Shown here one piece after another: positions 1 to 64,000 of a stretch of DNA of 64,000 nucleotides. Under the pieces are notes generated by a model. That model made no database searches. It was not told where the DNA came from and saw only the letters and a list, made by a program, of their open reading frames with translations. Source of the stretch: Bacillus niameyensis (lineage in GTDB: Bacteria; Bacillota; Bacilli; Bacillales; Bacillaceae_C); the NCBI RefSeq assembly GCF_001375535.1, contig NZ_LN831197.1, forward strand, positions 3,879,586 through 3,943,585, written 5' to 3'. Every line of letters begins with the position of its first letter. Position 1 is the first letter of the stretch. Position numbers and translations under genes: made by a program.

Positions 1-235
1 TGTCGGAGCGTTAACAGTACCAGCTTTAATTGCTGGAGCTTTCATGAACTTGAACTTCTTGCTTGCAGGAACGATCAGCACAAACCCGACTTTACTAGCT
101 ATCGCAGTTATTCTCCTATTCGTACACAGAGGAACAGTCTACTATGGAGTGGATCACTTCGTAACATTGAATACTATTAAAAACTTTAAAAACACGAATT
201 TCTTTAAGAAAATTCGTGGAGCAGGAGCTCATTAA
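1..235 (+). CDS. DoxX family membrane protein, C-terminal part
   Basis: The reading frame is open from base 2 and starts before the window, so only about 77 C-terminal residues are visible. The stretch with MNLNFLLAGTISTNP followed by a hydrophobic helix and a YYGVDHF segment matches the C-terminal end of the complete DoxX protein at 12854-13414 (MNISFLLAGTVSSNP, then WYGVDRW). DoxX/DoxD proteins are small four-helix membrane proteins, some linked to quinone and thiosulfate oxidation; the substrate here is unknown. A hairpin terminator follows. Assignment rests on the paralogue. Confidence 0.75.
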   Translation, partial: VGALTVPALIAGAFMNLNFLLAGTISTNPTLLAIAVILLFVHRGTVYYGVDHFVTLNTIKNFKNTNFFKKIRGAGAH

Positions 236-290
236 TAAATCAATGGGAATTGACTTTAAGAAGGTTGAAAGCAATAAACAAATTTCGTGG

Positions 291-327
291 ACCCCACTCC
301 AAACTTGGAATGGGGTCGTGTTGTTTA
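291..327 (+). terminator. Rho-independent terminator after the partial DoxX gene
   Basis: A CCCC-rich arm at 291-300 pairs with 307-316 with one mismatch and a 6-nt loop, followed by a T-rich stretch. It separates the DoxX gene from the Fnr-box promoter downstream. Confidence 0.6.
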
Positions 328-345
328 ACCTATAAATGGGTAGAT

Positions 346-388
346 TGTGATGTGGATCACACGGCTCACAATTATTATTATATATGAT
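346..388 (+). promoter_or_regulatory. Crp/Fnr-type box with downstream -10 element
   Basis: TGTGA-N6-TCACA lies at 346-361, the perfect Crp/Fnr palindrome. A TATGAT -10 candidate sits at 383-388, placing the box centre close to -41.5 from the expected start, the class II activator position. The B. subtilis Fnr site is nearly the same (TGTGA-N6-TCAC). The target would be the DUF2269 gene at 431. A near copy precedes the globin gene at 16007. Confidence 0.7.
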
Positions 389-430
389 AAAATTAGATAG
401 CTAAATGTTTTGATAGATGGGGGAAGTCAA

Positions 431-886
431 TTGAATACGTTCTATAATATTCTTGTTTTTATTCATATTTTTTCTGCGATCCTTGGTATGGGTCCAGGTT
501 TCTTTTTAAATATTATCCCGCGGTCAGCAAAAACGATGTCAGAGTTAAGACATGCCTTCAAAATTAAGCATAACCTCCATATCGCTGTAATGGTGGGTGG
601 AACGTTATTACTCGTTTCTGGTCTGTTGATGGGAAGCATAAATCCATATTTATTCAAAATGGGCTGGTATATTACAAGCTTGCTATTATTTCTTATCGGT
701 CTTGCCATGGGCCCGCTTGTTTTATCCCCGATAACAAAACCGATGAAGGCGATATTAGCTTCTCATGAAGGAGAGGATATTCCAGAAGAATATTTGCGCC
801 TAAATAAAAAACTGAATCTCTTTGAAAACATTGCTAATATATTGTTTTTAGTCATTATTGTTTTAATGATCTTAAAACCGTTTTAA
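431..886 (+). CDS. DUF2269-type integral membrane protein
   Basis: A 151-residue protein with about four hydrophobic helices and a short acidic cytoplasmic-looking segment (HEGEDIPEEYLRLNKK) before the last helix. The pattern (FIHIFSAILGMGPGFFLN at the start, GLLMG and MGPLVLSP in the middle) resembles the DUF2269 family, whose function is unknown. The TTG at 431 is chosen because GGGGGAAG lies just upstream; an in-frame TTG at 410 has no ribosome binding site. It sits alone between a Crp/Fnr box and a terminator at 889, so it is probably a single-gene transcript controlled by oxygen or redox state. Confidence 0.6.
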   Translation: MNTFYNILVFIHIFSAILGMGPGFFLNIIPRSAKTMSELRHAFKIKHNLHIAVMVGGTLLLVSGLLMGSINPYLFKMGWYITSLLLFLIGLAMGPLVLSPITKPMKAILASHEGEDIPEEYLRLNKKLNLFENIANILFLVIIVLMILKPF

Positions 887-888
887 AA

Positions 889-923
889 GATGCCGCTCTA
901 TTGATGCAGAGTGGTATTTTTTT
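889..923 (+). terminator. Rho-independent terminator
   Basis: TGCCGCTCT pairs with AGAGTGGTA across a short loop and is followed by seven T residues. It ends the DUF2269 transcript. Confidence 0.75.
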
Positions 924-924
924 G

Positions 925-951
925 TGAAAATTTTAGAGAAATATCCGATAT
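925..951 (+). promoter_or_regulatory. Candidate sigma-D promoter of the first chemoreceptor
   Basis: TGAA at 925-928, a 15-nt spacer and TCCGATAT at 944-951 resemble the sigma-D consensus TAAA-N15-GCCGATAT, with one mismatch in each element. Chemoreceptor genes are usual sigma-D targets. Position about 55 bases before the ATG fits. Confidence 0.5.
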
Positions 952-1004
952 TAGTAATAGGTAGTAAGGCCTTCATAAAAATTCGTGGAAGGATTGATTA
1001 ATAT

Positions 1005-2456
1005 ATGAATATAGAACAAGTGCGAAGTGAGGATCGAAAAAGAAGAAATAGTCTTCTTGCCATTGCGAGCGGTTTAGCAACAGGATTTGGTCTAGTAGCA
1101 ATGATTCTCATGAAAATGGATTTTGCTATTAGTATATCTTTAATTATCACCCTTATTTTACTAATTGTTTTTTATGTCTTAAGCAGGAAGATGAAGATAA
1201 TCGAGCATATTTTTCCATATATCGCAATTACGCTCTTTTCTAGCACAGTATATGGAAGTATTATAGCTGGTGAAGTTAGTTTAGCTACCGTTGCTTTATC
1301 TTTTTTAGTATTAACTTTATCGGCAATTCCTGGTGTTTATGTTCCTTTTCTTTATGGATATGTTCTTAGTTCTATTGCAACTGGATATTGCTATATGAAT
1401 TTTGAGGAGAAGATTGATGGAATCTTTTTGTTGGTCCATTTTCTATCAGGGGTTACACTCTTATTGATGGTCCGCCAAAGTAAGCGAGTTTTAATCCAAA
1501 TGGAAGAGATGGCTACAGCTTCTGAAACTAAAATGCATGAGGAAGAAAATTTAGCAAACAAGCTTGATCATGCGATTTCAACAATAATTGGAAACTTAAA
1601 GCTTATCCGAGAAAATGCCAATCATTTTGAGACTTCTCAAAAAGAAATGCTTTCTGCTTTGTCGGAAGTAAGTAGTGGAAGTCAAAGTCAATCAGATCAT
1701 ATTACGTATATTGCTGAAAGTACGGATGCTACTAGTGATCTAGTTAAAAACATGAGAAGTAATGTAGAGCACCTCGTTACAGAGGCAAATAGAGGGGGAA
1801 CAAAGGCAGTCAGTGGTGCAGGGAGAATGAATGATATGAAGGAAAATATCAACGACTTCACTGAATTTTTTAACGGCCTAAATGATACGTTCAATACGTT
1901 AACTGAAAAAATTGCTGAAACGAACTCATTTGCCAGCTCGATAAGAGAAATTACTGTACAGACAAATATGCTTTCTCTGAATGCGTCGATTGAAGCTGCA
2001 AGAGCTGGTGAGCATGGAAAAGGATTTGCCGTTGTTGCAGAAGAAATTCGAAAACTTTCAGAACTGACGGAAGCTACATTGAAAAAAATTGATGGCAATC
2101 TAGAAGAGGTTAATGCCTATAATGATGAGGCTGTGACAAAACTTCAAGAAGGACTTGGACAAATCAATGTTCAAGTTAATTTGACGAATGAATCGACCGC
2201 TGTCTTTACGGATATTGCAAATGATACGCAAAATCTACAAAAGAAATTGGAACAACTTTTACATGAGGTCGATCTTGTTTCCGAACATAGTGGAACGATC
2301 CAGGAACGCACAAATGAATTTGCTGCTATAGTGGAGGAAAGTAGTGCGGCTATTGGGGAATTCCGTACCTCTCTCATACAGCTTAGCGAGGAACAGAAAA
2401 AGACAACTCAATATATAAATGAGACACATGAAGAAGCATTGGCTATTAGGGAATAA
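1005..2456 (+). CDS. Methyl-accepting chemotaxis protein with a polytopic N-terminal domain
   Basis: 483 residues. The first ~155 residues are a bundle of about six hydrophobic helices with almost no extracellular loop. After them comes a long helical MCP signalling domain whose hairpin tip ([20 protein letters not shown] and [12 protein letters not shown], about residues 318-352) contacts CheA and CheW. There is no Cache or HAMP domain, so any stimulus would be sensed in the membrane or through bound cofactors or partners. The ATG at 1005 follows GGAAGGATTG. It is preceded by a sigma-D-like promoter. Ligand unknown; a role in energy or redox taxis is only a guess from the neighbours. Confidence 0.9.
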
Positions 2457-2545
2457 GGAAGCTATGATCATAATGTAAATAGATTCCAATTATAGTATAA
2501 TATGCCTAATGATATGATTCTGGCTATGATTTGAGGGGGAGCGCC

Positions 2546-3442
2546 ATGGGAATCTTCCGTATGGTTGGTAAAGGAATTGGGACAGCAGGTGGTACGTTAA
2601 TTGGCGGTTCCGTGAAAATAGCCGGGAAAGCAGTTGGCTCCCAATGGAAGGGTGCTGGTGATTGGATAGAGCAAGTTGGAGATGGAGTTCGCACAGCATC
2701 CAAAGTTTCTTTTGATAATGCAGGCCAATTTGTTGATGGTGCGCTCCAAGGAACGTATGGCCTTTTAAAAAAAGATGCGCACTCCAAACAAAAGGGATTA
2801 GAAGATATAAAGGATTCTGTTGAACGAACAGTGAAAGGAATAGGCTCTACAGTCAGTTATACAGTAAACAATGCGGGCCGCACTTGCCAAGGAATAGCCC
2901 AAGGTGATAAGGCTAAAATGACAGAGGGCTTAAAAAATGTTGGAAAAGTAGTAGCCGTGTCGAGCATCGCGATTGGTATTCTCGATTTATTGGACGGTGC
3001 AGACGGAGTTTCAGCTGAAGAAATTGACACACGTAATGCTGAATTAAATGGACTCACACATCCTGATACAGGAGTAGAATTCATAGAAAAAACAGTAACA
3101 CTTCCTGATTCCAGTTTAGTCGAAGGAACATTTCCAGTTTTTGATTCGGGTTTTGAGGTAACTTTGCCTCAGGATGATTATATAGCAACTGACAGTGTTC
3201 ATTTTACATATGCTAATCATGCTCTCTTTGACCAAATTCAGGAAACCCCAAGACTTGCCGGTGAGTTAGGATTAACAGAGGGAGAGGTTCAGGCACTTCA
3301 AACAGGACAAACTCCTGAAGGTTATACATGGCATCATCATGAGGAGCCAGGGAATCTTCAATTAGTTGATGAAGAAACCCATGCAAAGACAGGACACACA
3401 GGTGGACGGTCTTTATGGGCGGGTGGCACGGAAAGTCGCTAA
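2546..3442 (+). CDS. WHH-type HNH nuclease domain protein (polymorphic-toxin-like)
   Basis: 298 residues. The C-terminal ~80 residues carry the signature of the WHH/colicin-DNase-like HNH family: an ANHALFDQI helix, then GYTWHHHEEPG, LQLV, and a final HAKTGHTGG block supplying the predicted metal ligands and catalytic His. The first ~150 residues are Gly/Ala/Lys-rich repeats of the GKGIGTAGG type with one hydrophobic stretch (VAVSSIAIGILDLLDGA), recalling amphipathic or membrane-active regions. No signal peptide, LXG or WXG domain is visible. The ATG at 2546 is chosen for the GAGGGGGA just upstream. It is 30 bases before the YjfB-like gene, and no immunity gene was recognised. The family is clear; the biological role is not. 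Confidence 0.7.
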   Translation: MGIFRMVGKGIGTAGGTLIGGSVKIAGKAVGSQWKGAGDWIEQVGDGVRTASKVSFDNAGQFVDGALQGTYGLLKKDAHSKQKGLEDIKDSVERTVKGIGSTVSYTVNNAGRTCQGIAQGDKAKMTEGLKNVGKVVAVSSIAIGILDLLDGADGVSAEEIDTRNAELNGLTHPDTGVEFIEKTVTLPDSSLVEGTFPVFDSGFEVTLPQDDYIATDSVHFTYANHALFDQIQETPRLAGELGLTEGEVQALQTGQTPEGYTWHHHEEPGNLQLVDEETHAKTGHTGGRSLWAGGTESR

Positions 3443-3472
3443 TTGAACTATTTTATGAAAGGGTGATTTTAT

Positions 3473-3673
3473 TTGGATATAGCCAATTTATCAATAGCAT
3501 TAAGTCATAATCAGCTTCAACAACAAGCATCACTCCTGGTGACGAAAAAAGCAATGGCAATCGCTACCCAACAAGGACAAGCCTTGACAGATTTATTGCA
3601 GTCCTCAAATGTTCAAGCGATTCAACATGCTGCTGAACCGCATTTAGGTGGGAATGTAGATTTGAAATTATAA
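3473..3673 (+). CDS. YjfB-like putative motility protein
   Basis: 66 residues with a TTG start preceded by AAAGGGTGA. The sequence MDIANLSIALSHNQLQQQAS with a later MAIATQQGQALTDLL helix matches the small YjfB motility-protein family of Bacillaceae, which is associated with sigma-D regulons; its molecular role is not known. It is probably co-transcribed with the nuclease gene upstream and ends at the terminator at 3701. It is not an obvious immunity protein. Confidence 0.65.
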   Translation: MDIANLSIALSHNQLQQQASLLVTKKAMAIATQQGQALTDLLQSSNVQAIQHAAEPHLGGNVDLKL

Positions 3674-3700
3674 TTAAAATTCTAAGAAGAAATTTATAGA

Positions 3701-3745
3701 AGCAACTTCTTGAATCGCTTGTGCGGTTGGAAGTTGCTTTTTTTT
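3701..3745 (+). terminator. Rho-independent terminator
   Basis: AGCAACTTC at 3701-3709 pairs with GAAGTTGCT at 3730-3738, followed by a run of T. It closes the nuclease-YjfB transcript. Confidence 0.85.
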
Positions 3746-4448
3746 GATAAGGTAACCACGACATATGATTAAAATATTATCTGTTTTGTGAATATTTTGT
3801 TGAATGTTGACGAAATATATTGTGTTTTACAACAGGTTGTTATAGGATAGTTTACTGATAGTTCTAAATAACTAGCTGAAAAGCACTGCTTTTTACTGAG
3901 TTCAAAAGCTAAAAAAGACATCTAAGTATGAAAGGAAGATTGAGAGTAGAACTTTTATAAAGATCTTGCCTAATAAACAAGTTTTTTATTAATAACTACT
4001 TTTTGGCTATTTTGGGATCCATGGAATAGTCTTTTTTTGTATTTATGATCCTAGTATTTTGCATTCAATCCTTGCTTTCATTATTTACTATAAAGTAATT
4101 GAAGATTTTGTCACTTGGAGAAGATGGGTATTCAGTTATGAGCTATTGGAAATTGTAGGAGGTGGCTACTTTCTAGATTGTAAGAATGCATGATAAGGAC
4201 TAGTTTATCGTGCTAAACAGTATAATATTGAAAATTTCATTGGTAAACGGAAATTTTATTCAGCATCAATTGGCTGTAAGGCTCCTACTTCTAGATTTCG
4301 CGGAAAAACCTAGGGGTTAATGGTCAGAAAGGAGTTGCAATAGGATGTTACGTACCTGTCCTTTATTTGTTCCTCTAACAATGAGTAGTGAAGGAAAACC
4401 CCTACTCATTAAAGTTCACTTTATAGGGAATTTAGGAGTTGTTCAAGA
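3746..4448 (+). other. Long AT-rich intergenic region with small hairpins
   Basis: About 700 bases without a convincing gene. A hairpin is visible just before the next gene (AATGAGTAG at 4380-4388 with CTACTCATT at 4402-4410), and a GGAAAAACC-type motif occurs at about 4304 and 4391. No strong promoter and no known riboswitch was identified. It may be a long leader for the gene at 4449. Confidence 0.4.
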
Positions 4449-4784
4449 TTGACCATAACAGGGCTTTCTCGATGTGAAGTATTGTTATCACAATTCCAGT
4501 TAGAAGACTTGCCTGCTGAACAGGATACGAAAGAATCGTTGAGAAGAATATTCTTATTCATATTCAATAATACAGATATTTACTATCTGGCATTCATACG
4601 TGAAGAGACATTAATTCAATATTTAAAAATACATCATGCTCAACAATTTGAATACATATCATTTGTCCAGGCTGTTAGAGATGTAAAATATTTCTTAAGA
4701 TTTCTGAAGAATAATAAAAAAATAAATTATGAGTTAGAGGTTGATTTATCCTTACAAAATTCTAAACTGTGGATTAATTTATAG
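4449..4784 (+). CDS. Unknown 111-residue protein, first copy of a chemoreceptor-linked family
   Basis: I do not recognise the family. It is a soluble-looking, mainly helical protein rich in aromatic residues (DIYYLAF, FVQAVRDVKYFLRFLKN) ending in a strand-like LWINL. It aligns without gaps to the 111-residue protein at 13689-14024, with roughly half the residues identical by hand count. Both copies lie directly upstream of a Cache chemoreceptor, so a partner or adaptor role for that receptor is possible. The start is TTG, with TAGGAG about 10 bases upstream. Confidence 0.75.
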   Translation: MTITGLSRCEVLLSQFQLEDLPAEQDTKESLRRIFLFIFNNTDIYYLAFIREETLIQYLKIHHAQQFEYISFVQAVRDVKYFLRFLKNNKKINYELEVDLSLQNSKLWINL

Positions 4785-4843
4785 TAAGTGTTTATGACAT
4801 ATTTTGTGATCCAGCAATTTAAATAAAAAAGTGGGTGTGTTAT

Positions 4844-6598
4844 ATGAAATTATTTCATTTTCTGTCAAAAACAATTCGAACAAAATTGATAGTTGTTTCT
4901 TTTCTACTTTTAAGTATACCGCTAATTGTTGTAGGCGTTTTAGCCTTTCAAAAAAGCAGTAACAGTTTAGATCGTTTAGGTGTTACGAATTTAAAAAACA
5001 GTGTAGAGATGACGATATCATTGATTGAATCTTTAAATAAGGAGGTCGAAAAAGGGAATCTTACCTTGGAGGAAGCGCAAGAGGAAGTAAAAGTTGCTAT
5101 ATTAGGTGTAAAAGCAACCGATGGGACACGCCCAATAAACCCACTTTTAGATTTAGGGAAAAATGGCTATATCTTTATTTTAGACCAAGAAGGGTATCAA
5201 GTTGCACATCCAAATCTCGAAGGAAATAAATTTTGGGACGTTGAAGATTCAAATGGAGTTAAGTTTGTTCAAGAGTTTATTAAAGTTGGTAATGCTGGCG
5301 GAGGCATTTCCTACTACGAATGGCCACTCCCGGATGATGAGAATCGGATTGAACAAAAAGTTACCTATTCGAAAGCAGATCCTTATTGGGGCTGGACTGT
5401 CAATGCCAGTACTTACATGATGGATTTTAATCAGCCAGCAAAAGAAATATTAAACTTGGTTATACTAGTGATCGCTATGACATTACTAATTGGCCTTTTT
5501 ATTATTTGGATGTTTTCGAATAGTATTGCTAAACCTCTTATCAAAGTAACAAAGCGCATGGATGTTCTTTCAAGCGGTGATTTGGCCCAAGAGCAACTTG
5601 TAATAAAAACAAAGGATGAAATTGGGGAACTTGCTCAATCCATGAATCAGCTGCAAACTCGTTTAAAAGCAATGGTTCTCAATATTTCTGATGCTTCAGA
5701 AACAATTGCTAGTCAGAGTGAGGAATTTACTCAATCAGCGAATGAAGTGAATGAAGGTGGACAACAAATCGCGGCAACGATGCAAGAACTATCATCCGCT
5801 GCCGAAACTCAAGCCGATAGTGCTACAACACTGAATGAACTAATGGAAGAGTTCAATATAAAAATTAGGGAAGCTTATCAACATGGGGAAGTTGTTGAGA
5901 GTTCATCTAATGAAGTTTTGTCAATGGCGGCAGAAGGACGTACCCTTATGAACCGATCTGTAGTTCAAATGGAAAATATTCATGAAAAAGTAAGCCAAGC
6001 AGTAGATAATGTCAAAGGCTTAAATGAAGAAACGCAGAAAATCTCAAAACTTGTTCAAGTGATCCAAGAAATTTCAGCGCAAACCAATTTATTATCCTTA
6101 AATGCAGCAATCGAAGCTGCAAGAGCAGGTGAACATGGTAAAGGGTTTGCAGTTGTTGCCTCTGAAGTTCGAAAGTTGGCAGAGCAAGTATCAGATTCTG
6201 TAGGGGAGATTACGGAGATTGTTGGACATATCCTCGAAGATTCTAATAAAGCGGTTCATTCATTGCAGTCTAGTTATGAGGAAGTAGAAGTTGGGTCAGA
6301 TCAAATTAAACAAACTGGTTTTACGTTCGGGAATATTAATGAGTCTGTGTCAGAAATGGTTCGGAAAATACAACAGATATCTACTAACCTGAAAGATTTG
6401 TCTCAAAATGGTGGAGAAATGTCCAAGGCGATTGAAGAAGTGGCAGCTGTGGCAGAAGAGGCGGCCGCAGGAGTTGAACAGACAGCTGCATCCGCGCAAC
6501 AATCCAGCAGTTCCATGGAGGAAATTGCGAGCGGAGCAGAAGAACTTGCTACTCTTGCGGAAAAATTAAACGCACAAGTTAGGCAATTCAAGTATTGA
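4844..6598 (+). CDS. Cache-domain methyl-accepting chemotaxis protein, copy 1
   Basis: 584 residues. An N-terminal helix (about 10-32) leads to an extracellular single-Cache-like domain ([13 protein letters not shown], then [17 protein letters not shown]). A second helix near 205-225, a HAMP linker ([14 protein letters not shown]) and a full MCP signalling domain with tip [20 protein letters not shown] follow. It lacks a C-terminal CheR/CheB pentapeptide. The ATG at 4844 is chosen because the paralogue at 14058 begins with the same MKLF; GTGGGTG is a modest ribosome binding site. Paired with the unknown small gene upstream. The ligand is unknown; this Cache type often binds small organic acids. 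Confidence 0.92.
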
Positions 6599-6922
6599 TA
6601 ATAACCAATTTGGAAGATTCATTATAAGTTTAAAAGAGAACACTAGTAAAATCGTATCAAGCGGTTACAATTTCAAAATTCGATCTTAAGTTGTAGGGTT
6701 TTTCCTGATAGTGAATTATACCGAATTTTGTCATAATAAGAGATATGATAATCGACTATATAGGATTTGTTCGTGATCTTCATAGGAGAAAAGAACGGGG
6801 TTTAAATACCTAAAAGTGCTTGTAAACTCCTGTCTAAAGTGAAATTTAGCTAAAGGCAGGAGGACATTTTGAAATTAAAATAATTGGCAGTTTCGAGATA
6901 AAGGGTGGCAGGAGGTGTATAT
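6599..6922 (+). other. Intergenic leader of the diguanylate cyclase gene
   Basis: 324 bases with no gene seen. A nested inverted repeat (CTCCTG at 6827-6832 with CAGGAG at 6857-6862, and CTAAA with TTTAG inside) lies about 60 bases before the start and may be a terminator or a regulatory hairpin. A GGGTTTTTCC motif at about 6699-6708 is the complement of the GGAAAAACCC motif found near other genes in this region. Confidence 0.35.
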
Positions 6923-8422
6923 GTGAAGACTCGTTTTGGGTTAAAATTGTTTATTTTAATGATTGCATTTGCGATAGTCATTTCTTTTACAATCGTAACA
7001 ATTGACTATTTAAGGCTTAGAGAACAGGCGATTGATAACAATCAGTTTCAGATACAGAAAATAGAAGATACAGTTGAATATTCATTAAAAACAATCGACA
7101 AAGCTTATTTCTTTTTTGATAATGAAACAGCTGTAAAAATGGAAGAGAACACACAATATATTTTAGAGCAATATAAAAAAAATCCTAATTTTGATAAGTG
7201 GGATTTTCACAAATTACAACAATTCCTTGGAATGGATATTTATATCATTAATGATAAAAACGTAATTACGCATAGCAATTTTGAAGAAGATATCGGCATG
7301 GATTTTTCATTATGCTGTTCAAAGCTTGTTTCAGTCTTAAATGAAAGAAGAAGCACTGGGAGTTTTTATCATGATGGGATGGATATTGAGCAGAAAACAG
7401 GCTCGATAAAAAAATACAGTTATATGGCTACACATGATAAACAATACTTGGTTGAACTTGGATATTCACTTGAAAGAGGAACAATATTTAATGAGTTTAA
7501 CTTTCTGCATGTTAATGAGGAACTCGTTCGAAAATATCCAGCTGTAAATGAAATAAACGTATTGAACATCGGAGGCTATTCGTTAGGAACTCCTGTAGCA
7601 GAAAAAAACCTAACAAAGGCAAGAAGAGAAGCATTTGAAAAAACGCTTCAAGATAAACAGACAACAGAAGTAAACGGCGTATGGAAGAATGAAAAAGCTA
7701 TTTATCGTTATGTTCATTTTGTTTCAGAATTTGACGAAGGAACTACGAAAAATAAAGTAATAGAAATTATTTATAATGAGAAGGAATTACAAGCAGTCCT
7801 TAACGATAACAAAAAAGCTTATTATTTACAATTAATAATTATTTTTGCCGTTACTACCTTAATTTCATTCATTATTTCTAGATGGGTCTCCAAACCTATG
7901 CATCTAGCTTTTCATGATAGTTTGACAGGTGTTAAAAATAGGACGGCTTTTGATGAATTTTTAGCTTCAAAATTACCAGCTAATCAAACCACAGCTTTAA
8001 TGATGATAGATCTTGATAATTTTAAAATGGTTAACGACTATTTAGGGCATGATGAAGGCGATAATTTACTGAGATGCGTGGCGGAATGCATTTGTGAGAC
8101 TGTTAGGAACAAGGGTACAGTGTATAGATATGGCGGAGATGAATTTATCGTGGTTTTACATTCGATTTCAGAGACAGAAGCAGAAAAAACAGCCATGACT
8201 TTGATCACTGAGATTGAAAATGTCATTCATCGAAAAAGGGAACTAACTGGATTACGGGTTTCGGCTAGTATTGGTATTTCTCTTTCTAAAGAAAATAATC
8301 ATGATGCCAAAATGCTATATAAAAGAGCAGATATGGCTTTATATGCTTCTAAAGAAAAAGGGAAAAATCAATACCATTTCTATAGCGGTAACAAGCTAAA
8401 GGAGGTTTCTAATAATGGATAG
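6923..8422 (+). CDS. Membrane diguanylate cyclase (GGDEF)
   Basis: 499 residues: an N-terminal helix, an extracellular Cache-like region to about residue 300, a second helix (LQLIIIFAVTTLISFIIS), then a GGDEF domain. The active-site GGDEF is intact at residues 404-408 (YGGDEFIVVL), with the metal-binding DLDNFK motif upstream. The allosteric I-site position that usually reads RxxD is RNKG, so product inhibition is probably lost. It should make c-di-GMP from two GTP at the membrane. The GTG at 6923 is chosen because AGGAGGTG lies 5 bases upstream. Its stop overlaps the start of the Sda-like gene, so the two are translationally coupled. Confidence 0.9.
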   Translation: MKTRFGLKLFILMIAFAIVISFTIVTIDYLRLREQAIDNNQFQIQKIEDTVEYSLKTIDKAYFFFDNETAVKMEENTQYILEQYKKNPNFDKWDFHKLQQFLGMDIYIINDKNVITHSNFEEDIGMDFSLCCSKLVSVLNERRSTGSFYHDGMDIEQKTGSIKKYSYMATHDKQYLVELGYSLERGTIFNEFNFLHVNEELVRKYPAVNEINVLNIGGYSLGTPVAEKNLTKARREAFEKTLQDKQTTEVNGVWKNEKAIYRYVHFVSEFDEGTTKNKVIEIIYNEKELQAVLNDNKKAYYLQLIIIFAVTTLISFIISRWVSKPMHLAFHDSLTGVKNRTAFDEFLASKLPANQTTALMMIDLDNFKMVNDYLGHDEGDNLLRCVAECICETVRNKGTVYRYGGDEFIVVLHSISETEAEKTAMTLITEIENVIHRKRELTGLRVSASIGISLSKENNHDAKMLYKRADMALYASKEKGKNQYHFYSGNKLKEVSNNG

Positions 8423-8558
8423 GTTATCAAATCAATCGTTAGTAGAGACATACCTGAAGGCTAAGCGGTTAGGTTTAAGTGAATCATTTATTCAACTGCT
8501 TTTGGAAGAAATGAACAAAAGGAATCTTAAAGATGAAGAAATGAGCTTAACGTGCTAA
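8415..8558 (+). CDS. sda: Sda-like sporulation histidine kinase inhibitor
   Basis: A 47-residue peptide beginning MDRLSNQSLVETYLKAKRL, with the ATG overlapping the end of the cyclase gene and AAGGAGG about 8 bases upstream. It aligns through its helical hairpin with B. subtilis Sda, including the Leu21 and Phe25 positions that contact the kinase. Sda blocks autophosphorylation of the sporulation kinase KinA. Here it lies between a c-di-GMP synthase and a c-di-GMP phosphodiesterase, so it may act on a phosphorelay kinase or on another kinase such as the one at 10879. The family call is good; the target is inference. Confidence 0.8.
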   Translation: MDRLSNQSLVETYLKAKRLGLSESFIQLLLEEMNKRNLKDEEMSLTC

Positions 8559-8583
8559 AGCCCTTCAGAAAAGAGGAAATGGA

Positions 8584-9963
8584 ATGAATACGAATGATCA
8601 ATGTACCCAGAATGACTTGGCTGAAATAATCAGCATGATCTATTCTGGTGCAGCACTCAACAAAGTATTAGAATTTATTACAAAAACCATTGAAAGATCT
8701 TTTTATCCTATTCAGGTGCATGCATCTATCATGCTATATGATCCCATTAGGAAAAAGCTTGGAAGTATGATTGGGCCTTCTCTGTCGCAAAATTATATTA
8801 AGTCGATTGAACCGATGGATATTGGCCCTTATGAAGGATCATGTGGTACGGCTGCTTTTTTAAAAGTGCCAGTTATTATAGCTGACATCGATGAAGATCC
8901 TCTTTGGGATAAGTATCGTAATTTAGCGAATCAAAACGGTTATAGAGCTTGTTGGTCGACTCCAATCTTGTCATCGAAAAATGACTTAATGGGTACATTA
9001 GCATTGTATTTTAAAGAAGTTTATCACCCCCATACCGGGCTAATTCAAAAATTACAAGTATACGAGCATCTTACAGCGCTTGCTATTCAGCTTGCATTTA
9101 ATAAGGAAAAATGTTTCTCGAAAGCAGTACCTTCTACTCCAAGAAGTGAACGGCAGTTTACCACAGAAACCCAAAATGAAAATAGACAATGGAATAGAGA
9201 GTTGCAAGAAGCTTTGTTAAAAGAAGAGTTTAAAATTTATTATCAACCATCTTTTGATCTAAAACTAGGGTGCGTAGGCTTGGAGGCTTTAATCCGTTGG
9301 AATCATCCTAATTTAGGAATCTTAGCTCCTAATCGTTTTTTACACATAGCTGAGGAAACGGATTTTATATTAGAGCTAGAAAAATGGGTGTTAACCAAAG
9401 CTATTAAGGATGTGCAAAGTTTTCAAAATCATGATTTGAAAAATATGACATTATCTGTCAATATTTCCGCAAAGCAATTAGAAAATCCAAATTTCCCTGA
9501 AAGAGTACTTCAAATTCTCCAATATTCACTTTTCAACCCTCAGAACCTTATTTTGGAAATTACAGAACGATTTCTTATTAACCTTGAAAATATTGAGACC
9601 GTTCGAAAACTGAGAGAGTTGGGAATTAGAATTTCAATTGATGATTTTGGAACTTCGTATTCTTCTCTTCAGTATTTAAAGGATTTGCCAGTAGATGAAC
9701 TAAAAATTGACCGAAGTTTTATTGATAATATGGAAATGGATTTAAATAAGCAAAAGATTGTAGAAATGATCATTGAGCTTGGGCACCAACTTAATTTGAA
9801 AATAGTGGGTGAAGGTATAGAAACAAAAAAGCAATTTCAATTGTTACAGGAAATGCATTGTGATAAGGTTCAAGGATTCTTATTTAGTAAGCCATTACCA
9901 CTTTCAAAATTCAAAAAAGGAAATCTTCAACAAATAAAAGAACTTGTTACACATCATTTTTAA
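8584..9963 (+). CDS. GAF-EAL c-di-GMP phosphodiesterase
   Basis: 459 residues, no membrane helix. An N-terminal GAF domain (about 5-175, with GPYEGSCGTAAF and RACWSTPILSS) is followed by an EAL domain from about 205. Catalytic signatures are intact: EALIRW near residue 234, SVNISAKQ, LEITER, DDFGTSYSS, KIDRSF, EGIET and QGFLFSKP. It should hydrolyse c-di-GMP to pGpG under control of a signal bound by GAF. The ATG at 8584 follows AGAGGAAATGG. It probably shares an operon with the cyclase and the Sda-like peptide, giving opposing activities in one transcript. Confidence 0.92.
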   Translation: MNTNDQCTQNDLAEIISMIYSGAALNKVLEFITKTIERSFYPIQVHASIMLYDPIRKKLGSMIGPSLSQNYIKSIEPMDIGPYEGSCGTAAFLKVPVIIADIDEDPLWDKYRNLANQNGYRACWSTPILSSKNDLMGTLALYFKEVYHPHTGLIQKLQVYEHLTALAIQLAFNKEKCFSKAVPSTPRSERQFTTETQNENRQWNRELQEALLKEEFKIYYQPSFDLKLGCVGLEALIRWNHPNLGILAPNRFLHIAEETDFILELEKWVLTKAIKDVQSFQNHDLKNMTLSVNISAKQLENPNFPERVLQILQYSLFNPQNLILEITERFLINLENIETVRKLRELGIRISIDDFGTSYSSLQYLKDLPVDELKIDRSFIDNMEMDLNKQKIVEMIIELGHQLNLKIVGEGIETKKQFQLLQEMHCDKVQGFLFSKPLPLSKFKKGNLQQIKELVTHHF

Positions 9964-10106
9964 ATAACAAAGGATAAAAATCGATGCACGAATATGGTCA
10001 GACATATATAATAATAAATTCCAGTATGTAGAGCAGTTTTAATGATCATCATGTTCTGTATGGGGATACAAAATATAGTGGGAATTGCGACTTAGGAGGG
10101 AGAAAT

Positions 10107-10754
10107 ATGATTTCTATTCTACTAGCAGATGATCATTCTATAGTTCGATCGGGAATAAAACTTTTAATAGATAGCCAGACTGATATGAAAGTAAATTATG
10201 AGGCGGAAAACGGGGAAGAAGCTGTTTTAATAGCGTTAGAAAAGAATCCTGATATTGTCATTATGGATTTAAATATGCCGAAAATAAATGGACTTGTGGC
10301 AACAAGGCAAATAAAGGAAACGAAAAGTGATATAAAAATCATAGTATTAACTATGCATGATGACAGAGAATATATCTTTCGTGTTTTGCAAGCGGGTGCA
10401 TCAAGTTATTTATTAAAAAGTAATCACGATAATGATTTGATAGAGGCAATTAGAACGGTTCATCAGGGAGGCGCCTACTTATATCCCGAAGCTACAAAAC
10501 ATTTACTTGAAGATTACATAAGAAAGTCAAATGAGGAGATGAAGAATCTTCAAATATTGACAGGTCGTGAACAGGCAGTTTTATCCTATTTAGCTAAGGG
10601 ATATACAAACCGAGAAATTTCTGAACAACTATTTCTGTCCATAAAAACAATTGAATCACATCGTTCTAAAATTATGGAAAAATTAGATTTGAAATCACGT
10701 CCTGATTTGGTTAAATACGCTATAAAGAATGGTCTTCTCGACTTTGTTGATTAA
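10107..10754 (+). CDS. NarL/FixJ family response regulator
   Basis: 215 residues: a receiver domain with acidic pocket Asp8/Asp9 and phosphoacceptor Asp54 (VIMDLNMP), the conserved Lys in SSYLLKS, then a LuxR-type HTH (LTGREQAVLSYLAKGYTNREIS). A perfect TAGGAGGG precedes the ATG. The histidine kinase 124 bases downstream is the likely partner. Target genes are unknown; the neighbouring DoxX, chemoreceptor and globin genes are candidates. Confidence 0.92.
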   Translation: MISILLADDHSIVRSGIKLLIDSQTDMKVNYEAENGEEAVLIALEKNPDIVIMDLNMPKINGLVATRQIKETKSDIKIIVLTMHDDREYIFRVLQAGASSYLLKSNHDNDLIEAIRTVHQGGAYLYPEATKHLLEDYIRKSNEEMKNLQILTGREQAVLSYLAKGYTNREISEQLFLSIKTIESHRSKIMEKLDLKSRPDLVKYAIKNGLLDFVD

Positions 10755-10878
10755 GGTTAGGTCATCTATATTCGTTGATGGTCTGCCTTTTTCATGTAAG
10801 GGGCTCCATGCCGGTTAATACACATTAAGTTGGTTTTGTTCATTTATCGTTTGTTGGAGAGCAGAATGGGGGAATTAA

Positions 10879-12702
10879 ATGAAACTATTTGAACCGGTTG
10901 TTGCTTTCATAAACCGTTTTACTTACATTCAGAAGTTTAACCTAATCGGGACAATAGTCGGAATTCCTATTATTATAATGAGTCTAATGCTGGTTCATAC
11001 GATAAACAAGGAGATTACAATTATTGAGGTACGGAAAAAAGGAGCAAATTACAACGCTTCATTAAAAGAACTGTTAAGGGATGTGCAGATTCATCGTGGC
11101 TTATCCATTCGTTATTTAAGTGGAGACACATCAGTAAAAGCCGCTTTGGCTGAAAAGCAATTATCTATATCTAAAGAACTTAAAACAATAAATGAGTATG
11201 ATGAGGCGCTAAACATAAACCAAACAATGGAATTGATTCAAGACCAATGGGAGGAGGTAAATTCGCGGATCGGAAGGATCCAAGTACATGAAACAACATC
11301 TACCCATAATGAGCTCATTGTGTTGATTACTGATCTAATGGTAACAAACGCTGAAAACTCCGGTTTATACCAATCAAAAAGTAATGGGACTTATTATATG
11401 ATTGAACATGTAACGAAGACACTCCCTCAATTTACAGATGACTTGGGACGAATTCGGGGCGAAGCGATGAATGTTCTTGTGAAAAAAGAAATCTCACAAG
11501 AGCAAAGGGATCAGTACATCACCCTATCGGCTTCTGTTGAACAATCCCTAAAGGAAATTGAATACGGAATTAATATAATATTAGCGGAAAAGCCATTATT
11601 GAGAAATAGCTTTAAGGATGTGAGTCAAGCTGTCCTGATAGATACGGGGAATTTCCTACTTAGTGCTAAACAGAATTTGCACCAAACACCAGAGTTTACT
11701 AGTGATCCGGAAGAGTTTTTTCAAGCGGCTACATCAATGATTGATGCAGGCTTTCATTTATATGATATTGAAACAAATGAGCTAGAGAAAATAATGATCG
11801 AGCAGATGAACGAGTTAAAGAAGAAAAGGCTGTTGATGATTATACTTTCTGTTTTATTTGCAAGTCTAACACTATATTTTTTTATCGTCTTTTACTTGTC
11901 CATGCATAGAACGACTGAGGAAGCTAAAATGGCTGGATATTTTTTCACTTACAAATATTTGTTTTTTCCACAGCTTAAACAAATAGCTGATAGCAAGGAA
12001 AGAGTAGAGTTAAAATATGAAGAAACTGAGCAGAGACTCTATGAGGTTGAAAAGAAAATGTCTCAACAAGTTTTTCAAGCTCACGAAGATGAAAGAAAGC
12101 GTGTATCTAGAGAATTGCATGATGGAATAGGTCAAACAATCTATAGTATTATCGTCCTTTTAAATTTGATAGAATTAGAGAATTTAGATGATTGGAGAAC
12201 AGATAAAATTAAAAAGGCAAAAGCGATAGCAGCTAATGCGATGAAAGAAGTTAAGCAGATTGCTCGTTCCTTGCGCCCCAGCTCATTGGATGATTTGGGT
12301 TTTGTCCCTGCTTTGAAATCATTTATTGAGGAATTCGAAAAAACACATGGAATTTCAGTAATACATGATTTGCCCAGTGATCAAAACAGGTTTAATCCCG
12401 ACATCGAGACTGTATTGTATCGGATTTGTCAGGAATCATTAACAAATGTAGCGAAATACTCTCAAGCAAATTCAGTCTATGTATGTCTCCACGATTACGA
12501 GCAGGAAATATTATTAACGGTTTATGATGACGGACAGGGATTCTATGTGGACAAATCTGTACAAGACAGCCAGCGAAAGGGAATCGGATTATTTAGTATG
12601 AAGGAGCGTGCAGAAGGATTAGAGGGTTCATTTCAAATCAGTTCAAAATTAAATCAAGGGACAACTATCAAGGTGCGCATTCCGAAGAATCAATCAAAAT
12701 AG
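10879..12702 (+). CDS. Sensor histidine kinase with NIT-like extracellular domain (HisKA_3 type)
   Basis: 607 residues. An N-terminal helix (about 20-45) is followed by a long helical extracellular domain to about 310 containing RDVQIHRGLSIRYLSGD, a pattern seen in nitrate/nitrite-sensing-like (NIT) helical bundles. A second helix sits at about 316-340. The cytoplasmic part has a coiled linker, a HisKA_3 dimerisation helix with phosphoacceptor His414 (DERKRVSRELHDGIGQ) and an HATPase domain (NVAKYSQA, DDGQGF, GIGLFSMKERAE). This is the NarX/DegS class and pairs with the NarL-type regulator upstream. A nitrogen-oxide or redox ligand is possible but unproven. Confidence 0.88.
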   Translation: MKLFEPVVAFINRFTYIQKFNLIGTIVGIPIIIMSLMLVHTINKEITIIEVRKKGANYNASLKELLRDVQIHRGLSIRYLSGDTSVKAALAEKQLSISKELKTINEYDEALNINQTMELIQDQWEEVNSRIGRIQVHETTSTHNELIVLITDLMVTNAENSGLYQSKSNGTYYMIEHVTKTLPQFTDDLGRIRGEAMNVLVKKEISQEQRDQYITLSASVEQSLKEIEYGINIILAEKPLLRNSFKDVSQAVLIDTGNFLLSAKQNLHQTPEFTSDPEEFFQAATSMIDAGFHLYDIETNELEKIMIEQMNELKKKRLLMIILSVLFASLTLYFFIVFYLSMHRTTEEAKMAGYFFTYKYLFFPQLKQIADSKERVELKYEETEQRLYEVEKKMSQQVFQAHEDERKRVSRELHDGIGQTIYSIIVLLNLIELENLDDWRTDKIKKAKAIAANAMKEVKQIARSLRPSSLDDLGFVPALKSFIEEFEKTHGISVIHDLPSDQNRFNPDIETVLYRICQESLTNVAKYSQANSVYVCLHDYEQEILLTVYDDGQGFYVDKSVQDSQRKGIGLFSMKERAEGLEGSFQISSKLNQGTTIKVRIPKNQSK

Positions 12703-12853
12703 TATAGTCACTTTTAAAAAAATATGGTTTTTTTCGTTGGAAATGTGGGAAAAACCCTATAGATTTTAGCGATAAAAATCGGAGATAATGGGTAATGTCT
12801 TTATAGAAGATTAAATTTTTATTACATTACGCTTTTTAAAATGAGGTGATCCA

Positions 12854-13414
12854 GTGGTTGAAGTAAAACGTGGTCCTTTTGGACAAGAAGTAATAGTAGA
12901 GGAAAATCGATTTTCAAGATTGTTGTTTGTTAGTACTAGATTATCATGGCTTTGGTTGATTCTCCGTGTATATTTAGGTTACTCATGGCTAACATCGGGT
13001 CTAGGGAAAATTGGTGCAGATGCATGGACGGGAGCAAATGCTGGTGCTGCGATTAAAGGTTTCACTGGTGGAGCGGTAGCTAAAGCTGCAGACGGTGATG
13101 TATCGACATGGTATGCCTGGTTTTTGGAAAACGTAGTGATGCCAAATGCTGTCCCATTTTCTTACATGGTGGCATACGGTGAAGTACTAGTAGGCATTGG
13201 TCTAATTATCGGTTGTTTAACAGGAATTGCTGCCTTTTTCGGGGCATTGATGAATATCTCATTTTTGCTAGCGGGGACAGTCAGCTCTAATCCAGTGATG
13301 TTTATCATAGCCATCATATTAATTATGGCGTGGAAAGTTGCTGGTTGGTATGGTGTGGATCGTTGGGCACTCCCATTTTTAGGGACACCATGGAAGCCGA
13401 GAAGAGAAAATTAA
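12854..13414 (+). CDS. DoxX family membrane protein
   Basis: 186 residues with four hydrophobic segments, starting GTG after GAGGTGAT. The first helix with the G(Y)SWLTSGLGKIGADAW segment and the terminal FFGALMNISFLLAGTVSSNP are typical of DoxX/DoxD-like proteins, which in some organisms are part of thiosulfate:quinone oxidoreductase or associate with redox enzymes. It closely resembles the partial protein at the window start. It is followed by a strong terminator. Substrate unknown. Confidence 0.85.
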   Translation: MVEVKRGPFGQEVIVEENRFSRLLFVSTRLSWLWLILRVYLGYSWLTSGLGKIGADAWTGANAGAAIKGFTGGAVAKAADGDVSTWYAWFLENVVMPNAVPFSYMVAYGEVLVGIGLIIGCLTGIAAFFGALMNISFLLAGTVSSNPVMFIIAIILIMAWKVAGWYGVDRWALPFLGTPWKPRREN

Positions 13415-13429
13415 AAAGAATCTCTAATA

Positions 13430-13473
13430 AAAAAACTATGCTTATTGTTCGTAAAAATAAGCATAGTTTTTTT
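13430..13473 (+). terminator. Rho-independent terminator
   Basis: A 15-base arm ending ACTATGCTTA pairs with TAAGCATAGT and flanking A/T, followed by seven T. It ends the DoxX transcript. Confidence 0.9.
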
Positions 13474-13688
13474 ATGATTAAATATTTTACTTTAAGAGTG
13501 AACCCTGCTATCAAGATCACTTAGGGATTTTTATCCAATAGTCACCATTTGGATAAAGATCCCAATAAACAAATTACTAAATATAAATTATAATAGGAAA
13601 GTCCTTTACGTGCTTGAGTAGATAGGGGCTACACTCTGTATGAAAGGCAAATCACTTATATCATAAAGAGAAAGGAAAATGACTATAA

Positions 13689-14024
13689 ATGGCAGTTAAC
13701 GAGCTTCCGCGCTATGCCGTTTTGTACTCGCAGTTTCAAACTGATCATTTGCATCTTGATGACGATCAGAAAAAGTCTTTGGATAGACTGTTTTGTTTCC
13801 TATATGAACACTCAGATGTTTATTATTTAGCGTTCGTTCGTGAAACAATTTTAAGGGATTATTTAAAATATCATGCTTCAACTAGTTTTGAATCAATCTC
13901 TTTTTTACAAGCGATAAAGGATATTAAAATTTTTCTATGTTTTATTAGAAATACAAAAGAGATTAATCGCGAATTACAAATTGATTTTAGTATTAAAAAT
14001 ATTTATATGTGGATCGAATTATAA
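13689..14024 (+). CDS. Unknown 111-residue protein, second copy of the chemoreceptor-linked family
   Basis: Gap-free paralogue of the protein at 4449-4784, same length, about half identical. Shared positions include YSQF/LSQF near the start, DxYYLAFxRE, the FESISFLQAIKDIKIFL helix and the WIEL terminus. Function unknown. ATG start with GAAAGG upstream. It is 33 bases before a Cache chemoreceptor, the same arrangement as the first copy, which argues that the two products work together. Confidence 0.78.
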   Translation: MAVNELPRYAVLYSQFQTDHLHLDDDQKKSLDRLFCFLYEHSDVYYLAFVRETILRDYLKYHASTSFESISFLQAIKDIKIFLCFIRNTKEINRELQIDFSIKNIYMWIEL

Positions 14025-14057
14025 CAGTTGCTCAATATTCTGGAGAAGGTGTAATCA

Positions 14058-15809
14058 TTGAAATTATTTAATTTTTTCTCTTCATCTATAAAAGTAAAAT
14101 TAATTTCCATATCATTTCTTTTGTTATCAATTCCTCTTATAATAACGGGAATTATGACATATAAAAGTAGTTCGAAAAGCTTAGATGAACTAGGTGCAAC
14201 AAATTTAAAAAATAGTGTGGAAATGACGATCTCCTTCATCGATTCCCTAAACAAGGAAGTTGAAAAAGGAACTCTAACCTTGGAAGAAGCTCAAGAAAAA
14301 GTAAAGGTAGCAGTTATTGGAGAAAAGAAGGCGGATGGTAAAAGAGAGATTAATCCGAACCTTAATTTAGGTGAAAATGGATATGTTTTTATTTTAGATC
14401 CAAATGGGATTCAAGTTGCAGACCCGTATGCAGAAGGGGAAAATTTATGGGACTTGAAAGATTTGAGCGGTGAGAAAGTTGTCCAAAAAATGATTGAAAC
14501 GGGCAATGATGGTGGTGGATACACATATTACGATTGGTATCTTCCGGATAGTAAAGAAACTGATAAAAAGATCACTTATTCAAAAACAGATCCCAATTGG
14601 GGCTGGACTGTTAATGGAAGTACATATATGACGGACTTCAATCAACCAGCCACACATCTACTACAACTAGTGCTATTGATCATCGGTATTACATTGCTAG
14701 CAGGAACATTCATTGTTTGGATTTTTGCCAATAGTATTGCTAAACCAGTTAATAAAGTATCAAAACAAATGGGCTATTTAGCAAATGGTGATTTAACACA
14801 TGATCCCCTCGAAATTAAGTCTCAAGATGAAATCGGAAATTTGGCAAGAGCGATGAATGAGATGCAAAGCCAATTAAAGGAAATTATCTATAGTGTTTCT
14901 GTAGCAACTGAGACGATTACAAGTCAGAGTGAAGAGTTTTCTCAATCAGCCAACGAGGTAAAAGAGGGTGGCGAACAAATAGCAGGAACAATGCAGGAAT
15001 TAGCGACTGCTGCCGAAATGCAAGCCGATAGTGCTACAACGCTGAACGAAAAAATGGATGAATTAAATGGCCGGATTTTTGAAGCCAATCAGCATGGAAA
15101 ATCCGTAGAAATCGCTTCTGCCAGTGTGTTGAAAATGGCTGAAGATGGAAGCGGACTAATGGATAAGTCGGTCGACCAGATGGAAAACATTCATCATAAA
15201 GTGAATGTCGCTGTAAAAAATGTTAGGGACTTAAACGAAGAGACGAGAAAAATTTCTAAGCTCGTTAGCGTGATTGAAGATATTGCAGCACAAACGAATT
15301 TATTATCGTTAAATGCAGCTATTGAGGCAGCACGTGCAGGGGAGCATGGAAAGGGATTTGCTGTTGTTGCATCGGAAGTAAGGAAGTTGGCCGAACAAGT
15401 AACAAGTTCTGTCGGTGAAATAACAACGATCGTAAACCATATTTTACAAAATGCTGATAGAACAGTTGATTCATTGGAATCCAGTTATGTAGAAGTAGAA
15501 AATGGAACAAAGCAAATAGAAACTACAGGACGTACCTTTGGAGAAATCACCCAGTCCGTTTCAGATATGGTTCAAAAAATCCAAGGGATTTCCGAAAACC
15601 TGAAGGAATTGACAAACAAAAGCGGCGAAATGTCCAAAGCAATTGAGGACGTAGCAGCAGTGTCAGAAGAAGCAGCAGCAGGAGTTGAACAAACAGCCGC
15701 ATCTGCAGAGCAATCGAGCAGTTCTATGGAGGAAATTGCTAATGGTGCTGTAGAACTTGCAACTTTAGCGGAGAGTTTGAACAATCAAGTAAGGAAATTT
15801 AGACTGTAG
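14058..15809 (+). CDS. Cache-domain methyl-accepting chemotaxis protein, copy 2
   Basis: 583 residues, the same architecture as the receptor at 4844: N-terminal helix, single-Cache-like domain ([30 protein letters not shown]), second helix, HAMP and MCP signalling domain with tip [20 protein letters not shown]. Signalling and HAMP regions are nearly identical to copy 1, while the Cache domain differs more, so ligand specificity may have diverged. The TTG start is supported by GGAGAAGGTG and by the shared MKLF beginning. No CheR-tethering pentapeptide. Confidence 0.92.
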
Positions 15810-15932
15810 TAGGAAAGTTGTGGAAGCGAAAATCTTCATAGATGTACGAAGGAACATGTATAATGGTCGTAAAGAGGAAATAATGAATTTTAAATGTCTG
15901 TGTATGTCCTTAATATAAGAAACATGCTAAAG

Positions 15933-15974
15933 TGTGATTAATCTCACAGTAATATTTATTTAAAGGCCTATGAT
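15933..15974 (+). promoter_or_regulatory. Crp/Fnr-type box and -10 element of the globin gene
   Basis: TGTGA-N6-TCACA at 15933-15948 with a TATGAT -10 at 15969-15974, centring the box near -41 from the expected start. This is nearly the same layout as 346-388. Oxygen-responsive activation of a globin by Fnr would be coherent. Confidence 0.7.
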
Positions 15975-16006
15975 ATAGGAAAACCCGTCATATTAGGAGG
16001 GAGTAT

Positions 16007-16411
16007 ATGACTGAGCCACGTTTACAAACCCTTTACAGTCAAATTGGTGCTGAAAAGATAGAAGAGTTGGTCAATGCCTTTTATCCGAAAGTGTATTCGG
16101 ATCCGAATTTAATTCCAATTTTCCAAGGGGATATGAGAGAAATTATGAGAAAGCAACGAATGTTTCTTACTCAGTTTACTGGTGGGCCGCCCCTTTTCAG
16201 TGAAGAATTTGGCCCACCAGCTATGAGACGACGTCATTTACCGTTTGAAATTACGCCAACGCGTGCGCAAAGTTGGCTACGGTGCATGCATGAGGCTTTT
16301 GAAGAAACAGGATTAATTGACCATCCTGCTGGGGGAATGTTTTTTGAGCGATTGACTCAAGTTGCGGCTATTATGGTTAATACAGAAGAAGACGAAACGG
16401 TTGAGTCATAA
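16007..16411 (+). CDS. Truncated haemoglobin (YjbI/trHbO type)
   Basis: 134 residues, the usual length of group II truncated globins. Motifs match the family: LYSQIGAEKIEELVNAFYPKV, the E-helix QRMFLTQFTGGPPLFSEEFGPPAMRRRHLPF with the proximal-side RHLPF, and a Trp (AQSWLRCM) in the G helix. It should bind haem and diatomic gases in the cytoplasm. In B. subtilis the homologue yjbI neighbours the spx adaptor gene yjbH, but here it lies alone behind an Fnr-type box. Start ATG with TAGGAGGGAG. Confidence 0.9.
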   Translation: MTEPRLQTLYSQIGAEKIEELVNAFYPKVYSDPNLIPIFQGDMREIMRKQRMFLTQFTGGPPLFSEEFGPPAMRRRHLPFEITPTRAQSWLRCMHEAFEETGLIDHPAGGMFFERLTQVAAIMVNTEEDETVES

Positions 16412-16430
16412 ACTAGGAAATATCTTTATT

Positions 16431-16469
16431 TCAAGTCAGTCTTAGAAAATGGGCTGACTTGTTTTTTTT
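16431..16469. terminator. Convergent terminator between globin and Nudix genes
   Basis: AAGTCAG pairs with CTGACTT over a 14-nt loop, followed by eight T on the plus strand. The T run touches the stop codon of the minus-strand Nudix gene. Confidence 0.75.
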
Positions 16470-16929
16470 ATGATTTCAATTTTTCCAAATATCCTTCGAT
16501 TGCCCTTCGATGGCTGCCAATCATATCATTTGGAAGACGATCAATTGGATAATATTCGATCGAAAGAGATTCATCATCATGAACCATTGCTCTCCCATGC
16601 AAAATATCCTTAGTCGCATAGACGATCGTTACAACAAAAAACTCATCCCCATTTTCGGCTCTTACAAAATTTTTCGCTCCAGATGAGATGGATATTAGTT
16701 CTAATTCTCCAATTGTTAATCCTGTTTCTTCAAATACTTCTCTTCGTGCACATTCCTCAGTTGATTCCGTTAACTCCATTAACCCTCCAGGAAGCCCCCA
16801 TACACCATGTGGGTATTTTCGTTGTTGTAATAACACATCATTATTTTTGTTTAAAATGATGACGATGGAACCAACTAGAATGAGCGGGCGATGTCCAACG
16901 ATTTTTCGTAACTCTTCAACGTATCCCAC
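16468..16929 (-). CDS. Nudix hydrolase
   Basis: 153 residues. The Nudix box is complete (GGLMELTESTEECARREVFEETGL region, matching GX5EX7REUXEEXGU), preceded by the usual VWGLPGG. The enzyme should hydrolyse a nucleoside-diphosphate-linked substrate using Mg. Substrate not predictable. The GTG start has a distant AGAAGGG as ribosome binding site, so the exact start is uncertain. Confidence 0.88.
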   Translation of the reverse strand: MGYVEELRKIVGHRPLILVGSIVIILNKNNDVLLQQRKYPHGVWGLPGGLMELTESTEECARREVFEETGLTIGELELISISSGAKNFVRAENGDEFFVVTIVYATKDILHGRAMVHDDESLSIEYYPIDRLPNDMIGSHRRAIEGYLEKLKS

Positions 16930-16994
16930 CCTTTTTCCACACCCTTCTGAAAATAAAAAAGATTCTAATCTTATTCTATTATGTAGGATTTTTA

Positions 16995-17160
16995 TTGTCT
17001 AGCTCCAGCGCCCAGCGCCTATCAAACTTTCCGCTTCTTCCTACGATAAGTCAACATCGATTCGCCATTGGCTCACCGTGTTTCCTTTAGCTCAGGCCAA
17101 CAGGACGTTGGTCAGAACGGCGTTGCACCAAGACGGCGCGTCTTTAGCCGTTCATCCTTA
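16995..17160. repeat. Dispersed palindromic repeat, copy A
   Basis: It begins TTGTCTAGCTCCAGCGCCCA and ends TTCATCCTTA. Near-identical sequence recurs at 22775-22940 and, shortened, at 22985-23085. It lies between the Nudix gene and the secreted-protein gene and carries no gene. A family of small non-autonomous repeats is the likely identity. Confidence 0.85.
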
Positions 17161-17246
17161 CTTGAAAATTCGTTAATCTCTCTATAATCCTCATAATTTT
17201 AGTCAAGTTGGTAAAAAATAGACTAACATCTTCCGGGAGTGATTTT

Positions 17247-18011
17247 ATGAGAAAATCGATTCTTATTTTGATTTCAGTGATGATTTGTATCGGGTTTGCA
17301 CCATATGTTGGGGCAACTGGCAAACCTTCTGCGATTTTGGAATATAAACATGATGTGACAGGGGACGGACAGCCTGATAATTTAATTGTTTATGGTGTGC
17401 CAATTAAGGAAAATAAAAATTTTTATCAAGAAGTTTGGGTTGAAATCGAACAGTCTAATGGACAAAAGCTAAGGATTGACTATGAAGGAGGTTTTGAACC
17501 GAAATTAGATTTTAGGGATTTGAATCATGATGGCATTGACGATATTTTATTCTCAAGTGCAACGGGTGGCAGTGGGGGCCTAAATAATTATGCTCTCCAT
17601 ACAGTTGCGAATGGGAAAGTACAAGAAATAGATCTGCCATCACTCCAGATTGACGGTTATTTTGAAGAAGACTTCGAAGCAGTCATTAAGATTGAGGGTC
17701 TTAAAAAGCCAATTCTACTTGATCTCTGGAATCGGAAAAAGGATTATTTATCACTTGGATTATATCAAGAAAACGGTATGTTAAACGAACCAACGGAACT
17801 AATGATTGATCCAATAGCGGTATATGAAATTATTCCTTTGAAAAAAGGTTATGGGTTGAAAGGTTATCGTCAAATTAGTGGAGCTTACCACGCGGATCGA
17901 CTTGGAACAGTAGAAACCCAATGGTATTACACAAAAGGCAAATGGACACCTGTCGAGATTAAATGGGTGCCTGTCACGCCCCGAAATTTGTCGAAAGTGA
18001 AAGGGGAGTAA
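17247..18011 (+). CDS. Secreted FG-GAP/VCBS-like repeat protein
   Basis: 254 residues. The N-terminus (MRKSILILISVMICIGFAPY, then VGATG) is a signal peptide. Two DxxGDGxxD-like loops (DVTGDGQPDNL, DLNHDGIDDIL) resemble calcium-binding VCBS or FG-GAP blades. Function unknown, probably extracellular. The ATG at 17247 is chosen because CGGGAGTGAT lies just upstream and gives a clean signal peptide. The last ~15 residues (WVPVTPRNLSKVKGE) are encoded by a dispersed short repeat, so the C-terminus may have been reshaped by repeat insertion. Confidence 0.6.
   Translation: MRKSILILISVMICIGFAPYVGATGKPSAILEYKHDVTGDGQPDNLIVYGVPIKENKNFYQEVWVEIEQSNGQKLRIDYEGGFEPKLDFRDLNHDGIDDILFSSATGGSGGLNNYALHTVANGKVQEIDLPSLQIDGYFEEDFEAVIKIEGLKKPILLDLWNRKKDYLSLGLYQENGMLNEPTELMIDPIAVYEIIPLKKGYGLKGYRQISGAYHADRLGTVETQWYYTKGKWTPVEIKWVPVTPRNLSKVKGE
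17965..17996 (+). repeat. Short dispersed repeat (GTGCCTGTCACGCCCCG family), copy 1
   Basis: GGGTGCCTGTCACGCCCCG followed by AAATTTGTCGAA. Other copies lie at 19249-19278 (inverted), 20387-20418 and 47257-47294. This copy is inside the 3' end of a coding gene. Confidence 0.8.
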
Positions 18012-18043
18012 GGTGTGTCTTTAGTCTATGAAGAAGCTACTAA

Positions 18044-18086
18044 AAAACAACATGTGAAATTGTAAAAATTTCGCATGTTGTTTTAG
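18044..18086. terminator. Bidirectional terminator between convergent genes
   Basis: AACAACATG(T/C)GAAATT arms pair over a short loop, with A runs on one side and T on the other. It serves both the secreted-protein gene and the minus-strand SDR gene. Confidence 0.85.
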
Positions 18087-18099
18087 TGTTAGAACTACT

Positions 18100-19080
18100 T
18101 TAATTTTTATCCGTTGCTAAACAGGCTTTAATCGTCTCGATAATCGCAGCTTTAACGTCGTCCTTTTCATATTTCAAAATTGGCATTGTATCATTCGGAT
18201 CAATGTAGGCATCTCGGCTTTGGATGTCTGCTGTTGTTGCGAGATGAATGCCATGTTCTTTTCCAGCTTCAGCTGTCTGGCTATCAAGCTGAGCCATTGC
18301 TGGTTTCATTTGTTCTATAGGAACAGCTTGGATAACTGTGTCTTTTTGTCCAAGAACATCGGCAATCATTTGGAAGAATTCTGCATGCTTCATATTCGTA
18401 TCGGAAATCGCATATTTTCCACCATGCTTTCCATGTTCTAAAGCCCCGACTGTTGCCTGGGCTACCTGTTTAACAGTTACCATGGCAGTCCCACCGCCAA
18501 GTACTGGAACGAAGTCTTTTCCTTGGATTTGCGGTAAAAACATTTTCCATAGAGGGACGCGTCCTGGCATTAAGCCGAAAATATAAGGGAGTCGAAGTGA
18601 CATGACATCCATTTGTCCTTCACCTTCAAGAAAAGCTACTTGTTCCTGTAATAATCTTGTTCTTGGATAGGCTTCCGATTTTAAATCTAAGTCTGTCCAT
18701 TTCTCAGCAAAGTGAGCAAAGTAAGAACCATAGAGGACAAATCTTTTTACTCCAGCTACTCGTGCTAAACGTGCCATTCTTTGTGTTGGTAATACATTGG
18801 CTTTATAAAAATAGTGGGCAGCAGGTGCATCGGGTACAACGCGTTCATCCTCACCAGCAGCATAGACAAACATATCTTTTCCTTTTAATAGGTCTAATAC
18901 CTGATCATCGCTCATTTCATTGATGTTACCAAGATGGCACTCTACGTCAGAAGGTAACAATTCAGCAGCCGGCATTGGTGGCAAAGAAACGGTTGAAACA
19001 TGATAGCCACGATTCAATAATTCTTGTGTAGTATGGTAACCAAGTAGCCCAGTACCGCCTAGGATAAATACATTTTTCAT
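18100..19080 (-). CDS. NAD-dependent epimerase/dehydratase-like SDR protein
   Basis: 326 residues of extended short-chain dehydrogenase type. The N-terminal Rossmann motif GGTGLLG follows MKNVFIL. The usual YxxxK catalytic pair is not evident: the region reads VLYGSYFAHFAEKW and SEAYPRTRLLQE, so catalysis may differ or be absent. The second half resembles NmrA/epimerase-type substrate domains. Start: the ATG at 19080 lies 9 bases from GGAGGG, whereas the ATG at 19089 is too close to it. Single gene with its own terminator. Substrate unknown. Confidence 0.72.
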   Translation of the reverse strand: MKNVFILGGTGLLGYHTTQELLNRGYHVSTVSLPPMPAAELLPSDVECHLGNINEMSDDQVLDLLKGKDMFVYAAGEDERVVPDAPAAHYFYKANVLPTQRMARLARVAGVKRFVLYGSYFAHFAEKWTDLDLKSEAYPRTRLLQEQVAFLEGEGQMDVMSLRLPYIFGLMPGRVPLWKMFLPQIQGKDFVPVLGGGTAMVTVKQVAQATVGALEHGKHGGKYAISDTNMKHAEFFQMIADVLGQKDTVIQAVPIEQMKPAMAQLDSQTAEAGKEHGIHLATTADIQSRDAYIDPNDTMPILKYEKDDVKAAIIETIKACLATDKN

Positions 19081-19211
19081 ATAGATCATCCCTCCAATAA
19101 GGTTTGTGAAATAATTAACAATATCTTTATGATTTTATTATAGCACGGTTTTATGAGGAGGAATATGTATTATTTGTGAAGTGTTGAACAAGTGTATAAA
19201 AGTATTTTTGC

Positions 19212-19241
19212 ATAAAAAATACGTTGGAGAAACCTCCAACG
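19212..19241 (-). terminator. Terminator of the oxidoreductase pseudogene
   Basis: On the minus strand CGTTGGAG-GTTT-CTCCAACG is followed by TATTTTTTATG. It lies about 60 bases after the stop of the broken gene. Confidence 0.7.
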
Positions 19242-19248
19242 CAAGTAA

Positions 19249-19278
19249 TTCGACAAAATCCGGGGCGTGCCAGGCACC
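19249..19278 (-). repeat. Short dispersed repeat, copy 2 (inverted)
   Basis: TTCGACAAAATCCGGGGCGT then GCCAGGCACC, the reverse complement of copies at 17965 and 20387. With copy 3 it flanks the frameshifted gene in inverted orientation. Confidence 0.75.
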
Positions 19279-19302
19279 TATCAAGCCAAACTTATCTAAA
19301 TT

Positions 19303-20297
19303 TTATAAAATGATTCTTTCTTGTTTTTCAGCCGAGACGAGTGTAGCTTTGACAGCTTTTATGCCATTAATCAAGTTGCTATAAGAGAATTTCAATGGTT
19401 TCCCATCTAAAACACAATCGGCAAAATCATCGGCTTGTAATTTATATTGATTTATATTCTCATCTGGGATTGTTTCACTGACACCATTTTTAACAATCGT
19501 ATAAGATTGATCACCAAGAAAAGCGTGATTTAAAATAAATCTTCCTCTCGAGCCTAAAATTTCGAGTTCGTTTCGCCCAGCTGCCCACATAGCACAGTCG
19601 AAAGTTAGTGCAACTCCGTTTGAAAATTCCATTAATCCGGAAGCCATCATATCAACATTACCGTGTTCAGGTGAGAAGAAGGCATGGGCTGTGACAGCGC
19701 TAGGCTCTTCATCAAGAATAAATCTGGCTGTGCTGATTGGGTAGCAACCAATATCGTAAATAGATCCACCGCCCCATTCTTTTGTAAAACGGATATTGTT
19801 CTGACTCTGTGAGCTATCGAAAGTAAAGACGCCATGGATTCCACGAATATCCCCAATTTCTCCATTTTCTATTCTCGATTTAATATCGACAAGTCGAGGT
19901 TGATGCCTGTGCTTATAGGCTTCCACTAAAATGACTCCAGCTTTCGCACATGCTGCCACCATTTCCGTTGCTTCCTTTTCATCTAAGGCAATCGGCTTTT
20001 CACAGAGAATATGCTTTCCAGCCTCCGCAGCCTTAATCGTCCATGGTTATGTAAGTGATTCGGTAGTGGAATGTAAACGGCATCAATTTGAGGGTCATTT
20101 AATAAATCCTCATAACTTCCGTAAGCATTGGCAATCCCTAATTCCCCAGCAAACTTTTGAGCTCTTTCTAAGTTCCTGCTTGCTACAGCTACAACCTCAT
20201 TTCGGTCAGATTCTAGCAGACCTGGAATCACAGAGCGCTTACCGATATTTGCTGTACTCAAAATTCCCCAACGAACTCTCCTCTCAGTCACTTCCAT
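19303..20297 (-). pseudogene. Gfo/Idh/MocA oxidoreductase, frameshifted copy
   Basis: Read on the minus strand, the first ~80 residues (RVRWGILSTANIGKRSVIPG onward) and the later part (AKAGVILVEAYKHRHQPR onward) are both close to the intact protein at 21532-22521. The frame breaks after PLPNHLH because the plus strand has CATGGTTAT where the intact copy has CATGGTTTAT, one T missing near 20046. Deletion of one base in a short homopolymer gives a premature stop and loss of the CEKP catalytic region from the frame. Either a recent pseudogene or a sequencing error. Both copies begin with GGAGG abutting ATG-GAA-(G/T)TG. Confidence 0.85.
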
Positions 20298-20386
20298 TCC
20301 TCCTCGTAATAAATTTCAAGAATAGTATAACGTAAGGTAGAAAATTCAGATATCTTAACTTCCGTTATATAGAATGAAGTTTAAAT

Positions 20387-20418
20387 GGGTGCCTGGCACG
20401 CCCCGAAATTTGTCGAAA
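20387..20418 (+). repeat. Short dispersed repeat, copy 3
   Basis: GGGTGCCTGGCACGCCCCG plus AAATTTGTCGAA. Flanking bases (TTTAAATGGG before, AAAATCAAAAGG after) also match copy 1, and a similar ACAACATG hairpin follows both, suggesting a larger duplicated segment. Confidence 0.8.
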
Positions 20419-20455
20419 ATCAAAAGGAAGGTGAGCCCGCTCTCAGCTAATTAAA

Positions 20456-20483
20456 AACAACATGCGAATATTCGCATGTTGTC
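20456..20483 (-). terminator. Terminator of the aldo/keto reductase transcript
   Basis: ACAACATGCGAAT pairs with ATTCGCATGTTGT; on the minus strand it is followed by TTTTAATT. It separates the reductase from the pseudogene downstream. Confidence 0.75.
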
Positions 20484-20571
20484 TTTAAGATTGGTTTGAA
20501 GAGGGACACAAACACGGTGATTTTTCTTAAGAATGTCCATCATGCGCTCCGCTTTAATCACCAGTTACGAA

Positions 20572-21504
20572 TCAAGATATCCGCAAATCAAGCCATTTTA
20601 TTTCATCTTCGGTAAGCCGAATGTTGGCAGCTTCCCGACATGATTTCATTTCTTGTTGATTTTGCGGGCCGATAATGGCGGCTGCCGGGAATGATTGATT
20701 TAAGACATAGGCTAAGCTTATTTGAATCGTTTCTACCCCTTTATCTTTAGCCAATTTCTCAGCGCGGCGATAGCGCTCCCAATTTTCATCATTGTAAAAA
20801 ACGCGAACTAAATCAGCATTCGAACGGTCTTCGGGTGAAAAACGCCCCGTAAAAAAGCCGCGAGCTTGGGATGACCAGGAAAAGAGCGGTAACTTACTAC
20901 TCTCATGCCAGGCAAGCATAGGCTCGTCTACTGATACACAACCAGCCCAATACGGTTCTTGAGCTTTGGCCAAACTGAGATTAGGACTGCTAAAAGAGAA
21001 TCCGATGAGACTATGTTTTTCCGCATATTCATTTGCTTCCTGCAGACGCTCAGCCGACCAATTCGAACCACCGAATGCTCCGATCCGCCCAGCTTCTACA
21101 TGAGCATTTAGGATTTCTAAAATTTCACCTACAGGAACATTCGGGTCATCGCGGTGAAGTGCATATAATTCAACATAGTCTGTGCGCAATCGTTCCAAGC
21201 TAATTTGCAGTTCTTGATCAATCGCCTTTTTATTTATTTGCGGACCTTCCTGATTGGGGTGGCCACCTTTTGTTAATATAATAACATCATCACGACGTTT
21301 ATTTTCTTCCATCCAAATTCCGATGGCGGCTTCACTTTTTCCACCGCAATAAATATGGGCAGTGTCAATCGTATTACCGCCAATTTCAATAAAGTCGTTT
21401 AAAACTTCGGTTACTTTATCAATCGTTTCGGGTGTGAAATAATCGGACCCCATAACTAAGCTCGAAATTTCTCGATTCAATCCATTTACTTGGATACTTT
21501 TCAT
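20572..21504 (-). CDS. Aldo/keto reductase
   Basis: 310 residues with the AKR barrel signature: Asp/Tyr in NTIDTAHIYCGGKSE, Lys in VIILTKGGH, His in VELYALHRDDP, and a C-terminal NADPH-site segment (AAAIIGPQNQQEMKSC). It should reduce an aldehyde or keto-sugar with NADPH. It is 28 bases after the intact Gfo/Idh/MocA gene in the same operon, so the two may act on one sugar or polyol pathway. ATG with GGAAGGATTG upstream. Confidence 0.9.
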   Translation of the reverse strand: MKSIQVNGLNREISSLVMGSDYFTPETIDKVTEVLNDFIEIGGNTIDTAHIYCGGKSEAAIGIWMEENKRRDDVIILTKGGHPNQEGPQINKKAIDQELQISLERLRTDYVELYALHRDDPNVPVGEILEILNAHVEAGRIGAFGGSNWSAERLQEANEYAEKHSLIGFSFSSPNLSLAKAQEPYWAGCVSVDEPMLAWHESSKLPLFSWSSQARGFFTGRFSPEDRSNADLVRVFYNDENWERYRRAEKLAKDKGVETIQISLAYVLNQSFPAAAIIGPQNQQEMKSCREAANIRLTEDEIKWLDLRIS

Positions 21505-21531
21505 AAAAAATCAATCCTTCCAATCTATATT

Positions 21532-22521
21532 CTAGAGAACGATTCTTTCCCGTTTTTCAGCCGAATCGAGTGCAGCTTTTACTGCTTTTATTCCATTTAT
21601 TAAATTATCATAAGAGAATTTCAACGGTTTCCCATCTAAGACACAATCAGCAAAATCATCCGCTTGCAATTTATATGGATTTACGTTCTCGTCTGGAATC
21701 GTTTCACTTACACCATTTTTTACAATTGTATAAGATTGGTCACCAAGAAAAGCTGGATTTAAAATAATTCTTCCCTTTGAACCAAGAATTTCTAGTTCGT
21801 TTCGTCCTGCTGCCCACATAGCACAATCAAAAGTTAGTGCAACTCCGTTCGAAAACTCCATTAAACCAGAAGCCATCATATCAACATCACCATGTTCCGG
21901 TGAGAAGAAGGCATGGGCCGTCACAGCGCTAGGCTCTTCATCGAGAATAAGTCTAGCTGTGCTAATTGGGTAACAACCAACATCATAAATAGATCCGCCG
22001 CCCCATTCTTTTGTAAAGCGTATATTACCGTGACTCCCTGAGCTATCAAAGGTAAAGACGCCATGAATACCGCGAATATCACCAATTTCGCCATTTTTGA
22101 TTCTCGATCTAATATCGGCAAATCGTGGTTGATGCCTGTGCATATAGGCTTCCACTAAAATAACTCCTGCTTTCTCACATGCCTCTACCATTTCAGCTGC
22201 TTCATTTTCATCTAAAGCAATGGGCTTTTCACATAAAATATGCTTTCCTGCTTCAGCTGCCTTAATCGTCCATGGTTTATGTAAGTGATTCGGAAGTGGA
22301 ATGTAAACGGCATCAATATCGGGATCACTTAATAAATCCTCATAACTCCCATAAGCTTTTGCAATTCCTAATTCCTCTGCAAATTTTTGAGCCTTCTCTA
22401 AATTGCGGCTTGCAACAGCTACAACTTCATTTCTATCAGATTCTTGTATACCTGGAATTACAGAGCGCTTACCGATACTTGCTGTACTTAAAATTCCCCA
22501 ACGAACTTTCTGATCAACCAA
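21532..22521 (-). CDS. Gfo/Idh/MocA family oxidoreductase
   Basis: About 329 residues. N-terminal Rossmann fold (WGILSTASIGKRSVIPGIQ), the conserved GKHILCEKPIALDENEA motif with catalytic Lys, then EAYMHRHQPR and the Gfo C-terminal sheet domain with GGGSIYDVGCYPIS. It should oxidise or reduce a sugar or inositol derivative with NAD(P). Start: an ATG at 22527 directly abuts GGAGGG, so the TTG at 22521, about 6 bases from it, is more plausible; the frameshifted copy has the same layout with GTG. Heads an operon with the aldo/keto reductase. Confidence 0.88.
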   Translation of the reverse strand: MVDQKVRWGILSTASIGKRSVIPGIQESDRNEVVAVASRNLEKAQKFAEELGIAKAYGSYEDLLSDPDIDAVYIPLPNHLHKPWTIKAAEAGKHILCEKPIALDENEAAEMVEACEKAGVILVEAYMHRHQPRFADIRSRIKNGEIGDIRGIHGVFTFDSSGSHGNIRFTKEWGGGSIYDVGCYPISTARLILDEEPSAVTAHAFFSPEHGDVDMMASGLMEFSNGVALTFDCAMWAAGRNELEILGSKGRIILNPAFLGDQSYTIVKNGVSETIPDENVNPYKLQADDFADCVLDGKPLKFSYDNLINGIKAVKAALDSAEKRERIVL

Positions 22522-22744
22522 TTCCATCCCTCCTATATAAATTACGAGATTAGTATAACATACGGAAGAAAATTCAGATATATTAAGGTACTTTTAATAT
22601 TAGAAAAAATAATTTATGAATAAGGTTTTGTAAAATTTGTCGAAATAAATCCGATAAATAAAATAAGGTGATTATTGAATAAAAGGAAAGTATAGATTTG
22701 GTTAGTGTTGGAGCTAGCTTCATTCGCCCGGATGTAGCACGTTT

Positions 22745-23139
22745 TTCGTCAAAAAGGCGCTTCCGCTTTTCTTATTGTCTAGCTCCAGCGCCCAGCGACT
22801 AACAAACTTTCCGCTTCTTCCTACGATAAGTCAACATCGATTCGCCATTGGCTCATCGTGTTTCCTTTATCTCGGGCCAACAGGATGTTGGTCAGAACGG
22901 AGTTGCGCCAGAACGGCGCGCCTTTAGCCGTTCATCCTTATTAGAAAGTTTGTCCGTCGCTAAACGGTCGCTTCCGCTTTTCTTATTGTCTAGCTCCAGC
23001 GCCCAGCGACTAACAAACTTTCCGCTTCTTCCTACGATAAGTCAACATCGATTCGCCATCGGCTCATCGTGTTTCCTTTATCTCGTCAGAAGCTAGAAAA
23101 GTTTGTCCGTCGCTAAACGGTCGCTTCCGCTTTTCTTAT
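22745..23139. repeat. Two tandem copies of the dispersed palindromic repeat (B and C)
   Basis: Copy B (22775-22940) is near identical to copy A at 16995. Copy C (22985-23085) is a shorter version. Each ends in a CCGTCGCTAAACGGTCGCTT block. The left arm AGCGACTAACAAACTTTC and right arm GAAAGTTTGTCCGTCGCT are near-perfect reverse complements, so each unit can fold into a large hairpin. The array ends about 20 bases before the GGDEF-EAL start codon and must therefore overlap or replace its promoter region. Confidence 0.88.
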
Positions 23140-23161
23140 TACAACACAAGGATGTGTTCAA

Positions 23162-25228
23162 ATGGATCTACAAACATCCCCGTACCTATTTATATATAGT
23201 GAAAAAAGTCGTGTGCTTACCCCTGTTATGGATCATGCAGGTAAGTTTCATGAGCTCAAGCCTGCTATATTGGACTTTCTTAGCGATAAGAATTTTGATC
23301 ATAAAAATACATATCCTTTATCACTCAATGGAGAACAGTTTGAATTGTCGAGGATTCCAACTGAAAAGGGAGATACTTTTATTTTCATTATGCCGCGCTT
23401 AGCTCAGGCTACTTTTATAAAAGCGGGGATCGATCAAATTATTAGAGAGCAACAACAGAGTCTGTTCGAATTTATAAAGTTAAAGTCGTTTTCTGACAGT
23501 ATGGTTAAGGATATGTATCAAGAAATATGTGTTACGCTTGCAAAGTTAGTAGAATGTGATCGTGTAAGTATTTGGGTTTTTAATGAAGACAAAAGCATTT
23601 TACAATGTAAAAATGCATTTTTGACTGCGACAACGGAACATATAGCTGGTGCTGAACTACAGAAAGCGGGGCATCCTATCTATTTCGAACAGATAGAAAA
23701 AGCTCGATTTATGGCGATTAGCGATGTTGAATTAGACTATCGAACGAAAGATTTTATAAAGGATGTAAAATCTTTGTTAGACGTACCAATCGTATTAAGC
23801 TCTGGAATAGGCGGCGTAATTTGTTGCGAGACTTTTGATAAAAAAGAATGGTCGGAATTTGATCAAATATGGGCAGGGATGCTCGCCGATATGATCAGTT
23901 TTTTATTAGAACGGTCAAATCGAATGGAAGTAGAAGAAAAGATGATGCAACTGGCTTATTTTGATCCCCAAACTGGGCTTTTAAACCATCATACTTTTCT
24001 AGAACAGATTGAAAAAGAAGCAAGAAAGCTAAAACCTGGTAAAAAAAGTACCATTATTTACTTTGAGCTTGATCAATTTAACCATATTCAAGATGCCTTA
24101 GGGTATGGAAGCGGGGAAGAAGTGGTTAAGATTACCGCGGACCGTCTTAAAAAGGCAATGGCCGATAAAGGGCTCGTTTCCAGAATCGGTTTTGGCCATT
24201 TTGCCGTATATATTGAAGAAGATTTAGCGGAAGCAATGATAAACAAGGTGTCTAAAGACCTTCTTAAACCAATGTATGTTCAAGGTCAGGATGTTTATAT
24301 TACATATAGTTACGGGATCAGTATTTATCCTGATCATGGGGATAGTGTGAAAATGTGTGTGCAACATGCCCAAGTTGCATTGAACAGTGGAAAAAGGCAT
24401 AATTTGCGCTCGGTTAAGGTTCAATTTTCAAATGAAATGGCGAGCGAGACAAAGGAAAATCTATTAGCAGAAATGAACCTTCGTAAAGGTCTAGATTTAA
24501 ATGAATTCGAGCTTTATTACCAGCCGCAAATTAATAGCTATACTGGGAAGATAAGTGGGCTTGAAGGCTTGATTCGCTGGAATCATCCCGAAAAGGGCTT
24601 AATATTTCCTAATTTCTTTATTGACTTAGCAGAGTCAACTGGTTTGATCGTGCCAATCGGTGAATGGGTTATCGAACAAGCGTGTAGCCAATTGGAAAAG
24701 TGGTATTTAATAGGAGAGCAAAACTTGACGATATCCGTCAATATTTCTCCACGACATTTCTTACACTCTGGAATTACTCGATTTTTACATTCATGTTTAA
24801 GAAAATATAAAATTAATCCTCAGCAATTAGTCATTGAAATTACTGAAAACGTTGCGTTACAGGATTTTGAATCGGTAAAAGAAAGGATAACTGAAATTCG
24901 ATCTCTTGGTTTCTTAGTAAGCATTGATGATTTTGGAACAGGGTTTTCTGCCTTTCAGTACTTACAACACTTTCCTGTGCAAGAGATAAAGATAGATCGT
25001 CAGTTTATTCGTAATATTGCCAACGATAATGTGAGTATGGGGATTGCGAAAACGATTATTGATTTAGCCAAAATACTTCAATTAAATGTTGTGAGCGAGG
25101 GTGTGGAAACAAAGGAACAATGGCAAATTTTGAAGGAGCTTGGCTGTCCCATTTTACAAGGTTATTATTTTTCTAAACCAAAACCAATCAGTGAACTTTC
25201 AGACTGGCTAAGTGCTTTGCAAAAATAG
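23162..25228 (+). CDS. GAF-GGDEF-EAL protein, cyclase site degenerate
   Basis: 688 residues, soluble. An N-terminal ~100-residue segment that I do not recognise is followed by a GAF-like domain (about 120-250), a GGDEF domain with the active site changed to GFGHF (SRIGFGHFAVYI), and an EAL domain. EAL catalytic residues remain: EGLIRWNHP (the Glu, Leu and Arg kept), SVNISPRH, VIEITEN, DDFGTGFSA, KIDRQF, EGVETKEQ, QGYYFSKP. It is therefore probably a c-di-GMP phosphodiesterase with a regulatory GGDEF. AAGGAT lies in the loop of a small hairpin (AACAC/GTGTT, 23143-23158) just before the ATG. The dispersed repeat sits directly upstream. Confidence 0.9.
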   Translation: MDLQTSPYLFIYSEKSRVLTPVMDHAGKFHELKPAILDFLSDKNFDHKNTYPLSLNGEQFELSRIPTEKGDTFIFIMPRLAQATFIKAGIDQIIREQQQSLFEFIKLKSFSDSMVKDMYQEICVTLAKLVECDRVSIWVFNEDKSILQCKNAFLTATTEHIAGAELQKAGHPIYFEQIEKARFMAISDVELDYRTKDFIKDVKSLLDVPIVLSSGIGGVICCETFDKKEWSEFDQIWAGMLADMISFLLERSNRMEVEEKMMQLAYFDPQTGLLNHHTFLEQIEKEARKLKPGKKSTIIYFELDQFNHIQDALGYGSGEEVVKITADRLKKAMADKGLVSRIGFGHFAVYIEEDLAEAMINKVSKDLLKPMYVQGQDVYITYSYGISIYPDHGDSVKMCVQHAQVALNSGKRHNLRSVKVQFSNEMASETKENLLAEMNLRKGLDLNEFELYYQPQINSYTGKISGLEGLIRWNHPEKGLIFPNFFIDLAESTGLIVPIGEWVIEQACSQLEKWYLIGEQNLTISVNISPRHFLHSGITRFLHSCLRKYKINPQQLVIEITENVALQDFESVKERITEIRSLGFLVSIDDFGTGFSAFQYLQHFPVQEIKIDRQFIRNIANDNVSMGIAKTIIDLAKILQLNVVSEGVETKEQWQILKELGCPILQGYYFSKPKPISELSDWLSALQK

Positions 25229-25232
25229 GAAT

Positions 25233-25262
25233 AAGGGGCTGTCCAAGTCGGATGGCCCCTTA
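25233..25262 (+). terminator. Hairpin after the GGDEF-EAL gene
   Basis: AAGGGGC and GGCCCCTT arms pair through an interrupted stem (GTCC/GGAT). The T tract is poor, so termination strength is uncertain. Confidence 0.5.
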
Positions 25263-25294
25263 CTTGTCCCTTTGCAAGACCTATTCATTCAGCG

Positions 25295-25438
25295 TCATTC
25301 AGAAAATGAATTTCCTTTATTAAACTTTGTCCCCATATTTTTCATTTGATCCATTAACTTGTTGCGGGATTTTTCATTTCGGAGAAGGTAAGCAGCCCCT
25401 AAAGCCACAGTTGTTGCCACAATCGCCTTGTTCTTCAT
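25295..25438 (-). CDS. Small 47-residue protein, unknown
   Basis: Minus-strand reading frame MKNKAIVATTVALGAAYLL followed by a charged tail (RNEKSRNKLMDQMKNMG). A short hydrophobic helix with a basic amphipathic tail suggests a small membrane-anchored protein, like many YtxH-type or DUF-type Bacillus peptides, but I cannot assign a family. The start is supported by AAAGGAG eight bases upstream. Lies convergent to the GGDEF-EAL gene. Confidence 0.65.
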   Translation of the reverse strand: MKNKAIVATTVALGAAYLLRNEKSRNKLMDQMKNMGTKFNKGNSFSE

Positions 25439-25606
25439 GTTAGCATCTCCTTTGCGTTGATTTTCCCTTCTCCTTTGGTATTCCCTCTTTTTTGGTGATT
25501 AATCTTATATATTAATGAAAAATATTTCAAGCTTGATCATATAAAGGTACATAAAGTTCAGTTGTTTGGCGGTACCTATATCTCGACATTTCCCGGGAAA
25601 TTCAAC

Positions 25607-25644
25607 AAAAACAGCATGAATAATATTGTTAATCTGCTGTTTTT
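25607..25644. terminator. Hairpin upstream of the flagellar promoter
   Basis: AAAAACAGCA pairs with TGCTGTTTTT across an 18-nt loop. It lies just before the sigma-D promoter and may insulate the flagellar transcript from upstream read-through. Confidence 0.5.
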
Positions 25645-25647
25645 CGT

Positions 25648-25674
25648 TAAACAATTAGACAGTCATGTCGATAT
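25648..25674 (+). promoter_or_regulatory. Sigma-D promoter of the flaG-fliDST operon
   Basis: TAAA at 25648-25651, exactly 15 nt spacer, GTCGATAT at 25667-25674. This matches the sigma-D consensus with one mismatch, 33 bases before the flaG ATG. Confidence 0.8.
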
Positions 25675-25707
25675 TATTACTAAAGAATAGCGAAGGGGAG
25701 TCAATCA

Positions 25708-26094
25708 ATGGTTGGACAAGTTGGAGCTGGGCAATCGGCTACTTCCTCCCAAATGAATGGGGTTACGACGAGAAGATCAGAGGAAGTACCAACTATAAAT
25801 AAACAAAACCAACAAGATGGAGTAATAGCACAAGAAGCGAACCAAAAACTTCAAAATAAAGTGAATCCAAAAGAGGAACTAGAAAAAGTTGTAAATGGTA
25901 TGAATGACTTTTTGAAAGCATCTCCAAATACTCATTTAAAGTTTCAATTTCACGATGAACTCAATGAATATTATGTAACTATTATTGATGATGTAACGAA
26001 GGAGATCGTGCGGGAAATACCTCCCAAAAAAATGCTGGACATGTTTGCAGCAATGACAGAATATATCGGATTAATGGTTGATAAAAAAATCTAA
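25708..26094 (+). CDS. flaG: FlaG family flagellar protein
   Basis: 128 residues: a Gln/Asn-rich disordered N-terminal half, then the FlaG core (LKFQFHDELNEYYVTIIDDVTKEIVREIPPKK and MLDMFAAM). FlaG proteins influence filament length or cap assembly. GAAGGGGAG precedes the ATG. It is the first gene of flaG-fliD-fliS-fliT as in B. subtilis (yvyC locus), behind a sigma-D promoter. Confidence 0.9.
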   Translation: MVGQVGAGQSATSSQMNGVTTRRSEEVPTINKQNQQDGVIAQEANQKLQNKVNPKEELEKVVNGMNDFLKASPNTHLKFQFHDELNEYYVTIIDDVTKEIVREIPPKKMLDMFAAMTEYIGLMVDKKI

Positions 26095-26128
26095 CAATAA
26101 CATTCGTTAGATATGGAGTGATAGGACA

Positions 26129-28174
26129 ATGAGAATTGCAGGTTTGGCAAGTGGTATGGACATTGACCAAATGGTTAAGGACTTAATGAGAGCTGAACGC
26201 GTGCCATTAGATAAACTAAAACAGAAAAAACAAACACTTGAATGGCAACGTGATGATTACCGAGCACTTAATACGAAATTGCTCAGTTTCCGAGACAAAT
26301 TAGCTAATTTGAAGCTCACAACTAATTACCGAGCTAGAACCGCCACTTCCTCCAATGATGCCTATGTGAGTGCAACAGTAACAAGCGGTGCAGCGCAAGC
26401 GTCGTATTCGATTTCAGAAGTGAAGCAGTTGGCGAGTGCAGCGACGTTGGTTAATGCTGGAAAGATTTCAGCTCAAGATAAAAAAATTGATCCAACAAGA
26501 AGTTTGATGGACCAGGGCGGTAATTTTTTAGAAGATATTAGTTGGGAAAAAGGTGTCATAGAGTCGAAGACATATAATGGTAATACAGAAATTAAACTTG
26601 ATATTAACCAATTAAAGACACTTAGTGATGGCTCTATGGAAAGTATCAATATAAAAGTAAACGGACAAGCATTGGTAGTTAAGATGGGTGATGATGAAAC
26701 TAATCTCGGTAAGAATGAAGTGCTTGTTAAAAATGACGGAACTCTCACATTTGGCACTCCGTTAACCAAAGATAGCGTTGTTAAGGTCGATTATGTTCTT
26801 AATGAGAAGTCAGTAGATTTTACCTATCCAGATGACGAAGGGAAATCATCGGTGATTTGGAATATTGGTGGGGGGGCAATTGCTACAGCTAGCATAACAG
26901 TCGAGAAAAGCGAAACTGAGAGCGAATTATTAACAATTGAAGGCGATAATGTTATAAGAAATGGGGAAAGTATCGGTAAAATAAACTATGATACCGGAAC
27001 GATAACATTTACTGGGGGTATATCAGAAGGAGAGAAGTTCAGTTTAACTTATACTCAAAACTACTCTTCCATTGGAATTAATACCCACACATCCAAAGGC
27101 GAAGTAAATGAAAAGATCTTTATTACAGGAAATGATTCATTGAATAATGTAATCCGCAAAGTCAATGAATCATCAGCGGGAGTAACGATGTTTTATGATT
27201 CTTTTTCTGATAAGGTAACTTTTACCCGAAAGGAAACGGGAAAGTTTAATATTGATGATGCTGATATTAAGGTTTCTGGTCAGTTTTTGGAAAAAGTCTT
27301 AATGTTTAATAATGTAGATGCTAATAACCCGATGAAGCTGACTGATGGTCAAAACGCCAAATTCACCATCAACGGCCTAGAAACCGAACGCAACTCCAAC
27401 ACTTTCGACATGAACGGCGTTACCATTACTTTAAAACAAACCTTTGCTGAAGCTGACAACATCCAACCACCATCCATCACGATCAGCAACAACACAGAAG
27501 GAGTTCTTGAAAACATTAAAGAATTCGTCACTCAATACAACGAGTTAATCAAGGAAATTGGCGGTAAGCTTGACGAAAAACGTTATCGAGATTATAAACC
27601 ACTTACTGACGAAGAGCGTGAAGAGCTTTCTGAAAAGCAGCAAGAAAAATGGGAAGAGATGGCAAGAAGTGGTTTGCTCCGTGGAGATTCGGTTTTATCT
27701 AGCGTATTGTCAGAGATGCGGATGGATATGTATAGCACGGTGGAAACGAATGGTTTATTTAAGCAATTAGCCAGCATTGGGATAAAGACAACAGCTAATT
27801 ATCTAGAAGGCGGTAAGTTGGAAATTGATGAGGCCAAGTTAAAAGCAGCTTTAGAAGAGGATCCGGAAGCGGTCGAAAATTTATTCCGTGGGAATGATAG
27901 TGAAGCGGGTAAAGGGATCGTACACAGACTTTATGACACTGTGGACTCGTCTATGAAAAAGCTGCAAGAAAAGGCGGGGCGTGCAACCTCAACGAACCAG
28001 CAATTTACGATAGGGAAAGAATTGGATAATGTCGATAATAGTATTGATCGCTTTGAAGAAAGAATGAAACAGGTAGAAAATCGATACTGGCGCCAATTTA
28101 CGGCAATGGAAAAGGCTATTCAGCAGGCAAACCAACAATCAACGTATTTAATGCAGCAATTTGGTGGTTATTAA
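26129..28174 (+). CDS. fliD: Flagellar filament cap protein FliD
   Basis: 681 residues, larger than the ~500-residue B. subtilis protein because of an expanded central variable region (about 140-340, rich in beta strands and Gly). The conserved N-terminus (MRIAGLASGMDIDQMVKDLM) and C-terminal coiled coil (DNVDNSIDRFEERMKQVE, YLMQQFGGY) are intact and form the D0/D1 parts of the pentameric cap that folds flagellin at the tip. A run of G at about 26871-26877 lies in the variable region but does not break the frame. Confidence 0.93.
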   Translation: MRIAGLASGMDIDQMVKDLMRAERVPLDKLKQKKQTLEWQRDDYRALNTKLLSFRDKLANLKLTTNYRARTATSSNDAYVSATVTSGAAQASYSISEVKQLASAATLVNAGKISAQDKKIDPTRSLMDQGGNFLEDISWEKGVIESKTYNGNTEIKLDINQLKTLSDGSMESINIKVNGQALVVKMGDDETNLGKNEVLVKNDGTLTFGTPLTKDSVVKVDYVLNEKSVDFTYPDDEGKSSVIWNIGGGAIATASITVEKSETESELLTIEGDNVIRNGESIGKINYDTGTITFTGGISEGEKFSLTYTQNYSSIGINTHTSKGEVNEKIFITGNDSLNNVIRKVNESSAGVTMFYDSFSDKVTFTRKETGKFNIDDADIKVSGQFLEKVLMFNNVDANNPMKLTDGQNAKFTINGLETERNSNTFDMNGVTITLKQTFAEADNIQPPSITISNNTEGVLENIKEFVTQYNELIKEIGGKLDEKRYRDYKPLTDEEREELSEKQQEKWEEMARSGLLRGDSVLSSVLSEMRMDMYSTVETNGLFKQLASIGIKTTANYLEGGKLEIDEAKLKAALEEDPEAVENLFRGNDSEAGKGIVHRLYDTVDSSMKKLQEKAGRATSTNQQFTIGKELDNVDNSIDRFEERMKQVENRYWRQFTAMEKAIQQANQQSTYLMQQFGGY

Positions 28175-28218
28175 TTTTAAGTAGTAAAGACTAGGATTTA
28201 TATCCGGAGGTAATAAAA

Positions 28219-28623
28219 ATGGCAAGTGCTAACCCATATCAAACATATCAAAAAAATACCGTTACGACAGCCTCGCCAGGAGATCTGACGTTAATGCTTT
28301 ATAATGGTTGTTTGAAATTTATTCATTTGGCAAAAGTTGCGATGCAAACTAATAAAATTGAAGACAAGAATGTCAATATCCAAAAAGCACAAAATATTAT
28401 TACAGAGTTAATGGTGACCCTTAATATGGACATGGACGTTTCTAAAAACATGATGGCTTTATATGATTTTGCGAACCGTCGTTTAATCGAAGCCAATATT
28501 CGCAATGACGAAAGTACCCTTATTGAAGTTGAGGAAATTATTACAGAATTTCGTGATACCTGGAAACAGGCAATTCAATTGAATAGACAGCTTCAACATA
28601 AAGCAAGCGGTGGCGGAATTTAA
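28219..28623 (+). CDS. fliS: Flagellin export chaperone FliS
   Basis: 134 residues. The N-terminus NPYQTYQKNTVTTASPGDLTLMLYNGCLKF is the FliS signature, followed by helices that bind the flagellin C-terminus in the cytoplasm. CGGAGG upstream of ATG. Its stop overlaps the start of fliT by one base. Confidence 0.95.
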   Translation: MASANPYQTYQKNTVTTASPGDLTLMLYNGCLKFIHLAKVAMQTNKIEDKNVNIQKAQNIITELMVTLNMDMDVSKNMMALYDFANRRLIEANIRNDESTLIEVEEIITEFRDTWKQAIQLNRQLQHKASGGGI

Positions 28624-28973
28624 TGAATACTGTCGAAAAATGTCTAGATCTAACAGAAAAGATTGTCGAACTTGCTCAAAAGGTAACTGAAGCGAATCGT
28701 GATCAAAGTATAGAGGAGATTGAAACATTATTGGAGCAACGACTCGAATTACTATCTCTGCTCCAGAAGCCTTATTCTGAGGAAGAGCAGATGACTGGTA
28801 AAAGGCTTCTCATACGAAACCAAGTGATGGAGCAATCTTTAATGAATATAAAAACAGAAATTCGAAAAGATCTACAAATGTTAGAAAAAAAGAAGCAAAC
28901 AGCTACACGTTATCATAATCCATATGCATCTGCTGAGGAATTGGATGGGGCATTTTATGATAAACGGCGATAA
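28623..28973 (+). CDS. fliT: FliT-like flagellar chaperone
   Basis: 116 residues, almost wholly helical and charged (ELAQKVTEANRDQSIEEIETLLEQRLELLSLL). Sequence conservation in FliT is low; the call rests mainly on size, helical content and the one-base overlap with fliS. FliT binds FliD and modulates export and regulation. Confidence 0.75.
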   Translation: MNTVEKCLDLTEKIVELAQKVTEANRDQSIEEIETLLEQRLELLSLLQKPYSEEEQMTGKRLLIRNQVMEQSLMNIKTEIRKDLQMLEKKKQTATRYHNPYASAEELDGAFYDKRR

Positions 28974-29277
28974 AGCCCCTAGCGCTTCAATAGCTTTGGC
29001 GGAGAAAAAGTAACCTGTGTCCAATAAGGTAGCATATAGGCTTATCAGATTGAAGCGATATTTCTAAGACCATCACACATGGCAAAAGCTTCAAATTGAA
29101 ATTAGAAATAGATCACTAAATGTACAGTGATCTATTTCTAATTATATTGAGGGAAGATACTTGTAGAAAGACCCGAATTATACTTAGATCTCCGTATTTA
29201 AAACAGATGAAATAGCAATTGTAAATAGAGTAAGAGCATTATCTATTCGCGCTTCTTTCATAATTAGTTAAATAAAA
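28974..29277. other. Gene-free convergent region
   Basis: 304 bases between fliT and the minus-strand Cys-rich gene. The only clear structure is a perfect 15-bp inverted repeat at 29103-29140. Confidence 0.5.
29103..29140. terminator. Symmetric inverted repeat, probable bidirectional terminator
   Basis: TAGAAATAGATCACT at 29103-29117 pairs perfectly with AGTGATCTATTTCTA at 29126-29140. The flanks lack a strong T tract. It lies between two convergent genes. Confidence 0.6.
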
Positions 29278-29706
29278 TTAACAGTCTGATTTTTTGCAAG
29301 TGGAATCGCAATAACTAATGCCGTATGAAAAAGTAAAACGACAGAAATCCCCTCCATCAGTTGATCTACAGCGGAATACAATTCTTTTCACACAAGCAAT
29401 TGTAAAATATGGGGAAGACGAATTAGATTCTCCCGGGGCTGGATTAGGTACTGCTTTTCTTATTACATGACCGTCGCAAGTTTCAAACTCTAAGACTCCA
29501 TCACAGGGTGTAAATGGATTATTTGGTGGAATGAAAACAAAAGTTCGACCAGTAATAGTTGCACAAACGCCTTCCATTTCATGAATTATTGCTGATCCAC
29601 CACATGGGACATCCTGTCCGCCATTAAAGTTGAAATTTGAAACATGTACTGATCCACATGAGCTGCCTTTTCGAGAACCAAAGTTATGGAAAGAATGATG
29701 CTCCAT
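29278..29706 (-). CDS. Cys-rich protein, possibly endospore-appendage (Ena/DUF3992-like) or spore-surface
   Basis: 142 residues with 11 cysteines spread over a beta-rich body: FTPCDGVLEFETCDG, then FTIACVKRIVFRCRSTDGGDFCRFTFSYGISYC, and a C-terminal CDSTCKKSDC. The FTI..CVK.I...C.......FC.F.YGI pattern recalls S-Ena endospore-appendage subunits, which polymerise by inter-subunit disulfides, but I cannot separate this from other Cys-rich coat proteins by eye. No signal peptide. Start ATG with GGAAGGGTGAG. It is inserted between fliT and hpf, which are adjacent in B. subtilis. Confidence 0.45.
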   Translation of the reverse strand: MEHHSFHNFGSRKGSSCGSVHVSNFNFNGGQDVPCGGSAIIHEMEGVCATITGRTFVFIPPNNPFTPCDGVLEFETCDGHVIRKAVPNPAPGESNSSSPYFTIACVKRIVFRCRSTDGGDFCRFTFSYGISYCDSTCKKSDC

Positions 29707-29875
29707 AATATCTCACCCTTCCAAAATGGGATTTAATATAAAATATGCTTACGGATTAATAAAGGTTTGTTTCTTTGCCATAGGGAATATTTATTAACTG
29801 AAATCCAGAAACAATTGTGAAATTAACTCGTTTGTTAATTATTTAACAAAATCGACAAATTTTTCACATGAAAAT

Positions 29876-29903
29876 AGAGGATTATTTATGTCGTATGTAG
29901 AAG
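29876..29903 (+). promoter_or_regulatory. Candidate sigma-H promoter of hpf
   Basis: AGAGGATTA at 29876-29884 fits RnAGGAWWW, and GTAGAAG at 29897-29903 is one base from RnnGAAT with a 12-nt spacer. The B. subtilis hpf homologue yvyD is under sigma-H and sigma-B control, which agrees. Confidence 0.45.
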
Positions 29904-29939
29904 TATATACACATAGCATTTATTGAAGGAGGAGTTTAC

Positions 29940-30494
29940 ATGCTAAATTACAAAATCCGTGGTGAAAACATCGAGGTCACAGAAGCTATTCGTGACTATG
30001 TTGAAAAAAAGGTTAGTAAATTAGAGCGTTACTTTAATGAAACTCCTGAAGCAACTGTTCATGTGAACTTAAAAGTGAACCCTAATAAAAAAGCAAAAGT
30101 TGAAATTACAATCCCGATTCCTCAACTTGTTCTCCGTGCAGAAGAAGTTCACGAAGATATGTATGCGGCGATTGACCTCATTGTGGATAAGCTTGAAAGG
30201 CAAATTCGTAAGCATAAAACGAAAGTGAACCGTAAGTTCAGAGATCAGGGTAGGGGAATGGATATTTTCAATACTGGTGTCAACGGTACACCTGTGGCAG
30301 CTGAGGAAGACGATGAATTGACAATCGTCCGTACGAAACGATTTGATTTAAAACCGATGGATAGTGAAGAAGCGGTTCTGCAAATGAATATGCTTGGTCA
30401 TAGTTTCTATGTATTCACAGATGCCGATTCAAACCAAACTAACATCGTCTATCGCAGAAAAGACGGTAAATACGGATTAATTGAAACGAATTAA
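29940..30494 (+). CDS. hpf: Long-form ribosome hibernation promoting factor
   Basis: 184 residues. The N-terminal HPF/RaiA fold (NYKIRGENIEVTEAIRDYVEKKVSKLERYF) binds the 30S decoding site; a linker leads to the C-terminal dimerisation domain (TKRFDLKPMDSEEAVLQMNMLGHSFYVF), which joins two ribosomes into 100S dimers. AAGGAGGAG precedes the ATG. Position before secA matches B. subtilis yvyD. Confidence 0.96.
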   Translation: MLNYKIRGENIEVTEAIRDYVEKKVSKLERYFNETPEATVHVNLKVNPNKKAKVEITIPIPQLVLRAEEVHEDMYAAIDLIVDKLERQIRKHKTKVNRKFRDQGRGMDIFNTGVNGTPVAAEEDDELTIVRTKRFDLKPMDSEEAVLQMNMLGHSFYVFTDADSNQTNIVYRRKDGKYGLIETN

Positions 30495-30507
30495 ATAATA
30501 ATAGTAC

Positions 30508-30545
30508 AAAGCATGAGTCTTGTTGGGCTCATGCTTTTGTTGTTC
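30508..30545 (+). terminator. Rho-independent terminator of hpf
   Basis: AAAGCATGAG at 30508-30517 pairs with CTCATGCTTT at 30528-30537, followed by TGTTGTT. Confidence 0.75.
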
Positions 30546-30589
30546 CGAAGTCTTTGTGAAAAGAGCAAGTATTTCGGATGAAAACAAGT

Positions 30590-30710
30590 GTAACGGCAAA
30601 TAAGTCAAGTTCAACGGTTAATAAACCGCGCTCAATGGCTAATAAACTGCACCCAACGACTAATAAACCGCGCTCAACAGCTAATAAAACACTCAACGAT
30701 AAATAACCGT
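30590..30710. repeat. Degenerate ~22-bp tandem repeats
   Basis: About five imperfect copies of a unit like CTCAACGGCTAATAAACCGC lie head to tail between hpf and the gamma-glutamyltransferase gene. No gene is seen in the 30495-30847 interval. Confidence 0.7.
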
Positions 30711-30847
30711 CTAACAAACGAGAGCAACCACTATGTCGTTCGTTCTTCCCTAGTAGGAATGAAACGTTTATTCTTCCTTGAAGAGCTGACACTGTTATTC
30801 TATAATTTTACTATTAATTAAATACGGATAATTCGGGAGAAATGATG

Positions 30848-32458
30848 ATGAAATTTGACTACTTATATCAACCTTTTTCTGCACAACGAAATACAGTCTT
30901 TGCGAAAAACGGAATGGTTGCCACTTCACAACCTTTAGCTGCACAGGCTGGCTTGGATATATTAAAAAAGGGTGGAAATGCCATTGATGCGGCAATTGCG
31001 ACGGCAGCTACGCTTACTGTTGTCGAACCGACTTCCAATGGAATCGGCGGGGATGCATTTGCTCTTGTGTGGACCGATGGAAAACTACATGGTTTAAACG
31101 CTAGTGGACCTTCTCCACAATCAATTTCACTTGATGCATTAAAAGCTCAAGGATACGAGAAAATGCCTACTTATGGTGTAAACCCGATCACTGTACCGGG
31201 TGTGCCAGCGGCGTGGGCAGAGCTTTCTAAAAGGTTTGGAAAGCTTCCTCTCCAAGAAGTATTGGAACCAGCTATCCAATATGCTGAAAAAGGTTTTCCG
31301 TTAACCCCGACTTTAGGTAAGTATTGGAAAATAGCTTATAATCGTTTTAAAGAACATTTATTAGCAGATGAATTCAAACCGTGGTTTGCAACATTTGCTC
31401 CAGATGGTCGTGCTCCTGAAATAGGGGAAATGTGGCGCTCGCCTGACCATGCTGCAACGTTAAGATCGATTGCTCAGACGAATGGGCAAAGCTTTTACAC
31501 AGGTGAATTAGCACAGAAAATATCCGATTATATTCAACAATATGGCGGTTTTTTGTCGAAAGAGGATTTAGTTAACTATAAGGTAGAGTGGGTAGAGCCT
31601 ATATCTGTCAACTACCGTGGTTATGATGTGTGGGAGATACCCCCTAACGGACAAGGGATTATAACATTAATGGCTCTGAATATTGCCAAGGAATTTCAGT
31701 TCGCTGGAAAAGAAAATGTCGAAACTTACCATCAACAAATAGAGTCTATGAAACTAGCTTTTATCGATGGAAAAGCGTTTATTACAGATCCATCACATAT
31801 GCCATTAAAACAAGAAGAACTCCTATCTGAGGAGTATGGAAAAAAACGCCGCACCCTTATCGGATCGACTGCACTAGAACCAAAACCGATGGAACTGGCG
31901 ACAAGTGGTACGGTCTATTTAGCTACAGCTGACGGGGAAGGAAATATGGTTTCATTTATCCAAAGTAATTATATGGGGTTTGGCTCTGGGATCGTCATCC
32001 CTGGCACTGGGATTGCTATGCAAAATCGGGGACATGATTTCTCCTTTGATGAAAAACATCCGAACGTTCTGAAGCCTGGGAAGAAATCGTACAATACTAT
32101 TATTCCTGGCTTTTTAACGAAAGACGGCAAAGCAGTTGGTCCATTTGGAATTATGGGTGGCTTTATGCAGCCGCAGGGACATTTTCAATTAATCTCAAAT
32201 ACGATTGATTTCCATCTGAATCCTCAAACCGCCCTTGATGCTCCACGTTGGCAATGGATAGAAGGGAAAAAGATTCTAGTTGAGCCTAATTTCCCACTTC
32301 ATATCGCGCAAGCTTTAACACGAAAAGGACATGAAGTTCAAATTGCGGTTGATTCAGGCGGTTTTGGCCGCGGACAGGTAATCTGGAGGGATTCAGAATC
32401 AGGTGTATTAATGGGTGGTACCGAATCTCGTACAGATGGATCTATAGCATCATGGTGA
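30848..32458 (+). CDS. Gamma-glutamyltransferase family protein (YwrD-like)
   Basis: About 536 residues. GGT fold: NGMVATSQPLAAQAGLDILKKGGNAIDAAIA at the N-terminus, the nucleophile region SGTVYLATAD where autocleavage exposes the Thr, and a GGFMQPQGHFQ segment. No signal peptide, unlike secreted Ggt, so a cytoplasmic YwrD-type enzyme acting on gamma-glutamyl compounds is likely. Three ATG codons overlap at 30842, 30845 and 30848; the third has the best distance from CGGGAG. In B. subtilis ywrD is also beside the chromate-transporter genes ywrB and ywrA, as here. Confidence 0.85.
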   Translation: MKFDYLYQPFSAQRNTVFAKNGMVATSQPLAAQAGLDILKKGGNAIDAAIATAATLTVVEPTSNGIGGDAFALVWTDGKLHGLNASGPSPQSISLDALKAQGYEKMPTYGVNPITVPGVPAAWAELSKRFGKLPLQEVLEPAIQYAEKGFPLTPTLGKYWKIAYNRFKEHLLADEFKPWFATFAPDGRAPEIGEMWRSPDHAATLRSIAQTNGQSFYTGELAQKISDYIQQYGGFLSKEDLVNYKVEWVEPISVNYRGYDVWEIPPNGQGIITLMALNIAKEFQFAGKENVETYHQQIESMKLAFIDGKAFITDPSHMPLKQEELLSEEYGKKRRTLIGSTALEPKPMELATSGTVYLATADGEGNMVSFIQSNYMGFGSGIVIPGTGIAMQNRGHDFSFDEKHPNVLKPGKKSYNTIIPGFLTKDGKAVGPFGIMGGFMQPQGHFQLISNTIDFHLNPQTALDAPRWQWIEGKKILVEPNFPLHIAQALTRKGHEVQIAVDSGGFGRGQVIWRDSESGVLMGGTESRTDGSIASW

Positions 32459-32489
32459 TTGAATCTAGAAAAGGTAGATGAATTTTTAA

Positions 32490-33056
32490 ATGAAGCAAAA
32501 AGATATTTTTATTGCCTTTTTTCGGTCTGGTATTCTTGGATTTGGCGGTGGACCATCAGCGATTCCTTTAGTTCATCGAGAAGTGGTCCATACTTTTAAA
32601 TGGATGAGCGATGAAGAGTTTGGAGATGTATTGGCACTTGCTAATGCGCTCCCGGGTCCAATAAATACTAAAATGGCTGGATATATCGGCTATCGGGTTG
32701 GCGGTTATCTTGGTTTGTTTAATGCAATTGTAGCAACTGCTTTTCCAACAGTAGTCATGATGATTGTTTTTCTCACGCTGCTTAGTGCGTATAAAGATAA
32801 ACCATGGGTCGCAGGCATGACAAAAGCGGTTTTACCAGTAGCAGGTGTAATGATGGGGATGTTAACGTGGGATTTTATTCATAAATCAAAAAAAAATCTA
32901 GGGTGGCTATGGACCGTTTTTCTACTAGGGGCGAGCTTAATTGCAATGGAATTCCTTGGAATCCACCCCGCGATTGTGATTGCGGCTCTTCTTGGTATCG
33001 CCCTTTTATCCCGTAAACAAAAGCAGAAAAAAGATATTGAGAGGAATCAACCATGA
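32490..33056 (+). CDS. Chromate transporter half (YwrB-like)
   Basis: 188 residues, one CHR domain: FRSGILGFGGGPSAIPLVHREV, NALPGPINTKMAGYIGY, then five or so hydrophobic helices. Short CHR proteins work as pairs in Bacillus and export chromate; the natural role may be sulfate or another anion. The ATG follows a weak, distant AAAGGTAG. The stop overlaps the next start by four bases. Confidence 0.9.
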   Translation: MKQKDIFIAFFRSGILGFGGGPSAIPLVHREVVHTFKWMSDEEFGDVLALANALPGPINTKMAGYIGYRVGGYLGLFNAIVATAFPTVVMMIVFLTLLSAYKDKPWVAGMTKAVLPVAGVMMGMLTWDFIHKSKKNLGWLWTVFLLGASLIAMEFLGIHPAIVIAALLGIALLSRKQKQKKDIERNQP

Positions 33057-33580
33057 TTTATTGGCATATTTTTTTGGCATTCTTTATCCCTGGAATTCTT
33101 GGGTATGGAGGGGGACCATCTTCCATTCCACTGATTGAACATGAGGTTGTGGATCGATATGATTGGCTAAGTGTCCAAGAGTTCAGTGAAGTCATTGCCT
33201 TAGGAAACGCGCTTCCGGGCCCAATTGCAACAAAAATAGCCGGTTACATAGGCTTTCAACAGGGCGGGATATTAGGAGCAATCATTGCTTTATTTGCAAC
33301 GGTTGCCCCCTCACTCATCCTTATGATTCCACTATTGGGTTTACTTTTAAAACATAAAGAGTCCCCAAAGGTGAAGAGAATGACCTTACTTGTGCGGCCA
33401 ACTATCGCAATTTTACTTGCCATTCTTACAATTGATTTTTTTACTAACTCCTTTGAAGGATCAGGCATTTTTCATACAGTTTTTATTGGAATTGTAAGTC
33501 TACTTTTACTTAAAAAGTGGAATGTCCATCCAGCCTATGTTATTGGAGGGGCACTCGTATATGGTGCTGCTTTTCTGTAG
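33053..33580 (+). CDS. Chromate transporter half (YwrA-like)
   Basis: 175 residues, the second CHR domain (FIPGILGYGGGPSSIPLIEHEV, NALPGPIATKIAGYIGF). Paralogue of the preceding protein; ATGA overlap implies coupled translation and a heterodimeric carrier with antiparallel domains, as known for ChrA pairs. Ends the ggt-chr operon. Confidence 0.9.
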   Translation: MIYWHIFLAFFIPGILGYGGGPSSIPLIEHEVVDRYDWLSVQEFSEVIALGNALPGPIATKIAGYIGFQQGGILGAIIALFATVAPSLILMIPLLGLLLKHKESPKVKRMTLLVRPTIAILLAILTIDFFTNSFEGSGIFHTVFIGIVSLLLLKKWNVHPAYVIGGALVYGAAFL

Positions 33581-33710
33581 ACTATTGTCATGAAAAACTG
33601 TTAGTGATAAGATAGATTATTAGGTAAAAGGTTCGAAAAATATTTAGATTGGATTTTGCTTTTTTTGAAAAAATCCATCTGTATTCCATATAGATAGGGG
33701 AGCTTTCATT

Positions 33711-36227
33711 ATGGTTGCTTTTCTCAATAAAATGTTTGATCTTAACAAACGTGACATTAAGCGTCTTGAAAAAATGGCAGAGAAGATTGAGTCTTTGGCT
33801 TCAGAAATGGAAAGTAAATCCGATGAGGAATTGCGTAATAAGACAGAAGAGTTTAAACAGAGGTATGAGAAAGGTGAATCTCTAGACAGCCTACTTACTG
33901 AGACATTTGCAGTTGTACGAGAAGGAGCCCGACGCGTTCTTGGACTTTATCCTTATCCAGTTCAATTAATGGGAGGGATTGCCCTTCACGAAGGTAACAT
34001 CGCAGAGATGAAAACAGGTGAAGGTAAAACATTGACCGCGACTATGCCTGTTTATTTAAATGCTATTACTGGAAAAGGTGTTCATGTTGTTACAGTAAAC
34101 GAATATTTAGCCAGTCGTGATGCGACAGAAATGGGTGAGCTTTATCAGTTCTTAGGTCTTACGGTTGGGCTTAACTTGAACAGTATGTCGAAGGATGAGA
34201 AACGCGAAGCTTATACGGCCGATATCACATACGGGACAAATAACGAATTTGGTTTTGATTATTTGCGCGATAACATGGTGTTATATTTGGAGCAAAAGGT
34301 TCAACGTCCTTTACATTTTGCCGTGATCGATGAAGTGGACTCGATTTTAATTGATGAAGCAAGAACGCCATTAATCATTTCGGGGCAAGCACAAAAATCA
34401 ACACAATTATATCTACAAGCTAACTCTTTTGTTAGTATGTTGAAAATAGATGAAGACTACACTTATGACGAAAAAACTAAAGGTGTTCAACTTACAGAAG
34501 AAGGGATTAATAGGGCTGAACGCGCTTTTAAAATCGACAACCTTTTTGATCTTTCTCATGTGACATTGAATCACCATATTAATCAAGCTTTGAAAGCACA
34601 TGTTAGTATGCATCTTGATGTTGATTATGTTGTGCAGGAAGGCGAGATTGTAATCGTTGACCAATTTACAGGTCGTCTTATGAAAGGACGTCGATTTAGT
34701 GATGGTCTGCACCAAGCGATTGAAGCAAAAGAGGGAGTAGATATCCAAAGTGAATCCATGACAATGGCTACAATCACTTTCCAAAACTACTTCCGTATGT
34801 ATAAAAAGTTGGCTGGTATGACTGGTACAGCTAAAACGGAAGAAGAAGAGTTTCGGAACATCTATAATATGAGGGTTATTGTAATCCCTACGAATTTACC
34901 GATTGCTCGTGATGATCGTGCTGATTTAATCTATGCATCCATGGACGGGAAATTCCGTGCAGTAGTTGAAGATATTGCCGAACGCAACAAAAAGGGGCAA
35001 CCAATTCTAGTTGGTACAGTGGCCATCGAAACATCAGAGTTAGTGTCTTCGCTATTAACGAAAAAAGGGATTAAGCATAATGTCTTAAATGCGAAGAACC
35101 ATGAACGTGAAGCGGAAATCATTGTCGAGGCTGGTCAAAAAGGAGCGGTTACGATCGCAACGAATATGGCTGGTCGTGGTACAGACATTAAATTGGGTGA
35201 GGGTGTAAAAGAACTAGGCGGACTTGCCGTCATAGGGACAGAACGCCATGAATCACGCCGAATTGATAATCAGTTAAGAGGCCGGTCAGGACGTCAAGGT
35301 GATCCAGGGATTACGCAATTTTATCTTTCGATGGAAGATGAATTGATGCGTCGTTTCGGATCTGAGAATATGAAATCGATGATGGCAAAACTTGGAATGG
35401 ATGACACCCAGCCGATCCAAAGTAAAATGGTATCCAAAGCGGTCGAATCTGCGCAAAAACGGGTTGAGGGTAATAACTTTGATGCGCGGAAACAGCTTTT
35501 ACAATATGATGATGTTTTGCGTCAGCAACGGGAAATTATTTATCAACAACGTAATGACGTTATGGAATCAGAGAATCTCCGCAGTATTATTGAAAACATG
35601 ATCCGTTCTGTAATTGAGCGAGCAGTCTCAACACATGTATCGACTCAGGAGAATGAGGAACAAAGGAATTTACAAGGGCTAATCGACTATGTGAATGCTA
35701 CTCTTCTTCCAGAGGGAGATATTACTGTTGATGACATTAGAAGGAAAGATCTAGAAGAAATCACTGAATTAATAATTGATAAGGTGAAAATTCGCTACGA
35801 TGAGAAGGAAGAGCAATTAACACCTGAACAAATGCGTGAATTTGAAAAAGTTATTTTACTACGTTCAGTTGACACGAAATGGATCGATCATATTGATTCC
35901 ATGGATCAGCTTAGACAAGGGATTTACTTACGGGCATACGGCCAGATAGATCCTTTAAGAGAGTACCAAAGCGAAGGTTTTGCCATGTTTGAAGCGATGG
36001 TTACATCTATTGAAGAAGATACGGCAAAATATGTGATGAAGGCACAAATTCGTAACAACCTTCAACGTGAAGAAGTAGCGAAAGGACAAGCTGTTAACCC
36101 GAAAGAAGGGGAAGGCGGCGAAGTAAAGAAAAAACCAATTCGCAAAGAAGAAAAAGTCGGTCGTAATGAACCGTGCCCATGTGGCAGTGGTAAAAAATAT
36201 AAAAACTGTCACGGAAGACTTGCATAA
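33711..36227 (+). CDS. secA: Preprotein translocase ATPase SecA
   Basis: 838 residues, full length. N-terminal DEAD motor with Walker A ([13 protein letters not shown]), [15 protein letters not shown] Walker B, preprotein cross-linking region, second motor ([25 protein letters not shown]), and the C-terminal zinc-binding SEC-C motif [14 protein letters not shown]. It drives export through SecYEG. ATG with GATAGGGGAG. Placed before prfB as in B. subtilis. Confidence 0.98.
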
Positions 36228-36310
36228 ACAGACATGACCAGCAGAATCGCCCTTACAATCTCTGTATGGGCGTCCCTGTTTAAATAGAAACCAATTTTTG
36301 AGGTGTTGTT

Positions 36311-37409
36311 ATGGAATTATTTGAAGTACGTGCGGAACTTGAAAAAACAGCTAAATTATTAGCTGAGTTTAGGGGGTCTCTTTGACCTCGAAGAAAAGGA
36401 AACAAGAATTGCTGAATTGGACGAAAGAATGCTTGAACCAGGCTTTTGGGATGACCAGCAAACCGCCCAAACGATCATTAATGAAGCGAATAGCTTGAAA
36501 GATCTCGTAAATGAATATAATGAGTTATCGGAAATACAAGAAAATCTAGAACTGACACATGAACTCGTTAAAGAGGAAAGTGATCCAGATTTAGAGCTGG
36601 AACTAGAAGCCGAATTAAAACAGCTTATCGAGCGTTTAAGCGAATTTGAACTTCAGCTATTATTAAGTGATCCATATGATAAAAATAACGCGATAATCGA
36701 ACTACATCCAGGTGCTGGCGGTACGGAGTCGCAGGACTGGGGCTCGATGTTATTAAGGATGTATACACGCTGGGCAGAGAAAAAAGGATTTAAAGTGGAA
36801 ACTCTCGCTTATCTTCCTGGGGATGAAGCAGGAATTAAAAGTGTTACTTTGCTTATTCAGGGCCATAATGCCTATGGCTATTTGAAGGCGGAAAAAGGGG
36901 TTCATCGTCTAGTTAGGATCTCCCCATTTGATTCTTCGGGAAGAAGACATACATCGTTTGTTTCATGTGATGTGATGCCGGAATTTAGTGATGATGTCGA
37001 AATTGATGTTCGACAAGAAGATTTGAAAGTTGATACGTACCGCTCAAGTGGTGCAGGTGGCCAGCACGTCAATACGACTGATTCTGCAGTTCGTATTACC
37101 CATTTACCAACAGGTATCGTCGTAACTTGTCAAAACGAACGCTCTCAAATTAAAAACCGTGAAAAAGCAATGAGTATGTTAAAAGCTAAACTCTATCAAA
37201 GGGAAATTGAGCAGAAGGAAAAAGAATTGGCAGAAATACGTGGGGAGCAGAAAGAAATTGGTTGGGGCAGCCAAATCCGTTCTTACGTTTTTCACCCATA
37301 CTCTATGGTAAAAGACCATCGAACTAATGAGGAAACAGGTAATGTCCAAGCAGTAGCAGATGGAGACATAGATATGTTTATTAACGCCTATTTAAGATCC
37401 AGGCTATGA
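36311..37409 (+). CDS. prfB: Peptide chain release factor 2 with programmed +1 frameshift
   Basis: The protein is read from 36311-36382 (24 codons), then shifts +1 past the in-frame TGA at 36383-36385 and continues 36384-37409, about 365 residues. The frameshift site has the classic AGGGGG internal Shine-Dalgarno at 36371, CTT slippery codon and TGA followed by C. RF2 reads UGA itself, so low RF2 favours the shift. The recognition motif SPF ([11 protein letters not shown]) and catalytic GGQ ([19 protein letters not shown]) are present. Ribosome binding site GAGGTG. Confidence 0.97.
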
Positions 37410-37419
37410 AAAACCTAAG

Positions 37420-37458
37420 AAGGTCAGAAGAAGCGATGCTTTTCTTCTGGCCTTTTTC
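37420..37458 (+). terminator. Rho-independent terminator of prfB
   Basis: AAGGTCAGAAGAA pairs with TTCTTCTGGCCTT (one G-U) and is followed by a T run. Confidence 0.88.
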
Positions 37459-37619
37459 ACATTTCATAAATCTGTGATAAATTGATAAAGTCAATAGTGG
37501 CAATGACTTCCACTGTTATTCCCTATTTTTTGCTAAAATCTCGGGATTCCTTATTCGTTTAATCTAAAGTCAATCTTGGTATACTAAAGCTAAATAGATA
37601 AACAAAGGGGATGCATGGA

Positions 37620-37940
37620 ATGAAGAAAAACTGGTTAATGATTCTAATGGGTACCATGCTTGCAATCGGACTTGCGGCATGTGGTGGTGGAAATAATGCT
37701 GATAACAACGGTGGCGAATCTGTCAGTGATGCAGAACAAATTGCTAAAAAGAACTGTCTATCCTGCCACGGTGATAATTTAGAAGGTAGAAATGGACCAC
37801 GATTAGCGAATATTGGATCCGAATTATCAAAAGATGAAATTCTGGCCGTCATCGAAGAAGGACGCCCTGGTATGCCGGGTAACTTAATTAAAGGTGACGA
37901 TGCAGAAAAGGTAGCCCAATGGCTATCGGAGAAAAAATAA
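37620..37940 (+). CDS. cccB: Cytochrome c-551 lipoprotein
   Basis: 106 residues. A lipoprotein signal (lipobox LAAC at about residue 21) and a Gly/Asn-rich linker lead to one class I cytochrome c domain with haem site CLSCH and the distal Met in GRPGMPG. Membrane-anchored electron carrier, as B. subtilis CccB, also located near prfB. The ATG at 37620 is 9 bases after AAAGGGG; the ATG at 37611 directly abuts it. Confidence 0.93.
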   Translation: MKKNWLMILMGTMLAIGLAACGGGNNADNNGGESVSDAEQIAKKNCLSCHGDNLEGRNGPRLANIGSELSKDEILAVIEEGRPGMPGNLIKGDDAEKVAQWLSEKK

Positions 37941-38424
37941 ATATCTTTTTAAAAAATGTGGTGAGCTAAGCTCCCACATTTTTTTATAACTTTTATTCAT
38001 AATCTCGCGACTTTGTAGTGGAATTTACCAAGTCATCCTTTTATTTCATAATTTCCGGGTGGAATCTTTTAACATTGATTAGTAATTTATTAAATTTGCC
38101 ATTTATTTTTTTAAGTCTAGCAATACAAATCTAAATCGAACTATTAGAAATTACCTATTTTTTTCGAAAAGAAAAATAAGTAAAAAGACATAGGTGGAGG
38201 TATGGATTTATGTAAAAAGTTAGAACGAAAGCTCTAAAAATGAAATATAACTGTAACATAAAAGCCACTATCTGATGTTATAATGGATTTGACCTTAAAT
38301 TTCGTCACGGAATGACAGCACGCTTTCTTCTTTTTCGACTGTCAAATGAATAGATTCTAGTTACGAAAATAGGCTATTTTTTTTGCTAAGGATAGAGGCG
38401 AATTCATTAGAACCGGGTGAGAAT
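37941..38424 (+). other. Intergenic region upstream of ftsE
   Basis: 484 bases. It contains the cccB terminator, an AT-rich inverted repeat around 38151-38183, a perfect-looking ribosome binding site (TAGGTGGAGG) leading into an 11-codon reading frame at 38202-38237 (MDLCKKLERKL), and a TATAAT with an upstream TG at 38279-38284 that may be the ftsEX promoter. Confidence 0.45.
37951..37987 (+). terminator. Rho-independent terminator of cccB
   Basis: AAATGTGG-T-GAGCT pairs with AGCTCCCACATTT, followed by T residues. Confidence 0.85.
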
Positions 38425-39111
38425 ATGATTGAAATGCAGGATGTGGTAAAAAAATACCCGAACGGCATCATGGCCGCAAATCGTTTGAACATCCTTATTA
38501 AACAAGGTGAATTTATTTATGTTGTTGGACCTAGTGGAGCAGGTAAATCCACTTTTGTAAAAATGATGTATAGAGAGGAAAAGCCGACATCGGGAAAAAT
38601 CCTCGTTAATGGTATAGATTTAGCAACATTGAAAGACAGGAAAGTCCCCTATTTAAGACGTAGCATTGGGGTTGTCTTTCAGGACTTTAAACTACTTCCA
38701 ACATTAACAGTTTTTGAGAATGTTGCTTTTGCTTTGGAAGTAACGGAAAATCGTCCAAAAGATATAAAAAGAAAAGTCATGGATGTTCTTTCATTGGTTG
38801 GACTTAAACATAAAATGAGAATGTTGCCCACGGAATTATCTGGCGGTGAACAGCAACGTGTTTCAATTGCAAGATCGATTGTAAATAATCCTAAATTAAT
38901 TATTGCTGATGAACCAACAGGTAATTTGGATCCTGATACAGCATGGGAAATCATGAGTATTTTGCAAGAGATTAATTTACAAGGAACGACCGTGATTATG
39001 GCAACTCATAATAAGGAAATTGTCAACACGATAAAACATCGAGTTGTAGCCATTGAAAACGGAAGAATTGTCCGTGACGAGCAGCGGGGGGAATACGGAT
39101 ATGAAGGCTAA
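38425..39111 (+). CDS. ftsE: Cell-division ABC transporter ATP-binding protein FtsE
   Basis: 228 residues, the same length as B. subtilis FtsE. Walker A GPSGAGKS, Q-loop VFQDFKLLP, signature LSGGEQQR, Walker B LIIADEPTG, H-loop MATHNKE. It forms the FtsEX complex that uses ATP to activate cell-wall hydrolases from the cytoplasm. ATG 38425 follows GGGTGAGA. Overlaps ftsX by 11 bases. Confidence 0.96.
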   Translation: MIEMQDVVKKYPNGIMAANRLNILIKQGEFIYVVGPSGAGKSTFVKMMYREEKPTSGKILVNGIDLATLKDRKVPYLRRSIGVVFQDFKLLPTLTVFENVAFALEVTENRPKDIKRKVMDVLSLVGLKHKMRMLPTELSGGEQQRVSIARSIVNNPKLIIADEPTGNLDPDTAWEIMSILQEINLQGTTVIMATHNKEIVNTIKHRVVAIENGRIVRDEQRGEYGYEG

Positions 39112-39991
39112 AACCATCGGCCGTCATCTAAGAGAAAGCTTCAAGAGCCTTCGCCGCAATGGTTGGATGACCTTTGCCTCAGTTAGCGCTGTTACAGTCA
39201 CACTCTTATTAGTTGGCGTTTTTCTAGTCATTATGATGAATATGAATAAATTTGCAACTGATATAGAAAATGATGTTGAAATTCGCGTACATATCGACTT
39301 GACAGCTACGAAGGAAGATCAACAGGAATTAGAAAATAACCTCAGAAAAATACCGCTAGTTGAATCGATTACTTTCTCCTCTAAAGAAAAAGAGTGGGAA
39401 AATCTCGTCGATACAATGGGGAAAGCATGGAGCGCCATTGGAGACGAGGACAACCCGTTGCATAACGTATTTGTTGTCAAAATTAAGAATCCGGAAGATA
39501 CACCTACTATTGCAAAGGATATTCGAAAACTTAAATGGGTTCATTCAGCTGAATATGGAGAGAAAAAGGTAGAAAACCTCTTTAGTGTATTAAAGATTAG
39601 TCGTAACGTTGGTCTTGTCCTAGTAATAGGCCTTTTATTTACAGCTATGTTTTTAATTTCAAATACGATTAAAATTACTATTTTTGCGAGACGACGAGAA
39701 ATTGAGATTATGAAATTAGTAGGAGCAACTAATTGGTTTATTCGCTGGCCGTTCCTTTTTGAAGGAATTTGGTTAGGAATACTCGGCTCTTTTATTCCAA
39801 TTGCAGCCGTTGCAACTGGCTATTACTATGCCTATGACTTTTTGGTCATCCGCATACCTGAAAATTACTTTTTAAGTCCACTTGAATTTAGTCCATTTGT
39901 CTATCAGGTTAGCTTACTTCTTTTATTAGTTGGCGTTTTGATTGGTGCATGGGGAAGTTTTATTTCAGTAAGACGTTTCTTAAAAGTGTGA
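39101..39991 (+). CDS. ftsX: Cell-division protein FtsX
   Basis: 296 residues: an N-terminal cytoplasmic RHLRESFKSLRRNGWMT segment, four membrane helices and a large extracellular loop (about 55-165) that contacts the periplasmic-side hydrolase. The start at 39101 follows CGGGGGGAA inside the end of ftsE. Partner of FtsE. Confidence 0.95.
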   Translation: MKAKTIGRHLRESFKSLRRNGWMTFASVSAVTVTLLLVGVFLVIMMNMNKFATDIENDVEIRVHIDLTATKEDQQELENNLRKIPLVESITFSSKEKEWENLVDTMGKAWSAIGDEDNPLHNVFVVKIKNPEDTPTIAKDIRKLKWVHSAEYGEKKVENLFSVLKISRNVGLVLVIGLLFTAMFLISNTIKITIFARRREIEIMKLVGATNWFIRWPFLFEGIWLGILGSFIPIAAVATGYYYAYDFLVIRIPENYFLSPLEFSPFVYQVSLLLLLVGVLIGAWGSFISVRRFLKV

Positions 39992-40063
39992 GGAACACAC
40001 TTGGAAATCAACACAGAAAAAGCTTTAAGTAGAAAATGCAAAGGGAGAAAGGGGAAACCATTC

Positions 40064-41380
40064 TTGGAAAGACGTTCATTACTCTCAGTGACGCTGGCGG
40101 CTACACTTGCTTTGGGCGGATTGTTTATCCATACGGGAGATGCTAGTGCTTCTACATTAGACGAGCTACAAGGGCAGAAATCAGATATACAAAATCAAAA
40201 GTCTATTATTAACCAGTCCATTACGGAAAAGGACGGGGAAATTTCGAACATTAACAATCAACAAGATACATTGCTTGAGGAAATGAAAAAACTAGAGGCA
40301 GAAATTGCCAATACCGATCAAAAGATTACAGAAAAAGAATCGGAAATTGTTGCAACAAAAGCTGAAATTGAAAGATTAAAAGCTGAAATAGAGGAACTGA
40401 AACAGCGAATTGAAAAGAGAAATGAAGTTCTTCGAGAAAGAGCAAGAAATATTCAACAAAATGGCGGCTCTGTTAAAATTATTGATGTTTTACTTGGGGC
40501 TGGTAGTTTTGGAGATTTAATTGACCGTATTTCTGCTGTAACTACTCTTGTTAGTGCAGATCAGAAGATATTAGAAGAACAACAAGCTGATAAAGAGCAG
40601 TTAGAATCTGATCAGCAAAAAGTAGAAACAGAGCTTAATAATTTAGAAGTAATGCTGAAAGAATTAGAAGACTTAAAAGCAAATTTAAAGACACAAAATG
40701 CTCAAAAGAAAAAACTATCTGAGCAATTAGCTGAACAGAAGAAACATATTGAAGGCGAAAAAATGTCTTTAGAAGAGGAAGCTAAGGTTCTAAAAGATCA
40801 AGAAGCAATTATTCAAAAAGCAATAAATGGTGAGAAAGCACGAATTGCTGAAGAAGAGCGTAAACGGGAAGAAGAAAGACAACGACAAGCTCAAGCCCAG
40901 GCTCAAGCTCAGACATCAAATCAATCTAGTGATAGTGGACAAGCTTCATCTCCATCACAATCGTCATCTGGCTCGAAAACACCAAGTGCTGGTGGGAGTG
41001 GAGTTCTGAACTGGCCTGCTAGCGGATATATCTCTTCGGGATATGGTGGTAGAAGTTTAGGTCAACATTTTGGAATTGATATTGCAGCTCCTAAGGGTAC
41101 CCCTATTTACGCTGCTGCATCTGGAGTAGTTACAAGATCTGATTTCTCATCGAGTTATGGAAATGTTGTTTATGTCTTTCACCCAGAATTGAATTTAACA
41201 ACTGTTTATGCCCATATGTCAGCAAGATCTGTTTCATTGGGTCAAAAAGTGAATTCTGGCCAGAAACTTGGTGCGGTAGGTAATACTGGACACTCATTCG
41301 GTAATCATTTACACTTTGAAGTTCATCGTGGTGGATGGAGCTACCATGGAGGACTAAATCCAATGGGTTTCTTGAAATAA
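40064..41380 (+). CDS. Coiled-coil M23 peptidoglycan hydrolase of the ftsEX operon
   Basis: About 438 residues. A signal peptide (MERRSLLSVTLAATLALGGL to DASA) is followed by ~230 residues of heptad-rich coiled coil, a Gln/Ser-rich linker (QAQAQAQ, SSDSGQ) and a LytM/M23 domain with zinc ligands H..D (QHFGID) and HxH (HLHFE). The EnvC/PcsB-like layout right after ftsX suggests direct control by FtsEX. The TTG at 40064 is preferred (GGGAGAAAGGGG upstream, clean signal peptide); a TTG at 40001 would add 21 basic residues. Confidence 0.88.
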   Translation: MERRSLLSVTLAATLALGGLFIHTGDASASTLDELQGQKSDIQNQKSIINQSITEKDGEISNINNQQDTLLEEMKKLEAEIANTDQKITEKESEIVATKAEIERLKAEIEELKQRIEKRNEVLRERARNIQQNGGSVKIIDVLLGAGSFGDLIDRISAVTTLVSADQKILEEQQADKEQLESDQQKVETELNNLEVMLKELEDLKANLKTQNAQKKKLSEQLAEQKKHIEGEKMSLEEEAKVLKDQEAIIQKAINGEKARIAEEERKREEERQRQAQAQAQAQTSNQSSDSGQASSPSQSSSGSKTPSAGGSGVLNWPASGYISSGYGGRSLGQHFGIDIAAPKGTPIYAAASGVVTRSDFSSSYGNVVYVFHPELNLTTVYAHMSARSVSLGQKVNSGQKLGAVGNTGHSFGNHLHFEVHRGGWSYHGGLNPMGFLK

Positions 41381-41417
41381 AGTAAATAATACTCAGTGGA
41401 GACACTGATCAATAAAG

Positions 41418-41449
41418 AAAAGGTGTTGCAATAGTTGCAACGCCTTTTT
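41418..41449 (+). terminator. Rho-independent terminator of the ftsEX-M23 operon
   Basis: AAAGGTGTTGCAA pairs with TTGCAACGCCTTT (one wobble) and ends in T. Confidence 0.88.
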
Positions 41450-41486
41450 CTGACCCTGCGGGATAAAAAATAGTTGTTTAGTAATG

Positions 41487-41601
41487 TGGTATACTCATTA
41501 AAAGTAATTCATATTCATATACTATTGGGAGCAGACCATACTTATGGCAGCTACCTTTTAAAAACGCACCAAGAATGCCGAGTTCTTTGGTGCGTTTTTT
41601 G
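41487..41601 (+). ncRNA. Candidate ~100-nt small RNA
   Basis: An extended -10 (TG-G-TATACT, 41487-41495) is followed after ~65 bases by a strong intrinsic terminator at 41562-41601 (AAACGCACCAAGAA with TTCTTTGGTGCGTTT, then T6). Between them GGGAGC...GCTACC and CCATA...TATGG can pair into one hairpin. There is no reading frame, and the preceding operon already has its own terminator. This fits an independent small RNA; I do not recognise a known family. Confidence 0.45.
41562..41601 (+). terminator. Orphan strong terminator
   Basis: A 14-15 bp stem with T6. No gene ends nearby except the candidate small RNA. Confidence 0.88.
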
Positions 41602-41790
41602 ATCTGACATTCACTTTTTTTTTTATGTGAAAAGAAAGTTAGTTTGAATTATGTGATAAGCGGCTATTCATTGGAAGGTATAAAGTTCGAGAGGGGAAGA
41701 TTGATTTGTCTATCCCGTTTTGGTTAAGTATGCTAAAATATGGAATACTGATAGAAAAAAAGTTGGAAAACTAGGGTGCGAGGAGCTATT

Positions 41791-43245
41791 ATGACATTTA
41801 CATCGTTAACAGCTGCTTTGTTAAGTTTGGTCCTATTATTAAATATTATATTGGCTGTCTTTGTTGTCTTTTTAGAGCGGCGTGATGCCGGGGCGACTTG
41901 GGCTTGGCTTTTAGTGTTGTTTTTTATTCCAGTTGCGGGATTTATTTTGTATCTCATTTTTGGACAAAACTTAAGTCGTAAAAAAATTTTTGAATGGAAA
42001 GATAAAAATAAAATCGGCATTATGGAGATTACGAAAAATCAAATTGAACTCCTTCAAAGAGGAGAGTTTCCTTTTCATGATAACCGGACAGTTCGATACA
42101 AGGATCTTATCTATATGTTGCTCGTCAACGATCGATCCGTCCTCACTCAAGACAATCATGTAGAAATTTTTACAGACGGTAATGATAAATTTCGTTCCCT
42201 TTTTAAGGACTTGAACGAGGCGAAAGATCATATTCATTTAGAATATTACATTATCCGTAAGGGACAACTTGCTAATGAACTTTTAGAAGTACTTGTAAAA
42301 AAGGCTAAAGAAGGGATAGCGGTTAAAGTTTTATATGATGCAATGGGTTCGAGAAGACTGCCGAGGAAATTTTTCAAACCATTAATTGATGCTGGCGGGA
42401 AAGTTAGCGCGTTTTTTCCCTCTGTAATCCCCCATCTAAATTTGCAAGTAAATTTCCGTAATCATCGGAAATTAGTCATTATTGATGGCAAACTTGGGTA
42501 TGTAGGGGGATTTAATATTGGGGATGAGTATTTAGGATTAAATAAAAAATTTGGGTATTGGCGAGATACCCACTTGAAAATAACCGGACAAGCCGTGTAT
42601 GGAATGCATACAAGATTTATTCTTGATTGGAATCAAGCTTCACCTGACAAGATTAGCTACGAAGATCGGCTTTTTCCTGTGATGGAGCCAATGGGTGATA
42701 CCGATATTCAAATTGTTTCCAGTGGACCTGATTCCGAATGGGAGCAGATCAAATATGGTGTGATTAAATTAATATCATCAGCGAAGAAATATATTTATAT
42801 ACAGACACCTTATTTTATTCCAGATGCGAGTGTGCTTGATGCATTGAAAATAGCGGCTCTTTCAGGTGTAGATGTTAAATTGATGATCCCGAATAAACCT
42901 GATCATCCCTTTGTTTACTGGGCTACCTATTCCTATGTAGGAGATTTATTAAAAACGGGTGCAAAAATCTATATTTATGATAATGGCTTTATTCATGCGA
43001 AAAAGATTATTGCTGATGGGAAAATTGCTACTATTGGAACTGCAAATATAGATGTTCGAAGTTTTCGATTAAATTTTGAAGTTAATGCATTTTTATACGA
43101 TCAAGTACTCGTCGAGCAATTGGTGGATATATTTCATGAAGATATGAAGTTGTCGAATGAATTAACATGGGAGCAATATCAAAATCGTTCGCTCTACATT
43201 CGCTTTAAGGAATCCTTTTCTAGGCTTCTATCCCCCATTTTGTAA
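41791..43245 (+). CDS. cls: Cardiolipin synthase
   Basis: 484 residues. Two N-terminal membrane helices, then two phospholipase D HKD motifs: NHRKLVIIDGKLGYVGG and IHAKKIIADGKIATIGTAN. It joins two phosphatidylglycerols to cardiolipin in the membrane. ATG 41791 after GCGAGGAGC. Followed closely by the membrane protein and TlpA genes. Confidence 0.95.
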   Translation: MTFTSLTAALLSLVLLLNIILAVFVVFLERRDAGATWAWLLVLFFIPVAGFILYLIFGQNLSRKKIFEWKDKNKIGIMEITKNQIELLQRGEFPFHDNRTVRYKDLIYMLLVNDRSVLTQDNHVEIFTDGNDKFRSLFKDLNEAKDHIHLEYYIIRKGQLANELLEVLVKKAKEGIAVKVLYDAMGSRRLPRKFFKPLIDAGGKVSAFFPSVIPHLNLQVNFRNHRKLVIIDGKLGYVGGFNIGDEYLGLNKKFGYWRDTHLKITGQAVYGMHTRFILDWNQASPDKISYEDRLFPVMEPMGDTDIQIVSSGPDSEWEQIKYGVIKLISSAKKYIYIQTPYFIPDASVLDALKIAALSGVDVKLMIPNKPDHPFVYWATYSYVGDLLKTGAKIYIYDNGFIHAKKIIADGKIATIGTANIDVRSFRLNFEVNAFLYDQVLVEQLVDIFHEDMKLSNELTWEQYQNRSLYIRFKESFSRLLSPIL

Positions 43246-43278
43246 GAAAAGGATTAAGAATATGGAGTGAGAGATGAA

Positions 43279-43893
43279 ATGAAATGGTATACAGTAGGAT
43301 CAGCATCCATTTCTGCTTCGTGGATTGCTATTTTGATTGCTGTGCTACTTACATCGATATTTCTATACTTTCGAAAAAATAAGTTTGTTTCTGACTTGTT
43401 TGGAAACGCCGTCTTTATATGGTTTTTCATATGGAAGTTTAGTGTTGTTTTATTCCAATTTAAATTAAGTCTCTCTAATCCGCTTTCCATCCTTTACTTT
43501 TCTGGAGGGATAAAGGGATATTGGCTAGGAATGGCAATAGCTTTTGCTTATGCCTACTTCAAGTTAAGGAAGCACCCTCATGAAAAGTCCTCCTTTGTTG
43601 CAGCTTGGGTATGCGCGATTATTTCCTATGAAGCAGCATCGGCTTTTCTAATACAAGAATCTTATGTTTGGACGATCATTCAATTAGCCATAGGTGCTCT
43701 CTTTCTCTTCTTCTATTTACAACAAGGAAATAAAAAATATTGGAGTGAACAATTATTTGTTTTGTTCACCGGAATACAGGCAATCCAATTTTCACTTCGT
43801 GGAGAATTGTTTACAACAGAGATGGGAACGTATATCTTAATGGTTATTATATTTAGCTTGCCATTAAGAGATTGGAGGTTTTTCCGTGAATAA
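43279..43893 (+). CDS. Polytopic membrane protein of unknown function paired with TlpA
   Basis: 204 residues with six or so hydrophobic helices and few charged residues; the YFSGGIKGYWLGMAIAFAY segment is vaguely like prolipoprotein diacylglyceryl transferase-type folds, but no catalytic motif is evident. ATG 43279 is preferred with GGAGTGAGAG upstream. Its end overlaps the TlpA gene start by 8 bases, so the two products may cooperate in membrane thiol chemistry. Confidence 0.6.
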   Translation: MKWYTVGSASISASWIAILIAVLLTSIFLYFRKNKFVSDLFGNAVFIWFFIWKFSVVLFQFKLSLSNPLSILYFSGGIKGYWLGMAIAFAYAYFKLRKHPHEKSSFVAAWVCAIISYEAASAFLIQESYVWTIIQLAIGALFLFFYLQQGNKKYWSEQLFVLFTGIQAIQFSLRGELFTTEMGTYILMVIIFSLPLRDWRFFRE

Positions 43894-44488
43894 AAGGTTT
43901 TTTGGGCTAGCGATTATCGGAATATTGGCTGGTATATTAATCATTAATATTATTCAAGATGCACGTGCGAAAAATGAGGCCAAGCAACAAATGGAAAATA
44001 TGCTTACAGAAGCGGACGGTTTTGATGCAGAACGAATCATATCTCAAGGGGTGGCGAAAGGAGAAATCCCTCCGGATTTTGAATTAGAGACGTTGGATGG
44101 GACAACGATAAAGTTATCAGATCTCTCTGGAAAAAAGGTACTACTCAATTTCTGGGCTAGTTGGTGTGGCCCTTGTAAAGCCGAAATGCCGCATATGGAA
44201 AATTTCTTCCAAAAAAAGGCTGAACAACTTAATGTAGAAGTAATTGCTGTGAATATGACACAGTCAGAAAAGCTTGGGAATAAACGTGAGAAAGTAGAAA
44301 AATTTAAAGATGAATATGGCTTAACGTTCCCAATACTGTTAGATATAGATGGAGATGTGGAGAGGCAGTATGGAATTATAGCCATTCCAACAACTTTTTT
44401 TATTGGAACAAATGGAGTTATACAAAATAAAATTGTTGGCCCAATGGATGAGGAAATGATGGAAAAGCTTGTGAAAGAGCTTAAGTGA
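43886..44488 (+). CDS. TlpA/ResA-like membrane-anchored thiol-disulfide oxidoreductase
   Basis: 200 residues. An N-terminal membrane anchor, then a thioredoxin fold with active site WCGPC (NFWASWCGPCKAEMPHM) and cis-Pro in GIIAIPTTFFIG. It acts outside the membrane, probably as a reductant for extracytoplasmic thiols such as apocytochromes. GTG start inside the preceding gene after TTGGAGG. Confidence 0.9.
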   Translation: MNKRFFGLAIIGILAGILIINIIQDARAKNEAKQQMENMLTEADGFDAERIISQGVAKGEIPPDFELETLDGTTIKLSDLSGKKVLLNFWASWCGPCKAEMPHMENFFQKKAEQLNVEVIAVNMTQSEKLGNKREKVEKFKDEYGLTFPILLDIDGDVERQYGIIAIPTTFFIGTNGVIQNKIVGPMDEEMMEKLVKELK

Positions 44489-44578
44489 AATATCACGCTT
44501 AAATAAATTTTCCCATTTCATTGACTTTTAAAAGATTAATAGCTATACTTATTTCCAATAAGTTTAATCGTAAATATA

Positions 44579-44694
44579 CTCTTATCGAGAGCGGCGGAGG
44601 GATTAGGCCCTGCGATGCCCAGCAACCTTCAGAGGGTTCTATCTGAAAAGGTGCTAAATCCTACAGATCTTAATGGTCTGAGAGATAAGGGGAG
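44579..44694 (+). promoter_or_regulatory. SAM-I (S-box) riboswitch
   Basis: The conserved core is readable: CTTATCGAGAGCGGCGGAGG, then GATGCCCAGCAACC, AAAGGTGCTAAATCC and the closing GAGAGATAAG that pairs with the start. It binds S-adenosylmethionine and switches off the downstream metY gene through the terminator at 44706. Confidence 0.95.
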
Positions 44695-44705
44695 GAAATG
44701 AAATC

Positions 44706-44740
44706 AAGCCCTCTTCTTATTTTGGAAGAGGGCTTTATAC
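44706..44740 (+). terminator. S-box terminator
   Basis: AAGCCCTCTTC pairs with GAAGAGGGCTT directly after the riboswitch and before metY, the usual expression platform. Confidence 0.9.
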
Positions 44741-44806
44741 ATATCCTTTTCCACTCGTTATTCGAATCTAAAACAAATATTTTAAATTTAAGGGGGATGG
44801 AAAATT

Positions 44807-46105
44807 ATGACGCAAGGAAACTTAAAACCAGAAACATTGCTTTTGCATGGCGGCCAGGATCCGGATGAAACAGGTGCTCGTGCAGTACCAGTTCATAGAA
44901 CGACTTCCTATGTATTTAAAAATACGGAGCATGCTCAAAAGCTATTCGGCCTACAGGAAACAGGTAATATTTATACACGGATTATGAATCCAACGGTTGA
45001 TGTATTTGAAAAGCGGGTTGCTCTACTTGAAGGTGGAACTGCTGCAGTTGGATTATCGTCAGGAATGGCAGCAATAGCTTTTTCTATTTTGAATATTACT
45101 CGTGCCGGTGACGAAATTATCGCAGCTAGTGATCTGTATGGTGGAACATATAATTTATTTGCCGTTTCTTTACCTAAATATGGTATTAATGTGAAATTTG
45201 TCGATCCAAAAAATCCAGAAAATTTCAGAAAAGCGATTACTCCGAAAACAAAGGCAATTTTTGGAGAAATTATCGGAAATCCTAGTCTTCATGTTCTTGA
45301 TGTGGAAGCTGTAGCGGAAATCGCCCATGAAAATGGGATTCCTTTAATGATCGATAGCACTTTTGCAACTCCATATCTTTGCAAACCAATTGAATGGGGA
45401 GCAGATATTATTATCCATTCGGCTACAAAATGGATTGGCGGTCACGGTACAGTAATTGGCGGTGTCGTTGTCGACGCTGGAAAATTTGATTGGAATTCAG
45501 AGAAATTCCCTGATTTTGTCGAACCAGATGAAACGTATCACGGGCTTCGCTATGGTATTGATGTACCAAATGCCGCGTTCGCGACAAAACTTCGTGTACA
45601 GTTACTTCGTGATTTCGGTCCTTGCCTCAGTCCTGATAATGCATTTCAACTCCTTCAAGGTTTGGAAACATTGCATTTAAGACTTAATAGGCACGTTGAA
45701 AATGCCAAAGCGGTTGTGAAATTTTTACAACAACATGATGCCGTTGAGTGGGTTTCATATCCAGGCTCGGAAGATCATCCATCTTATAAACTTGCCCAAA
45801 AATATTTACCTAAAGGTGCTGGCTCCATGATTGTTTTTGGCATAAAAGGCGGCCGTGAAGCAGGTAGACTCATTATTGATAACGTGCAGTTATTTTCACA
45901 TGTAGCGAATGTTGGAGATGCCAAGTCGTTAATTATTCATCCTGCATCTACTACCCACCAGCAATTAAGTGCGGAAGAGTTGAAGCTGGTCGGTGCTACA
46001 GAAGAACTTATTCGTCTATCTATTGGTCTTGAAGCCATTGAAGATATCATTGCTGATCTTGAGCAAGCCATTGCAAAAGCAGTAGAAGCAACTTCTGTGA
46101 AATAA
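44807..46105 (+). CDS. metY: O-acetylhomoserine sulfhydrylase / aminocarboxypropyltransferase
   Basis: 432 residues, PLP-dependent Cys/Met metabolism family. The PLP lysine is in [13 protein letters not shown]; the [17 protein letters not shown] and GGTYNLF segments are typical of MetY. It makes homocysteine from O-acetylhomoserine and sulfide. SAM riboswitch upstream and homoserine dehydrogenase downstream place it in methionine synthesis. AAGGGGGATGG before ATG. Confidence 0.93.
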
Positions 46106-46121
46106 GTAGCTGGATTTATTA

Positions 46122-46160
46122 ATAAGGGGCTGGGCGCAAAGCGTTGCAGCCTTTTTCTTT
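46122..46160 (+). terminator. Possible terminator or attenuator between metY and hom
   Basis: GGGCTG pairs with CAGCCT around an inner GGCGC/GCGTT stem, then TTTTTCTTTT. If functional it would reduce read-through from metY to hom. Confidence 0.5.
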
Positions 46161-46275
46161 TAGAGAGCAATCCGCTAGAGATAGGTCAGTATTTATTTTC
46201 TTTGCTTTTTCTTTATATTATCGCGTTCTTCTTACTATCAAGGTACATGCATAATTATTTAAGGGAGGATTTGAA

Positions 46276-47250
46276 ATGCCAATCATTAAAGCGGCATTAC
46301 TAGGACTTGGAACAGTTGGAGAAGGAGTCTATGAAGTGATTCAGACTTCTCAAGAGCAACTTAAAAAACTTCTAGGTGCCGAAGTGAAAGTCGTTGGGAT
46401 ATTAATTCAAGATCCAGAAAAGCAGCGGCAAGTAGCAAAGGATGTCTTAGTCACAACTGATTTTGAAGAGATCCTAGCTATTCCAGGGCTTAACGTGATT
46501 TTTGAATCGATCATTGGAGATGATCCAACAGTTTCTTATTTAAAACGTGCTATTGAGCAAGGATGTCATATTATTACAGCTAATAAGGCGATGTTTGCTA
46601 AACACGGTGCGGTCCTACAACAAAAAGCACTCGAACATGATGTGGAAATTGCTTTTGAAGCAACGGTTGCTGCTGGCGTACCGATCATTCGCACGATTAA
46701 ACAACAATTACAAATAAACAAGATTGAGAGAATTCAAGGGTTATTGAATGGAACTTCAAATTTTATCTTAACGGAAATGAGAAAGAACCAGCTTCCTTTT
46801 TCAGACGTTTTAAAACAGGCTCAGGAGCTTGGTTATGCAGAAGCAGATCCTACCAATGATGTGGAAGGTTATGATGCCTTCTATAAATTAATGATTTTAA
46901 GTCAGTTAGCCTTTGGGCGCCAACCAAATTGGGATGAAGTTGATTTATCGGGGATTGCTAGTATCCCAAATGAACAAATTCGCACAGCTAGTGGTCGCTA
47001 CAAGCACATTGCTGAAATACAGAAAGTTGGTAATGAAATTAAAGCATCTGTAAAGCCAGTTCTTACGGATGAAAACCATCCTCTGTACAATGTAGAGGGA
47101 GTCGACAATGCGATCGTCCTCGAGACAAATCTTGCCGGCAAGATTACAATCCAAGGACCTGGAGCGGGAAGCAAACCAACAGCAAGTGCTATGATTGAAG
47201 ATTTTATCCATATCTTTCAGAGTAAAAAAGCGACATCAGTACTCGTTTAA
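46276..47250 (+). CDS. hom: Homoserine dehydrogenase, short form without ACT domain
   Basis: 324 residues. NAD(P) motif LGLGTVGEGVYEV, then the catalytic NGTSNFILTEM and AEADPTNDVEGYDAFYK of homoserine dehydrogenase. The C-terminal ACT regulatory domain of the ~430-residue B. subtilis Hom is missing, so threonine feedback may be absent. It reduces aspartate semialdehyde to homoserine, feeding metY. A second, threonine-linked hom elsewhere is likely. Confidence 0.88.
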   Translation: MPIIKAALLGLGTVGEGVYEVIQTSQEQLKKLLGAEVKVVGILIQDPEKQRQVAKDVLVTTDFEEILAIPGLNVIFESIIGDDPTVSYLKRAIEQGCHIITANKAMFAKHGAVLQQKALEHDVEIAFEATVAAGVPIIRTIKQQLQINKIERIQGLLNGTSNFILTEMRKNQLPFSDVLKQAQELGYAEADPTNDVEGYDAFYKLMILSQLAFGRQPNWDEVDLSGIASIPNEQIRTASGRYKHIAEIQKVGNEIKASVKPVLTDENHPLYNVEGVDNAIVLETNLAGKITIQGPGAGSKPTASAMIEDFIHIFQSKKATSVLV

Positions 47251-47256
47251 TACCAT

Positions 47257-47301
47257 TCGACAAAATTCGGGGCGTGCCTGTCACGCCCCGAATTTGCTTT
47301 T
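47257..47301 (+). terminator. Short dispersed repeat (copy 4) forming the hom terminator
   Basis: AATTCGGGGCGTG at 47264-47276 pairs perfectly with CACGCCCCGAATT at 47282-47294, followed by TGCTTTTATTT. This is a fully palindromic member of the repeat family seen at 17965, 19249 and 20387, and it is placed to act as a terminator. Confidence 0.8.
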
Positions 47302-47373
47302 ATTTCATAACTTGTCCTTCTGCCGCATAGTATGTATGGAAGATGCTTAAAAGGTGCTGCGAGGAGGAAGTGT

Positions 47374-48807
47374 ATGAAGCGTAGGTGGGTAATGATCATT
47401 TCCCTTTGCTCCTTTTTCTTAGGGGCGAGCGGTGTATATGCTTGTTTTACTTGGTTTTTCCCTATTGGGGGAGTGAATGATGCAAAAGTACAGTTAGAAG
47501 GGGAAAACCCTTTACCAAATTTAGAAAAAGTGTCAGAAGCCTATCAGTTAATTCAAAAGCTTTACGTTGAAGAAGTGGATGAAAAAAATTTGATACAAGG
47601 CGCGATCCAAGGGATGGTAGGGACATTAAAAGATCCATATTCCGTTTATATGGATGAGGCAACAGCTGAAAAATTTGATGAAAGCTTAGATTCTAGTTTT
47701 GATGGGATTGGTGCACAAATCGCAATTCAGGACGGTAAGCTTGTCATTATTTCTCCAATTAAAAATTCTCCAGCAGAAAAGGCAGGATTAAAAGCAAAAG
47801 ACCAGATTATTAAAATTGAGGGGGAAAGTGTCGAAGGTCTTGATTTATATCAGGCTTCTAAAAGGATTCGCGGAAAAAAAGGTACTGTAGTCAAACTTGA
47901 AATTATTCGAAGTGGTTTACCTAAGCCAATGACAATCGAAATTACAAGGGATGAAGTGCCTCTTTTAACCGTTTTTTCCGAAGTGAAAGAAAGCTCAGGA
48001 GAGAAGATCGGTTATATTGAAATAACATCATTTGCTAGAGATACAGCAAAAGATTTTTCAACTGAACTAAAGCATTTAGAAGAACAAGATATTGCAGGGC
48101 TCATTATTGATGTACGTGGTAATCCTGGCGGCATGCTTACGAGTGTCGAAGGAATCCTTCTTGAACTTGCGACAGGAGCAAAACCGTATATTCAAATTGA
48201 AGAGCGATCTGGAAAGAAAAGTACTTATTTTTCAGAACTAAAAGAAGAGAAACCCTATCCGATCACTGTATTAATTGATGAAGGAAGTGCATCTGCTTCG
48301 GAAATATTAGCGGCAGCATTACAGGAAATCAACGGGTATTCTCTCATTGGAAAGCGAACATTTGGTAAAGGAACTGTTCAACAAGCACTTCCTTTAGAAG
48401 GCGGGGGTAATATAAAATTAACGATGGCTAAATGGCTGACGCCTGATGGAAATTGGATTCATGGTAAAGGTATCGCTCCGACGATTGATGTTCGGCAACC
48501 TGCTTATTATTATTCCCATGCCCTACAGTTAGAAGAACCGTTAGTACTTGATATGAATAATGAGAATGTGAAAATTGCCCAAGAATTACTACAAGGTTTA
48601 GGGTATGGACCCGGACGGACAGATGGATATTTTGATAAACAAACAGAGAATGCTGTACGAGCTTTTCAATCGATGGAGAAACTTCCAATTACTGGACAGG
48701 TGAATGAAGAAACTGCGGTGAAATTAGATGAAAAGATTGAAGAGCTCGTTCAGAATGAGAAAAATGATTTGCAATTACAAGTAGCTTTGAAAACTATACT
48801 ACAATAA
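47374..48807 (+). CDS. ctpB: Carboxy-terminal processing protease CtpB (S41)
   Basis: 477 residues. An N-terminal membrane anchor is followed by a PDZ domain (DGIGAQIAIQDGKLVIISPIKNS), the S41 protease core with Ser/Lys dyad (DEGSASASEIL and GKRTFGKGTVQQ), and a C-terminal peptidoglycan-binding domain (AQELLQGLGYGPGRTDGYFD). The B. subtilis homologue cleaves SpoIVFA during sporulation and lies at the same place before minJ. ATG 47374 follows GAGGAGGAAG. Confidence 0.92.
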   Translation: MKRRWVMIISLCSFFLGASGVYACFTWFFPIGGVNDAKVQLEGENPLPNLEKVSEAYQLIQKLYVEEVDEKNLIQGAIQGMVGTLKDPYSVYMDEATAEKFDESLDSSFDGIGAQIAIQDGKLVIISPIKNSPAEKAGLKAKDQIIKIEGESVEGLDLYQASKRIRGKKGTVVKLEIIRSGLPKPMTIEITRDEVPLLTVFSEVKESSGEKIGYIEITSFARDTAKDFSTELKHLEEQDIAGLIIDVRGNPGGMLTSVEGILLELATGAKPYIQIEERSGKKSTYFSELKEEKPYPITVLIDEGSASASEILAAALQEINGYSLIGKRTFGKGTVQQALPLEGGGNIKLTMAKWLTPDGNWIHGKGIAPTIDVRQPAYYYSHALQLEEPLVLDMNNENVKIAQELLQGLGYGPGRTDGYFDKQTENAVRAFQSMEKLPITGQVNEETAVKLDEKIEELVQNEKNDLQLQVALKTILQ

Positions 48808-48820
48808 ATATATAGATTGA

Positions 48821-48867
48821 TAGGGTCAGGCTAATCAAATATTAGAAGCCTGGCCTTATTTTTTTCT
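48821..48867 (+). terminator. Rho-independent terminator of ctpB
   Basis: GGGTCAGGCT pairs with AGCCTGGCCT and is followed by ATTTTTTTC. Confidence 0.8.
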
Positions 48868-48974
48868 GCTGGAACCTTATATTTTCAATAGAATTGAGCT
48901 ATTTCACATATGATTTGTTGTGAGATTCTGCTAAAATAGGAGTAACTTTATCGTTCAGGAAGGGGTGTGGCAGA

Positions 48975-50159
48975 ATGTTGGAACTTGTATTAGAAATAGG
49001 TAAGGGGCTTGGGAAATTCTTTCTTCATCCTGTTTTCTATTTTTCTATCATTTGGGTTATGGCGGCTGGTTTTTTTAGAATAAAAAGGGAGCGGCGGGAT
49101 TTTCATATTAGGATTCAAGAACCTTTACACGAGTTGCGATCTTTATTTCCAGCAGGAATTGTGGTGGGGGTTATTCTTACCGTTCTTTTCATCGCAATCG
49201 GGATGACGATTCCGTTGTCATTTCTATCAGCAATTGCCATTGCTACTATGGTACTAACAGTTATCGGAAATGCACGTCTATTATCTCCAGCATTCACCAT
49301 CGGCTTACCAATTGTAGCGGTCTTGATCATCCAGTTACTTTCTCTTAACCTTTCATTTTTCCCCGTTTTGGAAACGAATTATTTTATAGGGGCTGCTCTT
49401 TTAATGGGTGTGTTGGTTATGGTTGAGGGAATCTTAATGTTGAAAAATGGAAAGGTAGATGTGTCACCAAAGCTTCGGACAAGCAGAAGAGGACTTACGG
49501 TTGGTGCAATGCAAGCGAAGCGCTTTTGGCTTTTGCCCTTTTTTTTATTTCTGCCAACTGGTTCAATTGTCGCTCCATTTGAATGGTGGCCAGTTATTCA
49601 TTGGGGGACGGAAAGTTATAGCTTGATTCTTTTGCCCTTTTTATTAGGTTTTCAACAACAAATTCAAACGACTCTTCCAGAAAAAGCTATTGAACGGCTT
49701 GGTAAACAAATATTGTTACTTGGGATCATTGTAACAGTCATTGCTGCTACAAGTATTTTCTCGCCAATATATATATCGGGCGCTGCTACTGCGATTGCCA
49801 TCTTGGGAAGGATTTGGATTGCTTATCGTCATCGAGTGAAGGAAAATACTACACCTTATTATTTTGCCCCTCGAAACAATGGTGTTATGGTTTTAGGAGT
49901 TCTTCCTGATTCACCGGCAGAAAAGTTAGGGTTGAAAACGGGAGAAATCATTCAAACTTGTAACCAGGTAAAAATAAACAATAAAGATGAATTATATAGG
50001 GCATTATTAAAAAACCGTGCTTATTGTAAATTAGAAGTTTTTGATCAAAATGGAGAAATTCGTTTTGTTCAAGGAGCACTTTATGAAGGTGATCATCACG
50101 AACTAGGTATCCTTTTTATTGATAAAAGGAATAAATCACATTCACCTAAGGCAATATGA
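48975..50159 (+). CDS. minJ: MinJ-like PDZ membrane protein
   Basis: 394 residues, seven or so hydrophobic helices and a C-terminal cytosolic PDZ domain (NNGVMVLGVLPDSPAEKLGLKTGEIIQTCNQVKI). Length and position match B. subtilis MinJ (397 residues), the bridge between DivIVA and MinCD that keeps division at mid-cell. GGAAGGGGTG before ATG. Confidence 0.88.
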   Translation: MLELVLEIGKGLGKFFLHPVFYFSIIWVMAAGFFRIKRERRDFHIRIQEPLHELRSLFPAGIVVGVILTVLFIAIGMTIPLSFLSAIAIATMVLTVIGNARLLSPAFTIGLPIVAVLIIQLLSLNLSFFPVLETNYFIGAALLMGVLVMVEGILMLKNGKVDVSPKLRTSRRGLTVGAMQAKRFWLLPFFLFLPTGSIVAPFEWWPVIHWGTESYSLILLPFLLGFQQQIQTTLPEKAIERLGKQILLLGIIVTVIAATSIFSPIYISGAATAIAILGRIWIAYRHRVKENTTPYYFAPRNNGVMVLGVLPDSPAEKLGLKTGEIIQTCNQVKINNKDELYRALLKNRAYCKLEVFDQNGEIRFVQGALYEGDHHELGILFIDKRNKSHSPKAI

Positions 50160-50228
50160 GTTAACAGTTCATACGCTAAATATATTTTCACAAAGCTGAC
50201 ACAGCCAAACTGCTACCTAATATTTACG

Positions 50229-50247
50229 TACCGTCTAGGGGTATGAT
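50229..50247 (+). promoter_or_regulatory. CsoR-like operator over the bdbDC promoter
   Basis: TACCGTCTAGGGGTA at 50229-50243 merging into a TATGAT -10 element. The GGGGTATGAT half is shared with the csoR promoter at 51801-51810 and resembles the known B. subtilis CsoR site (TACCC...GGGGTATG). Confidence 0.5.
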
Positions 50248-50286
50248 AGGATAAGAAGCAATAGATATAAGCTAAAGAGGTGTCAT

Positions 50287-50952
50287 ATGAACAAAAAGAC
50301 GTTGATGATTGTTACAGTTCTTGTATTTGCTGTCATTGTTGCAGCAATTGTCATTTTGAATAAACAGCTAGAGAAAACGGATCAAGAACAGAATGCAGGG
50401 AAAGAAGTTTCTATTAAAAATCAACCAACGATCGGGGATCCTGATGCTCCAGTTACGATTGTTGAATTTGGAGATTACAAATGCCCTGGATGCGCAGGGT
50501 GGAGTGAGAGTATTTATCCGAAGCTCAAAAAGGATTATATAGATACGGGTAAAGTAAAATTCGCATTTATTAATGTTCTTTTTCATGGGCCAGAATCACT
50601 GCTTGCTTCTCTAGCTTCTGAGTCAGTCTATAATCAAGACCCTGAAGCATTTTGGGATTTTCACGATGCTTTATTTGCAGCACAGCCTACTAACCAACAG
50701 CATGATGAGCAATGGGTTACACCTGACTTACTACTAGATATTGCTAAAGAACATGCCCCGAACATTGATCTAGATCAATTAAAAAAGGATATAGTAGAGC
50801 AAGGTACCCTTGCAGCGGTAGAAATGGATAATCAACTAGTCACTGAGCACAATATTAAATCGACGCCATCCATTATCGTCAATGGTGTCTTGGTTAATGA
50901 GCCATTTGATTATGAGGCGCTTAAGGCATTAATTGAAAAAGGATTGAAATAA
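50287..50952 (+). CDS. bdbD: BdbD-like thiol-disulfide oxidoreductase (DsbA family)
   Basis: 221 residues: an N-terminal membrane anchor (residues 5-25), then a DsbA-type thioredoxin fold with active site CPGC (FGDYKCPGCAGW) and cis-Pro near STPSIIVNG. It introduces disulfides into exported proteins and is reoxidised by BdbC, encoded 4 bases downstream. AAGAGGTGTC before ATG. A CsoR-like operator in its promoter hints at copper control. Confidence 0.92.
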   Translation: MNKKTLMIVTVLVFAVIVAAIVILNKQLEKTDQEQNAGKEVSIKNQPTIGDPDAPVTIVEFGDYKCPGCAGWSESIYPKLKKDYIDTGKVKFAFINVLFHGPESLLASLASESVYNQDPEAFWDFHDALFAAQPTNQQHDEQWVTPDLLLDIAKEHAPNIDLDQLKKDIVEQGTLAAVEMDNQLVTEHNIKSTPSIIVNGVLVNEPFDYEALKALIEKGLK

Positions 50953-50956
50953 ACTC

Positions 50957-51397
50957 ATGAGAAATGAAAAAACAGTTAGTTTTTTTCAAGAATATATTCT
51001 CTATTTTGCTTGGGTTGTATCGATCATTGCTACATTAGGAAGCTTATATTTTAGTGAAATTAAGGGCTATATTCCATGTGAACTTTGTTGGTATCAGCGA
51101 ATAGCTATGTACCCGTTGACGATTATTCTTGGAATTGCTGCCTTTTGTGATGATACGCGAATTAAAAAATATATGCTGCCTATCACCATTATTGGTGGCT
51201 CGATCTCGCTTTATCATTATTTAGTGCAAAAAGTTCCAGGGTTTGCTGCGATCAAGCCATGTGTACAAGGTGTTCCTTGTAATGCACAATACATCAATTG
51301 GTTTGGGTTTATTACGATTCCATTCTTAGCATTAACAGCATTTACTATTATTACGGTATTATTGTTCATGCTTCGTCAAAGAGATGCTAAAAAATAA
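50957..51397 (+). CDS. bdbC: BdbC disulfide bond formation protein (DsbB family)
   Basis: 146 residues, four membrane helices. Two redox Cys pairs: CELC in the first loop (PCELCWYQR) and C......C in the second (CVQGVPC). It passes electrons from BdbD to quinone. Paired with bdbD as in B. subtilis. Its stop codon lies inside the terminator stem. Confidence 0.94.
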   Translation: MRNEKTVSFFQEYILYFAWVVSIIATLGSLYFSEIKGYIPCELCWYQRIAMYPLTIILGIAAFCDDTRIKKYMLPITIIGGSISLYHYLVQKVPGFAAIKPCVQGVPCNAQYINWFGFITIPFLALTAFTIITVLLFMLRQRDAKK

Positions 51398-51435
51398 GAA
51401 GGTGAATTCTCAGGAATTCACCTTCTTATTTTATT
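51393..51435. terminator. Strong bidirectional terminator
   Basis: AATAAGAAGGTGAATTC and GAATTCACCTTCTTATT form a perfect 17-bp stem with a TCAG loop between convergent genes. Confidence 0.92.
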
Positions 51436-51634
51436 CTTCTTTTACATTCTCGGCTTCTAGATGCTCATTGGTCGACGTATCTTCGTCTTCAACATTCAAT
51501 GGTCTACCCCAAAAGAAGTCCCACGGATTTCTTCTATGTTCCTTATCCCGTTGCTCTTCAATGATCTCTACATTTTTCGCATGGATGATCAAATTTTCTA
51601 CATGTATTTCTTTTGGCTTTTTACCTTTTGACAT
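51431..51634 (-). CDS. Small charged protein, unknown
   Basis: 67 residues, hydrophilic: MSKGKKPKEIHVENLIIHA, then a NPWDFFWGRP motif and an acidic tail (EDEDTSTNEHLEAEN). AAGGAGGG lies 6 bases upstream of the ATG, supporting expression. I do not recognise a family with confidence, though similar short proteins occur in Bacillaceae. Convergent with bdbC. Confidence 0.65.
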   Translation of the reverse strand: MSKGKKPKEIHVENLIIHAKNVEIIEEQRDKEHRRNPWDFFWGRPLNVEDEDTSTNEHLEAENVKEE

Positions 51635-51790
51635 TTCGACCCTCCTTGCCTATGTGATATAGATTTTTCTAACATGAAAAGGCGGAAAAACTCTCACTGA
51701 TTAAAGTTTCTTTGTATCATATTCATGATAGGAATAAGTGTATAGGCGAATAATGATACAGATTAGAAGTTGTATTTTAAAATTCATTGC

Positions 51791-51810
51791 ATACGGTGTG
51801 GGGGTATGAT
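51791..51810 (+). promoter_or_regulatory. CsoR-like operator of csoR
   Basis: ATACGGTGTGGGGGTATGAT at 51791-51810 combines a CsoR-site-like half (GGGGTATG) with a TATGAT -10. It suggests autoregulation. Confidence 0.5.
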
Positions 51811-51838
51811 ATGATTTTAGAAAACGAGGTGGATATAT

Positions 51839-52174
51839 GTGGCTAAAGATCCCAAGCTAGTTAACGAAGAGCCTCATTGTGAATCGACGTCAGAACGAAA
51901 AAGTCATCATTCCGATAAGATAAAGAAAAATTTGGTTACAAGGCTTAATCGAATCGAGGGACAGGTTCGAGGAATAAAAGGATTGATTGAAAAAGATACG
52001 TATTGTGATGATGTCATTACCCAGATTTCTGCTACACAGGCAGCTTTGAATAGCGTAGCAAAAATCTTGCTAGAAGGTCATATGAAAAACTGTGTAGCTG
52101 AGAGAATCCAAGATGGGGATATGGATGTCCTGGATGAAGTATTAGTGACGATCCAGAAATTGATGAAGAAATAA
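51839..52174 (+). CDS. csoR: Copper-sensing repressor CsoR
   Basis: 111 residues of the CsoR/RcnR (DUF156) family: KKNLVTRLNRIEGQVRGIKGLIE, with the Cu(I) ligands Cys56, His81 and Cys85 in the exact spacing of B. subtilis CsoR. Cu(I) binding releases DNA. In B. subtilis it precedes copZA, but no copper-pump genes follow here; the nearest copper-relevant candidates are bdbDC. GTG start after ACGAGGTGG. Confidence 0.94.
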   Translation: MAKDPKLVNEEPHCESTSERKSHHSDKIKKNLVTRLNRIEGQVRGIKGLIEKDTYCDDVITQISATQAALNSVAKILLEGHMKNCVAERIQDGDMDVLDEVLVTIQKLMKK

Positions 52175-52230
52175 AGTGATACTCCAACTAATGTGTGGTT
52201 GACACGTAATGGAATTTTAATATATGTATG

Positions 52231-52268
52231 GAGGGTTCCCTAGTAATTTTATGGGAACCCTTCTTTCT
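52231..52268. terminator. Terminator of csoR
   Basis: AGGGTTCCC pairs with GGGAACCCT, with TTCTTTCTT after it. It lies between convergent genes. Confidence 0.8.
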
Positions 52269-52510
52269 TAAAAGAACGGGAAGAAAGCTAAGGTCGCAAT
52301 GGCTCCAAGTGCGACTCCCCAACCAAACCCCCAGCCCCAACCCCAACCGTATCCATAACCACCGTAATTGGATCGAGCTAAAGGCCGAAGATATACATGA
52401 CTCGGAGAGACTCTATCGATAATTCCTCGATGTACTTGCCCATCCCTAGTTCTAATCATAACAGGACGGCCAATTCCGCGTTGGCAAGCATCGTAATACC
52501 TGGCTGACAT
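52268..52510 (-). CDS. Small LSm-like N-terminal, Gly/Trp-rich C-terminal protein
   Basis: 80 residues. The first half (GRPVMIRTRDGQVHRGIIDRVSPSHVYLRPL) has a short-beta pattern like an SM/LSm-type barrel. The second half is a Gly/Tyr/Trp repeat (GYGYGWGWGWGFGWG) leading to a hydrophobic tail, which suggests membrane or surface association. GGGGGTG precedes the ATG. Function unknown. Confidence 0.65.
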   Translation of the reverse strand: MSARYYDACQRGIGRPVMIRTRDGQVHRGIIDRVSPSHVYLRPLARSNYGGYGYGWGWGWGFGWGVALGAIATLAFFPFF

Positions 52511-52721
52511 GACAGCACCCCCTAATTAGGTATCTAACTCTCTCATTAATCTATGTTCAATTTATAGCTTTTGAATGGACAAAAACCATTGGCCAGATGC
52601 GGAAATAGATCGCTACAAACAGTGGACTCCGAATTTTTGTCATATTTACTAGGTGGGTAGCTTCCCTTTGGAACTTCTTATCATAAAGTAACGGTAGTAG
52701 CTAAAAATTGGGGGATTAGAT

Positions 52722-53471
52722 ATGACGATTAATTACCATGATGCATTAGCTAAAGGGGAAATAGCCGGAGCCCACCCTGGAGGCTTTTTTTTGACAAAAC
52801 AATTATTTGAAGGAAGAGATATTGGAAAACATAGCAAAATTCTCGATGCAGGTTGTGGAATGGGGCAAACCTCTAGATATCTTGCAGAAACATTTGGCTG
52901 TTCTGTTGTTTCTGTTGACAAACATCCGCAAATGATTAAACATTTTCGAACGTGGCTAAATCAAAACCAACTACCTATAGAAATACTGGAAGCGAATATT
53001 GAAGGACCGTTGCCCTTCCCAGACTCTTACTTTGATCTAGTGATATCAGAGTCTGTTATTACGTTTACGAATATTAAAAAATCACTAGGTGAATTATACA
53101 GGGTGTTAAAAACTGAAGGGACTTATCTATGTAATGAGATGACAGCAGAGGATCATTTAGTTCAGGAGGAGGAATTAGAACTAAAGGAGTTTTATCAAAT
53201 CGATCAGATTTTGACAGAATCAGACTGGATCGAGACAGTTAAAAGTGTAGGTTTTCAAAATGTGCAAGTACTTAAAGCGCGAACAATTCTTGAAGAACTT
53301 TTTGAATATGGGGAAGAGATGTTACATGATAATGCGGGAGCGGTTGTTTACGATGAATCGATTGATACTATATTAGGGGAACACAGCTTATTGTTAGCTA
53401 AATATGCTGAGAAAATTGGACATCGTGTGTTGGAGGCAAAAAAAGGGAATTCGGTGCCTAGAGGTAGATGA
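52722..53471 (+). CDS. Class I SAM-dependent methyltransferase
   Basis: 249 residues. The SAM-binding motif I is ILDAGCGMGQTSRYLAE; motif II VVSVDKHPQM; motif IV FPDSYFDLVISESV. It methylates an unknown small molecule or lipid. ATG after TTGGGGGATTAG. It stands alone just before the large tandem repeat array. Confidence 0.85.
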   Translation: MTINYHDALAKGEIAGAHPGGFFLTKQLFEGRDIGKHSKILDAGCGMGQTSRYLAETFGCSVVSVDKHPQMIKHFRTWLNQNQLPIEILEANIEGPLPFPDSYFDLVISESVITFTNIKKSLGELYRVLKTEGTYLCNEMTAEDHLVQEEELELKEFYQIDQILTESDWIETVKSVGFQNVQVLKARTILEELFEYGEEMLHDNAGAVVYDESIDTILGEHSLLLAKYAEKIGHRVLEAKKGNSVPRGR

Positions 53472-53519
53472 CAACGCTCAATTATTGGGTTGGTCCTTTA
53501 ATATTGGTCGCTTGAGTTA

Positions 53520-55598
53520 GAATCGTTCCCGTTATGTGATGAACTCCGGAAAAACGGTAACGATAAGTCTTGAATCGTTCCCGTTATGTGATGAACTCGG
53601 CAAAACGGTAACGATAAGTCTTGAATCGTTCCCATTATGTGATGAACTCCGGAAAAACGGTAACGATAAGTCTTGAATCGTTCCCGTTATGTGATGAACT
53701 CCGGAAAAACGGTAACGATAAGTCTTGAATCGTTCCCGTTATGTGATGAACTCCGGAAAAACGGTAACGATAAGTCTTGAATCGTTCCCGTTATGTGATG
53801 AACTCCGGAAAAACGGTAACGATAAGTCTTGAATCGTTCCCGTTATGTGATGAACTCCGGAAAAACGGTAACGATAAGTCTTGAATCGTTCCCGTTATGT
53901 GATGAACTCCGGAAAAACGGTAACGATAAGTCTTGAATCGTTCCCGTTATGTGATGAACTCCGGAAAAACGGTAACGATAAGTCTTGAATCGTTCCCGTT
54001 ATGTGATGAACTCCGGAAAAACGGTAACGATAAGTCTTGAATCGTTCCCGTTATGTGATGAACTCCGGAAAAACGGTAACGATAAGTCTTGAATCGTTCC
54101 CGTTATGTGATGAACTCCGGAAAAACGGTAACGATAAGTCTTGAATCGTTCCCGTTATGTGATGAACTCCGGAAAAACGGTAACGATAAGTCTTGAATCG
54201 TTCCCGTTATGTGATGAACTCCGGAAAAACGGTAACGATAAGTCTTGAATCGTTCCCGTTATGTGATGAACTCCGGAAAAACGGTAACGATAAGTCTTGA
54301 ATCGTTCCCGTTATGTGATGAACTCCGGAAAAACGGTAACGATAAGTCTTGAATCGTTCCCGTTATGTGATGAACTCCGGAAAAACGGTAACGATAAGTC
54401 TTGAATCGTTCCCGTTATGTGATGAACTCCGGAAAAACGGTAACGATAAGTCTTGAATCGTTCCCGTTATGTGATGAACTCCGGAAAAACGGTAACGATA
54501 AGTCTTGAATCGTTCCCGTTATGTGATGAACTCCGGAAAAACGGTAACGATAAGTCTTGAATCGTTCCCGTTATGTGATGAACTCCGGAAAAACGGTAAC
54601 GATAAGTCTTGAATCGTTCCCGTTATGTGATGAACTCCGGAAAAACGGTAACGATAAGTCTTGAATCGTTCCCGTTATGTGATGAACTCCGGAAAAACGG
54701 TAACGATAAGTCTTGAATCGTTCCCGTTATGTGATGAACTCCGGAAAAACGGTAACGATAAGTCTTGAATCGTTCCCGTTATGTGATGAACTCCGGAAAA
54801 ACGGTAACGATAAGTCTTGAATCGTTCCCGTTATGTGATGAACTCCGGAAAAACGGTAACGATAAGTCTTGAATCGTTCCCGTTATGTGATGAACTCCGG
54901 AAAAACGGTAACGATAAGTCTTGAATCGTTCCCGTTATGTGATGAACTCCGGAAAAACGGTAACGATAAGTCTTGAATCGTTCCCGTTATGTGATGAACT
55001 CCGGAAAAACGGTAACGATAAGTCTTGAATCGTTCCCGTTATGTGATGAACTCCGGAAAAACGGTAACGATAAGTCTTGAATCGTTCCCGTTATGTGATG
55101 AACTCCGGAAAAACGGTAACGATAAGTCTTGAATCGTTCCCGTTATGTGATGAACTCCGGAAAAACGGTAACGATAAGTCTTGAATCGTTCCCGTTATGT
55201 GATGAACTCCGGAAAAACGGTAACGATAAGTCTTGAATCGTTCCCGTTATGTGATGAACTCCGGAAAAACGGTAACGATAAGTCTTGAATCGTTCCCGTT
55301 ATGTGATGAACTCCGGAAAAACGGTAACGATAAGTCTTGAATCGTTCCCGTTATGTGATGAACTCCGGAAAAACGGTAACGATAAGTCTTGAATCGTTCC
55401 CGTTATGTGATGAACTCCGGAAAAACGGTAACGATAAGTCTTGAATCGTTCCCGTTATGTGATGAACTCCGGAAAAACGGTAACGATAAGTCTTGAATCG
55501 TTCCCGTTATGTGATGAACTCCGGAAAAACGGTAACGATAAGTCTTGAATCGTTCCCGCAATGCGATGTTCTCAAGTAAAACGGTAACGATTAAATCC
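53520..55598. repeat. 52-bp tandem repeat array, about 40 units
   Basis: The unit starts GAATCGTTCCCGTTATGTGA and ends AACGATAAGTCTT, period 52. The span allows 39 units (one lacks a base: unit 2 has CTCGGCAAAACGG) plus a diverged last unit at 55547. Unit 3 has one substitution; all others look identical. Each unit contains a 12-bp inverted repeat with one mismatch (ATCGTT-C-CCGTT with AACGG-T-AACGAT). The period is not a multiple of three and the unit contains stop codons, so it is not coding, and there are no variable spacers as in CRISPR. Confidence 0.97.
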
Positions 55599-55641
55599 CA
55601 AGCATACCTCACATCTGAAAAGAGATCCTTTCAAAAAAGAC

Positions 55642-55687
55642 AAAGGCAAGTTCAGAAAACTAATCCATTTTTCTGAACTTGCCTTTT
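55642..55687 (-). terminator. Long hairpin, probable ferredoxin terminator
   Basis: AAAGGCAAGTTCAGAAAA pairs with TTTTTCTGAACTTGCCTTTT; on the minus strand it is followed by a T-rich run. It lies ~125 bases after the ferredoxin stop, beyond a dispersed repeat copy. Confidence 0.75.
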
Positions 55688-55708
55688 AGGAATATTGGTA
55701 TTTAATCC

Positions 55709-55808
55709 CAGCTCTAGCGCCCAGCGGCTAGCAAACTTCCTGTCCTTTTCCCTGCGATAAGTCAAAGGCCTAAAAGTTTGTACGTCGCTAACCGGGCGCT
55801 TCCGCTTT
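55709..55808. repeat. Dispersed palindromic repeat, copy D (short)
   Basis: AGCTCTAGCGCCCAGCGGCT at the left and GTACGTCGCTAACCGGGCGC plus TTCCGCTTTT at the right match the ends of copies A-C, with a shorter middle. Confidence 0.75.
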
Positions 55809-55810
55809 TA

Positions 55811-56053
55811 TTATTCAGCTGCAGCAAAAAATGCTTTTGCTTTTTCTAAATATTTACTGTCTTCAGGAAGCATGTCCTCTTCATGGTAGATCGCTTCAAC
55901 TGGGCAAACTGCTTGGCATGCTCCACAGTCGATACATAGATCTGGATCGATAAAGTATTGATCATCACCCTCAAGGATGCAGTCTACTGGACAAACTTCC
56001 ACACATTCGCCGAATTTTTCGCCGATGCATGGAGCTACTATTACGTATGACAT
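55811..56053 (-). CDS. Ferredoxin, 7Fe/8Fe type
   Basis: 80 residues. The N-terminal cluster CIGEKFGECVEVCPVDC has the C-x7-C-x3-CP spacing of 7Fe ferredoxins, and CIDCGACQAVCP forms a normal 4Fe-4S site. It differs from the single-cluster B. subtilis Fer. Low-potential electron carrier in the cytoplasm. ATG 56053 after AAAGGTGG; a GTG at 56065 is less likely. Confidence 0.93.
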   Translation of the reverse strand: MSYVIVAPCIGEKFGECVEVCPVDCILEGDDQYFIDPDLCIDCGACQAVCPVEAIYHEEDMLPEDSKYLEKAKAFFAAAE

Positions 56054-56234
56054 AAAAACAACCACCTTTATATTGATATCTCGCGCGATAAAAAGATTGT
56101 ATCGGATGCGGATCGCTATCTAACAAAAATTGAATGCAATAATGATACATTACCAATATAGCAAATCCAAACTTCATTTTCAATTAGTCAATAAAGGAGA
56201 ATCTTCACGAGAAGATGACTATTTCGTGAAAATG

Positions 56235-56294
56235 TTGACAATTTTAATGATTGAAGCATATAATGACATTGATATATGAATATATATACATATA
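56235..56294 (+). promoter_or_regulatory. Sigma-A promoter and operator of the czrA-like gene
   Basis: TTGACA at 56235-56240 and TATAAT at 56259-56264, spacer 18. Just downstream, TATATG-N10-CATATA (56273-56294) forms a dyad suited to an ArsR/SmtB dimer. Confidence 0.75.
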
Positions 56295-56318
56295 ATGAAG
56301 TAGGGGGATTGACAATAA

Positions 56319-56633
56319 GTGGAAAATCTACCAACTGAGCATGATGATCTAGATGAAGAGACGCTTTTTATTGTTTCACAAACGTTCAAAGCATTATCTG
56401 AACCGACTCGTATTCGGATATTACATCTATTATCTGAAAAGGAATATTCCGTTAACCAAATATCTGAAAAATTATCGTTATTACAATCAACGGTATCTCA
56501 TCAGCTACGATTTTTAAAAAATTTACGACTCGTGAAGTATCGGAGAGAAGGAACAACCATTTACTATTCCCATGATGATGATCACGTGATGAATGTTTTA
56601 GAACATACGATTGACCATGCTAGACACACTTGA
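56319..56633 (+). CDS. czrA: ArsR/SmtB family zinc sensor (CzrA-like)
   Basis: 104 residues, winged helix ([40 protein letters not shown]). The alpha-5 metal site is complete: Asp87, His89, His100 and His103, the same spacing as CzrA/SmtB, so it should release DNA on Zn, Co or Cd. No N-terminal CadC cysteines. GTG start after TAGGGGGA. Precedes and probably represses the efflux ATPase gene. Confidence 0.92.
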
Positions 56634-56653
56634 CAATGATTGAGGTGTAAAAA

Positions 56654-58756
56654 GTGGCTGAATATAAATTAAAAGGACTTTCATGCGCGAATTGCGCTAG
56701 GGAAATGGAAGAAGAAATACAACGGCTTGATCACGGAGAAGATGCGAAAATTTTATTTAACTCAAGTAAGCTTGTTGTTTCTGATGAAATATCTTTGCAA
56801 AAAGTAGAAAAAATTCTCTCAAGTGATGGAGCTATGCTTATAAAAGATGAGCATAACGAATCAGCGCATGACCATGCTCATGCCCATGATCATAGTCATG
56901 AGGGTGGAAGGAAACTAATCGTTCTCATTAGCTTGTCAGTTGCTTTATTTGCAAGTGCCATTGTTACAGAACACTACTGGAACGAAATGATTGCCGTCAT
57001 TTTATATGTAGTAGGGGCGGCACTTAGCGGGTATACGACATTTATTAAAGGTGCTAAAAATCTATTTAGATTAAAATTTAATATTGATACACTCATGACG
57101 ATTGCTTTGATTGGTGCTTTCGGAATAGGGGAGTGGAAAGAAGGTACACTAGTCGCCATTTTATTTGGCGTTAATGAGTACCTTGAAGGCCTCGGGATGG
57201 AAAAGGCTCGAAAATCGATGCAAACCTTACTGGAAGTTGCTCCAAAAGAAGCGATTATTATTAATGGACAAACGGAAAAAGTAATCCCGATCAAGGATCT
57301 GTGTGTTGGGGATGTCGTACTCGTTAAATCAGGAGAAAAGATCCCTTCAGATGGTCTAGTTATTGAAGGAAAAAGTTCCGTTAATGAAGCAGCGATCACG
57401 GGCGAAGCATTACCAGTTGATAAGGTTATTGGTGAAGCCGTTTTTGGCGGAAGTATTAATAATGAAGGAGTTCTAAAGGTACAAATTACAAAAGCATATG
57501 AAGATTCTTCATTAGCGAAAATCCTTCATCTAGTGGAGGAAGCTCAAGAATCAAAAACACCAACAGAAAAATTTATTAATCATTTTGCTAAATACTACAC
57601 TCCTGCGATTATGATTATTGCTCTAGTTGTTATGTTTGTCCCTCCGTTATTTGGAGGAGGTTGGGGAGATTGGTTCTATCAAGGCCTTGCAGTTTTAATC
57701 GTCGGTTGTCCTTGTGCGCTTATCATTTCATCTCCGATTGCTTTAATTTCAGGGATAACTAGAAATGCTCGTCATGGCATTCTAATTAAGGGCGGTGCTT
57801 TTCTAGAACAGCTTGGAAAGATTGATACGATTGCCTTTGATAAAACGGGAACATTAACGAAAGGCGAACCACATGTCGAGAAAATGATTTCCTATGAGGA
57901 GGAGTTGTTTTTACGAATCGCAGGTTCAATTGAAAAAACATCTTCCCATCCTTTGGCGAAAGCGGTTATGAAGAAAGTAGAAGACTATTCGATCGAATTA
58001 ATAGAACCATCATCAATTGAAACTATTCCAGGGCAAGGCGTGGAAGCTACTTTAAATGGTGAGAAATATTGGTTAGGAAATGAAAAAAGTATTCAGCATG
58101 AAGCTGCCTCAAAATCGGTGTTAGCTGATATAGAAACATTAAAAGCAGAAGGTTATACACTGGTTATTGTTTCGAATGAAAGTAACGTATTAGGTATGTT
58201 TGGAATTGCTGACGAAATCAGACCGGAGAGTAAAGAAATTGTTTCTGAACTGTATCATGCCGGGATTAAGCGAACAATTATGCTGACAGGCGACCATTCC
58301 AAGACAGCTGAAAAGGTAGCAAATGCAATTGGATTAACTGAGTATTACGCTAGTCTCCTACCCGATATGAAAGTTGAAAAAGTAAAGGAATTAACGAAAA
58401 AGGGCAAAACAGCTATGGTGGGTGACGGTATTAACGATGCTCCAGCCTTAGCGACTGCTGATCTTGGAATTGCAATGGGAAAAGGGACAGATAGTGCGAT
58501 TGAAACTGCTGATATTGTCCTCATGCAAGATCATCTTGGAAAACTTCCATCGGCTATTAAAGTTGCAAAGAGAGTGAATTCCATTATAAAACTCAATATA
58601 TCTCTTGCGCTCGGTTTAAAATTAATTGCTTTATTATTAACAATTCCAGGCTTACTCACTTTATGGATTGCTATTTTATCGGATATGGGTGCAACAATTC
58701 TCGTTACTTTAATCAGTTTGACAGTTCTTGTAGAAAAACGTACATTTAAGATATAG
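56654..58756 (+). CDS. Zn/Cd/Co-exporting P1B-type ATPase
   Basis: 700 residues. N-terminal HMA domain with LSCANCAREME, a His-rich linker (HDHAHAHDHSHEGG), eight membrane helices with the CPC motif (GCPCALIIS), phosphorylation site DKTGTLTKG, the SSHPLAKA motif and GDGINDAPAL hinge. Metal efflux driven by ATP. GTG start after TGAGGTG, 20 bases after the sensor gene, forming a sensor-pump operon as in CadCA-type systems. Confidence 0.94.
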   Translation: MAEYKLKGLSCANCAREMEEEIQRLDHGEDAKILFNSSKLVVSDEISLQKVEKILSSDGAMLIKDEHNESAHDHAHAHDHSHEGGRKLIVLISLSVALFASAIVTEHYWNEMIAVILYVVGAALSGYTTFIKGAKNLFRLKFNIDTLMTIALIGAFGIGEWKEGTLVAILFGVNEYLEGLGMEKARKSMQTLLEVAPKEAIIINGQTEKVIPIKDLCVGDVVLVKSGEKIPSDGLVIEGKSSVNEAAITGEALPVDKVIGEAVFGGSINNEGVLKVQITKAYEDSSLAKILHLVEEAQESKTPTEKFINHFAKYYTPAIMIIALVVMFVPPLFGGGWGDWFYQGLAVLIVGCPCALIISSPIALISGITRNARHGILIKGGAFLEQLGKIDTIAFDKTGTLTKGEPHVEKMISYEEELFLRIAGSIEKTSSHPLAKAVMKKVEDYSIELIEPSSIETIPGQGVEATLNGEKYWLGNEKSIQHEAASKSVLADIETLKAEGYTLVIVSNESNVLGMFGIADEIRPESKEIVSELYHAGIKRTIMLTGDHSKTAEKVANAIGLTEYYASLLPDMKVEKVKELTKKGKTAMVGDGINDAPALATADLGIAMGKGTDSAIETADIVLMQDHLGKLPSAIKVAKRVNSIIKLNISLALGLKLIALLLTIPGLLTLWIAILSDMGATILVTLISLTVLVEKRTFKI

Positions 58757-58770
58757 GGGTTATGAAGTGC

Positions 58771-58834
58771 TGGACTCCTCCACAGATATGGCGAATAAAC
58801 TATACGTGGAGAAGTCTGGCATTTTTGAGTTATT
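58771..58834 (+). terminator. Possible terminator of the efflux operon
   Basis: GACT-C-CTCCAC pairs with GTGGAG-A-AGTC over a ~22-nt loop, followed by GGCATTTTTGAG. Confidence 0.6.
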
Positions 58835-58886
58835 TAGTAAATAATTAAATTGGACAGTGGAGATAAGTTTAAACTATGTAGTGCTT

Positions 58887-58980
58887 TCGTCTAGCTCCGA
58901 CGGACAGACGTCCTAAAGGAGGCGTACATTGACTAGCAAACTTCTAGGCTTTAGTCTAAAGTTGACTAGCCATAGACCTG
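58887..58980. repeat. Diverged dispersed repeat, copy E
   Basis: TCGTCTAGCTCCGACGGACA and a later ACTAGCAAACTTCTAGGC resemble the start of copies A-D. It lies in the 254-base gap before the phoP start; no gene is seen. Confidence 0.5.
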
Positions 58981-59010
58981 CACTTTTTGTTCTGAAAGGA
59001 GGTATTTTTA

Positions 59011-59706
59011 ATGGGGAAAGTTTTAGTTGTGGAAGATGAACCTTCAATTATGACTCTTTTACAATATAATCTGGAAAAAGTAGGATTTGATGTGATAACA
59101 GCTAGTGATGGGATTACTGGATTGGAAATCGCCAGAAATGAAAAACTGGATATCATTATTTTAGACTTGATGCTTCCAGGTATGGATGGAATTGATCTAT
59201 GTAAAACTTTAAGACAAGAAAAAATTAAAACTCCTATTTTAATGCTAACAGCTAGAGATGATGAGCTTGATAAAATACTGGGACTAGAATTGGGCGCCGA
59301 TGATTATATGACGAAGCCATTCAGTCCTAGAGAAGTTATCGCCAGAGTCAAAGCTATTTTACGGAGAGCGACCCCTAGCTTAGATCAAGAAGAACAAACT
59401 GAAAAAGTTATTCAATTTGGTACTGTAAAGATTTATCCCGATGAATACAAAGTGGAACGTTCTGGGGAACTCCTTGATTTAACGCCGAAGGAATTTGAAC
59501 TTTTATTGTATTTAGCTCAACACCAAGGGAAAGTATTAAGCCGTCAACAGTTACTGGATTCAGTGTGGAATTATGATTTTGTCGGGGATTCGCGAATTGT
59601 GGATGTCCATATAAGTAATTTACGAGATAAAATTGAGGATGATACAAAAAAACCTGTTTACATTAAGACAATTAGAGGGTTCGGTTATAAATTGGAGAAA
59701 CTGTGA
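59011..59706 (+). CDS. phoP: Response regulator PhoP
   Basis: 231 residues: receiver with phosphoacceptor Asp52 (IIILDLMLPGMDG) and KPFSPRE, plus an OmpR-type winged helix (LTPKEFELLLYLAQHQGKVLS, SRIVDVHISNLRDKIE). GAAAGGAGG before the ATG. Overlap with phoR and proximity to pstSCA identify it as the phosphate-starvation regulator. Confidence 0.92.
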   Translation: MGKVLVVEDEPSIMTLLQYNLEKVGFDVITASDGITGLEIARNEKLDIIILDLMLPGMDGIDLCKTLRQEKIKTPILMLTARDDELDKILGLELGADDYMTKPFSPREVIARVKAILRRATPSLDQEEQTEKVIQFGTVKIYPDEYKVERSGELLDLTPKEFELLLYLAQHQGKVLSRQQLLDSVWNYDFVGDSRIVDVHISNLRDKIEDDTKKPVYIKTIRGFGYKLEKL

Positions 59707-61478
59707 TGATTCATAAACTTTGGGTTCGTATGACTTTTTATTTTCTTATCCTTATTTCTTTTCTTCTTCTAGTTTCTGGCCTTTTTATGACGGATAAAAT
59801 GAAAGATACATATTACGAATCAAAGAGAGACCACTTAGTGGAAATAGCAATGATAGTATTAAATACTTTAGACGATACATCCCTAGCTTCTAGTGATCTT
59901 GAGGAAAAAATTAGACTGTTGTCTCAATCATTAGATTCCAGAATTACGATCATTCATAGATCAGGTGAAGTATTAGCAGATTCAGAAGATGAGCGGGAGC
60001 AAATGGAGAATCATGCTAAACGTCCTGAGGTGGAGGCGATCTTAAATGATCATGAGGAAGTCGGACTATCCGTCCGTCATAGTGATACTTTAAAAGAGGA
60101 CATGATGTATGTAACAATTCCAGTAAAAAGTGGTAAGGAGATATCCGGTGTTGTTAGAATTTCTCTTTCAATGGAACAAATGAATCTGGCTATACAAGAA
60201 TTATGGAAACGAATAGCTCTTTTTCAAATATCTACTTTTCTCTTAACTGGCTTAGTTGGAATGAAGTTGGCGAAAGGTATTTCAAAGCCTATTGAAGAAA
60301 TGATCGATGTTTCAAAAAAGCTGAATGAAAAAGACTATAGTGTGCGCGTAAATCGGAAATCGAAAGGTGAACTAGGGCAATTAGCTAATTCCATTAATAA
60401 CCTCGCCTCTAATTTAGAAAAGCAATTGGAGGAGATTCAGGAAAATGAGGAGCGCCTTTCTGGTGTTATGACGAATATGACGAGTGGTATTCTGCTCATT
60501 GATTTACAAGGGAAGATCTTATTAGCGAACCCTGCTATGGGGGCTTTATTTTCACGTGACCCAAACACATTAAAAGATAAACATTATTTAGAAGTAGGAA
60601 GAAATTCCGATTTTTCCAGACTGTTAGAACAATGTTTAAAAAATGGTGTTGAACGTCGGAAGGAGATTCAGTTTTTTTATCCAAAGGAACGAATCATCGA
60701 TGCACATATTGCGCCTTATGTATATTTTAATGGGAAAATGAGAGGATTGATTGCGGTACTTCATGATGTAACCGAGGTCCGCAGACTTGAAAGAATGCGC
60801 AGTGAGTTTGTTGCCAATGTGTCTCATGAATTAAAAACCCCCGTGACTTCAGTTAAAGGTTTTACAGAAACTTTACTAGAAGGCGCCATGGATGATCCAA
60901 ATTTGCGTCGTGACTTTTTGCAAATTATTTATAAGGAAAGTGAACGTATACATAGATTAATTAAAGATTTGCTTTACTTATCGCAGATTGAGCATCAAAG
61001 AATGCCGTTGAAAATAGAGAGTTTTTCTTTAGATCAAGCTATTTTAAACACAATAGAATCTGTTCAGAAGGCAGCTGAGAAAAAGCAACAGAAGATACGT
61101 TTTGTTCCTAACAAGGTTGAGACATGGATGGAAGGTGAAAAGGATCGAGTCGAGCAAATTGCACTGAATCTGATCTCGAATGCGATCGCCTATACTCCTG
61201 AGGGTGGGGAAGTTTCGATTAAGACGTGGAAGGAAAAGGACAAAATTTATATACAAGTTTCTGATACAGGGATTGGAATTTCAGCGAATGATCTGCCAAG
61301 AATTTTCGAACGCTTTTATCGAGTCGAAAAAGCTCGATCTCGTAGTTCAGGCGGGACAGGCCTGGGATTGGCCATCGTTAAACATTTGGTTGAATCCCAC
61401 AATGGGACTATTCGAGTAGATAGTACAGAAGGAGAAGGTACAACCTTCCTCATCATCCTTCCTAATAAACAAATATAA
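59706..61478 (+). CDS. phoR: Phosphate sensor histidine kinase PhoR
   Basis: 590 residues: two membrane helices around an extracellular PAS-like region (about 32-155), HAMP (~185-240), cytoplasmic PAS (~250-360), HisKA with His374 (VSHELKTPVTS) and HATPase (NLISNAIAYTPEGG, DTGIGI, GGTGLGLAIVKH). ATG 59706 overlaps the phoP stop. The architecture matches B. subtilis PhoR. Confidence 0.93.
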   Translation: MIHKLWVRMTFYFLILISFLLLVSGLFMTDKMKDTYYESKRDHLVEIAMIVLNTLDDTSLASSDLEEKIRLLSQSLDSRITIIHRSGEVLADSEDEREQMENHAKRPEVEAILNDHEEVGLSVRHSDTLKEDMMYVTIPVKSGKEISGVVRISLSMEQMNLAIQELWKRIALFQISTFLLTGLVGMKLAKGISKPIEEMIDVSKKLNEKDYSVRVNRKSKGELGQLANSINNLASNLEKQLEEIQENEERLSGVMTNMTSGILLIDLQGKILLANPAMGALFSRDPNTLKDKHYLEVGRNSDFSRLLEQCLKNGVERRKEIQFFYPKERIIDAHIAPYVYFNGKMRGLIAVLHDVTEVRRLERMRSEFVANVSHELKTPVTSVKGFTETLLEGAMDDPNLRRDFLQIIYKESERIHRLIKDLLYLSQIEHQRMPLKIESFSLDQAILNTIESVQKAAEKKQQKIRFVPNKVETWMEGEKDRVEQIALNLISNAIAYTPEGGEVSIKTWKEKDKIYIQVSDTGIGISANDLPRIFERFYRVEKARSRSSGGTGLGLAIVKHLVESHNGTIRVDSTEGEGTTFLIILPNKQI

Positions 61479-61488
61479 TTATAGCTTA

Positions 61489-61527
61489 GTGGAGAAAAAC
61501 AATACGTTTTTCTCCATTTCTTTTTGC
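61489..61527 (+). terminator. Rho-independent terminator of phoPR
   Basis: TGGAGAAAAAC pairs with GTTTTTCTCCA and is followed by TTTCTTTTTG. Confidence 0.88.
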
Positions 61528-61586
61528 ATTTTTTCTCGAACTTTGAGCAAAAGCAAACATCCGCCCTAAAATTTCTCGTCTCTTAC

Positions 61587-61651
61587 TTTAGTCGATTTTT
61601 ACAAAAGCTTTACAAAGTATTCAATTAAAATTTATATACCCGCTGTAAGAT
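61587..61651 (+). promoter_or_regulatory. Pho boxes of the pst operon
   Basis: Direct repeats at 11-base intervals: TTTAGT 61587, TTTACA 61598, TTTACA 61609, TTCAAT 61620, TTTATA 61631. The PhoP consensus is TT(A/T/C)ACA every 11 bases, so a tandem PhoP dimer site is clear. A TAAGAT -10 candidate lies at 61646-61651. Confidence 0.88.
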
Positions 61652-61693
61652 AGCCTTGTAAAGAGAAAAAATATATTCATAGGGGGATTTTGG

Positions 61694-62695
61694 ATGAATC
61701 GTAAATTAGTAGTCTGTGCCTGGGCGTTCATAATGATTTTATTCCTAGCTGCATGTGGGAATGGGGATGGATCAGCAACAAATGGGTCTAATTCTGATCC
61801 TGTTAAATCAGATAGTACTGAAGCAACAAGTAAAACTGATGAAGAGAAATTGTCTGGTACAGTCGGTATTGATGGTTCTTCCACGGTATTTCCGATTATG
61901 GAAGCTATATCAGAAGAATATTTAGGGAAGGAACCAGATGTTAAGGCTCCAGTTGGCGTATCTGGTACAGGGGGAGGATTTAAAAAATTTATTGCTGGTG
62001 AAACTGATATTAGCAATGCTTCTCGCCCTATAAAAGATGAAGAAATCGAAAAGCTAGAGGCTGCAAAAACGAACTATACTGAATTTGCCATAGCCTATGA
62101 CGGTCTGTCAGTTGTTATTAATAAGGATAATGATTTCGTTGATCATTTAACTTTGGAAGAATTGAAAAAGATGTGGACAGAAAGCGGAAATGTTAAAACA
62201 TGGGCAGATGTCCGTGAAGGATGGCCGGAAGAACCGATCTCTTTCTATAGTCCTGGTACAGATTCGGGAACATATGATTACTGGAATGAAGTTATTTTGG
62301 AAGATGAACAAATGAGAAAAGATGCTGTTCTTTCAGAAGATGATAATGTTCTTGTACAAGGTGTTATGGGAGATAAAGGTGGAATGGCGTTCTTCGGATA
62401 TGCTTATTATTACGAAAATCAAGATAATTTGAAAGTCGTTCCAATTGTAAATAGTAAGGGCGACGCGGTACAACCAAGTAATGAAACGATTATGAATGGG
62501 GAATACGAACCACTATCTCGACCACTTTATATTTATGTTCGTAATGATTCACTACAAGGAAAACCCCATGTTTATGACTATGTTAAATTTGCACTTGAAA
62601 ATGGCGGACCGCTAGCGGAAGAAGTTGGTTATATTAGCCTAAATCAAGATGAATATAATGAAGCATTAGAAAAATTAGAAGAAATCGTTCAATAG
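61694..62695 (+). CDS. pstS: Phosphate-binding lipoprotein PstS
   Basis: 333 residues. Lipobox LAACGNG at about residue 18, Ser/Thr-rich linker, then a PBP domain with the phosphate-binding GIDGSSTVFPIMEAISEEY and GTGGGFKKFIAGETDISNASR motifs and SPGTDSGTYDYW. Captures phosphate for the PstABC importer. ATG after ATAGGGGGATT. Confidence 0.96.
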   Translation: MNRKLVVCAWAFIMILFLAACGNGDGSATNGSNSDPVKSDSTEATSKTDEEKLSGTVGIDGSSTVFPIMEAISEEYLGKEPDVKAPVGVSGTGGGFKKFIAGETDISNASRPIKDEEIEKLEAAKTNYTEFAIAYDGLSVVINKDNDFVDHLTLEELKKMWTESGNVKTWADVREGWPEEPISFYSPGTDSGTYDYWNEVILEDEQMRKDAVLSEDDNVLVQGVMGDKGGMAFFGYAYYYENQDNLKVVPIVNSKGDAVQPSNETIMNGEYEPLSRPLYIYVRNDSLQGKPHVYDYVKFALENGGPLAEEVGYISLNQDEYNEALEKLEEIVQ

Positions 62696-62745
62696 GAACG
62701 ATTCTTTTCTCTAAAATGTTCAATTTTTAAGGTGGTGAAACTGTC

Positions 62746-63693
62746 ATGGATGGGAATACTGAAAAAATATCTATCAGTAGCCTGATTGAAAAAGGCAAGG
62801 TAAAGAGACGCTTTCAACGCCGACTAATTGAAAAATCAATTCCCGTGTTGCTGTTTATGATGGCCATTCTATCAATTTTCACAACGATTGGAATTGTTGC
62901 CACTTTGCTTGTCGAGACGTTTACGTTTTTTCAAAGAGTCGAATTTCTTCACTTTCTAACGAGTAAGGAATGGTTTCCTTTTTTTGAAAGTGATCCACAA
63001 TACGGGATCATATCCCTTATATCAGGAACGATGCTTGTTACGGTGATTGCGATGGCTGTTGCGATTCCAATTGGCTTGGCTGCTGCTATTTATTTAAGTG
63101 AGTACGCAAGTGAACGTGTAAGAAAGATTGTAAAGCCAGTTCTTGAAGTATTAGCGGGCATCCCAACTATTGTATATGGATTCTTCGCTTTGACATTTGT
63201 TACACCTGTTTTGCAAAAGATCATTCCCGATTTGAATTTTTTCAATGCATTAAGCCCGGGAATTGTCGTCGGAATTATGATAGTTCCCATGATTGCTTCA
63301 TTATCGGAAGAGGCGATGGGGGCTGTACCGAATTCTATAAGAGAAGGTGCTTTAGCTCAGGGATCAACTAAGCTAGAGGTAACAATTAAGGTTGTTTTGC
63401 CAGCAGCATTATCAGGTATAGTCGCATCTTTTGTCCTTGCTATTTCACGAGCGATTGGCGAAACGATGATTGTAACTATTGCTGGGGGTTCTAGACCGAA
63501 TTTGACATTAGACCCAACCGAAACGATTCAAACGATGACAGCTTACATTGTCCAAGTCAGCCTTGGAGATGCGACCTATGGTTCCACGATTTACTATAGC
63601 ATTTATGCGGTGGGAATGACTCTCTTTCTTTTTACTTTCATAATGAACCTATTTGCTCAATGGATTTCGAAACGTTTTAGGGAGGTTTACTAA
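62746..63693 (+). CDS. pstC: Phosphate ABC transporter permease PstC
   Basis: 315 residues, six membrane helices. PstC signatures: AIYLSEYASERVRKIVKPVLEVLAGIPTIVYGF and the EAA-type loop (REGALAQGSTKLEVTIKVVLPAALSGI). AAGGTGGTG before ATG. Its stop overlaps the pstA start by one base. Confidence 0.95.
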   Translation: MDGNTEKISISSLIEKGKVKRRFQRRLIEKSIPVLLFMMAILSIFTTIGIVATLLVETFTFFQRVEFLHFLTSKEWFPFFESDPQYGIISLISGTMLVTVIAMAVAIPIGLAAAIYLSEYASERVRKIVKPVLEVLAGIPTIVYGFFALTFVTPVLQKIIPDLNFFNALSPGIVVGIMIVPMIASLSEEAMGAVPNSIREGALAQGSTKLEVTIKVVLPAALSGIVASFVLAISRAIGETMIVTIAGGSRPNLTLDPTETIQTMTAYIVQVSLGDATYGSTIYYSIYAVGMTLFLFTFIMNLFAQWISKRFREVY

Positions 63694-64000
63694 TGAAGGT
63701 AATCGATCATCAAACCGTAAAGAACCGCATTGAAAAGCGGCTTTGGATTAATAGATTGCTAAAATGGTTGTTTGGACTCGCAACTGGTTTATCGTTACTC
63801 GTATTAATTATATTGATTTATCGGATTGTCACACAAGGCTGGAGTTATCTGGATTTTGACTTTTTTACAAGCTTTGCTTCGCGTAAGCCGGAACAGGCTG
63901 GTATTAAAGCTGCCATATTCGGGACCATTTGGTTAATTGCTGTAACGGCTCCCGTGTCAATCATTCTTGGTGTTGGTTGTGCTATTTATCTCGAATTTTA
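63693..64000 (+). CDS. pstA: Phosphate ABC transporter permease PstA, 5' part
   Basis: About 102 residues visible before the window ends. Begins MKVIDHQTVKNRIEKRLWIN with a first membrane helix (LATGLSLLVLIILIYRIVTQG) and then AAIFGTIWLIAVTAPVSIILG. GGGAGG lies about 8 bases upstream. Position after pstC identifies it. Confidence 0.92.
   Translation, partial: MKVIDHQTVKNRIEKRLWINRLLKWLFGLATGLSLLVLIILIYRIVTQGWSYLDFDFFTSFASRKPEQAGIKAAIFGTIWLIAVTAPVSIILGVGCAIYLEF

Follow-up and report, generated by a model that had tools for sequence, protein, structure and literature searches.

SwrA is a swarming and flagellar co-activator of Bacillus subtilis. It is degraded by LonA with SmiA as adaptor, and the swrA gene carries a poly-A phase-variation tract. 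Tyrosine recombinases carry a catalytic domain with an R-K-H-R-H pentad and a Tyr nucleophile. In the excerpted text of a 2013 paper, SwrA is described as having no known DNA-binding domain and as giving no DNA shift alone; with DegU~P on Pfla/che, however, it causes a supershift and belongs to the resulting complex (PMC3874003). How SwrA activates flagellar genes has stayed open because neither a known DNA-binding domain nor DNA binding by SwrA alone was seen in that text.

Two genes for small proteins that we compare here with SwrA lie in the window (the whole stretch of 64,000 nucleotides that was analysed), and a search of the window's own genome finds the small gene in these two copies. 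The features of the locus are as follows.

3473..3673, + strand, YjfB_motility protein (PF14070; Pfam on the window's protein only), upstream of copy 1
3699..3745, + strand, terminator-like hairpin 3′ of yjfB (−22.9 kcal/mol, z −5.3)
4449..4784, + strand, SwrA-like small protein, copy 1 (111 aa, TTG start, AGGAG upstream; AlphaFold model m2d0a5ab767e9)
4835..6598, + strand, chemoreceptor 1, sCache_2-HAMP-MCPsignal (Pfam), 50 bases 3′ of copy 1 on the same strand; ATG at 4844 is the more likely start than 4835
6905..8422, + strand, diguanylate cyclase (GGDEF; Pfam)
8415..8558, + strand, Sda-like peptide (Pfam Sda, E 1.9e-14)
8584..9963, + strand, GAF-EAL phosphodiesterase (Pfam GAF and EAL)
10107..10754, + strand, NarL/LuxR-type response regulator, receiver-LuxR (Pfam)
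10879..12702, + strand, HisKA_3 sensor kinase (Pfam; NIT match of 21.3 bits, below the cut-off of 24.9)
12854..13414, + strand, DoxX-family protein (Pfam)
13430..13472, + strand, terminator-like hairpin 3′ of doxX, between the middle block and copy 2 (−17.7 kcal/mol, z −7.8)
13566..13594, + strand, sigma-A-like promoter match 5′ of copy 2 (TAAACA-17-TATAAT, 10/12, consensus match only)
13689..14024, + strand, SwrA-like small protein, copy 2 (111 aa, ATG start; AlphaFold model m681ca86a298d)
14058..15809, + strand, chemoreceptor 2, sCache_2-HAMP-MCPsignal (Pfam), 33 bases 3′ of copy 2 on the same strand

The two small proteins align by BLASTP with no gaps (54/111 residues identical, 78/111 similar), and the two receptors are identical at 390 of 583 positions (67%). 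The first-pass annotation had described the small proteins as gap-free and about half identical, each directly preceding a receptor of matching architecture, and both descriptions hold. The regions upstream of the two copies give no useful alignment, and Rfam detects no riboswitch or other RNA 5′ of either copy. Sigma-A-like matches in the region of 13566..13594 are rarer than in shuffled sequence (34 versus a mean of 44). With a sigma-D consensus, no site with two or fewer mismatches lies directly 5′ of either copy; a lone site with three mismatches is found at 13664. A check for a poly-A tract gave longest A/T runs of 4-8 in the small genes, including seven A in copy 1.

The cyclase, Sda-like peptide, phosphodiesterase, regulator/kinase pair and DoxX reported between the copies are all recognized by Pfam, with the sub-cut-off NIT match in the kinase. 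The first-pass annotation had gone further and read them as a plausible motility-to-sessility or redox decision module. This reading is not supported, and the middle block plus the two copies is rejected as one module, because close counterparts of its genes are absent within about 6.5 kb of the 20 other copies of the small gene (domain-level matches of 25-29% only) and because the doxX hairpin splits the block from copy 2. The neighbour comparison used reading frames of at least 60 aa, and the Sda peptide is too short to enter it. The doxX hairpin lies outside the two sites of the consensus scan; its loop exceeds the limit of that scan.

The comparison with SwrA was made with profiles. Profile A2 holds 22 homologues of the small protein and no SwrA, and profile A3 holds 12 of 20 SwrA proteins. 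Profiles A4-A8 are subsets of the 22, picked for conservation, to suit the input rule of the folding tool or for thinning of near-copies, and the rows of A3 were picked likewise; A7 adds SwrA rows and is identical to an alignment of 26 rows (16 of the 22 family members and 10 of the 12 SwrA proteins). Aligned by hhalign, A2 and A3 match at full length over 104 columns (probability 97, E 1.2e-10). Rerun in two directions the probabilities are 97 and 95.5, and 19 unrelated ortholog-cluster profiles reach at most 2.7. A search of 397 genomes with A2 recovers at least 10 of the 20 places that score above the Pfam SwrA cut-off, nearly at full length (E 4.6e-8 to 2.7e-3). A tree puts SwrA and the family on one side of a 100/99 branch, with six Xer rows opposite.

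In the Pfam search, none of the 22 members matches PF17423 at E ≤ 10, and the cut-off of 25 bits is not reached; the window's own genome has two sub-cut-off matches, both elsewhere than the small genes. Genomes matching PF17423 number 22, none of them from the window's GTDB family. Among the 12 listed genomes with clear members none also carries an above-cut-off SwrA (19 genomes have one, apparently in the same sample of 397). Thus, as judged from sequence profiles, the family shares full-length common descent with SwrA and is a distant relative rather than a Pfam member.

Residues D78, D99 and W108 are invariant in the 26 rows, and T42, K80 and S101 are nearly so. D99 and W108, together with S101 (conserved in 90% or more of the rows), belong to a C-terminal D-F-S-L-x-N-x-x-L-W region, which is lost in one member outside this alignment (L042). 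According to the excerpted text of another paper, the SwrA degron is the last 17 residues in B. subtilis (PMC9204741); the C-terminal motif shared by the family and SwrA falls in this stretch.

The same profiles lead to a second group of proteins. Searching 398 genomes with A7 gives at least 25 places outside the family at E ≤ 1e-3, and all 20 of those that were read are recombinase-type: 16 have recombinase boxes, three match Pfam Phage_integrase and one (L156) matches an integrase SAM-like model only. Such matches have to be treated with care. In the script database A2 alone hits L091 (E 1.4e-4) and L090 (E 1.7e-4), both judged to be chance, and single-profile matches of such strength may therefore be spurious. 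Because the script database also holds loci fetched by these same profiles, only an independent Xer set counts as evidence. That set consists of 29 proteins collected with PF02899 (the short locus L119 was left out of 30). At E ≤ 0.01, A7 matches 23 of the 29, A2 alone 10 and A3 alone one, and column-shuffled profiles match in 0/50. In the five best matches the profile alignment spans Xer residues ~27-119. In the profile alignment by hhalign, K80 stands opposite the Arg in the S-I-R helix of Xer. Comparison of A2+A3 with Xer by hhalign gives 86 and 90.5, with controls for these profiles at or below 1.3. Searches of PDB sequences with A2 or A3 give weak matches only (best E 0.11 and 0.76).

The predicted models of the small proteins have pLDDT values of 78.6 (copy 1) and 74.9 (copy 2). 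Tyrosine recombinases take places 1-21 among the best 50 structural matches of the copy 1 model, and places 1, 2 and 4 among the best 50 for copy 2; they include lambda Int, archaeal Xer, XerH, Cre, IntI and Tn1549 Int. Foldseek alone gave no match at E ≤ 0.001 for either model. We did not find a catalytic domain in the small proteins: 111 aa is too short, and Phage_integrase is not among the families listed. On the profile evidence, the family and SwrA share homology with the core-binding domain at the N-terminus of tyrosine recombinases, the helical part that clamps DNA, and the predicted models agree with its fold. We found nothing on a link between SwrA and tyrosine recombinases in the literature searched.

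The small gene is present in 16 of the 34 genomes of the window's GTDB family and is thus conserved rather than a chance reading frame. The family extends over Lederbergia, Siminovitchia, related genera and Cytobacillus plasmids. All 34 genomes have flagellin, which makes its co-occurrence with the small gene uninformative. Copy 1 is up to 53% identical to copies from other genomes and 49% identical to copy 2. The duplication is not a fresh one, since copy 1 is equally near to copies elsewhere and the tree does not pair the two as sisters; a recent tandem duplication of the cassette is therefore unsupported. Profile searches of genome contigs found no relatives in the first scan and seven loci in the second. 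A check for phage or viral origin found no relatives in phage records or viral contigs, and comparison with a viral fold library was uninformative. Several profile matches were set aside: weak A1 matches in G164 and G166, and one at a second place in G025, were put down to chance, L090, L091 and L097-L099 were judged chance from their proteins, and L095 and L096 were discarded for internal stops.

Kinship with SwrA and with the core-binding domain suggests that the family consists of transcription co-regulators. By analogy with SwrA, we think it probable that the small proteins are transcription co-activators that act with a phosphorylated DegU-type regulator, as stand-alone recombinase core-binding domains. 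At a promoter, the small protein would dock on the phosphorylated response regulator and give it an extra DNA contact and added affinity, and motility genes would be switched on; we infer the DNA contact, the docking on DegU, which promoters are targeted and in which direction they are regulated. Where the gene stands beside a chemoreceptor gene or directly 3′ of a gene for a c-di-GMP enzyme, the protein probably controls the local motility operon or is co-expressed with it, and it probably does not bind the receptor protein itself. The window's genome encodes DegS ~88 kb before the window, and the next gene downstream, for a NarL-type response regulator, likely encodes DegU, judged by position; this regulator is distinct from the regulator at 10107..10754.

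The neighbours of the small gene allow other readings. The protein could be coupled mainly to cyclase and phosphodiesterase genes and relay the c-di-GMP state to motility transcription, with the chemoreceptor linkage secondary. We regard this as unlikely. An EAL-cluster gene does lie directly upstream of the small gene in six of 20 loci (Pfam was run on two of these six), overlapping it by eight bases in L045, and on a Cytobacillus solani plasmid the small gene has a GGDEF gene 157 bases upstream. However, the EAL neighbour is absent in the other 14 loci, the cyclase and phosphodiesterase of the window adjoin neither copy (they lie beyond receptor 1), and the fold gives no hint of nucleotide binding.

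The first-pass annotation had taken the family to be unrecognised and a potential new receptor partner. Such a protein would bind the neighbouring chemoreceptor at its cytoplasmic part, or the CheA/CheW arrays, and tune the signalling of that receptor. A same-strand MCP-type gene, upstream or downstream, lies within 1 kb of 15 of 22 copies (both copies in the window and 13 of the 20 loci from relatives), and a 23rd copy adjoins an interrupted MCP gene. The 20 genomes have only 4-19 MCP matches each, and linkage by position alone has a small chance. The family is thus not found mostly away from chemoreceptors, the pattern that had been named as counting against a partnership. The linkage part of the proposed conserved pairing stands, but strict pairing does not. 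For seven of the 22 copies there is no MCP gene in the surrounding 1 kb, and the four plasmid copies read have none among the annotation listed, which is incomplete. The genus has 10 full-length matches to receptor 2, and five of them lack a small gene nearby: G004 has two of these, while the window's genome, G005 and G006 have one apiece, with the G005 match on a short contig where ~0.9 kb upstream is visible. The adjoining receptors are also of different kinds (sCache_2, protoglobin/HemAT type, dCache_1, and one in which only HAMP and MCPsignal are recognised), so no single receptor surface is evident. Profiles and models place the family with SwrA, a transcription co-activator, and with a DNA-clamp domain, and we consider a receptor partner quite unlikely.

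It is likewise improbable that the core-binding domain binds a DNA site by itself, free of DegU, whether it be a classic repressor or activator or an accessory or decoy of XerC/XerD: DNA-binding domains do have this fold and the nearly invariant K80 aligns with the Xer Arg, but the core-binding domain of recombinases works jointly with the catalytic domain and the two members in the window are not basic. The finding that SwrA by itself does not shift DNA also counts against it, in the excerpted text (PMC3874003).

For the co-activators that act with a phosphorylated regulator, there is perhaps an even chance of the following origin. SwrA and the related family would be recombinase core-binding domains that lack the catalytic half and have been captured to serve as co-activators that clamp DNA beside the phosphorylated regulator, and the family would since have spread into local regulators of chemoreceptor and c-di-GMP operons. 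If so, the mechanism of SwrA becomes directly testable, and the family would be a bacterial case of the DNA-binding half of an enzyme turned transcription factor. SwrA, termed "narrowly conserved" in the excerpted text (PMC9204741), would become part of a wider family.

The auxiliary motility protein YjfB (PF14070) is a neighbour of the family and not a relative. Its sequence is unrelated, and the neighbourhood is common to the window and four other loci of the genus (L035, L038, L040 and L041, where a homologue by BLAST cluster is directly 5′ of the small gene). The family resembles the core-binding domain (Phage_int_SAM such as PF02899; XerC/XerD, lambda Int, Cre, IntI) in profile and structural matches. 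It differs from tyrosine recombinases in having no catalytic or arm-binding domain, and from their core-binding domain in its extra conserved C-terminal motif and frequent position beside motility genes. The family differs from SwrA (PF17423) in that SwrA proteins are 14-23% identical to copy 2, the Pfam SwrA model misses the family, its genes often adjoin chemoreceptor or EAL genes, and the window's genome has two copies. The likeness to SwrA lies in the similar length (111 versus 117 aa) and full-length profile match, in the invariant D78, the nearly invariant K80 and the C-terminal motif ending in W, and in the occurrence of the family in flagellated Bacillaceae, with DegS in the window's genome.

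The two 111-residue reading frames that the first-pass annotation had described, each ahead of a matching receptor, are present and align without gaps, with 54/111 residues identical:

4449-4784, + strand: copy 1 reading frame, 111 residues
13689-14024, + strand: copy 2 reading frame, 111 residues

A same-strand sCache_2-HAMP-MCPsignal receptor begins 50 bases after copy 1 and 33 bases after copy 2, and the two receptors (receptors 1 and 2) share 67% identity. Pfam and NCBIfam gave no above-chance family for either small protein; a single sub-cut-off Pfam match had an E-value of 0.2. Between the copies lies a middle block of GGDEF, Sda, GAF-EAL, response regulator, HisKA_3 kinase and DoxX genes. 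Their earlier names agree with Pfam, except that the NIT sensor of the kinase falls under the Pfam cut-off. The Sda-like sporulation-checkpoint peptide (8415-8558, +) shares 8 bases with the end of the GGDEF gene. Two hairpins, at 3699-3745 and 13430-13472, are far more stable than shuffled sequences. Thus, transcription of yjfB and of the middle block probably ends ahead of copy 1 and copy 2, respectively. The product of the gene two upstream of copy 1 (2531-3442, +) carries at its C-terminus a colicin-DNase/WHH nuclease domain (PF12639, E 1.5e-27) and is probably a polymorphic toxin. Elsewhere the window carries the Bacillaceae-1 small RNA twice, at a spacing of 5.8 kb (17097-17163 and 22877-22943, both −), and a SAM riboswitch (S box; 44579-44691, +, 91 bits).

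A search of the window's own genome returned two copies of the small gene. A profile of both copies matched 22/198 related genomes, G164 and G166 among these by chance. With the merged profile, carriers amounted to 16/34 genomes of the window's GTDB family. These include 11/16 genomes of the window's genus, a group containing Lederbergia citrea and L. wuyishanensis, and 5/6 of Siminovitchia, the other main carrier group. Another family of the same order (loci L044-L046 and L048) and six Cytobacillus plasmids also carry members, more distant ones; the phage records searched gave no match to the small family. At L042 (9461-9811, −) the conserved C-terminal motif is replaced beyond DLSL, which suggests a frameshift.

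The pairing of small gene and receptor proposed earlier is frequent, but not strict. Within 1 kb, a same-strand MCP-type gene (by membership of a BLAST cluster of MCP proteins) is present at 13/20 relatives' loci and at both window copies (15/22 in all). Its side varies, with upstream cases at L029 (a 2-base gap), L040, L047 and L048 and downstream ones at other loci, and the receptors concerned are of several kinds. The seven loci lacking one within 1 kb are L035, L039, L041, L043, L044, L045 and L046, the last having only an upstream MCP fragment of 95 residues. A 23rd copy, the second in genome G130, adjoins an MCP gene interrupted by stops (L175:4535-6283, −) that looks like a pseudogene. 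MCP matches in the 20 genomes number 189 in about 87 Mb. The binomial chance of the linkage, estimated with the highest per-genome chance and an earlier, lower count of 14/23 copies, is about 2e-18 when shared ancestry is ignored; it is 3e-8 when the copies are collapsed to 6/11 arrangements by our own grouping. On the other side, 5/10 full-length matches to receptor 2 in the 16 genomes of the genus have no small gene nearby (two in G004, one each in the window's genome, G005 and G006). Of the four plasmid copies read, three have an NlpC/P60-type gene next to them and no annotated MCP.

Other neighbours recur as well. An EAL-cluster gene is directly upstream of the small gene at 6/20 loci, overlapping it by 8 bases at L045; a GGDEF gene is upstream on a Cytobacillus solani plasmid; and a YjfB_motility homologue precedes copy 1 and the small gene at four loci. 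Compared in frames of 60 aa or more, the middle block, read earlier as a plausible decision module, has nothing closely matching it beside the other copies, and with a hairpin ahead of copy 2 that reading is not supported. The Siminovitchia loci (L100:8151-10902, L030-L034) hold an EAL gene, a SwrA-like gene, a HemAT-type protoglobin receptor and more receptors in a row; the HemAT type was assigned by Pfam on L100. Relatives L038, L040, L041 and L035 have adjacent globin and DUF2269 genes followed, with variations, by MCP-like, yjfB, small and NUDIX genes. In the window, unlike these relatives, the globin (16007) and NUDIX (16468) genes lie past copy 2, which would fit the insertion or rearrangement of a block at about 4.8-15.8 kb.

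The small family had been proposed as a new receptor partner; judged by sequence, its nearest relative is SwrA, already known, and it falls outside SwrA's Pfam definition (PF17423), which matched 0/22 members. A profile of these 22 members (A2) compared with one of SwrA (A3, from 12/20 SwrA proteins from whole genomes) gave a probability of 97 (E 1.2e-10, 104 columns), against 2.7 at most for 19 profiles of unrelated ortholog clusters drawn from the same neighbourhoods. A blind A2 search of 397 genomes (E<=0.01) recovered, nearly full length, at least 10 of the 20 places above the PF17423 cut-off. D78, D99 and W108 never vary across 26 rows drawn from both groups, and T42, K80 and S101 are nearly invariant. 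A tree built with six Xer rows places the small family and SwrA together on one side of a branch with support of 100/99. The SwrA branch has support of 95/94 without its most divergent row and 79/49 with it; the small family forms no resolved clade, nor does the tree resolve the two window copies as a sister pair. A second SwrA-like gene of G364 (L073) is divergent, encodes 113 aa and has an unsure tree position; G364 also has a typical SwrA. Genomes with clear members (12) and with above-cut-off SwrA (19) do not overlap among the matches listed, in apparently the same sample. Thus, the two seem to stand in for each other across genera.

In one genome the A2 search also reached a XerD-like protein, matching its N-terminal domain at E 1.9e-6. 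Merging A2 and SwrA (A7, 26 rows) gave at least 36 places in 398 genomes at E<=1e-3; among the matches listed 11 are family or SwrA and 25 others. Twenty of the 25 were read: 16 have two or more recombinase boxes, three more match Pfam Phage_integrase, and for L156 the sole match is to an integrase SAM-like model. All 20 are thus of recombinase type, L156 by its SAM-like domain alone. In an independent set of 29 Xer proteins gathered through PF02899, A7 matched 23, A2 alone 10 and SwrA alone 1 at E<=0.01 (SwrA alone 15/29 at E<=1). The best A7 E-value was 5e-7 in a database of 4000, whereas 50 column-shuffled profiles gave 0 matches (best E 0.043). The five best Xer matches fall on the core-binding domain, at residues about 27-119. 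When combined A2 and A3 were compared with Xer, profile against profile, the scores were 86 and 90.5; the single profiles gave 21 (A2) and 14 (A3), and controls for the merged and Xer profiles at most 1.3. The literature searched, covering the accessible portions of papers including PMC12826050, PMC3874003, PMC9204741 and PMC8138268, with subscription papers and preprints outside its scope, held no statement of a SwrA-tyrosine recombinase kinship.

Homology of the small family to SwrA and to the core-binding domain is shown at the level of sequence, and its fold is predicted; for partner, DNA contact and targets we infer the following. A recombinase uses its core-binding domain as one of the two halves of a DNA clamp. 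In a SwrA-like protein this domain would form one clamp half, the response regulator supplying the other, and the window's proteins are probably local SwrA-like co-activators partnering DegU or a related regulator at their own receptor operon, possibly also at fla/che. In the window's genome DegS is encoded about 88 kb ahead of the window, and the NarL-type response regulator directly downstream of it is by position presumably DegU. A core-binding domain would explain SwrA's behaviour well. According to PMC3874003, SwrA turns DegU~P from repressor into activator at the fla/che promoter and is part of the DNA-bound complex, increasing its affinity, yet gives no DNA shift alone. The same paper, from 2013, says that SwrA contains no known DNA-binding domain, and SwrA has been termed narrowly conserved, with a poorly understood function (PMC9204741). 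The conserved C-terminal residues are common to the small family and SwrA, and in B. subtilis SwrA the C-terminal stretch is, as reported in PMC9204741, required for degradation by LonA with SmiA.
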